Below are positions 1-35,228 of a stretch of DNA of 35,228 nucleotides, one piece after another. The position numbers were made by a program, and so were the translations under genes. Source of the stretch: an uncultured bacterium (GTDB lineage Bacteria > Patescibacteriota > Minisyncoccia > Phycocordibacterales > UBA9973); contig CAISUD010000023.1 of NCBI GenBank assembly GCA_903888625.1, forward strand, positions 1 to 35,228, given 5' to 3'. Under the pieces are notes generated by a model. That model was not told the origin of the DNA. It worked only from the letters and a program-made list of their open reading frames with translations, and did not search any database. Within the stretch, counting starts at the first letter, position 1. Every line of letters begins with the position of its first letter.

Positions 1-342
1 CCAAATACGAAATTGTGTAGCCCTGGCGGAATTTACTCTATACCCGACAGAAATAATAGCATCTAGGTTATAGTAATGCGTTTTATAAATTTTCCCATCA
101 CTAGCAGTTGTTTCCAAAATGGAAATAACTGAATCTTCTTGTAATTCACCGCTTTCAAAAATATTTTTAAGATGTTTATTTATAGCAGGGATACCGACAC
201 TAAAAAGCTCTGCTATCTTTGCTTGCGTAAGCCAAATATTTTCATTATGTAAAAATATCTCCACTTTCACTTTTCCATTTGGTGTAGTATAAAGTAAAAA
301 TTCAGTAAAATTATTTTGTTTAACGATTTTATTTTTTTTCAT
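1..342 (-). CDS. RhuM family (virulence/DNA-binding-like) protein, N-terminal part, runs off window
   Basis: Reverse-strand translation from ATG at 342: MKKNKIVKQNNFTEFLLYTTPNGKVKVEIFLHNENIWLTQAKIAELFSVGIPAINKHLKNIFESGELQEDSVISILETTASDGKIYKTHYYNLDAIISVGYRVNSARATQFRIW; matches the RhuM family pattern (IWLTQ..IAELF, YNLDAIISVGYRVNS.RATQFRIWA). Confidence 0.85.
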   Translation of the reverse strand, partial: MKKNKIVKQNNFTEFLLYTTPNGKVKVEIFLHNENIWLTQAKIAELFSVGIPAINKHLKNIFESGELQEDSVISILETTASDGKIYKTHYYNLDAIISVGYRVNSARATQFRIW

Positions 343-349
343 AATAATT

Positions 350-2074
350 TCATCTATCTGGTGGAATTTGGTAATAATTTAATAAAAATTTGGCAATATC
401 AATAAATGGAGTTCCCCAAGTTTCTGATGCATAAGCCACTCCTTTTGGATTAACTGCAAAAAGAAAAATAACAAACTTTGGATTATAAGCTGGGAAAAAA
501 CCAATGAATGAATGCGTATGCCTATCTTTATAATAGCCTCCAGTTGCACTATCCGCAACTTGCGCAGTTCCAGTTTTTACCGCAATACTATAATGCTCTA
601 TCCCAGGAGAAAGTTTATCAAAAGATTTATCCATCACTGTCACCATCATTCCGGTAATTTCTTCGGAAGTTTTTTCTGAAATTTTTACACGTGATGTCGG
701 GTAAGTAATTTTTTTTTCCGTCCCATCATTATATTTTATTGAACTAACTAAATGCGGCACAACTAAATTTCCACCATTAGAAAGTGACGCGAGAGCCCTG
801 ATTGTCTCGAGTGGAGTAAGAGCAATACCCTGCCCGAAAGCCGCATTGGCATATTCAATATCTCGAGAATTTTTTAAATTATTGGTTAAGTTTGAAACCA
901 GTCCACTTGTTTCTTTCGGTAAATCAATTCCAGTTTTATTATTTATTCCATAACTCATCATGTAATCGTACATCTTTTGTTTACCTAAATGTTGATATAC
1001 GAAAACCATTCCTGTGTTCAAAGATTGCGTCAAAACATCTTGCATTGTAGTCCCCGGACCTCGGCCTTTTTTATCAAAATTAAAAATTTGTTTTTTATCT
1101 ATTGTCACTTCACCTTTATCATCATAAGTTGTTTGTGGAGTCACTACTCCCGCATCGAGAGCAGACGCCATCACTAGTGGCTTGATAACAGAACCAAATT
1201 CAAAAACATGCTCTATCAGTGGATTTGAAAAAGTTGAAACATCCGTAACTTTTGAAAAATTATTTAAATCAAAATCTGGTTTAACACTAAGTGCATAAAT
1301 AGAACCATCACTCGGATTCATTATTATTCCTCCAATCGTATCGGTATTATATTTCGTGGAAACTTCATTTAATTTTCCCTCCAAGAAACTTTGCACCGAT
1401 GGCTCGATCGTAGTCACAATATCTCCCCCCTTGCTATTGTCAGACGTAACTGTGTTTTTAATATTAGAAAAAACTTCAGCAAAAAAATTTACATAAGCGC
1501 TGTTTTGATCTTTTGTGAGAATGTCATTATATTGTCTTTCCAAACCATATCGTCCAGCCAGTTCATCTCCATTGTAACCAACAAAACCAATAGTATGGGA
1601 AGCTAAATTATTACCTGGGTAAAAACGCCATTTCTCTTTATAAATATAAACTCCGGAAATTTTCAGGGCAGTAATTGCATCTGCTTGTTCTTTAGAAAGG
1701 CGATGCACAATTTCTTGATAGGGATCAGTTTTTTTATTTACTTCATTAATAAAAGTATCATGGTCAAATGTTGAAATTGTAGACAATTTTTGATAAACAG
1801 CTTCTCCGTCAGATATTTCACTTGCCTTGATAGCAATTTTATATCCCGTAGATTGAGTGGCTCCAGAAACCAATTCAGCATCTTTCCGTTCAAAAAAAAT
1901 AGTTCCACGTTCAAAAATATTTGAAGCTGGAGTTGCATATTGATGATCTGCTTCCTCGGAATAATAATTCCGATGGACTATTTGTAAAAGAAAGAGTTTG
2001 GCAAATAAAATAAGAACAAAAACACAGATACAAATAGATAAAACTTTAGTTCTGGAAAAGAAACTATAACTCAT
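350..2074 (-). CDS. ftsI: Penicillin-binding protein 2 / FtsI-like peptidoglycan transpeptidase
   Basis: 574 aa with N-terminal TM, PBP dimerization region, transpeptidase motifs (FEFGSVIKPL, SLNTG, KTGTAQ); position after rsmH and ftsL-like gene in dcw cluster. Confidence 0.9.
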   Translation of the reverse strand: MSYSFFSRTKVLSICICVFVLILFAKLFLLQIVHRNYYSEEADHQYATPASNIFERGTIFFERKDAELVSGATQSTGYKIAIKASEISDGEAVYQKLSTISTFDHDTFINEVNKKTDPYQEIVHRLSKEQADAITALKISGVYIYKEKWRFYPGNNLASHTIGFVGYNGDELAGRYGLERQYNDILTKDQNSAYVNFFAEVFSNIKNTVTSDNSKGGDIVTTIEPSVQSFLEGKLNEVSTKYNTDTIGGIIMNPSDGSIYALSVKPDFDLNNFSKVTDVSTFSNPLIEHVFEFGSVIKPLVMASALDAGVVTPQTTYDDKGEVTIDKKQIFNFDKKGRGPGTTMQDVLTQSLNTGMVFVYQHLGKQKMYDYMMSYGINNKTGIDLPKETSGLVSNLTNNLKNSRDIEYANAAFGQGIALTPLETIRALASLSNGGNLVVPHLVSSIKYNDGTEKKITYPTSRVKISEKTSEEITGMMVTVMDKSFDKLSPGIEHYSIAVKTGTAQVADSATGGYYKDRHTHSFIGFFPAYNPKFVIFLFAVNPKGVAYASETWGTPFIDIAKFLLNYYQIPPDR

Positions 2075-2417
2075 TGGATATCATTTTTAAACTACCAATT
2101 GGTTCTCGAACAGCATAAGCCTTTTGCGTTTCCTTAAAGCCCATTCCTACTGCTAGATTAAGATCTATTTTATTGGAAGCGGTGAAATATTGAGATTCTA
2201 AATCGGCTACGTCATTGGTCAAAGTTCTGTTTTCCATTTCCAAGGCTTTGCGCTCAATAATATTGAAAACCATCGTGCCTAAAAATATTACATAGCAAAC
2301 TGAAAGAGTGCCTAGTGACCAAAGCAAAATATTTAACACCCGGCTTGAAAGATTATTGTTATTCACAATACTGACATTTCCTGCATAATTCTTTACTTTT
2401 ATTGCTATTGTTTTCAT
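2064..2417 (-). CDS. FtsL-like small septation protein (single TM + coiled coil)
   Basis: 117 aa, one TM then coiled-coil-like segment; between rsmH and ftsI with overlapping ends. Confidence 0.55.
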   Translation of the reverse strand: MKTIAIKVKNYAGNVSIVNNNNLSSRVLNILLWSLGTLSVCYVIFLGTMVFNIIERKALEMENRTLTNDVADLESQYFTASNKIDLNLAVGMGFKETQKAYAVREPIGSLKMISNEL

Positions 2418-3331
2418 TATATTTTTTCGATGATTCTTAATTTGGCACTTCGCGACCGATTATTAATTTTTAATTCTTCACTACTTGCTTTGATTACTTT
2501 TTTATTTATTAAAATTGCTTCTTTATTTCGCTCTTTCTCTTTATAAAAATTTTTTACTATTCTATCTTCTAAACTATGGAAACTTATTACCGACATTCTG
2601 CCTCCACTTTTCAAAATTTTAAATCCATTTTCTAAACCTTCTTTTAATGCATTTAATTCATCATTGACCGCTATCCGTAAGGCTTGAAAAGTTTTAGTCG
2701 CTGGATGAATTTTGCCATTTTTATATTTACTTGGGACGGCCTCTTCTATCACTTTCACTAAATCCAGCGTTGTTTTTATCTCTTGTTTCTTTCTCTTTTC
2801 TACGATGGCTTTGGCAATCCCTCTCGAATATCTTTCTTCCCCATAACCATAAATGATGTCGGCTAAATTTTTCTCGCTCCAACCATTCACAATATCTTTT
2901 GCTGTCAAATCTTCTTCTGTAGGATTTTCTTTCATCGTCATCAACAACTCTTCATCTTTCATAAAAGAAAACCCTCTTCCTGAACTTTCTAATTGGTCAC
3001 TACTCAAACCAAGATCCAGAATTATTCCATCAACTTTTTCTTCATTACCCAACTCTCTGAAATTTTTATTTAAAAAGATAATTCTGTCTTTAAAATTTTT
3101 AAACTTATCTTCGGCTTTAGTAAATACACTTTTATCTTGATCGAGCGCAATTATTTCTACTTTTGAATATCTCTTTAAAATTTCCAAAGAATGTCCCCCA
3201 CCACCAAATGTGCCATCGATCACCAAGGCAACTTTGCCTTTAGATAAATTCAAACCCTCTATTGTTTCATTTAAAAGAACAGTCTGGTGTACACTTTTTG
3301 CTTGGCTTGCCATTTTATTTTTCATGGCCAA
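2417..3331 (-). CDS. rsmH: 16S rRNA (cytosine1402-N4)-methyltransferase RsmH
   Basis: HQTVLLNETIEGL, DGTFGGGGHS, ILDLGLSSDQL, RIAVNDEL, ISFHSLEDRIVK motifs. Confidence 0.95.
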   Translation of the reverse strand: MAMKNKMASQAKSVHQTVLLNETIEGLNLSKGKVALVIDGTFGGGGHSLEILKRYSKVEIIALDQDKSVFTKAEDKFKNFKDRIIFLNKNFRELGNEEKVDGIILDLGLSSDQLESSGRGFSFMKDEELLMTMKENPTEEDLTAKDIVNGWSEKNLADIIYGYGEERYSRGIAKAIVEKRKKQEIKTTLDLVKVIEEAVPSKYKNGKIHPATKTFQALRIAVNDELNALKEGLENGFKILKSGGRMSVISFHSLEDRIVKNFYKEKERNKEAILINKKVIKASSEELKINNRSRSAKLRIIEKI

Positions 3332-3758
3332 GCTTCTCGGCTAATTCGCTCGCCTCTTTTTCGGCCGTTTCCTTATAATATTTCTGCCAATTTTCGCTAT
3401 TCCAAATTTCAACTCGATCTCCCATGCCAATGACAGCGACTTTGCCTTTTGGTTTGATAAGTTCTTTCAAAAAATCTGGAACTAAAATTCTGCCAATCGA
3501 ATCTACTTCTACATCGACAGCTCTACCGAACATATATCGATTGAAACTTCTTTTGTCGGCCTTCAAAAAAGATAAATCGGAATCTGAGTCAGATAATTTT
3601 TTAGAAACTTTTGCCCATTCACCCAACGTGAAAACGAATAAACAATTGTCGAGTCCGGGAGTGATGATAATTTTTTTGCCCATTTCCTTACGGAATTTAA
3701 ACGGCAAAGAAACTCTATTTTTTTCATCTATGGTATGTATGTATTCGCCGATTAACAT
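3315..3758 (-). CDS. mraZ: Division/cell wall cluster transcriptional repressor MraZ
   Basis: LIGEYIHTIDEKNRVSLPFKFR ... VDSIGRILVPDFL double AbrB-like motif; heads dcw cluster. Confidence 0.95.
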   Translation of the reverse strand: MLIGEYIHTIDEKNRVSLPFKFRKEMGKKIIITPGLDNCLFVFTLGEWAKVSKKLSDSDSDLSFLKADKRSFNRYMFGRAVDVEVDSIGRILVPDFLKELIKPKGKVAVIGMGDRVEIWNSENWQKYYKETAEKEASELAEKLGHEK

Positions 3759-3826
3759 ATATTTTAAAAATTATTTACTTATATTTACCCTTGTAAAAAT
3801 TACTTATTTTGAGTTATAAACATTTT

Positions 3827-3841
3827 TCCCACTTCTTCCCA
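3827..3841 (-). promoter_or_regulatory. MraZ-box-like operator: two TGGGA repeats separated by 5 nt
   Basis: Minus strand reads TGGGA-AGAAG-TGGGA upstream of mraZ; matches the TGGGA-N5 repeat arrangement described for MraZ binding. Confidence 0.65.
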
Positions 3842-3850
3842 CTTGATATT

Positions 3851-3879
3851 ATTATAAACTATAAAGGTTATATAAGCAA
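3851..3879 (-). promoter_or_regulatory. Sigma70-like promoter for the mraZ-rsmH-ftsL-ftsI operon
   Basis: Minus strand TTGCTT - 17 nt - TATAAT, followed directly by the TGGGA repeats. Confidence 0.55.
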
Positions 3880-3889
3880 AAACCCCACC

Positions 3890-3898
3890 TGTGGATAA
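3890..3898 (-). promoter_or_regulatory. Perfect consensus DnaA-box 9-mer (TTATCCACA on minus strand)
   Basis: Plus strand TGTGGATAA, located between divergent promoters upstream of mraZ. Confidence 0.35.
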
Positions 3899-3915
3899 CT
3901 AATCCCCCATTTTCC

Positions 3916-3943
3916 TTGCAATTTAGTTGTTTTGTTGTATAGT
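3916..3943 (+). promoter_or_regulatory. Putative sigma70 promoter for the small membrane protein transcript
   Basis: TTGCAA - 16 nt - TATAGT, divergent from mraZ promoter. Confidence 0.4.
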
Positions 3944-4145
3944 GTAGATTGATTATCTTATTTGAAAACAAAAAACTAACCACAAAAGCTATGAAAACAA
4001 TAATGACTTCTCAAGATCTTTTTCTTAAATGGAGAAAAAGCTTTATGCCGAAATTATCGGTATTTAAAAGAATAAGAAACACAATTATCGACATATACAA
4101 ATTAAATATGAAGATAAGAATATCAATAAACCAAGGAGGTGAAAG

Positions 4146-4400
4146 ATGGAAGTAATTGAAAACATAATAAGTGGACCAACATCGATAGTTGGTCTGATTC
4201 TTTTTTTATTCGGATTCTTCATGTTTATATTTTTTACTTCAAAAGAAGAAATCCTAATATTAGGATCTGAAATAAAAAATATTGTAATAACACTTATCGC
4301 AATGATAGGATTTATATTTTTATTTACTAGTCTTATCTTAAAATTATTAATGTTTCAAAAAATTGAAACAAGAAAAATATCAGAAGAAGATTTTAAGTAA
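4146..4400 (+). CDS. Small membrane protein (2 predicted TM), unknown function
   Basis: 84 aa hydrophobic ORF preceded by strong Shine-Dalgarno (AAGGAGGTGAAAG-ATG). Confidence 0.7.
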   Translation: MEVIENIISGPTSIVGLILFLFGFFMFIFFTSKEEILILGSEIKNIVITLIAMIGFIFLFTSLILKLLMFQKIETRKISEEDFK

Positions 4401-4450
4401 CTTAAAGCAGGAGGGACCATGAAAAAATAAATGAAAAAAAATAAACCGAA

Positions 4451-4491
4451 AACCTGAGCCACATTAGTCATGTGGATGCTCAGGTTTTTTT
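4451..4491 (+). terminator. Rho-independent terminator, probably bidirectional (also 3' of lysS)
   Basis: AACCTGAGC CACAT TAGTC ATGTG GAT GCTCAGGTT followed by T-run; A-rich on the other side. Confidence 0.85.
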
Positions 4492-4496
4492 ATTTT

Positions 4497-5966
4497 CTAT
4501 TCCTCTTTTTTGGGTTTCATTAGTGGGAAAATTTGGCACTCACGCATTGGTTTGTCTATTAGAAACGCAAACACCCTTTCACTCATTCCAAAACCACAAG
4601 TCGGTGGCATGCCGTATTCTAGAGCTTCAACGAAATCATAATCATGCATTTGCGCTTCCAGATCCCCTTTCTCTCTTAGTTTTTGTTGGTCTTCAAATCT
4701 TTCTTCTTGATCAAGTGGGTCATTGAGCTCGCTATAACCATTGCCCAATTCTGACCCAGCGATGATTGGTTGAAAACGCTCTACTATCTGATTATTTTTT
4801 TCATTTCTTTTAGCTAACGGCGAGATAGCAACGGGAGCATTTATCAAAAATCCAGGCCCAGCAATTTGTCGACGACAGAATTTCCACAAATTATCAATAG
4901 CTCTCGTAATATTAAAACCAACTACGTCATAATTCACACCAAGTTCATCTAATTTGTTGCAAATTTCTTTTTCACTCGCCTCTCCAATATTTATCCCAGT
5001 GAATTTTTTAATCGTCTCAGTATAATCATATTTCTCCCATTTTTTCCCTAAATCAATTTCAAAATCATGAATTTTAAATTTTAATGTTCCAAAAGTCTCG
5101 AAAGCAATATATTTATACATTTCCTCTACCAACTCCATTCCTTTTTCATAATCTGCATAAGCCCAATAAAATTCCATTTGAGTATAATCTTGCAAATGTT
5201 CCGCATCCATTCCTTCATTACGAAATTGTCTACCAATTTCAAAAGTTTTAGGCATCCCACCTACCATCAATTGTTTTTGCCAAAGTTCTCCCATAGAGAT
5301 TCGCAAATACACATCGAGGTCAAGTGCATTATGATGAGTAAAAAATGGCTTAGCATCTGCTCCACCAGTGGTGATTTCAAGCACTGGAGTTTCGACTTCA
5401 AGAAATCCTTCTTTTTTCAAAAAGTTTCGGACAGCATCCCAAAATTTTGCTTTCTTTATAAAAATTTCTTTTGTTTCAGGATTCATCAAAATATCTAAAT
5501 AACGTTTTCGAAATCGCTCTTCGGCATCTTGAAGCCCATGCCACTTTTCTGGCAACGGTCGCAAACTTTTAGTTAAAATAGCCCAATCTGAAACTTCAAT
5601 AGTTTTCTCCCCCCTTTTAGTAATAAAAAATTTACCAGCAACTTCAATAAAATCACCGATATCTATAACCTCATTAAATAAATTAAATTTTTCTTCTGAC
5701 ATACTATCTTTTTTAAAAAGGGCTTGAAATTGTGCCGTGCCATCGTATAAAGTAATAAAAATAATTGCTCCTTGCCCACGAATAGACATAATTCTGCCTG
5801 CCAACCATTTAATTTCTGCAGATTTTTCTAATTTAGGAAACGAAGAAATTGCTTCCGCTAAAGAAAGTTCTCGACGAGATTTAGCAACATACGAATTAAC
5901 ACCTCTATTTTTTAGAAGTTCTAATTTTTTTAACCTAGCATCTCTAATTTCATCAATTGAAGACAT
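4497..5966 (-). CDS. lysS: Lysyl-tRNA synthetase (class II)
   Basis: 489 aa; class II motifs (RFRKRYLDILMNPE, FLEVETPVLEITTGGADAKPF, FEIGRQFRNEGMDAEHLQDYTQMEFYWAY, GFGMSERVFAFL). Confidence 0.95.
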   Translation of the reverse strand: MSSIDEIRDARLKKLELLKNRGVNSYVAKSRRELSLAEAISSFPKLEKSAEIKWLAGRIMSIRGQGAIIFITLYDGTAQFQALFKKDSMSEEKFNLFNEVIDIGDFIEVAGKFFITKRGEKTIEVSDWAILTKSLRPLPEKWHGLQDAEERFRKRYLDILMNPETKEIFIKKAKFWDAVRNFLKKEGFLEVETPVLEITTGGADAKPFFTHHNALDLDVYLRISMGELWQKQLMVGGMPKTFEIGRQFRNEGMDAEHLQDYTQMEFYWAYADYEKGMELVEEMYKYIAFETFGTLKFKIHDFEIDLGKKWEKYDYTETIKKFTGINIGEASEKEICNKLDELGVNYDVVGFNITRAIDNLWKFCRRQIAGPGFLINAPVAISPLAKRNEKNNQIVERFQPIIAGSELGNGYSELNDPLDQEERFEDQQKLREKGDLEAQMHDYDFVEALEYGMPPTCGFGMSERVFAFLIDKPMRECQIFPLMKPKKEE

Positions 5967-5973
5967 TTATTTT

Positions 5974-6447
5974 TTAAGACACATCTATGATTTTATAATT
6001 GACTGTTCCACTTGGTGTTTCGAAAGAAATTCTATCACCTTTCTTTTTACCATATAATGCTTCACCGATGGGTGATTTATTAGAAACTTTCCCCAAAACA
6101 GTGTCAGCTTCTTCCGCTCCAACAATTTGGTATGTCCTTTGCTCATTGGTATTTTCTTTTTGAACTACAACCTTCGAACCTATTTCAATTATATCGCCTC
6201 CACCACCAGAAACAACTTGTGCAGTTTGCAAAATGTGTTCAATTTTTTTAATTCTTTCTTCAAGTTTGCCTTGGTCTTCACGAGCTTGGTGATATTCGGC
6301 ATTTTCTGAAAGGTCACCTAGAGACTTGGCATATTCCAAAACATCCAAAATTTCTTTTCGTTTTGGTCCGATCAAATCCTTAAGTTCAGCCTCAAGGGCT
6401 TTTTTCTTTTCTTCAGTTATATAATCTCCTCCTGATTTCATGTTCAA
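5974..6447 (-). CDS. greA: Transcription elongation factor GreA
   Basis: 157 aa; coiled-coil NAEYHQAREDQGKLEERI and GreA C-terminal SPIGEALYGKKKGD. Confidence 0.93.
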   Translation of the reverse strand: MNMKSGGDYITEEKKKALEAELKDLIGPKRKEILDVLEYAKSLGDLSENAEYHQAREDQGKLEERIKKIEHILQTAQVVSGGGGDIIEIGSKVVVQKENTNEQRTYQIVGAEEADTVLGKVSNKSPIGEALYGKKKGDRISFETPSGTVNYKIIDVS

Positions 6448-6528
6448 GTATATTAGCTTTTTTTTATTAAAAAGTAAAGTATAAATTAAAAGTTGCGATA
6501 TATTTTTTATATGCTAAGATATGCCTAT

Positions 6529-6756
6529 ATGGCAAAAACAATTATTGAGGTGAAGAAAAATCCAAATGAAAACAATGCGAGTGTTTTGCGTCGTTTTTCT
6601 CGTCGGATTCAAGAATCTAGCATTATCCAAAAAGTTAAAAAAAACCGTTACAACGAAAGAAAAGAATCCAAACTAAAAATCAAAAAAAGTGCTTTAAAGC
6701 GCATGGCTAAAAGAAAAGTCAATGAAAAGCTCCGCAAACTAGGTAAAATAAGCTAA
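6529..6756 (+). CDS. rpsU: 30S ribosomal protein bS21
   Basis: MAKTIIEVKKNPNENNASVLRRFSRRIQESSIIQKVKKNRYNERKESKLKIKKSALKR; bS21-like. The track's TTG start at 6493 is probably too long. Confidence 0.75.
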   Translation: MAKTIIEVKKNPNENNASVLRRFSRRIQESSIIQKVKKNRYNERKESKLKIKKSALKRMAKRKVNEKLRKLGKIS

Positions 6757-6757
6757 G

Positions 6758-7162
6758 ATGCAAGATACTTTCTCCCTAATAAACAAAACAAAAAGCAAAA
6801 TTCCAGTTTTGCCTTTTGAGCTTATTAAAAATGATATCTTGGGAAAAAGGTATTCACTTTCTCTGGCTTTCATTTCTCCTCTCCAAATGAAAAAATTAAA
6901 TAATCAATATCGAAAAATTGATAAGGCCACCAACATTTTATCTTTCCCTCTTTCCAAAACTTCTGGAGAAATTTTAATTTGTCCGACAACCGTAAAAAGT
7001 GAAATTAAGAAATTTGATAAAACATATCCTGCATTATTGCAATTTTTAGTTATCCACGGTTGCTTGCATTTGAAAGGAATGCAACATAGTGCTAAAATGG
7101 AAGTAGCAGAAAAAAAATATGATAAGAAATATTTCCATTGGCATAGATCTAGGATCCGCTAA
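6758..7162 (+). CDS. ybeY: Endoribonuclease YbeY (rRNA maturation)
   Basis: Metal-binding motif HGCLHLKGMQHS and NILSFPL motif; overlaps ftsA by 44 nt. Confidence 0.85.
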   Translation: MQDTFSLINKTKSKIPVLPFELIKNDILGKRYSLSLAFISPLQMKKLNNQYRKIDKATNILSFPLSKTSGEILICPTTVKSEIKKFDKTYPALLQFLVIHGCLHLKGMQHSAKMEVAEKKYDKKYFHWHRSRIR

Positions 7163-8279
7163 GACAAAAGTCGTAGTGGCAGAATTTACAAAAGGAGAAA
7201 AAAATCCAAAAGTTATTGGTGTGGGAGAAAGTGAAACAAAAGGTGTGCGATATGGTTATGTTATCAATCAAGCAGATGCTGTCACTTCATTAAAAATTGC
7301 AATTATAAATGCAGAAAAAAGTTCTGGTATAAAAATTCGCCGAGCTTTTGTTTCGGTAAACGGGGCGACTTTGCATTCTGAAATTAGTTCTGGTTTTTCT
7401 ATTATTTCAAAAGCGAATAGCGAAGTCACAAATTTAGATATCAAAAATGCTACCGAAGATTGTGAAAACAATTTAAATTTAAATAATAAAAAAGTTATCC
7501 AAAGTTTTCCAATTTCTTTCAAACTAGACGGCAAAGAAATCCTTGGACGAATCGAAGGTATGCGTGGAAATAAATTAGAAATAAAAGCTGTTTTTATCAC
7601 CTATTCAAGTCAACACCTAGAAGACCTACTGGGTGTCATCGCAGATGCTGGTGTTGAAACAATAAATGTTATCGCTGGACCGATTGCGGGAGCCAATTTA
7701 GCTATCTCTGCCAAACAAAAAGTAGTCGGTTGTGGGCTTGTAAATATTGGCTCAGAAACAGTTTCACTGGCTGTTTTTGAAAATGAAATTCCTATCTCGA
7801 TTCGTACTTTTTCTATTGGTTCTTCCAATATTACCAACGACATTGCCCTCGGTTTAAAAATCCCACTGGAAGAAGCGGAGGAATTGAAACTTGGCAATTT
7901 TTCTGAACAATATCCAAAGAAAAAATTAGACGAAATTGTTTCGGCTCGTTTGTCTGATATTTTCGAATCAATCGAAAATCATTTAAAAAAAATAAAACGA
8001 AATGAGCTACTACCTGCTGGAATTGTTTTTATTGGGGGTGGAGCAAATGTTATTGGCCTCGAAGAACTTTCAAAATCTTTTTTGAAACTTCCATCGAAAA
8101 TTGGTTCAACTGAAATTTTTGCCAATGCAAAAACTAAACTTCGCGACCCAGCTTATTTCACTGCTCTTGGACTTGTTGTCTCGGAAGATGAGAAAGTTTA
8201 TACCGACGGTTCCATTTCCAATATGTTCAAAAACGTTAAAGCTTCTCTAAAATCTATCACCAAACAACTCATGCCATAA
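7119..8279 (+). CDS. ftsA: Cell division protein FtsA
   Basis: SIGIDLGSAKTKVVVAE, actin-like ATPase motifs, GIVFIGGGANVIGLEEL. Confidence 0.93.
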   Translation: MIRNISIGIDLGSAKTKVVVAEFTKGEKNPKVIGVGESETKGVRYGYVINQADAVTSLKIAIINAEKSSGIKIRRAFVSVNGATLHSEISSGFSIISKANSEVTNLDIKNATEDCENNLNLNNKKVIQSFPISFKLDGKEILGRIEGMRGNKLEIKAVFITYSSQHLEDLLGVIADAGVETINVIAGPIAGANLAISAKQKVVGCGLVNIGSETVSLAVFENEIPISIRTFSIGSSNITNDIALGLKIPLEEAEELKLGNFSEQYPKKKLDEIVSARLSDIFESIENHLKKIKRNELLPAGIVFIGGGANVIGLEELSKSFLKLPSKIGSTEIFANAKTKLRDPAYFTALGLVVSEDEKVYTDGSISNMFKNVKASLKSITKQLMP

Positions 8280-8301
8280 CTGAGAGGCCTTGCCTCTCAG
8301 T
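8279..8301. repeat. Palindrome family A (copy A1): ACTGAGAGGCCTTGCCTCTCAGT
   Basis: Near-perfect 23-bp palindrome overlapping the last base of the ftsA stop codon. Confidence 0.95.
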
Positions 8302-8312
8302 AAATTTTAATT

Positions 8313-9103
8313 ATGAACAAAAAAAATTATTTAATGGAACAGCTCAGTATTATGCAAAATATCGTCATGGCTACCCCTACGCTTTTATTGAACATATATT
8401 AAAATCGTTTAATCTTAATAAAAATTCAAGGGTTCTTGATTTGGGCACGGGAACAGGACAAATAGCAATACCTATTTCAAAATATGTTAAAGAGGTAACA
8501 GCAATTGACCCAGAAAAAGAAATGCTTAAAGAAGCAGCAAAACAAGCAAAGAAAGAAGAAATTGTGAATATAAAATGGATATTAAGTAAAGCCGAAGATA
8601 TTACTGAAAAATTAGGAAACTTTAATTTAACTACAATGGGAGCATCATTTCACTGGATGGAACAAGACAAGGTTCTTGAAAGAATTCTTAAAATTACACA
8701 AAAAAATGGGGGCGTTGTTATAGTGGCAAATCAATTATCAATTTTCACTGAGAAAAAAACAGAAGCGTATAAAAAAATTGTTCAGGAAGTTATTAAAAAT
8801 TATCTTGGTGAAAAAAGACGAGCTGGTAATTCATTTTTTCAGTCACCAAAGGATAAATTTGAAAATATCATAAAAAGATCAAAATTTCGTAAATTTCAAA
8901 AATTTAAATATAAGTACAAACAGAACTGGACAATAGATGAAATCATTGGATTTCTTTATTCAACATCTTTTGCTTCAAGAAGACTATTCGGAGACAAAAT
9001 TAATGAATTTGAAAAAGAATTAAGAAAAAAATTATTTGAATTAAATCCAGATGGTAAATTTACAGAAACAGTAATATGCGAAGCCTACCTTGCGTGGAAA
9101 TAA
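8313..9103 (+). pseudogene. SAM-dependent methyltransferase (class I), N-terminally frameshifted at poly-A tract 8319-8326
   Basis: ORF 8441..9103 carries VLDLGTGTGQIAIPISKYVKEVTAIDPE; same-frame upstream codons give FNGTAQYYAKYRHGYPYAFIEHILKSFNLNKNSRVLDLG, but ATG at 8313 only joins this frame if the 8-A run had 9 A (MNKKKLFNGTAQYYAKYR...). Confidence 0.7.
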
Positions 9104-9104
9104 T

Positions 9105-9127
9105 ACTGAGAGGCCTTGCCTCTCAGT
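9105..9127. repeat. Palindrome family A (copy A2)
   Basis: ACTGAGAGGCCTTGCCTCTCAGT, identical to A1, immediately after the methyltransferase stop codon. Confidence 0.95.
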
Positions 9128-9149
9128 AAATTTTTGATATAATTTTAAT

Positions 9150-9800
9150 ATGTCTATAAGAAAAGAAAATTTAGTACAAGGCGAATATTATCATATTTAC
9201 AATAGAGGTGTAGATAAAAGAGATATATTTTCTAATGAAAAAGATTTGCAAAGATTTTTTAAAAGCATGATCGAGTTTAATGTTAAGGATCCAATTGGAA
9301 GCATATATCTAAACACTTTTCATAAAGATGAAGAACTGAGAGGCAAGGCCTCTCAGTTGGTAGATTTTGTTGCATTTTGTCTTAACCCAAATCATTATCA
9401 TTTTATCCTCACTCCCCTTGTAGAAAAAGGCATAGAAAAATTTATGCAACGACTTGGTACTGGATATAGTTTATATTTTAATCAAAAAGAAAAAAGAACG
9501 GGCTCTCTTTTCCAAGGAAAATTTAAAAGTAAGCACGTAAAATCAAATGAGTATTTACTTCAATTAAGTTCATATGTAAATTTAAATAATTGTGATGAAA
9601 ATGGAAAAATAAAAAATTTACTAAGTATGTCTAGTTGGAAAGAATACATAAATGAATCAAATTTTAATTTTTGTAATAAAGAAATAATTTTAGGACAATT
9701 TGAATCTAAAGAAAAATATAAAAAACTTGCTTTGAGTTTATGGAAAGAAACTTGCAAGAAAAAAGAAGAAATTGAAGATTTAGAATTTATTAAACACTGA
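9150..9800 (+). mobile_element. IS200-like / REP-associated tyrosine transposase (RAYT, Y1_Tnp) coding sequence
   Basis: YYHIYNRGVDKRDIF, FCLNPNHYHFILTP (HUH motif), KFMQRLGTGYSLYFNQKEKRTGSLFQGKFKSKHV, YLLQLSSYVNLN (candidate catalytic Tyr). Confidence 0.88.
9335..9357. repeat. Palindrome family A (copy A3) inside the transposase reading frame
   Basis: ACTGAGAGGCAAGGCCTCTCAGT; read in frame as (E)LRGKASQ(L). Confidence 0.95.
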
Positions 9801-9818
9801 GAGGCCTTGCCTCTCAGT
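9796..9818. repeat. Palindrome family A (copy A4); supplies the transposase TGA stop codon
   Basis: ACTGAGAGGCCTTGCCTCTCAGT; TGA at 9798-9800 lies inside the palindrome. Confidence 0.95.
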
Positions 9819-9898
9819 GGGCTTTGCTTTTTTATATTTTCTGCTATTATAGAAGGCATATAACCTTTATTAATTTATCAATTTAACTATATAAATAT

Positions 9899-11149
9899 AT
9901 GCCAAAAGTAAACCCCGCTATAGAAACATTCGCTCGTATTAAAGTAATAGGTATTGGAGGTTCTGGAAAGAACGCTTTAAACCACATGATTAGCACCAAA
10001 GTCAAGGGTGTGGAATTTATCTGTATGAATACCGATACCCAAGATTTACATCACTCTCTCGCCGAGAAAAAAATTCATATCGGAAAAAATTTAACTAAAG
10101 GTCTAGGAGCTGGAATGAATCCAGAAGTTGGACGAAAGGCAGCCGAAGAAACTAAAGCTGAAATTCAAGATACGATCAAAGGTTCCGACATGATCTTTAT
10201 CGCTTGTGGAATGGGTGGAGGTACTGGCACTGGAGCTGCTCCGATCGTGGCTCGTTCGGCAAAAGAACAAGGCATCTTGACTGTCGCAGTTGTGACTAAA
10301 CCATTTTTCTTTGAAGGAAATCAAAGAATGAAAATTGCTGACAAAGGTTTAGAAGAATTAGCCAAAGAAGTAGATGCTATCATCATTATTCCAAACGATA
10401 AATTACTTCAAATTTCTGATAAAAATACAAACTTCAAAGATGCTTTTGCAACTTGTGACGATGTTCTTCGCCAAGCTGTCGAAGGGATTTCTGACCTTAT
10501 CACTACGCCTGGAATCATCAATGTGGACTTTGCCGATATCAAAGCTATCATGTCAGACGCTGGTTCTGCCCTTATGGGTATCGGTTCTGCTTCTGGTGAA
10601 AAACGAGCTGAAAAGGCAGCATTGATGGCTATCAATTCTCCTCTTCTTGAAGTTTCTATCAATGGTGCCAAAGGAGTTTTGTTTGCAATTTCTGGTGGCG
10701 ACGATATCACAATTCATGAAATTCAAGAGGCTGCCAAAATTATTACTGAATCAATTGATAAAGATGCTAAAGTTATTTTCGGAACTATTCGTGATGAAAA
10801 ATTAAAAAAAGGAGAATTGAAAGTTACCGTTATCGCCACTTCCTTCCCAGCTGATATGCCTCGCAAAACTCTTTTTAGTCTAAATGCTTCTACTGGTGGA
10901 AATCAAAAATTAGTAAAAGATGAAGAACCACAAATTGTTAAAAAAGAAATTCACAATAGTATCAAAAATCCAAACTTGAATCCAGCCATAAATGTAAATG
11001 TAAATAATATTGCTAATACTAATAATAAAGAAAATAACGATTTTCTAAAAAGAGACAAAAAACCAGAAATCGTTGAAGAAATAATAATAGACGACGACAC
11101 CGAAGACTGGAGCGCTATCCCTGCATTTCTACGAAGGAATAAAAAATAG
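9899..11149 (+). CDS. ftsZ: Cell division protein FtsZ
   Basis: IKVIGIGGSGKNALNHMI, GMGGGTGTGAAPIVA tubulin signature; disordered C-terminal linker. Confidence 0.97.
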   Translation: MPKVNPAIETFARIKVIGIGGSGKNALNHMISTKVKGVEFICMNTDTQDLHHSLAEKKIHIGKNLTKGLGAGMNPEVGRKAAEETKAEIQDTIKGSDMIFIACGMGGGTGTGAAPIVARSAKEQGILTVAVVTKPFFFEGNQRMKIADKGLEELAKEVDAIIIIPNDKLLQISDKNTNFKDAFATCDDVLRQAVEGISDLITTPGIINVDFADIKAIMSDAGSALMGIGSASGEKRAEKAALMAINSPLLEVSINGAKGVLFAISGGDDITIHEIQEAAKIITESIDKDAKVIFGTIRDEKLKKGELKVTVIATSFPADMPRKTLFSLNASTGGNQKLVKDEEPQIVKKEIHNSIKNPNLNPAINVNVNNIANTNNKENNDFLKRDKKPEIVEEIIIDDDTEDWSAIPAFLRRNKK

Positions 11150-11162
11150 AACCTCACCCCTG

Positions 11163-11190
11163 CCCCTCTCCTGGAAGGAGAGGGGTTTTT
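11163..11190 (+). terminator. Rho-independent terminator downstream of ftsZ
   Basis: CCCCTCTCCT GGA AGGAGAGGGG TTTTT. Confidence 0.8.
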
Positions 11191-11221
11191 GGTTTTTACA
11201 TTTTTTTGTTATACTAAAAGT

Positions 11222-12187
11222 ATGATATATGACCTGATAATAATTGGTGGTGGACCGGCGGGAACTGCGGCTGCAGTTTACGCCTCCAGGAAACGCTTGA
11301 ATACCCTACTTGTAGTGGCTGAATTCGGTGGGCAGTCGGTAGTATCCGAACAAATCTACAATTGGATCGGTTCTGTTTCTATTGCCGGATCAGAACTTGC
11401 CGAGAATTTCAAAAAACATGTTTTAGCTAATACAGGAGAAAATCAAACCCTAAAAATAAAAGAAGGTGCGAAAGTAGTTAGTGTTGCGGAAGCCTTGCTT
11501 TCGCAAGTTGGCGAAAGCAAGGCTTCCGCAAAGTATTTCAAAATAAAAACTGATACAGACGAAGAATTCGAAACAAAAACAATTTTAATAACCACCGGCA
11601 GTGTCCGCAAAAAATTAGAAGCTAATAATGCTGACAATTTTGAAAACAAAGGCCTCACCTATTGCGCCAGTTGCGATGGACCACTTTTTAATGAAGCTGA
11701 TGTCGCAGTTATCGGTGGAGGTAATGCTGCTTTTGAAAGTGCTGCTCAACTCCTCGCTTATTGTAATTCAGTGACAATCATAAATCGTAGTCCAAATTTT
11801 CGAGCCGATAAAATAACCGTAGAAAAAGTTTTGGCTAATCCAAAAATGAAATCCATCACTAATGCTGACATTTTAGAAATAAAAGGAGAAAAAATGGTTG
11901 AAGGAATTTTATTGAAAGATAAAGAAACTGAAAAAGAATCTATTTTAAATGTTTCTGGAATTTTTGTAGAAATCGGCCAAATTCCAAATACAAATTTTGT
12001 GAAAAATATCGTCCCGCTTGATAATCTTTGCCGAATAAAAATAGACCCTTGGACTGGTAAAACAGAAACGGCTGGCATCTGGGCAGCTGGTGATTGTACC
12101 AACATTTTATATCATCAAAACAACATAGCCGCTGGCGACGCCGTCCGTGCCCTAGAAGATATTTATCTTACACTAAATACAAAATAA
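11222..12187 (+). CDS. trxB: Thioredoxin reductase-like FAD/NAD(P)H oxidoreductase with in-frame palindrome insertion
   Basis: MIYDLIIIGGGPAGTAAAVYASRKRLNTLLV, CASCDGPLF (redox CxxC), VAVIGGGNAAFESA; the track start at 11189 is probably too early. Confidence 0.9.
   Translation: MIYDLIIIGGGPAGTAAAVYASRKRLNTLLVVAEFGGQSVVSEQIYNWIGSVSIAGSELAENFKKHVLANTGENQTLKIKEGAKVVSVAEALLSQVGESKASAKYFKIKTDTDEEFETKTILITTGSVRKKLEANNADNFENKGLTYCASCDGPLFNEADVAVIGGGNAAFESAAQLLAYCNSVTIINRSPNFRADKITVEKVLANPKMKSITNADILEIKGEKMVEGILLKDKETEKESILNVSGIFVEIGQIPNTNFVKNIVPLDNLCRIKIDPWTGKTETAGIWAAGDCTNILYHQNNIAAGDAVRALEDIYLTLNTK
11484..11531. repeat. Perfect 21-bp-stem inverted repeat inside trxB (family A-like)
   Basis: TTGCGGAAGCCTTGCTTTCGC AAGTTG GCGAAAGCAAGGCTTCCGCAA; 48 bp, in frame, encodes AEALLSQVGESKASA. 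Confidence 0.95.
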
Positions 12188-12217
12188 AAATGCTAGGTCT
12201 TGCCTAGCATTTTTTTA
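12187..12217 (+). terminator. Rho-independent terminator of trxB, with a family-A-like loop
   Basis: AAAATGCTAGG TCT TGCCTAGCATTTTTTT. Confidence 0.8.
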
Positions 12218-12231
12218 ATATTTTTATTTTT

Positions 12232-12711
12232 CTATTGTGCAGGAATTGGTGCAGTTGGATTTAGAGTTGTCGGTCTTATTTGGATAGACTGTGCATTTAC
12301 ACTACCATCTGGATTGGCTGTGCCGGTAATGCTAACTTGCTTACCTATTGATAAATCATTCGCTGTGCCATCGGTTGTTTTCATAATACTAGTTGTCCCA
12401 GTATAGAAAACAATTTTGGAACCTTGAGTAGTTGCACCTGTGGTAGGAGCTCCATTTTGCCCTCCCATAGCTTTTAGTTCTACAGTGATACTGTTTGCAT
12501 CCATAGCCACAATTTGGCCAGTAACAAATCCCCCACCGGCTCGCATTCCTTTTCCACCGGCCATACCACTTCTACTAAATTGACCAGGAACATTTTGATT
12601 ACTACTTGCAGTTTGTGCTTTATTTTTCCCATAAGAAGAACCGATAAAAAAGAAAACGAAAGCGACTACGACAAAACCAACTATTAAACTTATTTTTATT
12701 TTTTTATTCAT
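12232..12711 (-). CDS. DUF5666-like membrane-anchored/extracytoplasmic protein
   Basis: N-terminal TM; GFVTGQIVAMDANSITVELK ... SKIVFYTGTTSIMK ... LSIGKQVSITGTANPDGSVNAQSIQIRP pattern typical of DUF5666. Confidence 0.7.
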   Translation of the reverse strand: MNKKIKISLIVGFVVVAFVFFFIGSSYGKNKAQTASSNQNVPGQFSRSGMAGGKGMRAGGGFVTGQIVAMDANSITVELKAMGGQNGAPTTGATTQGSKIVFYTGTTSIMKTTDGTANDLSIGKQVSITGTANPDGSVNAQSIQIRPTTLNPTAPIPAQ

Positions 12712-12812
12712 CCCGAACGAAATAAAAGTTTATTGTTTCGCTTTTATTTAAATTAATATTTATAAATTATTTTTCTCCCGTAAAAATATACGACATGAAT
12801 TTCGTACGGGAT
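12710..12812. repeat. MITE-like TIR element M1 (family E)
   Basis: Ends ATCCCGAACGAAAT ... ATTTCGTACGGGAT; internal AAATAAAAG/CTTTTATTT inverted repeat; fills the gap between a start codon and a stop codon. Confidence 0.75.
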
Positions 12813-14035
12813 TACTCATACCGCAAAGCATCAATTGGATTTAATTTTGAGGCTCTTTGGGCTGGATAATAACCAAAAACAATTCCTATTACAGCTGACA
12901 CTCCAAAAGCAAGGGCAATTGAAGACACTGAAACTACTGCTTGCAATATTCCAAGTGAACTTATCGCCAGAGCAATTCCGACCCCGAGGAGAACTCCGAT
13001 AATTCCTCCGATAAAAGTTAGAGCAACTGCTTCAATTAAAAATTGTCGATTAATATCTTTTCGTTTAGCACCAATTGCTTTCCGAAGTCCGATTTCTCGA
13101 GTTCTCTCTGTGACAGTAGTCAACATCATATTCATAATTCCAATTCCTCCAACTAATAAAGAAATTCCAGCAACCGCGGCTAGTAGTCCAGTAAAGGTAC
13201 TAGTAACAGAAGAAGCTGTCGCAATAATATCTGCTTGATTTAAAGTATTAAAATCTGCTTTAGTTGGATCGGTAATATTATGACGAGAAAGTAGTAATGT
13301 AGTGACATCAGCCTGCACTTGCGAAGAAACACTTGAATCCTGAGCTGAAACATCTATCTCACTTAAATATCTATTTCCAGAAAGATACCGCCCGGCTGTA
13401 GTGTATGGAATATAAACTACATCATCAACATTTGAAAAACCAGAACCACCTTTAGAAACAGTTATCCCGATAACGGTATATTCACTACCAGAAATACGGA
13501 TTTTTTGACCAACTACATTTTCAGCACCTACACCAAATAAATCATCTCTAGTCGTCGGTCCTAGAATCGCAACTTTTGAACCACTAGAAACATCGTTAGC
13601 TGAAATAAATGAGCCTTCATCAATTGAAACATTTCGAACAGTTAAATATGATGGCTCAGTCCCAACGATATTGGTATTGGTATTGGTACCGGTTGCTGTC
13701 ACTTGCTTTCGAGAACTTACTTCTCGCACAACTGCTGACACTCCTGAAACTTGTGAAGCAATTGCATCTGCATCTGGCACAGTTAGTGTTAAAGCTACTC
13801 CACGACCTCCGCTTGGTCCTCCAAAAGATCGTTGGGCTCCCGGCATCACAATAATTAAATTTGAACCAATTGATTCTATGCTAGCTGAAATAGAATTTTG
13901 AGCTCCAGTCCCAATAGCCGTCAAAGCGATAACCGAACCAATTCCAATAATAATACCAAGCATTGTTAAACCTGAACGGATTTTATTACTAGAGAGGGCT
14001 AAAAATGTTTCTTTTAAAATATCTTTTATTTTCAT
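12812..14035 (-). CDS. MacB-like ABC transporter permease (FtsX superfamily)
   Basis: 407 aa; ALSSNKIRSGLTMLGIIIGIGSVIAL, GGIGIMNMMLTTVTERTREIGLRKAIGA, PAQRASKLNPIDALRYE. Confidence 0.93.
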   Translation of the reverse strand: MKIKDILKETFLALSSNKIRSGLTMLGIIIGIGSVIALTAIGTGAQNSISASIESIGSNLIIVMPGAQRSFGGPSGGRGVALTLTVPDADAIASQVSGVSAVVREVSSRKQVTATGTNTNTNIVGTEPSYLTVRNVSIDEGSFISANDVSSGSKVAILGPTTRDDLFGVGAENVVGQKIRISGSEYTVIGITVSKGGSGFSNVDDVVYIPYTTAGRYLSGNRYLSEIDVSAQDSSVSSQVQADVTTLLLSRHNITDPTKADFNTLNQADIIATASSVTSTFTGLLAAVAGISLLVGGIGIMNMMLTTVTERTREIGLRKAIGAKRKDINRQFLIEAVALTFIGGIIGVLLGVGIALAISSLGILQAVVSVSSIALAFGVSAVIGIVFGYYPAQRASKLNPIDALRYE

Positions 14036-14724
14036 CGTTTTTTATGTGATTTACTGTCACTAGTAATAACTCCATCTCGAATAGTGATTATGCGATCTGC
14101 GTGTTCAGCAATTTCTTGTTCGTGAGTAATCAAGATAATGGTTCGACCTAATTCTTTGTTTAATTTTTGAAAAGTATTTAAAACAATTTCTCCAGTTTTC
14201 GAATCCAAATTTCCAGTCGGCTCATCCGCTAAAATAAGTGATGGATTGTTTACCAAAGCCCTGGCGATAGCTACTCGCTGAATTTGTCCTCCAGAAAGTT
14301 GATTAGAAAGATGAGAAAAATATATTCTATCAAGCCCACTGGCAAACAACGCTTCCTCGGCTCTAATAATTCTTTCTTTGTCAGGAACTCCATCATAAAC
14401 AAGTGGCAAGCTAACATTTCTAATCACAGTAGTTCGTGGTAATAAATTAAAAGATTGAAAAACGAAACCGATTTTATCTCGACGAATATCTGCCAACTGG
14501 TCGTCTGAGAGAGTTGAAACATCTTTATTATCTAAAAAATACGAACCAGAAGTTGGACTATCGAGTGCCCCCAAGATATGCATCAAGGTGGATTTACCAG
14601 AACCAGATGGTCCCATTATTGCAATAAATTCACCATCGGCCACACTAAAGCTAACCCCTTTAACTGCTTCGAAGGGTTCTCCCCCAGTATTGTATGTTTT
14701 TGTAATATTTTTTACTTCAATCAT
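14032..14724 (-). CDS. ABC transporter ATP-binding protein (MacB/LolD type)
   Basis: Walker A GPSGSGKST, signature LSGGQIQRVAIARAL, Walker B LILADEPTGNLDS. Confidence 0.95.
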   Translation of the reverse strand: MIEVKNITKTYNTGGEPFEAVKGVSFSVADGEFIAIMGPSGSGKSTLMHILGALDSPTSGSYFLDNKDVSTLSDDQLADIRRDKIGFVFQSFNLLPRTTVIRNVSLPLVYDGVPDKERIIRAEEALFASGLDRIYFSHLSNQLSGGQIQRVAIARALVNNPSLILADEPTGNLDSKTGEIVLNTFQKLNKELGRTIILITHEQEIAEHADRIITIRDGVITSDSKSHKKR

Positions 14725-14742
14725 TGTAATTATTTAGATTAA

Positions 14743-16329
14743 TTAATTTCCTAATCTTCCTGCTCCACCACCTCCTTTATTTGCATTACCAGCTACAGCA
14801 CTTAAAATATTTGGAGTAGTTTTGGCAGTAGTACCAGCAACACTTTTTACAATAATCACATCCCCTTCTTTTAAGCCAGAAGTTATCTCTGTAGAAGTAC
14901 CATCAGATAAACCAACTTGAACTGGAATTTGTTTTGGCAGAAGAGCAGTAGTGAAGGTTTGAGTAGCGGTCACCGGACCAGATACACTAGCATCAAAAAT
15001 CTGCACATAACTTGAACCATCACTAGCTGTTTTAACTGCACTGTTTGGTATTACAACTACATCTTGAGCAACATTAGTAATAATATCCGCAGTGACACTC
15101 ATTCCAGATTTTACTCTCGTATCTTGAGTAGCAAAACTTATTTTAACATTATAATTTACAACCCCTTGAGAAACAGAACCAACTGAATCAATTTCAGATA
15201 CAACTCCAGCAATAGTTAAATCTGGAATAGCATCAAAAGTTATCGTAGATTTTTCACCCAAATTTATTTTGGCAACATCCACTTCGTTCAAGACAACTAC
15301 CGCTAATTCCTGATTAGTAATAATAGTTCCCAATGTTGTCCCAGAACTTGCATTATCACCAACACTGACCGGCACACTAGCAATCGTTCCACTAAATGGA
15401 GCATTAATATAATATTTCGCTAAAGTATCTTTTGCATCTTGTAGTGCATTCTCGGCTTGTGTAACTGCCAATTGCTTCGTCTCAATATTTAATTCGGTAA
15501 CTGTACTACCGGAACTTGCTTCTTTTTGTGTCTGTAGGGCTGATTGATAATTATTGTAATTTGAAAGATAATTTGAAGCTTTTTTATTTGGAATATTTAT
15601 AACCCAATCAGTCGAACTATTAAAATTATTCCCGGCTGGCAAAGTTAGATATAAACCAGAATTTCCGATTGGTGAAGCTATGCTAGTGCTAGCAATAGAA
15701 CTGCCGTTCGTTAAACCAGAAACACTAAAACTCAAACCACCACTACTTGGATAAAAATGGATATTAATAGTTCCTTCTTTCCCCAAAACATAATTCCCAG
15801 TAATAATCGGAGAGGCTAAATTAGTCGCAGTACTAATATCATTTTGATTATTTGGGACAGCATCAGGAGAAGAATTTAATAAATTATTATAGGCATTATT
15901 TACAGCAGTTTGTTGATCAATATCAGTATTGCTATTTTGTGCTTGGCTAGTTTTCAAAGCAAGCTCTGCACTTTGTAAACTAGTCTCGGCATCTCGAACT
16001 CCCTTTTGTGCGTCGGTAGCATCGATTGAAAAAAGATTTTGCCCAGTATAAACCATATCCCCAGGCTTCACTTTTACAGAAGTAATAATTCCAGAAACAG
16101 TAGGCATAATATTTATTGAATTAGAGGTAGAAACTTGTCCACTACCACTAACTGTAGAAATGACAGTCCCTTTAGACACAAGTGCTAAAGTATATTTTGT
16201 ATCAGCCGAAGTGTTAGTGAGCTTCCCATGAAGCCAAAAACCAAAAATTATAATTACAATTAAAATTATCACGCTCATTGTTTTATGAGTACTGATATAT
16301 GATTTTATTTTCTTAAAAAGATTTTTCAT
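14743..16329 (-). CDS. HlyD/MacA-like periplasmic adaptor subunit
   Basis: 528 aa; N-terminal TM, biotinyl-lipoyl-like hairpin domain (GTVISTVSGSGQVSTSNSINIMPTVSGIITSVKVKPGDMVYTGQNLF), long coiled-coil insert. Confidence 0.9.
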   Translation of the reverse strand: MKNLFKKIKSYISTHKTMSVIILIVIIIFGFWLHGKLTNTSADTKYTLALVSKGTVISTVSGSGQVSTSNSINIMPTVSGIITSVKVKPGDMVYTGQNLFSIDATDAQKGVRDAETSLQSAELALKTSQAQNSNTDIDQQTAVNNAYNNLLNSSPDAVPNNQNDISTATNLASPIITGNYVLGKEGTINIHFYPSSGGLSFSVSGLTNGSSIASTSIASPIGNSGLYLTLPAGNNFNSSTDWVINIPNKKASNYLSNYNNYQSALQTQKEASSGSTVTELNIETKQLAVTQAENALQDAKDTLAKYYINAPFSGTIASVPVSVGDNASSGTTLGTIITNQELAVVVLNEVDVAKINLGEKSTITFDAIPDLTIAGVVSEIDSVGSVSQGVVNYNVKISFATQDTRVKSGMSVTADIITNVAQDVVVIPNSAVKTASDGSSYVQIFDASVSGPVTATQTFTTALLPKQIPVQVGLSDGTSTEITSGLKEGDVIIVKSVAGTTAKTTPNILSAVAGNANKGGGGAGRLGN

Positions 16330-16330
16330 T

Positions 16331-16819
16331 TTATTTTGTTTGTGGATTATTTAATAAAGAATCAGGCGACGGAATGACACGAATAAATTTTGCTTCAATC
16401 TGACCTTGCTCGTTTGGTGAACCAATCACAACGATAAAGTCATCGATTTTCAAATCTCCTGAAGTAATATTATTTCTAATCTTTTCTATTTTTGTATCAT
16501 TATTTACTACAATCACCCTCTCAGTATTATCTCGATCAGCCACAATTACATTTGGTAATTCTATTTTTATTATTTTACCTATTGCTCCATGTGCATTCGG
16601 AAAATTATCTTTTGGAAAAATTGGTGGCTCAAGAGTTATACCAAAATTACGGACATAATTATCTCCCCAAGCCCGCCCAAAAGAAGCCCTATGGAAACCC
16701 ACAGAAACACCAGCAGAAAAAGATATTAAAATAATAACAATTAACCCTATCCCATACAAAATTTTTACTAAAAATTTTGACTCAAAAACTTTTTTTAATT
16801 TTTCGTTTATTTTTTTCAT
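16331..16819 (-). CDS. Membrane-anchored DUF5666-like protein
   Basis: 162 aa; TM then GAIGKIIKIELPNVIVADRDNTERVIVVNNDTKIEKIRNNITSGDLKIDDFIVVIGSPNEQGQIEAKFIRVI. Confidence 0.55.
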   Translation of the reverse strand: MKKINEKLKKVFESKFLVKILYGIGLIVIILISFSAGVSVGFHRASFGRAWGDNYVRNFGITLEPPIFPKDNFPNAHGAIGKIIKIELPNVIVADRDNTERVIVVNNDTKIEKIRNNITSGDLKIDDFIVVIGSPNEQGQIEAKFIRVIPSPDSLLNNPQTK

Positions 16820-16821
16820 TT

Positions 16822-17241
16822 TTATGCGTAGGATTGTCCTACATAATTATTATTGTTGATAATTTGTTTCAAAACATAGCGGAGCGAAATTAAGAAAATC
16901 AAAACTATTCCAAAAGAAAGAACAACATCAAAAATTGGCAAAGATTCTACTAAAGACAAAGCTAAATCTTTCCAATAAACAACTAAACTACTGCCATTAG
17001 AAAAAGCTAAAGAGAGATAATCAGAAAAACCTGATTGGGCAAACTCTGTAAATAAAGCTTTAAATACTGGAACAAAACTAAATAATGAAATTATCCCAAG
17101 GCTAGAAAAAGCATACAGCCGAAAACGAATAGCCTGCTTTTTACGCTTAAGAATTCTAGTCCAAATATCCAAAGATAGATTTTCCTTTGGTTCATAGCTT
17201 AACTTATTAAATGCAGTTTTTAGACTATTTTTTGTTTCCAT
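16822..17241 (-). CDS. Membrane protein of unknown function, first gene of the MacAB-like operon
   Basis: 139 aa with two predicted TM segments; tightly packed with downstream genes. Confidence 0.6.
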   Translation of the reverse strand: METKNSLKTAFNKLSYEPKENLSLDIWTRILKRKKQAIRFRLYAFSSLGIISLFSFVPVFKALFTEFAQSGFSDYLSLAFSNGSSLVVYWKDLALSLVESLPIFDVVLSFGIVLIFLISLRYVLKQIINNNNYVGQSYA

Positions 17242-17278
17242 ACTGCTATATACGAGCTAAAATAGCATTTGGGTGCAA

Positions 17279-17902
17279 TTAAGATAAAAACATTTGACGG
17301 TCTTTTTTGAAGAAAAATAGAGCAATATGAAAAATAGTATAAGTGATAAAGAAAGCAGAAAGCACATCTATTGAGTAATGATAATGTCCCAATAATACCA
17401 CCACTGCAAAAATTCCTGAAGCGATTAAAAACAAATAACGCAAATATTTATTTTGCCAAAAGATTAAAGCCATTAAAAATGGAATCCCAGTGTGACCAGA
17501 GAAAAATAAATCTCCACCAAAACTAAATTTTTGAATTAAATTTGAAGAAGAAACTATTGCACTTCCAGGGAAAGGACCAATATGAGTCAAGCTGACAAAC
17601 ACAGAACGAATCACAGTGAAAAGAGCAATGCTTTTAAAAGTAAAAGGAATTGTTTTTGGTTTAGTAAAACAAAGTACTACAATAAAAAACCAAAAGAAAA
17701 GAGCTCCGTAAATAAAAATACCATCTACATCAAAAACTCGAATATTGTTTAATACGATATCAGTCACAGGATTACTAGCGCTTTCGGTTGCATATGTTCC
17801 AGCGTAATAATTAATAATTAAACTAGCAATCAAAAACAAAACCGAAACGATCAAACTCACCATAAATCCCCTCTCTTTAAAATGTGAAAAATATTTTTTC
17901 AT
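17279..17902 (-). CDS. PAP2-like (sphingomyelin-synthase-like PAP2_C) membrane phosphatase
   Basis: 207 aa; multiple TM, FSGHTGIPFL and LGHYHYSIDVLSAFF motifs. Confidence 0.75.
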   Translation of the reverse strand: MKKYFSHFKERGFMVSLIVSVLFLIASLIINYYAGTYATESASNPVTDIVLNNIRVFDVDGIFIYGALFFWFFIVVLCFTKPKTIPFTFKSIALFTVIRSVFVSLTHIGPFPGSAIVSSSNLIQKFSFGGDLFFSGHTGIPFLMALIFWQNKYLRYLFLIASGIFAVVVLLGHYHYSIDVLSAFFITYTIFHIALFFFKKDRQMFLS

Positions 17903-18018
17903 CCCGTACGAAATAGGACGCGTACACCTACGCTTTCTTGCCCCTTTTGTTATTAATAATGTTTTTTATTTTTTTCATAATTTTATTTATTTTCTGCGTC
18001 CGCGATTTCGTACGTGAT
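17901..18018. repeat. MITE-like TIR element M2 (family E)
   Basis: Ends ATCCCGTACGAAATAGGACGCG ... GCGTCCGCGATTTCGTACGTGAT; left end overlaps PAP2 gene start codon. Confidence 0.8.
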
Positions 18019-18059
18019 TCATATCCATATTTCAGCATACAACAACTAGCAAATTTTTG

Positions 18060-18100
18060 CAAAAAAAATCAGCCGACACAAATAAATTTGGCCAGCTGAT
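18060..18100 (-). terminator. Rho-independent terminator of the 18121..18672 gene
   Basis: Minus strand ATCAGCTGGCCAAAT TT ATTTGTGTCGGCTGAT TTTTTTT, ~15-bp stem with one bulge. Confidence 0.75.
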
Positions 18101-18120
18101 CAATATTCCCGCAAAAAAAA

Positions 18121-18672
18121 TCAATTTTTGAATTTGTATTTTGGTTTATACTCTGCAATCCAACGTCTTTGATCCATTCGATGTGTCCTAGTATCATAAA
18201 TTACGCAAAGCAACCAACCAATTAATTGAAAAATTCCTCCAAGACAATCCACAGCGTTACCATAAAACCAATAAATTGGTATAGATGTAATGATAAAATA
18301 AAAAAACAATGGCGCAATGATAATAGCATAGAAAAAATCCATAGTATATTTTAGTTTTTGCCTTAAGAAATAACGTACCACGAAGATACTTAAAGAAACT
18401 ACTACCCAATTAAATATTCCGCTTTCCATCCACTGGGTAGCGTTAAAATTATTTCTTTGAATAATTCTAGCAGCAACACAAACAAAAAGGGTTAGAAACA
18501 TACCCCCCACATCTGCAGACCTTGCGACGTTGTAAGGCCTACCCTCAAACAACCATCTGCCACCAAGTAATAAAAGGTAGCCTGCAACGAAGAATGCCAT
18601 GTAAGCGTACCATGGCAACAAAGTTAAGAACCAATGACCCCAACTGAGGTCGCAAAAAATTAAATTTTTCAT
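18121..18672 (-). CDS. Multi-pass membrane protein of unknown function
   Basis: 183 aa, several hydrophobic segments, own terminator. Confidence 0.6.
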   Translation of the reverse strand: MKNLIFCDLSWGHWFLTLLPWYAYMAFFVAGYLLLLGGRWLFEGRPYNVARSADVGGMFLTLFVCVAARIIQRNNFNATQWMESGIFNWVVVSLSIFVVRYFLRQKLKYTMDFFYAIIIAPLFFYFIITSIPIYWFYGNAVDCLGGIFQLIGWLLCVIYDTRTHRMDQRRWIAEYKPKYKFKN

Positions 18673-18811
18673 TTTTTTAAATTTTAGTTAAACATTTAAG
18701 ATTTTTAAAATCCCCTTTTGAAATAAAAGAAACTTTAAAAATCCTAAATATCTAACCTAAAATCATTTTTCAACGAACAAAATGCTATAAAAAGCAAGAT
18801 TTTAAAATATC

Positions 18812-18850
18812 ATTCTACTAAGACTGACGACCGTCTAATTTGGTAGAATT
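18812..18850. repeat. Imperfect hairpin, possible terminator of the alpha/beta hydrolase gene
   Basis: ATTCTAC TAAGAC ... GTCTAATTTG GTAGAAT with modest T-run. Confidence 0.4.
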
Positions 18851-18857
18851 TTTATAA

Positions 18858-19661
18858 TTAAAAACTTCGAGCAAAATTTTCGATGGCTTCGGACACTTCT
18901 TTAAAATTATTTAGGACGATAATATGGTCAGTATTTTTAATAGTGACAATTTTTGAATTTGGAATCTTCTTTGCCATCATTTGAGCGTATTCGTTTGGAA
19001 AAATTTTGTCCTTCTCCCCGCTGACCAACAACACTGGTGTTTTTATTTCTCCAAGCAAATTTTCATAATCTAGTAAATATGATTGCTTTGTACACATCAG
19101 AAAAACTTGTAAACTGGTATTGCCAACATCCGCAATCGTTCGACGAAGATTAAAATCTCGAGTATTCAAATATTTCGAATAATCTAAATGCTTACGAGTT
19201 TTTTTAATAAAAATTGGAAAACGAAACTTAGTAGAAACATCCACAAAAAACTTTGCGACTTTTGCCGAAGACATTTTGAGTACATTAAAATGTGGACCGA
19301 GTAAAACCGAACCGCAAACGAATTCTCCATGTTTTTTTAGAAAATCAAGTACAATAAAAACACCATAAGAGTGGCCAATGATGATAAAATTATTTAATTT
19401 CAAGAAAGTAACTAAATCATATAAATCTTCTGTAAATTTGTCTATTTCATAATCACTATATTTTCGATAACGATGCGATTTGCCATGCCCCCGAATATCG
19501 TAAGTTAAAACATTATAATCCTCACTAAATTTATTTTCATAGTGTAACCAAGCAGAAGAACTACCTGAAAGCCCATGCACAAAAACGAGGGTTTTTCTAT
19601 TCGCCTTAAAATCATTGTGCCGATAATAAATATGATTTTCTTTATAATAAGATTCTTGCAT
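18858..19661 (-). CDS. Alpha/beta hydrolase
   Basis: LVFVHGLSGSSSAW, IIGHSYGVFIVLDFL (nucleophile elbow), PVLLVSGEKDKIFP, NTDHII. Confidence 0.88.
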   Translation of the reverse strand: MQESYYKENHIYYRHNDFKANRKTLVFVHGLSGSSSAWLHYENKFSEDYNVLTYDIRGHGKSHRYRKYSDYEIDKFTEDLYDLVTFLKLNNFIIIGHSYGVFIVLDFLKKHGEFVCGSVLLGPHFNVLKMSSAKVAKFFVDVSTKFRFPIFIKKTRKHLDYSKYLNTRDFNLRRTIADVGNTSLQVFLMCTKQSYLLDYENLLGEIKTPVLLVSGEKDKIFPNEYAQMMAKKIPNSKIVTIKNTDHIIVLNNFKEVSEAIENFARSF

Positions 19662-19666
19662 AAAAC

Positions 19667-20848
19667 TTATAAAACTGAATAATAAATTGCTTCTAATTTT
19701 TCGACACTTTTTAGGATATCATAATCTTTACTTTTGGCTAAACTTGCATTGCCCATTTTTTCTCGTAAATCTTTATCGGAAACTAATTTCATAATTTGTT
19801 CAGCTAAATGTTTACCATTTTTTGTTTCAAATAAAAATCCATTGTCCTCGACAAAAAATCTGGAAGCACTATTTTTTGCATCAGAAATTATAATCGGCTT
19901 TCCACAAGCCATCGCTTCGAGTACCACCATCCCTTCGAGTTCGGCGAGCGATGGTAAAATAAAAATATCACTAGCGTTATAAGCCAAAATTTTATCTATT
20001 TCGCTGACTAAACCAAGGAAAGTAATGTGTTTTCTCACCGCAAATTTTTCAGCTAATTTTTCGAGTTTAGATTGCAAATGGCCTATCCCCACCAACATTA
20101 AATGAACATTAGGGTGCTTTTCTAAAATATGCGGAAGGGCTTCAATCAAAGTATCCACAGACTTTTCTGGGAACAATCGGCCAACAAATAATAATTTTAT
20201 TTTATCATCTGGGATGCTAAATCTCTGATGGAAATCTCCTATTCCCATAGGTTTGTATTCAACGATATTTATTCCATTACTAATCACGACACTCTTTTTG
20301 TTTTTCTTATTATATTTTTCAAGTAAACTAGAAGCCAACTTAGAAGGATAAATTAAGGTTTCAGTTTTACTGTATGTCCACACTAAATAAGAATTCCAAA
20401 TTTTAAACAAAGTCGGACGAATTATTTTTGGCATTTCCATAAACAAATTCTCTGGTTGAGAATGTGAATGAGCCACAATTTTAATTTTTAAAGCCTTGGC
20501 TGCTTTGATAGCCACTACCGAACCAGACATTGGTAAAATAAGATGCACAACATCTATTTTTTCATCCTTGAATAAATTTTTCAATTCTCTGACCGTTGGG
20601 AAAGCTAAGCTCCAACCACCAGATTTTGGAATCGGAAGACTACGAAAACGATAGGTTTTAATCCCTTCATAAATACCATGTTTTCTGTTGCCTTTAGTTT
20701 TAGCTCCAACAAAAATAACCTTATGTCCCCGAGCAGTTAATAATTTAGCAAACCTGACGGTTGAAAGGATAACTCCAGCCTTGCTCTCGCCTATCGGATC
20801 ACAAATCATAGCAATATTTAATTTTTTGTTTTTAGTATTTACTTGCAT
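19667..20848 (-). CDS. Glycosyltransferase family 4
   Basis: KLLFVGRLFPEKSVDTLIEAL, FILPSLAELEGMVVLEAMACGKPIIISDA. Confidence 0.92.
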   Translation of the reverse strand: MQVNTKNKKLNIAMICDPIGESKAGVILSTVRFAKLLTARGHKVIFVGAKTKGNRKHGIYEGIKTYRFRSLPIPKSGGWSLAFPTVRELKNLFKDEKIDVVHLILPMSGSVVAIKAAKALKIKIVAHSHSQPENLFMEMPKIIRPTLFKIWNSYLVWTYSKTETLIYPSKLASSLLEKYNKKNKKSVVISNGINIVEYKPMGIGDFHQRFSIPDDKIKLLFVGRLFPEKSVDTLIEALPHILEKHPNVHLMLVGIGHLQSKLEKLAEKFAVRKHITFLGLVSEIDKILAYNASDIFILPSLAELEGMVVLEAMACGKPIIISDAKNSASRFFVEDNGFLFETKNGKHLAEQIMKLVSDKDLREKMGNASLAKSKDYDILKSVEKLEAIYYSVL

Positions 20849-20854
20849 AATATA

Positions 20855-21433
20855 TTATTCTTTATCAAGCTTAAAACTGTTTTTCAATTTAGTAAAAATA
20901 AAATAACCCAGGAAGAGTAAAAATAAGATACTGACAATCTTCGCATAATTATTTAAATATTTCCCAATTTGTAAATAAGCATGACCAAAAAGAAAACCAA
21001 TCAAAAGAAGCACTGCTGATTGAGCCAAGGCAATATAAAAACAAGTTTTCAAATATTTTTTATAAGAAATTTTTAAAAATCCTGCAGTAATAAGACCACT
21101 GACTCCAACACCATGAATGAGTTTAGAGGCTACTAATGCCTTGTGGTGGTGGTTCGCAAAAAAATCTTTAGCATTTTCTAACTTCTCGGGAGTGACCCCA
21201 AAATGAGCAGAAAAACGTAAAAGTGATTTTCCACTCCATCTACCGATGCAATAAAAAATTGTGTCCCCGGCCAAATCACCGACAACACAAAGTGGGTAAA
21301 CAATAAAAATATTAAAGACGTGCGTGGAGACCAAAAAGCCACTAATCATGGTAATAAAAGGTCCTTCTACTACCACAATCGGAAAAAGTAGCAGATATTT
21401 ATAGGTAGTTAGTAACAACAATACGTGAGTCAT
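20855..21433 (-). CDS. DedA / SNARE-associated family membrane protein
   Basis: VVVEGPFITMISGFLVS, GDLAGDTIFYCIGRWSGKS, SKLIHGVGVSGLITAGFLKISYKKYL. Confidence 0.8.
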   Translation of the reverse strand: MTHVLLLLTTYKYLLLFPIVVVEGPFITMISGFLVSTHVFNIFIVYPLCVVGDLAGDTIFYCIGRWSGKSLLRFSAHFGVTPEKLENAKDFFANHHHKALVASKLIHGVGVSGLITAGFLKISYKKYLKTCFYIALAQSAVLLLIGFLFGHAYLQIGKYLNNYAKIVSILFLLFLGYFIFTKLKNSFKLDKE

Positions 21434-21463
21434 AAATGTCTATATCATAACAAATTATTTAAA

Positions 21464-22045
21464 TTAAATCATTTTTCTTAATTCCAAAATTGCTCGACGA
21501 TGATAACTTTTTACCGTATTTAAGGGTTTTTTTAGCATCTTACTTATTTCATCAAAAGTCATCTCTTCCATGTAGTGCAGTACCAAAACTGTTTTATATT
21601 CTACTCGAAGTTGATCTAATAATTTATTTAATAAATCAGAATTTTGTAATTTTTGCAAAGCCTCGTCGGGCAAGATAGCTTCATCGGGAATATTTTCAGC
21701 AAAATCAAAATTGTCATCTCCATCAATTCTATCGTGTGCTTGTGAATTTAAGTCAGCAAAATTTAAAACTTTTCTTTTTCGTAAAAAATCTATAGTACTA
21801 TTTTTGGCAATGGCAAAAAGCCAAGTTTTGAAATTCTGACCAATTTTATATTTTTTCAAATTCTTCCAAACTTTCACAAAAACTTCTTGCGTGATATCTT
21901 CTGCCTCCCCCGTCTTGCCGACCATTGACCGAATAAAGTTATAAACAGGTTTTGTATATCTATCAAGTAATATTCTAAAAAGCTCTTCATCCCGAGAGTT
22001 TAAATATTCGGCAATAATTTTTTCATCATCATCATTTACCAGCAT
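21464..22045 (-). CDS. RNA polymerase sigma factor, sigma-70 family (ECF type)
   Basis: Sigma2 YNFIRSMVGKTGEAEDITQEVFVKVWKNL...FKTWLFAIAKNSTIDFLRKRK; sigma4 DQLRVEYKTVLVLHYMEEMTFDEISKMLKKPLNTVKSYHRRAILELRK. Confidence 0.93.
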   Translation of the reverse strand: MLVNDDDEKIIAEYLNSRDEELFRILLDRYTKPVYNFIRSMVGKTGEAEDITQEVFVKVWKNLKKYKIGQNFKTWLFAIAKNSTIDFLRKRKVLNFADLNSQAHDRIDGDDNFDFAENIPDEAILPDEALQKLQNSDLLNKLLDQLRVEYKTVLVLHYMEEMTFDEISKMLKKPLNTVKSYHRRAILELRKMI

Positions 22046-22067
22046 ACATTTAATAATAGCATTTTTG

Positions 22068-22154
22068 CGGAGATGGTGAGATTTGAACTCACGATCGAGT
22101 TTCCCCGATGCCGGTTTTCGAAACCGGTGCCTTCAACCACTCAGCCACATCTCC
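22068..22154 (-). tRNA. tRNA-Ser (CGA)
   Basis: GGAGATGTGGCTGAGTGGTTGAAGGCACCGGTTTCGAAAACCGGC...variable arm...GTGAGTTCAAATCTCACCATCTCCG; acceptor stem pairs; anticodon loop TTCGAAA. Confidence 0.93.
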
Positions 22155-22293
22155 TTGCTTCACTCGTCGTTTTGTCCTCGTGCCCTCTCGGGCCCTTCCT
22201 TATGTTCTTGCTTTCTGCATAGAACATTTCTGCTAAAAGCAGAACCAGATGAAATATAAAGCAGTTTATATTTCATAGCCACATCTCCTTGCT
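22143..22293. repeat. 17-bp direct repeat AGCCACATCTCCTTGCT (22143-22159 and 22277-22293) bracketing a hairpin-rich segment
   Basis: First copy is the 5' end of tRNA-Ser plus leader; second copy 134 bp upstream of it on the minus strand. Confidence 0.9.
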
Positions 22294-22543
22294 CTTAATT
22301 TAACACTTTTTCTGTTTTTATCAAAACAAAATCTAATCCGTCCAAGCTAGTGAACCATTACGAAATACTTGAAAAAATTGACACTTTATGATAAAAATAT
22401 AAGTAGATAAACACATTTACATTATCTTTCCAAGGAAGATTTCGTAAACGGACACACTTACCATTGAGCTTTCTGCCCAACGTCTGTCACTCAGGTAAAA
22501 AATATATAAAATTAGCTTTTTAATAATTAAATAAAAAATAACA

Positions 22544-22888
22544 ATGAATTATCTTAGAAACCGCCCAAAATTGATTTTTATCGAAAAACACCCAATATTT
22601 AAAATTAAGGGTGAAAATGACTCTGAACCTTTTGAAATAAAAGTAACAAGTTTCATGCAGCTTACCAGGTGCCCTAATACTGCAATTGTTACTGGTACCG
22701 TTATTGATGGTATAATTGCTAAAGGAAATGTTATAACAATCGAATTTCCTGAGGGGAACCCAATTGACGAAGTAGCAGAAAATATCCAGATATGCAAACA
22801 AGATGTACTTGATGCAATAAAGGGTCAACAAATTGGTATTCAATTATCAAAAACGACGTACAAAGAATTACTAACTCTTAGTAACTAA
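22544..22888 (+). CDS. Small protein resembling a stand-alone translation-factor domain-2-like beta-barrel
   Basis: 114 aa; TGTVIDGIIAKGNVITIEF...ENIQICKQDVLDAIKGQQIGIQLSKTTYKEL resembles EF-Tu/IF2 domain 2 spacing (G.V..G.I..G......IQ..K.....A..G..IG..L). Confidence 0.5.
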   Translation: MNYLRNRPKLIFIEKHPIFKIKGENDSEPFEIKVTSFMQLTRCPNTAIVTGTVIDGIIAKGNVITIEFPEGNPIDEVAENIQICKQDVLDAIKGQQIGIQLSKTTYKELLTLSN

Positions 22889-22909
22889 CAACAGCATACA
22901 TCAAAACAT

Positions 22910-22937
22910 CACCCGAAAGTCACTGCACTTTCGGGTG
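22910..22937 (+). terminator. Hairpin downstream of the 114-aa gene
   Basis: CACCCGAAAGT CACTGC ACTTTCGGGTG followed by ACTTTCGTTT; weak T-run. Confidence 0.55.
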
Positions 22938-23035
22938 ACTTTCGTTTATGAGAAATTTGTTTGTAATTTAAAACACACGGGGGGTAATTTAGTTTTTGAT
23001 TGTTTTATTTTATCAAAAAAATAAGTAATTTCTAA

Positions 23036-23293
23036 TTATTTTGTATTTTGACCATAATAAAATCCAATTACCACACCCATCATACCGATTAAGCCTGATA
23101 CTAGATATTTTATAAGATCCGATTTTTCAGAAGTAATATTTCCCCAAAGTGTATACACTATTGATAATAATAATACAGCTGCAAACAAGACTAAAAGCCC
23201 TATAGCTAATTTGCCACGTACTTTCTCTTGTGCCTCGGGTACAGATCCAGAACCAGGAATATCTTTAGTGTTTTTATTAAAATTCGTGTCCAT
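23036..23293 (-). CDS. Small two-TM membrane protein, unknown
   Basis: 85 aa; overlaps upstream gene by TAATG. Confidence 0.55.
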   Translation of the reverse strand: MDTNFNKNTKDIPGSGSVPEAQEKVRGKLAIGLLVLFAAVLLLSIVYTLWGNITSEKSDLIKYLVSGLIGMMGVVIGFYYGQNTK

Positions 23294-23646
23294 TATTTTT
23301 TATAAATTGAATATTCGAGCGACCTAACTTTTTTATCATTAAGGGAATTTATTCTAAATGATATATATGCCGTACTTTTATCTGCTAATTCTCCAAATTT
23401 AACAAAGTCTGTAGTACCATATGTTGTTTCGTTAATATTTATAAGAATAAATTTTATAGTTTTTGATTGCGAAGTATCAATTTTAATAATTGCTTTTCCA
23501 TTATCATTATTATTTTTTTCAAAAGAAAAAACAATTGAATAATCATTCAAGGTCATTACTATTGGTTCATTTTCAAGAACTTGAATAATACCTGAATCAA
23601 GTAGTTCATAGTCCCCATTTTTAATTTTTTTAATCACACCAATCAT
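23293..23646 (-). CDS. Hypothetical beta-rich protein, co-transcribed with 23036..23293
   Basis: 117 aa ORF with coupled start/stop to the downstream membrane protein. Confidence 0.55.
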   Translation of the reverse strand: MIGVIKKIKNGDYELLDSGIIQVLENEPIVMTLNDYSIVFSFEKNNNDNGKAIIKIDTSQSKTIKFILININETTYGTTDFVKFGELADKSTAYISFRINSLNDKKVRSLEYSIYKK

Positions 23647-23832
23647 AAATTTATTATATTAAATATAAAACAAATTGTAAAATAAATAGCAAAACTCCTG
23701 AATTAGGGTTGAGGTTTTGAGAACCTACTTTTAGGAATAATACCCATTATATCATTTTCAACTATTAAAATCCTGAAGTATGTTGTATCTACAATGTATC
23801 ACTCCAATTTTTTGATGATAAGACTTGTCAGG

Positions 23833-23904
23833 TGACTCTACCGGGAATCGAACCCGGATTTAGTGCTTGAAAAGCACTCGTCCTAACCGTTAGACGATAG
23901 AGCC
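23833..23904 (-). tRNA. tRNA-Glu (TTC)
   Basis: GGCTCTATCGTCTAACGGTTAGGACGAGTGCTTTTCAAGCACTAAATCCGGGTTCGATTCCCGGTAGAGTCA; anticodon loop TTTTCAA. Confidence 0.95.
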
Positions 23905-23979
23905 AATATGAATACTATAACACTTTTCATAAAAAAACAAAAGGTTGAACTTAATCTGTTAGTAGTATACACTATATGT

Positions 23980-24675
23980 ATGGGTTCGAATATACATTTA
24001 AAAAATAAAGCTATCTCTCTTCGTAAGAGTGGAAAGAGTTACAACAACATAAGAAAAACTTTGGGTATTACGTCAAAAGGAACTCTTAGTCATTGGTTTA
24101 AAAATATAAAATTGTCTAAAAAATCTACAAAACTTTTAGATAAAAATAATAAACTCGCCCACAAAAGAGGTTTATTCACCGCTAATAAAAATAGGGAAAT
24201 TAAAATTGAAAGTGAAAATAAAAAAGCGTATATTGAAGGTCAAGATCATATACAATCAATATCTAAAAAGGAACTTCTTCTAATTGGTGCGGCTTTATAT
24301 TGGGGAGAAGGAACAAAATCAGAAAGAGGTTCAGTATCGCTTTGTTTTAGTAATTCTGACCCGTTTATGATATTAGTTTATATGAAATTTATTCGAGAAA
24401 TATTGAAAATTCCAGAAGAAAGAATTAGGGCTGGAATTCACATATATCCATCAATATCTGTTGATGAGGCAAGAAAATTCTGGTCAAAAACAACAAAATT
24501 ACCAGAAAATAGATTTTATATCATTACACAAGTTAGTCGAGCAAGTCAAAATAAAAGACCATTTAATATATTGCCATATGGTACTATCGCTATAAAAATC
24601 AATAATCGTCAACAATTTTACAAAGTTAAAGGAATGATAAAAGGAATAGTACAAAAATCACAAACAATATCGTAA
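23980..24675 (+). CDS. HTH-containing protein with LAGLIDADG-endonuclease-like C-terminal region
   Basis: N-terminal HTH-like SLRKSGKSYNNIRKTLGITSKGTLSHWF; C-terminal ALYWGEGTKSERGSVSLCFSNSDPFMILVYMKFIREILKIPEERIRAGIHIYPSISVDEARKFWSKTT. Start at 23980 preferred over 23908. Confidence 0.55.
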   Translation: MGSNIHLKNKAISLRKSGKSYNNIRKTLGITSKGTLSHWFKNIKLSKKSTKLLDKNNKLAHKRGLFTANKNREIKIESENKKAYIEGQDHIQSISKKELLLIGAALYWGEGTKSERGSVSLCFSNSDPFMILVYMKFIREILKIPEERIRAGIHIYPSISVDEARKFWSKTTKLPENRFYIITQVSRASQNKRPFNILPYGTIAIKINNRQQFYKVKGMIKGIVQKSQTIS

Positions 24676-24718
24676 CTGAAATTGATAAAAAAGTAGAAAA
24701 ATATTATACTAAATTGAC

Positions 24719-25462
24719 ATGCAAAACAACAAAATCAAAATTGTAATTTTAGCTGGAGGGATTGGTAAAAGAATGCAAAGTGATTTGCCAAAAGTTCTGG
24801 CTCCCCTTCGAGGCTCACACATGATCGGGCACGTGCTTGATTCAGTTGGAAAAATATCAAATGAAAAACCACTCGTCATTATCGGACACAAAGGCGATTT
24901 GATAAAAAAAGAATTGGGTGAAACTTGTTGCTATGCCTTGCAACCCGAAGCTCTTGGTACTGGGCATGCTGTCTCTTGCGCAAAGGAAGATTGCCTTGAT
25001 GCAGAAAATATTGTGGTGCTTTCTGGAGACCAACCTTTCATCACTGGAGAAACAATAAAAAATTTAATTGATAAACATTTAGAATCTAATGCGAAAATAA
25101 CTTTTACCACAACAATAGTAGGAGACTTTTTAGACTGGCGAAATGCTTTTATCGCTTTCGGAAGAATTCTAAGAAAAGATGGCAAAGTAAATGGCATCAG
25201 AGAATTTAGAGATGCAAATGAAGAAGAAAGAAAAATTACTGAAGTAAACGCAGGCTGTTATATTTTCAATGCCAAATGGCTTTGGGAAAATTTAGAAAAA
25301 GTTAAAAACCAAAACGCTCAAAACGAATATTATTTGACTGACTTACTTCATATCGCTGCAAAAAATAATGAAAAAATTGAAACCATAACTATCGAACCTC
25401 ACGAAGCTCTCGGTGCCAACACCAAAGAAGAACTTCAAATTCTCGAAAATTTTGAAAAATAA
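24719..25462 (+). CDS. Nucleotidyltransferase (GlmU N-terminal/pyrophosphorylase-like), no hexapeptide domain
   Basis: IVILAGGIGKRMQSDLPKVLAPLRG, LQPEALGTGHAV, VVLSGDQPFI, VNAGCYIFNAKWLWENL, NEYYLTDLL. Confidence 0.85.
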   Translation: MQNNKIKIVILAGGIGKRMQSDLPKVLAPLRGSHMIGHVLDSVGKISNEKPLVIIGHKGDLIKKELGETCCYALQPEALGTGHAVSCAKEDCLDAENIVVLSGDQPFITGETIKNLIDKHLESNAKITFTTTIVGDFLDWRNAFIAFGRILRKDGKVNGIREFRDANEEERKITEVNAGCYIFNAKWLWENLEKVKNQNAQNEYYLTDLLHIAAKNNEKIETITIEPHEALGANTKEELQILENFEK

Positions 25463-25468
25463 AAAATT

Positions 25469-25497
25469 TTGCTAAAAACCCTATTTAGCTATATAAT
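25469..25497 (+). promoter_or_regulatory. Sigma70-like promoter of gdhA
   Basis: TTGCTA - 17 nt - TATAAT, 32 nt upstream of ATG. Confidence 0.6.
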
Positions 25498-25528
25498 AGG
25501 AATCTTATAAATAATAAAAACTAATCAT

Positions 25529-26743
25529 ATGCAAAACCCATTTCAAAATGCGATGTCGCAATTAGACAAGGCCGTAAAAATTAAAGACTTTAATGATCTT
25601 ATTACAAAATTAAGACAACCCGATCGAGATATTCGAATTTCCATTCCAATCAAAATGGATAATGGCACTTTAAAAGTCTTTGAAGGATATAGAGTCGAAT
25701 ATGATAATGCTCGTGGACCTTATAAAGGTGGAATTCGCTATCACCAAGATACAGAAATAAACGAAGTAAAAGCTCTCGCTTTTTGGATGGCCCTCAAATG
25801 TGCTATTGCCAACATCCCGATGGGTGGTGGTAAAGGTGGAATCACGGTCAGTCCAAAAGAATTATCCAGTGGAGAGTTGGAAAGACTTTCTCGTGGTTGG
25901 GTACAAAAACTTTCCGATATTTTAGGACCTAAAAAAGATGTCCCGGCTCCAGATGTAAACACTACTCCAGAAATTATGGCTTGGATGAGTGATGAATATG
26001 AAAAAATTAGTGGTGACAAAACTCGGGCAACTTTTACCGGCAAACCTATCGAAAAAGGTGGCTCTGAAGGACGTGGTCCAGCTACTGGCCTTGGGGGTTT
26101 TTATGTTTTTGATTCTCTACGAGCACAACTCGGTCTTCCTGAAAAATGCAACGTCGTCATTCAAGGTTTCGGAAATGTCGGATTAAATGCAGCTGAAATT
26201 TTTGCCAAAAATGGACATAAAATAATTGCAATTTCAGATTCTAAGGGTGGAGTTTATAACCAACTTGGTCTTGATTTAGAAAAATTAATTACGCACAAGA
26301 AAAGTACTGGCTCACTGGCTGATTTCGCAGATAGCAAGAACCTTACCAATGCAGAATTACTTGAAACAGCCTGTGATCTATTAATCCCAGCTGCTTTTGA
26401 AAATCAAATTACCGACCAAAATGCCGGGAATGTAAAAGCCAAAGTTATCATGGAACTTGCCAATGGTCCTGTCACCCCAGAAGCTGATGAAATTTTATTC
26501 CAAAAAAATATTCCGATTATTCCTGATGTTTTATCAAACTCGGGTGGAGTCACTGTCTCCTATTTTGAATGGGATCAAAATTTAAAAGGAGAACACTGGA
26601 CAGAAAAAGAAGTTTTTGAAAAACTTTTGGGAATGATGAATGATTCGGCCCAAAAAGTTTATGAAAGTAGTCAGAAATATTCCACCGACCTTCGCCGTGG
26701 CGCCTTCATCTTGGCGCTTGAAAGAATAAGTGAAAAGATGTAA
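25529..26743 (+). CDS. gdhA: Glu/Leu/Phe/Val dehydrogenase (glutamate dehydrogenase)
   Basis: ARGPYKGGIRYH, MALKCAIANIPMGGGKGGI, VVIQGFGNVGLNAAEIF, PDVLSNSGGVTVSYFEW. Confidence 0.93.
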   Translation: MQNPFQNAMSQLDKAVKIKDFNDLITKLRQPDRDIRISIPIKMDNGTLKVFEGYRVEYDNARGPYKGGIRYHQDTEINEVKALAFWMALKCAIANIPMGGGKGGITVSPKELSSGELERLSRGWVQKLSDILGPKKDVPAPDVNTTPEIMAWMSDEYEKISGDKTRATFTGKPIEKGGSEGRGPATGLGGFYVFDSLRAQLGLPEKCNVVIQGFGNVGLNAAEIFAKNGHKIIAISDSKGGVYNQLGLDLEKLITHKKSTGSLADFADSKNLTNAELLETACDLLIPAAFENQITDQNAGNVKAKVIMELANGPVTPEADEILFQKNIPIIPDVLSNSGGVTVSYFEWDQNLKGEHWTEKEVFEKLLGMMNDSAQKVYESSQKYSTDLRRGAFILALERISEKM

Positions 26744-26748
26744 TATAT

Positions 26749-26774
26749 TTTGGGTAAATTAAATTTTACCCAAA
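26749..26774. repeat. Perfect hairpin between gdhA and tRNA-Val
   Basis: TTTGGGTAAA TTAAAT TTTACCCAAA. Confidence 0.7.
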
Positions 26775-26777
26775 CTT

Positions 26778-26850
26778 GCGCGGTTAGCTCAGTTGGTAGA
26801 GCGACCCCTTGACGTGGGGTAGGTCACAGGTTCGAATCCTGTATCGCGCA
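26778..26850 (+). tRNA. tRNA-Val (GAC)
   Basis: GCGCGGTTAGCTCAGTTGGTAGAGCGACCCCTTGACGTGGGGTAGGTCACAGGTTCGAATCCTGTATCGCGCA. Confidence 0.96.
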
Positions 26851-26860
26851 CAGCGTAAAA

Positions 26861-26886
26861 AAAATCCAAACTGCTTTGGATTTTTT
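26861..26886 (+). terminator. Rho-independent terminator of tRNA-Val
   Basis: AAAATCCAAA CTGC TTTGGATTTTTT. Confidence 0.85.
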
Positions 26887-26939
26887 AGCTGTGCGAGACA
26901 GAGTCATATTTTTTCAACAGAAAAAATAGACAAGTCCGG

Positions 26940-26982
26940 GTCGGGAAAATTTTCTAATGACGATTAGAAAATTATTCCTGAC
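26940..26982. repeat. Long imperfect hairpin upstream of tsaD
   Basis: GTCGGGAAAATTTTCTAAT GACG ATTAGAAAATTATTCCTGAC. Confidence 0.8.
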
Positions 26983-27032
26983 CACAAAAACAATATCTAG
27001 CATTTTTTTCCTAAATAAGCTAGATTATAGTT

Positions 27033-28238
27033 ATGAAAATCTTAAGCGTCGAAACATCTTGTGATGAAACTGGAATTAGTATTTTGGAAGTAACTGGCTC
27101 TAAAAATCCAACTTTTAAGGTTTTAGCCAACAGTTTAAATTCACAAATAAAAATTCACTCCCCGTACGGTGGAGTTTTCCCAGCACTCGCTAAAAGAGAG
27201 CATTTAAAAAACCTACCAATTCTTTTAGAAAGAACTCTTAAAAAAGCCAACCTCACCCTTTCCCCCACTCCTGCCAAGAAAAGGATCGATTTAATTGCTG
27301 TCACTTCTGGACCCGGTCTCGAACCTGCTCTTTGGACTGGAATTGTTTTTGCAAAAGAACTCGCTAAAAAATGGTCCGCCAGCCGGCGGATACCACTAGT
27401 ACCAGTCAACCATATGGAAGGACATATCCTTTCCGTTTTTGCTAAAGATAAAAAGGAATTTCAAATTGATAAATTAAATTTTCCAATCCTTTCTCTCCTT
27501 GTCTCTGGTGGGCATACTGAACTTGTCCTGATGAAAGATTTTAGAAAATATAAAATCATCGGTGAGACATTGGACGATGCCGCCGGTGAAGCTTATGATA
27601 AAGTGGCAAGAATGCTTCTGCTTCCCTATCCAGGTGGACCAGAGATCTCTCGCTTGGCAAACCAAGCTCGAAGGAGTTCTATTCCCCTCTTGAGGGGTGG
27701 CTCGCTTGCGAGACGGGGTGGAAAATTCATCCACCTCCCCCTAAAGGGTACTCCTCAAGAGGAGAATTTCAAACTTCCTCGTCCAATGTTATATACAAAA
27801 AACTTTGATTTTTCTTTTTCGGGATTAAAAACGGCTGTATTATATTTAATTCGTGATTTACAAAAAGAAAATCCAAATATACTTCAAAATGAAAAAATCA
27901 AAAGTGAAATTGCTTGTGAATTTGAAAATGCCGTGGTTGAAACCCTAGTTTATAAAACCAAAAAAGCTATTGAGAAATATAATGTTAAAACTTTAATTGT
28001 CGCTGGTGGAGTTTCAGCCAATAAACATCTTAAAAAAGAAATGCAAAAAATGACAAAAGAACTGAGAGGCAAGTCCTCTTTAAAGAGGCCTTGCCTCTCA
28101 GTTCTTTTCCCTTCAAAAAAACTCTCTGGCGACAATTCCATCATGATTGGAATAGCTGGATATTTCAAATATCTAAAAAATAATAAAAAAACAACTAGAG
28201 CGGGAAATATCAAAGCCGAAGGTGGATTAAGGCTATAA
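27033..28238 (+). CDS. tsaD: tRNA N6-adenosine threonylcarbamoyltransferase TsaD, carrying three in-frame palindrome-derived insertions
   Basis: ILSVETSCDETGISIL, HSPYGGVFPALAKREH, VPVNHMEGHI, LSLLVSGGHTELV, LDDAAGEAYDKVARML, FSFSGLKTAVL, LIVAGGVSANKHL, GDNSIMIG. Confidence 0.95.
   Translation: MKILSVETSCDETGISILEVTGSKNPTFKVLANSLNSQIKIHSPYGGVFPALAKREHLKNLPILLERTLKKANLTLSPTPAKKRIDLIAVTSGPGLEPALWTGIVFAKELAKKWSASRRIPLVPVNHMEGHILSVFAKDKKEFQIDKLNFPILSLLVSGGHTELVLMKDFRKYKIIGETLDDAAGEAYDKVARMLLLPYPGGPEISRLANQARRSSIPLLRGGSLARRGGKFIHLPLKGTPQEENFKLPRPMLYTKNFDFSFSGLKTAVLYLIRDLQKENPNILQNEKIKSEIACEFENAVVETLVYKTKKAIEKYNVKTLIVAGGVSANKHLKKEMQKMTKELRGKSSLKRPCLSVLFPSKKLSGDNSIMIGIAGYFKYLKNNKKTTRAGNIKAEGGLRL
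27372..27395. repeat. Palindrome family B (TCCGCC/GGCGGA) inside tsaD
   Basis: TGGTCCGCCAGCCGGCGGATACCA; in frame, encodes roughly SASRR between KKW and IPLVPVNHMEGH. Confidence 0.85.
27681..27767. repeat. Palindrome family C, 87-bp imperfect inverted repeat with nested hairpins, inside tsaD
   Basis: ATTCCCCTCTTGAGGGGTGG...CTCGCTTGCGAG...CCACCTCCCCCTAAAGGGTACTCCTCAAGAGGAGAAT; 29 codons, no stop in the used frame. Confidence 0.9.
28061..28102. repeat. Palindrome family A, long form (copy A5), inside tsaD
   Basis: ACTGAGAGGCAAGTCCTCTTTAAAGAGGCCTTGCCTCTCAGT; 42 bp, in frame (LRGKSSLKRPCLS). Confidence 0.95.
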
Positions 28239-28257
28239 AATATGATATATTGGGGAT

Positions 28258-30441
28258 ATGGATGACAAATTCTTAAAACCATACAACCCAAGAGAAACCG
28301 AAGACCGGATTTATAAACTTTGGGAAGATTCCGGTTTTTTTAATCCAGATGTTTGTGTAGAAAAAGGAATTACCGACAAAAATGCAGAGACTTTTTCTTT
28401 AATAATGCCCCCAACAAATGCAAATGGGTCTCTCCATGCTGGACATGGTTTAGTAATGACTATAGAAGATATAATCGTACGTTATAAAAGAATGCAAGGA
28501 TTTAGAACACTCTGGCTCCCGGGGCTTGATCATGCTGGATTTGAAACTCAAGTAGTTTATGAAAGAAAACTTGAAAAAGAAGGTCGCACAAGATTTGGAA
28601 TGGATAGAAATGTACTTTATAAAGAGATTCTAGATTTTACTTTGCAAAATTCATCAAATATTAAAAGTCAAATTAGAAAAACTGGTGCTTCTTGCGACTG
28701 GTCAAGAGAAAAATTTACTTTAGATGATGATATTGTAAAAACTGTATATCAAACTTTCAAAAAACTTTATGATGATGATTTAGTTTATAGAGGGAATAAA
28801 ATAGTATCTTGGTGTTCAAAACACCATACCTCTTTTTCCAATTTAGAAATTTTAGATGAAGAAAGAATAGAACCTTATTATTATTTAAAATATGGTCCTT
28901 TTATAATTTCTACTTCTAGACCAGAAACAAAATTTGGAGATAAATATGTGGTAATGCATCCTGATGATAAGAGGTATGCTGAATATACCCACGGGCAAAA
29001 AATAAACTTGGAATGGATAAATGGTCCGATAACAGCAACAATTATAAAAGATAAAGCAGTCGATATGGAATTTGGAACAGGAGTAATGACTATCACCCCT
29101 TGGCACGACCCAGTAGATTTTGAAATAGCTGAAAGACACAACCTTGAAAAAGAACAAATTATTGATGAATTCGGTAAATTACTGCCAGTGGCTGGAGAGT
29201 TTGCTGGTATGCATATCAAAAAAGCACGTCCTTTAATTATTGAAAAATTAAGACAAAAATGGTTAATTGAAAAAATCGATGAAAATTATAAACACGTAGT
29301 AAGAACTTGCTATAAATGTGGGACTATTATTGAACCACAAATAAAAAATCAATGGTTTATAAAAATGAAACCGCTGGCAGAAAGAGCTCTAAAAAAAATT
29401 GAAAACGAAGAAATAAAATATATACCAGAACATTATAAAAAAATTTCTATTCATTGGTTAGAAAATATTACTGATTGGAATATCTCTCGCCAAATTGTTT
29501 GGGGTATTCCTATTCCAGCTAAAATATGTACTGTCTGTGAACACGGCATGGTAGATATTGAAAATAAAATAACAAAATGTACTAAATGCAGTAATAATGT
29601 AAAAACAGATATTGATACTTTTGATACTTGGTTTTCTTCTGGGCAATGGCCTTTTGCAACGCTAGGTTATCCAAGCAAAGATGATTTTAAAAATTTCTAT
29701 CCAACTGATCTAATGGAAACAGCTGGTGAAATTATTTTCTTTTGGGTTTCTAGAATGATAATGCTAGGACTTTATATTACCGATAATATTCCTTTTAAAA
29801 AAGTTTACCTACACGGTTTAGTTTTAGATGCAAAAGGAAGAAAAATGAGTAAAAGTAAAGGAAATGTTATCGATCCAATCATTTTAACAGATAAATATGG
29901 TACTGATGCTTTTCGGATGGGAATAATTGTTGGGAATACCCCTGGAACATCTCTTTCATTGTCTGAGGATAAAATAAAAGCATATAAACATTTTGCAAAT
30001 AAACTTTGGAACATTACTCGTTTTGTTCTTTCAAACACAGAATCTTTACCTGCAGAAAACACTCAAGAAATAAAAATAATGGAAAATGATCAAAAAACTT
30101 TTGATGAACTAAATATTTTTATAAAGGATATAACTTCAGATATGGATAATTATAAATTTTATATGGCTGCAGAAAAATTATATCATTATGTTTGGCACAT
30201 ATTTGCCGATAAATTAATTGAAGAATCAAAGGATAAATTAAAAAGTGAAAATAAAGAAACAGTCTTATCTATTCAATATACTTTAAAACATGTTTTAGAA
30301 AAATGTCTTATAATGTTGCACCCATTTGTCCCATTTGTCACCGAAGAAATTTGGCAAACAATGAATCTAAAAAATAAAAAATTATTAATGATTCAAAAAT
30401 GGCCCTTCGACCTTGCTCAGGGCAAGCCCAATGACAACTAA
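28258..30441 (+). CDS. valS: Valyl-tRNA synthetase
   Basis: PPTNANGSLHAGHGLVMT (HIGH-like), WLPGLDHAGFETQ, KMSKSKGN (KMSKS), WDxS-type editing region; 727 aa. C-terminal FDLAQGKPNDN derives from a palindromic repeat. Confidence 0.93.
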   Translation: MDDKFLKPYNPRETEDRIYKLWEDSGFFNPDVCVEKGITDKNAETFSLIMPPTNANGSLHAGHGLVMTIEDIIVRYKRMQGFRTLWLPGLDHAGFETQVVYERKLEKEGRTRFGMDRNVLYKEILDFTLQNSSNIKSQIRKTGASCDWSREKFTLDDDIVKTVYQTFKKLYDDDLVYRGNKIVSWCSKHHTSFSNLEILDEERIEPYYYLKYGPFIISTSRPETKFGDKYVVMHPDDKRYAEYTHGQKINLEWINGPITATIIKDKAVDMEFGTGVMTITPWHDPVDFEIAERHNLEKEQIIDEFGKLLPVAGEFAGMHIKKARPLIIEKLRQKWLIEKIDENYKHVVRTCYKCGTIIEPQIKNQWFIKMKPLAERALKKIENEEIKYIPEHYKKISIHWLENITDWNISRQIVWGIPIPAKICTVCEHGMVDIENKITKCTKCSNNVKTDIDTFDTWFSSGQWPFATLGYPSKDDFKNFYPTDLMETAGEIIFFWVSRMIMLGLYITDNIPFKKVYLHGLVLDAKGRKMSKSKGNVIDPIILTDKYGTDAFRMGIIVGNTPGTSLSLSEDKIKAYKHFANKLWNITRFVLSNTESLPAENTQEIKIMENDQKTFDELNIFIKDITSDMDNYKFYMAAEKLYHYVWHIFADKLIEESKDKLKSENKETVLSIQYTLKHVLEKCLIMLHPFVPFVTEEIWQTMNLKNKKLLMIQKWPFDLAQGKPNDN
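30402..30430. repeat. Palindrome family D at the valS 3' end / PrsW start
   Basis: GCCCTTCGACCTTGCTCAGGGCAAGCCCA. Confidence 0.8.
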
Positions 30442-31120
30442 TATTACAATTTGGGAAGTTGCCTTTGCTCTGGGACTCATCCCATCGCTCCTTTGGCTTT
30501 GGTTTTGGCTTCGAGAAGAAAAGGGTAAAAAAGAACCAAGTGGTCTATTGGCTATTTGTTTTATTCTCGGAATGATTTGCGTAATTTTTGTTTTACCAAT
30601 TGAAAAATTTATTCAATCAAATGTCAGCAATTATCAATACCAAATTATTGGTTGGGCTAGTGCAGAAGAACTTATTAAATATATTGCCGTAATACTTGTT
30701 CTTTACAAAACTTGCTATTTAAACAAACCAATAGATTGGCCAATATTTCTAATCACTGCAGCCCTTGGTTTTGCTGCATTAGAAAATACTCTTTTTTTAA
30801 TAAAACCATTATCACTAAATCAAGCCACAGTCGGACTTTTGACTGGAAACCTAAGGTTTCTTGGTTCTACCCTTCTGCACGCTGTCTCGAGTGGATTTGT
30901 AGGAATTATGGCAGGTCTTTCGTTCTACCTTAGTGGTTTTACTAAAAAATTCTACATTTTAATTGGTTTTATTTTAGCCATCGCCTTGCATAGTGTCTTT
31001 AATTTTTTTATAATGGAGAATAATGGGAGTAATTTTTTACAAGTCTTTGCTCTCCTTTGGGTCGCAACAATTATTAATTTATTACTTTTTGAAAAATTAA
31101 GAAGAATGAGTATTAACTAA
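30431..31120 (+). CDS. PrsW-family intramembrane metalloprotease
   Basis: ASAEELIKY (EExxK), GFAALENTLF, LLHAVSSGFVG, ALHSVFNFF motifs; multiple TM. Start at 30431 (MTTNITIWEV) preferred over 30413. Confidence 0.88.
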   Translation: MTTNITIWEVAFALGLIPSLLWLWFWLREEKGKKEPSGLLAICFILGMICVIFVLPIEKFIQSNVSNYQYQIIGWASAEELIKYIAVILVLYKTCYLNKPIDWPIFLITAALGFAALENTLFLIKPLSLNQATVGLLTGNLRFLGSTLLHAVSSGFVGIMAGLSFYLSGFTKKFYILIGFILAIALHSVFNFFIMENNGSNFLQVFALLWVATIINLLLFEKLRRMSIN

Positions 31121-31153
31121 GAGGCAAGACCTCTTTAAAGAGGTCTTGCCTCT
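31120..31153. repeat. Palindrome family A, long form (copy A6)
   Basis: AGAGGCAAGACCTCTTTAAAGAGGTCTTGCCTCT, perfect palindrome overlapping the PrsW stop codon. Confidence 0.95.
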
Positions 31154-31163
31154 AAATAAAATT

Positions 31164-31637
31164 ATGCAAAATAAAAGAAAAAGTTTTTTTGAAAGATTGA
31201 CCGGTAGTGTTCGTGCTGACCGAGATGAAGAGGAAGAAGAGGTAAAAAAAATATCAGTAAAAAATTCTGATAAAAATATGAGCAGTTGGATTGAAGAAGA
31301 AGACGAAGAAGCCGAATTAACAGTCGATGTTTATCAAACTCCAAATGATATTATCATCCAAACAATGGTAGCTGGAGTCAGACCAGAAGATTTAGAACTA
31401 ACTATTTCAAGGGACTTAGTGACCATCAAAGGCAAACGCGAAGAATCCCGCACGATTGATGAAGAAAATTATTTTACTAAAGAATTATACTGGGGCACGT
31501 TTTCAAGAACCATTTCTCTACCAGCTGAAATTGATCCAGAAGAAGCCGAAGCCATAGAAAAACACGGACTCCTCACCATCAAACTTCCTAAAATCGATAG
31601 AGAAAAGAAAACAAACGTAAAAGTTAAATCGATATAG
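31164..31637 (+). CDS. Hsp20/alpha-crystallin small heat shock protein
   Basis: ELTVDVYQTPNDIIIQTMVAGVRPEDLELTISRDLVTIKGKREE...GTFSRTISLPAEIDPEEAEAIEKHGLLTIKLPK. Confidence 0.95.
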   Translation: MQNKRKSFFERLTGSVRADRDEEEEEVKKISVKNSDKNMSSWIEEEDEEAELTVDVYQTPNDIIIQTMVAGVRPEDLELTISRDLVTIKGKREESRTIDEENYFTKELYWGTFSRTISLPAEIDPEEAEAIEKHGLLTIKLPKIDREKKTNVKVKSI

Positions 31638-31644
31638 ATAAACT

Positions 31645-31673
31645 AAAAATACCCCATTGTGTGGGGTATTTTT
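31645..31673. terminator. Bidirectional Rho-independent terminator (Hsp20 gene / tRNA-Phe)
   Basis: AAAATACCCCA TTGTG TGGGGTATTTTT. Confidence 0.85.
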
Positions 31674-31679
31674 CTTTTG

Positions 31680-31751
31680 TGCCGAGGGGCAGAATCGCAC
31701 TGCCGACCAATCCCTCTTCAGGGGAGTGCTCTACTACTGAGCTACCTCGGC
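31680..31751 (-). tRNA. tRNA-Phe (GAA)
   Basis: GCCGAGGTAGCTCAGTAGTAGAGCACTCCCCTGAAGAGGGATTGGTCGGCAGTGCGATTCTGCCCCTCGGCA. Confidence 0.94.
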
Positions 31752-31982
31752 TTATATATTTTTCAATTGGTCGATGTTGATACCGGAAAGTTTTTCTACT
31801 TGACCAAGAAACGGGTCTAGAAAATAAAAAGCACCGATTGTAATCCCAATTAAAACAAGCCAATATAATACTCGTAAAACAGTTGAGATTTTTTGGGAAC
31901 GCCTCATTTTGTGAAGCATCTCGTTATTCTCTTCTGCAACACTAAGCATTTTTTCTAATAACTTCTTTGACTCAGGATCCAT
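31752..31982 (-). CDS. Small single-TM protein, unknown
   Basis: 76 aa; MDPESKKLLEKMLSVAEENNEMLHKMRRSQ...VLYWLVLIGITIGAFYFLDPFLG; stop codon directly abuts tRNA-Phe. Confidence 0.7.
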   Translation of the reverse strand: MDPESKKLLEKMLSVAEENNEMLHKMRRSQKISTVLRVLYWLVLIGITIGAFYFLDPFLGQVEKLSGINIDQLKNI

Positions 31983-32047
31983 ATTAGTATACTAGCATAA
32001 AATATTAAAAAAACAATTTCCAAAAAACTATTATTTGTGTTAAATTG

Positions 32048-32119
32048 TGCCCCCACTCCGAATCGAACGGGGATCTATTCCTTAGGACGGAACTGTTCTA
32101 TCCATTGAACTATGGGGGC
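32048..32119 (-). tRNA. tRNA-Arg (CCT)
   Basis: GCCCCCATAGTTCAATGGATAGAACAGTTCCGTCCTAAGGAATAGATCCCCGTTCGATTCGGAGTGGGGGCA. Confidence 0.94.
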
Positions 32120-32120
32120 A

Positions 32121-32151
32121 TTTACCACTGAGGCAAGACCTCAGAGGTAAA
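32121..32151. repeat. Palindrome family A variant (copy A7) at the glutaredoxin 3' end
   Basis: TTTACC A CTGAGG CAAGA CCTCAG A GGTAAA. Confidence 0.85.
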
Positions 32152-32152
32152 T

Positions 32153-32389
32153 TTAAATTAGTCCCAATTTCCTAGCTACTTCAGTTTTATTAAATCCAAC
32201 AGCCCAATCGCCATCAATGACAATGACCGGTACTCCCATTTGGCTGGTCAAATTTACCATTTCTTTTCTTTTAGCTAAATCGCTAGCTACGTCGTATTCA
32301 GTATAAGCAATGTTGTTAGCCTTAAAGAAATCCATGGCCATATGACAATAGTGACAAGTTGGAGTTGAATATATTTCTACTTTTTTCAT
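32153..32389 (-). CDS. Glutaredoxin-family protein
   Basis: VEIYSTPTCHYCHMAMDFF (CxxC), GVPVIVIDGDWAVGFN. Confidence 0.9.
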   Translation of the reverse strand: MKKVEIYSTPTCHYCHMAMDFFKANNIAYTEYDVASDLAKRKEMVNLTSQMGVPVIVIDGDWAVGFNKTEVARKLGLI

Positions 32390-32491
32390 CCCATTAGAAA
32401 TTATTCCATTCGTACGTATAATTACTATACATAAAAACAGATAATTTGTTATTCTAGTAATTTTGTCCTATTAGTGAATTTCTAACGGGAC
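32388..32491. repeat. MITE-like TIR element M3 (family E variant)
   Basis: Ends ATCCCATTAGAAATT ... AATTTCTAACGGGAC; internal TAATTACTA/TAGTAATT; one end overlaps the glutaredoxin start codon. Confidence 0.75.
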
Positions 32492-32547
32492 AAGTAAATT
32501 TTAACATAACTTGCCGAAAAACAAAAATAGAGATATATTTTATATAT

Positions 32548-32618
32548 GCGGGATTGGTATAGTGGTAGCACGAGTCCTTCCCAAGGATTAAACGCGAGTT
32601 CGATTCTCGCATCCCGCA
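32548..32618 (+). tRNA. tRNA-Gly (CCC)
   Basis: GCGGGATTGGTATAGTGGTAGCACGAGTCCTTCCCAAGGATTAAACGCGAGTTCGATTCTCGCATCCCGCA. Confidence 0.94.
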
Positions 32619-32621
32619 CAA

Positions 32622-33446
32622 TTATAAAGCATTTATTACAAAATCTTTTGGTAAATGTTTTTCGGCTTCTTCTATCCCCCGCTCCATCATTATAACCGCT
32701 TCAAGTGGATATTTACCTCTGGCACTCTCTTCAGAAAGCATCACAGCATCAGCTCCATTTAAAATTGCATAAGCAATATCGGTAACTTCGGCACGAGTCG
32801 GCAAAGGATTTTCCATCATCGATAACATCATTTGAGTCGCCACGATTACTGGTTTGCCAGCAATTTTACATTTTGCAATTATATCTTTTTCGGCAAATGG
32901 AATTTGCTCTAACGGAATTTCATTTCCTAAATCTCCCCTGGCCACCATCACTGCATCTGAAACTTTAATAATTTCATCTAAATTCTCTAAAGCAACTTTC
33001 CTTTCAATTTTTGCAATAATTGGAATAATTTTTTTTACCTTGAGCGTAGTCGAAAGGCCAAATTGTTGCATTTTTTCTCGCAACTCTAAAATATCTCCAG
33101 CCTTCCCAACATAAGACATTGCCACGTAGTCTACATTTTGTAGAATTCCAAATTTTAAATCAGCTAAATCTTTTGCTGTAATAATTTCTACTGATCCCTC
33201 TTTGAATTCATGACCTGTTTTTTCTTGCACTCTAGGGCCAGATAAATCTTGAATAATTGGAATTCTTTTACCAAGCTCTTTTGCATCTTCTCGAATATTT
33301 TTTATATAGCCTGCATGTTCCTCATAAGTACCCCAAGAAAAATTCAAACGCACAACATCCATCTGATGTGTCATCATTTCCTTAATAATCCCCCGATCTT
33401 TAGTCGCCGGCCCAATGGTGGCAACAATTTGCGCTTTACTTAGCAT
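32622..33446 (-). CDS. pyk: Minimal pyruvate kinase-like protein (A domain only; most of B domain and C domain absent)
   Basis: [109 protein letters not shown]; 274 aa. Confidence 0.85.
33038..33057. repeat. Palindrome family D inside pyk
   Basis: Minus strand CCTTTCGACTACGCTCAAGG; in frame (GLSTTLKV). Confidence 0.75.
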
Positions 33447-33471
33447 AAATAGATTATAACATGTTTTTTAA

Positions 33472-34399
33472 TTACTTTTCTAACTCCTTTTTCAACAAAG
33501 GCGAAATTTGTTTTCGCATAATTAATTCATCTTTTATTGCAATATTTCCAATAAAATCGATCTGCAATATTTTTTTGACTAACTCCTTAGTATTTTCATC
33601 ATCTGTTATTATATATACTTTCTCTTTTTCCAAATCAATTGCACTTAAAAATATAAAATCTAAATTATTTTCTTTTTTAGTTTTATTTAAAATATCAAGT
33701 ATTTCATCTAATCTATTTTTTATTAACTCCTCTGCTCCAATCATTTCAATTTGAGCTATACTAAATTTTTTATTAGCAATGTCGTAAGTAGCTAAATCTC
33801 CTAGAATTGTTTTAGAAAGTTTTTCACCAGATAAATCAGACTTTGCTTCAAAAAGCTCTTTTGAAAAATTATCTGGTAGCTTTGCAATATTATTAAGGTA
33901 TTCCGCAACCTTTTTATCTCTATCGGTAGTGACTCCCCCTTTAAAATTTAAAGTATTTGAAATAATCGCACTCAAAAGCAATACAGCTGATTTGTATGAA
34001 ATTTCTATATTTTTTTCAATAAATTTTTCTGCAACTAAAGTGGCTGCCGAGCCGACAAGCTCTATCTGAACTTTTGCATTTGGAAATTTTTCTGCCTCGT
34101 GAATTGTCCTATGGTCTATAATTTCTATAACTTTTTCTATTTCAATATTTCCTTCAATTGCATTTAAATCACTAGTATCAATAAGAACAACCTCATTAAA
34201 ATCTTTTGAATTTTTAATTACTTCTGGATATATAAAATTAAAAACGACTCAAAACATATTTTACTTCATCATGCATTTCTCCCATTACTCCAACACTACT
34301 ATGCACTCCAGTTTTTTCTAAAAATTCAGAATAAGCAATAATACCAGCAACTCCGTCTATATCTGGATTCACATATGAAGTTATCAGTAATTTTTTCAT
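33472..34399 (-). pseudogene. DHH/DHHA2 phosphoesterase (Mn-dependent inorganic pyrophosphatase-like), frameshifted at homopolymer 34240-34244
   Basis: From ATG at 34399: MKKLLITSYVNPDIDGVAGIIAYSEFLEKTGVHSSVGVMGEMHDEVKYVLSRF*; removing one T restores FIYPEVIKNSKDFNEVVLIDTSDLNAIEGNIEIEKVIEIIDHRTIHEAEKFPNAKVQIELVGSAATLVAEKFIEKNIEISYKSAVLLLSAIISNTLNFKGGVTTDRD... Confidence 0.8.
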
Positions 34400-34402
34400 A
34401 AA

Positions 34403-35026
34403 TTAATTCAATTTAACTTCTTCTCCATCGCCAACAAATTTACAAACTCCATCTTCGCAAAACATTCCTTGCCCATCTCTAAAAATTTTAACTGGAACTT
34501 GTAAATCCTTTATTTTCTCCTTATATTCATCTTTTTTATCATCCGTATAGTGAGCTTGAATCATATAGGGCATTAAATTTAATCCTTTTAGCATTTCTTC
34601 TGTTGGGTTTTCTGGAATACCAGAACTTGATCTTATGGTTGGTCCCATTATCGCAGCCCCAGCACTTGTACCAATAAATACCTTCCCTTGTGTAAGTAAT
34701 TCAACCAATAGATTATCAAAATTACTTTCTTTCATCGCATTTAATAAATAAAAAGTACTACCACCATCAATATGGATTGCATTTTTATCTTTAAAAAATT
34801 CTTTTAACTCTTCTATTGTTTTCCCTTCAATATCAATCTCTTCAAAATTATAACCATTTTCTCTTATTTTATTTTTAACATTTTCCATGAACAATTTCGT
34901 TTTTTCATCTCTTCCTTTTACTGCAGTATTAACATAACCAATTCTCATTTGGTCTTTTGAAATACCAGTTAAGTTATAACCATATTTTAGCAAAAAAATT
35001 AAATCTGAACCTAAAATTAATTTCAT
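34403..35026 (-). CDS. Peptidase S51 / type 1 glutamine amidotransferase-like protein (dipeptidase E-like)
   Basis: IHIDGGSTFYLLNAMKES, FIGTSAGAAIMGPTIRSSSG, MIQAHYTDDKKDEYKEKI. Confidence 0.85.
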   Translation of the reverse strand: MKLILGSDLIFLLKYGYNLTGISKDQMRIGYVNTAVKGRDEKTKLFMENVKNKIRENGYNFEEIDIEGKTIEELKEFFKDKNAIHIDGGSTFYLLNAMKESNFDNLLVELLTQGKVFIGTSAGAAIMGPTIRSSSGIPENPTEEMLKGLNLMPYMIQAHYTDDKKDEYKEKIKDLQVPVKIFRDGQGMFCEDGVCKFVGDGEEVKLN

Positions 35027-35029
35027 AAA

Positions 35030-35228
35030 TTACATCTTGCTAATTTTAATCAACCGATCGTATTTTACTTTTCTTTCAGGCTTTGTTGGTGCTCCGGCTT
35101 TAAGACCAAAACAGCCAAAGGCATACGCAAGGTCAGCGATAAAATCATCATCTGTTTCCCCACTTCGGTGGCTAACTATTAATTCAATATTATTTTCACG
35201 GGCTGTTTTCATTGTCTCTAATGTTTCA
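35030..35228 (-). CDS. eno: Enolase, C-terminal fragment (gene continues beyond window)
   Basis: ETLETMKTARENNIELIVSHRSGETDDDFIADLAYAFGCFGLKAGAPTKPERKVKYDRLIKI matches the enolase C-terminus. Confidence 0.9.
   Translation of the reverse strand, partial: ETLETMKTARENNIELIVSHRSGETDDDFIADLAYAFGCFGLKAGAPTKPERKVKYDRLIKISKM

Follow-up and report, generated by a model that had tools for sequence, protein, structure and literature searches.

We found three palindromes inside the tsaD gene of the window (the whole 35,228-nt stretch of DNA analysed here, from a Nomurabacteria-like bacterium), all of them in frame, with the ORF kept open throughout. We think it likely that palindromic non-autonomous mobile elements entered three loops of TsaD and were kept as in-frame flexible peptides at tolerant positions: palindrome 3 as a REPIN-like doublet whose probable mover is the transposase encoded at 9150-9800, palindrome 2 as a member of a longer branched class, and palindrome 1 as a member of the TCCGCC/GGCGGA family. 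tsaD is an essential gene, and the palindromes add peptides to loops of its product; GVSQADGPRGSAPR is an example of an insert-encoded peptide.

27033-28238, + strand: tsaD, 401 aa, host of the three palindromes (TIGR03723 343 bits, PF00814)
27375-27390, no strand assigned: palindrome 1, TCCGCCAGCCGGCGGA, encoding SASRR, TsaD residues 115-119
27681-27767, no strand assigned: palindrome 2, a branched structured element encoding IPLLRGGSLARRGGKFIHLPLKGTPQEEN, TsaD residues 217-245
28061-28102, no strand assigned: palindrome 3, a REPIN-like doublet of REP family 1, encoding (E)LRGKSSLKRPCLS

Palindromes and loops of TsaD

The tsaD ORF, its coordinates and the peptides had been given by an earlier, sequence-only reading, and all were correct; the profile search put the ORF well into the TIGR03723 equivalog (cut-off 296 bits). 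The same reading had placed palindrome 1 at 27372-27395. This 24-nt stretch is palindromic, but we take the 16-mer at 27375-27390 within it as the palindrome, the longer stretch being weaker (fold z -2.9, 2/200 shuffles). Palindrome 2 had been described as an 87-bp inverted repeat; an in-frame element does occupy that span, but it is not one simple inverted repeat, since its 18-nt outer arms (89% complementary) are 51 nt apart and enclose three small hairpins (z -5.0, 0/200 shuffles). Palindrome 3 was as described, a near-perfect 42-bp palindrome in frame, with an extended form at 28055-28108 that is 97% complementary (z -7.4, 0/200 shuffles).

TsaD was compared at three sites (C, E and F, for palindromes 1, 2 and 3) with relatives from Candidatus Nomurabacteria and neighbours. 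Site C has 10 residues here versus 6 in 38 of the 43 relatives counted, site E has 38 versus 9-20 in the short class of relatives, and site F has 35 versus a median of 25. In TsaD proteins of known structure the first two inserts are missing and appear as alignment gaps. The peptides had been called extra sequence, and the alignment agrees: they are mostly absent from relatives, or unrelated palindromes occupy the same loops. Net gains are about 4, 20-25 and 10 residues at palindromes 1, 2 and 3, below the palindrome lengths, so either the borders are not exact or some residues at the site were exchanged as well.

The suggestion that the inserts sit in loops was upheld by an AF2 model of TsaD (40 sequences, mean pLDDT 88), which locates them between secondary-structure elements. 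SASRR lies in the loop that links helix 97-114 to strand 122-126, and the palindrome 3 peptide covers the end of helix 331-346 and the loop ahead of strand 356-358. Residues 220-240, most of the palindrome 2 peptide, have pLDDT below 50.

The 212-247 loop is a repeated landing site in relatives. It is long in 36 of 48 genes, and the mean fold z there is -5.0 for long loops versus -0.8 for short ones and about 0 for control segments. In one TsaD (L045) a related copy of palindrome 2 fills the same loop. When 105 distinct TsaD genes are taken together, palindromes with no sequence relation to one another gather at residues 58-84, 132-140, 205-247, 333-359 and 384-401. Palindromes with a AGGCAAGACCT core were also seen in the TsaD of L266 and L258, at residues 73-82 and 339-357 (window numbering); this core is thus used outside the present genome.

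Element families and their hosts

A palindrome scan of 894 kb of the metagenome-assembled genome (MAG; GC at least 0.4, score at least 11) found 61 palindromes versus 1 in a Markov-1 control, so that palindromes exceed chance. ORFs take up about 93% of the MAG; genic location alone therefore proves little, and frame use is the stronger argument.

Palindrome 3 is an inverted pair of the REP-like unit ACTGAGAGGCAAG, laid out as ACTGAGAGGCAAGTCCTC-TTTAAA-GAGGCCTTGCCTCTCAGT. Other copies of the family lie in the window, and the three in or beside the transposase gene are single units, ACTGAGAGGCCTTGCCTCTCAGT.

9150-9800, + strand: RAYT-like Y1/HUH transposase, HYH motif, Tyr142, PF01797
9105-9127, no strand assigned: REP family 1 copy upstream of the transposase
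9335-9357, no strand assigned: in-frame REP family 1 copy within the transposase coding sequence, read as ELRGKASQL, shortly ahead of the HUH strand
9796-9818, no strand assigned: REP family 1 copy at the stop codon of the transposase
8279-8301, no strand assigned: REP family 1 singlet, intergenic
31115-31153, no strand assigned: REP family 1 doublet, intergenic

The transposase lies 18 kb from palindrome 3, and we take it for the probable mover because its gene bears the same REP unit at both ends. It scored 30.9 bits against PF01797 (cut-off 23), and HxH and Tyr142 are invariant in the transposase alignment, meeting the RAYT criterion of a Y1/HUH domain with a catalytic Tyr. Against NF047646, the model for REP-associated tyrosine transposases, it reached just 26.1 bits where 80 are required. 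Searching the PDB by sequence gave no match for it, and a fold from the single sequence (pLDDT 33) was discarded. Inspection by eye of the flanks of REP family 1 copies revealed no conserved GTAG. Across 59 further genomes of the genus the family is nearly absent, which is what one expects when an element and its transposase form a pair.

The MAG encodes three such transposases; every one has a REP of its own on its flanks, and further copies of that REP occur in the genome (flanks ACTAGGCAAGACCTAGT for the C39 transposase and AACAGGCAAGGCCTGTT for that of C34). REP units of other families were seen in the window at 12186-12214 (AAAAATGCTAGGCAAGACCTAGCATTTTT, with the stem of the C39 transposase REP) and 32120-32152 (ATTTACCACTGAGGCAAGACCTCAGAGGTAAAT). 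A census of GGCAARNCC-core hairpins counted 43 elements in the genome, 12 of them doublets, and so met the REP/REPIN criterion of a short multi-copy palindrome that often forms inverted doublets. ORFs of at least 130 aa contain 7/12 doublets versus 7/31 singlets (Fisher p 0.035), some of these ORFs being perhaps spurious.

Doublets of the REP superfamily are in frame in GatA, LigA, RNase R, PheT, MurD and RecJ, and in-frame palindromes of any class in these and in MurE and MurB (families checked). The window holds a further case.

11484-11531, no strand assigned: 48-nt in-frame palindrome of a thioredoxin reductase-like gene (VAEALLSQVGESKASA)

Around this palindrome the best PDB match, 1fl2, has a gap of 11 residues. 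Against PDB sequences, LigA residues 173-199 and 464-499 were unmatched and a short gap fell at LEARPLSRGLAS, which supports extra sequence. GatA was dropped as a clean insertion; the PDB alignment shows its palindrome in place of a linker, and the protein is hardly any longer for it. This near-zero gain, together with the small gains in TsaD, indicates that some copies may arise by conversion or replacement instead of clean insertion.

Two other palindromic stretches of the window were noted. Just upstream of the thioredoxin reductase-like gene (11150-11190) is CCTCACCCCTGCCCCTCTCCTGGAAGGAGAGGGG; it represents a second class of palindromes (CCCCTCTCC..GGAGAGGGG), one often found in the MAG. 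At 30406-30434 the end of a ValS-like ORF, FDLAQGKP, is encoded by the imperfect palindrome CCCTTCGACCTTGCTCAGGGCAAGCCC, which presumably resembles a motif of many other bacteria.

The sequence-only reading had made recurrence in the genome a touchstone, and palindromes 2 and 3 are indeed multi-copy, but palindrome 1 has a single exact copy. A second full copy of palindrome 2 lies on C60, and C35, C39, C1 and C33 have partial ones; two of the inner hairpins have changed in sequence between the C60 copy and that in tsaD without loss of pairing. Palindrome 2 belongs to a longer branched element class, for which no transposase has been identified. Palindrome 1, with one exact and two near copies in the MAG, is the weak point of the multi-copy argument. 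It belongs to the short TCCGCC/GGCGGA family without known mover; the family pattern TCCGCCNNNNGGCGGA occurs, dispersed, in 28 of 60 genus genomes with up to 12 copies, while its backward control pattern occurs in one genome only.

Frame use was counted for a 65-nt element of the TsaD 212-247 loop, found in 37/60 genomes with up to 8 copies; 58 of the 61 copies read sit inside ORFs. The reference copy has no stop in any of its six frames, yet 56 genic copies use only two: a single frame serves all 26 sense copies (GVSQADGPRGSAPRARGDSDP), and one other serves 30 of the 32 antisense ones (GSLSPRARGALPLGSSACETP). Per-copy probabilities of about 1e-12 are overstated, since copies at the same site may be inherited; with each site counted once, roughly nine sense and ten antisense sites agree in frame by our count. 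The copies fall in 16 ORF clusters, or about 14 without one odd and one probably spurious case. Hosts whose family was checked are TsaD (by motifs), a PcrA/UvrD-type helicase (the copy of the present genome), MnmA and Tgt; on our reading of the sequences, RsmA, UvrB, RecG, LeuS, IleS, Cca, PolA and peptide deformylase may be further hosts. Both orientations occur in TsaD, helicase, Tgt and RecG-like genes. No transposase has been identified for this element. The copy in the helicase lies near 35578-35642 of C20; another peptide of this helicase, LGSCDGDGQRKFLAENFRAF, apparently represents a second element class that is also present in the TsaD of L030.

Alternative explanations and known systems

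The evidence for mobility is wholly comparative: insertion, excision and transposase activity were unobserved, and what sequence comparison supports directly is the positions, the frame, the shorter homologous loops in relatives, the multi-copy nature (weak for palindrome 1) and the pairing of transposase and REP. The palindromes might thus never have moved, TsaD loops being ancestrally variable and the palindromes made locally by template-switching or hairpin-templated repair. Net gains that differ from palindrome lengths, the unchanged linker length of GatA, and hairpin arms that vary between copies with pairing kept would all suit such an origin. We nevertheless hold it improbable, given that the same sequences recur in unrelated genes and at intergenic sites, that both orientations are found at one site, and that sequences match transposase ends.

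Less weight still can be given to the idea that the palindromes serve tsaD as conserved functional RNAs or regulatory elements, with an mRNA structure that controls translation or stability, and are translated only incidentally. The coding strand folds strongly, and its folding is weaker where one element class is present in reverse orientation (L034, L039, L148, L150), as such a role might predict. However, sequence, class, orientation and presence vary among close relatives, several of whose loops are short and unstructured, the same elements occur in many unrelated genes, and an Rfam search of the window returned only tRNAs; regulatory RNA was rejected as the main explanation. That repeats were collapsed or misjoined in assembly is conceivable for a MAG of 64 contigs, but barely credible when the frame is intact through every insert and comparable inserts fill the same loops in many independently assembled genomes, and on these grounds an artefact was likewise rejected.

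In our preferred explanation, entry by mobile elements, the transposase would, in the case of palindrome 3, act on single-stranded REP hairpins, now and then moving REP pairs; the TnpA-REP of other bacteria acts on such hairpins (PMC8266576). Frame-keeping insertions at tolerant loops would survive and out-of-frame insertions would be lost by purifying selection. The inserts are inferred to be near-neutral for TsaD, their function being untested.

The tsaD inserts had been likened to Rickettsia palindromic elements (RPEs; Ogata 2000/2002, cited in PMC10969869), and this is supported as a likeness. RPEs are translated palindromic repeats in frame in unrelated core genes, with several families per genome, and their criterion of an in-frame palindromic insert in a functional protein gene is met here. 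The relation rests on analogy and does not amount to membership, no sequence comparison with RPEs having been made; this is another phylum, one family here is paired with a transposase, and the elements here measure 16-105 nt.

For palindrome 3 the REPIN-like RAYT/REP systems are a closer match. In Pseudomonas (Bertels and Rainey, 2011; PMC3116915), inverted REP doublets form families each tied to a tyrosine transposase, as here; those REPs are primarily extragenic (14/1,067 of the most abundant 16-mers overlap genes), whereas 7/12 doublets are intragenic here and copy numbers are low. The GTAG/CGTC REPs and REPtrons (Di Nocera, 2013; PMC3733652) resemble ours further in what the accessible portions of that paper report: REPs inside ORFs, over half of them dimers, many in DNA repair (DNA ligase included) and tRNA genes, and RAYT genes with REP flanks. 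RPE-4 and RPE-6 are treated there as CGTC REPs. Those REPs are mostly intergenic, and the GTAG/CGTC tag is not seen here; the same portions mention overlap with transposase gene ends and no copy inside a RAYT gene, unlike here. The missed NCBIfam RAYT cut-off and the internal REP of transposase genes also set our elements apart from known REPs and RAYTs.

Intragenic REPs and RPEs are already known, and in-frame palindromes are not a new kind. What looks new is the extent of the phenomenon in Patescibacteria, the preference for particular frames, and the match between the internal REP of transposase genes and the flanks of those genes. We found no report of REP/RAYT elements in Patescibacteria in the open-access literature, which is weak negative evidence.

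Transposases with an internal palindrome

We sampled 71 transposase loci, of which 59 have a usable flanking palindrome. At a match score of at least 12, 49/59 flanks (83%) find a counterpart within the ORF of their own locus, versus 4.8% between loci; mean flank-ORF scores are 18.1 and 7.2, respectively, and none of 20,000 permutations, uncorrected for relatedness, reached the observed mean. The own ORF is the strictly best match for only 28 of the 59 flanks, close homologs sharing REPs. By that scoring, most internal copies are found 18-29 residues ahead of the HUH motif or 66-71 past it. A sample from across the phylum included 16 loci whose ORF was recognised; five of them have an internal REP, at -15 to -25 or +76.

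We put forward, tentatively and with more doubt than confidence, that in RAYT-like transposases of Patescibacteria the own recognition palindrome is a fixed in-frame coding part, 15-29 residues before or 66-76 after HUH, changing in concert with both flanks. The recognised DNA would thus encode an enzyme loop, as an autoregulatory site or a part of specificity.

With these results, palindromes that code for protein are known not only from Rickettsia and a few species rich in REPs but also from a streamlined lineage of a candidate phylum, in many of its core genes. We know of no mobilising enzyme for RPEs; here one in-frame palindrome family is tied to a probable one. The 65-nt element, with six open frames of which almost always the same one is used on each strand, makes selection on inserted selfish peptides measurable. 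If the proposal on the transposases is true, the palindrome recognised by a RAYT-like transposase doubles as code for a loop of the enzyme. The transposases with a matching internal REP offer a natural series of about 50 enzyme-palindrome pairs for studying how REP recognition evolves.
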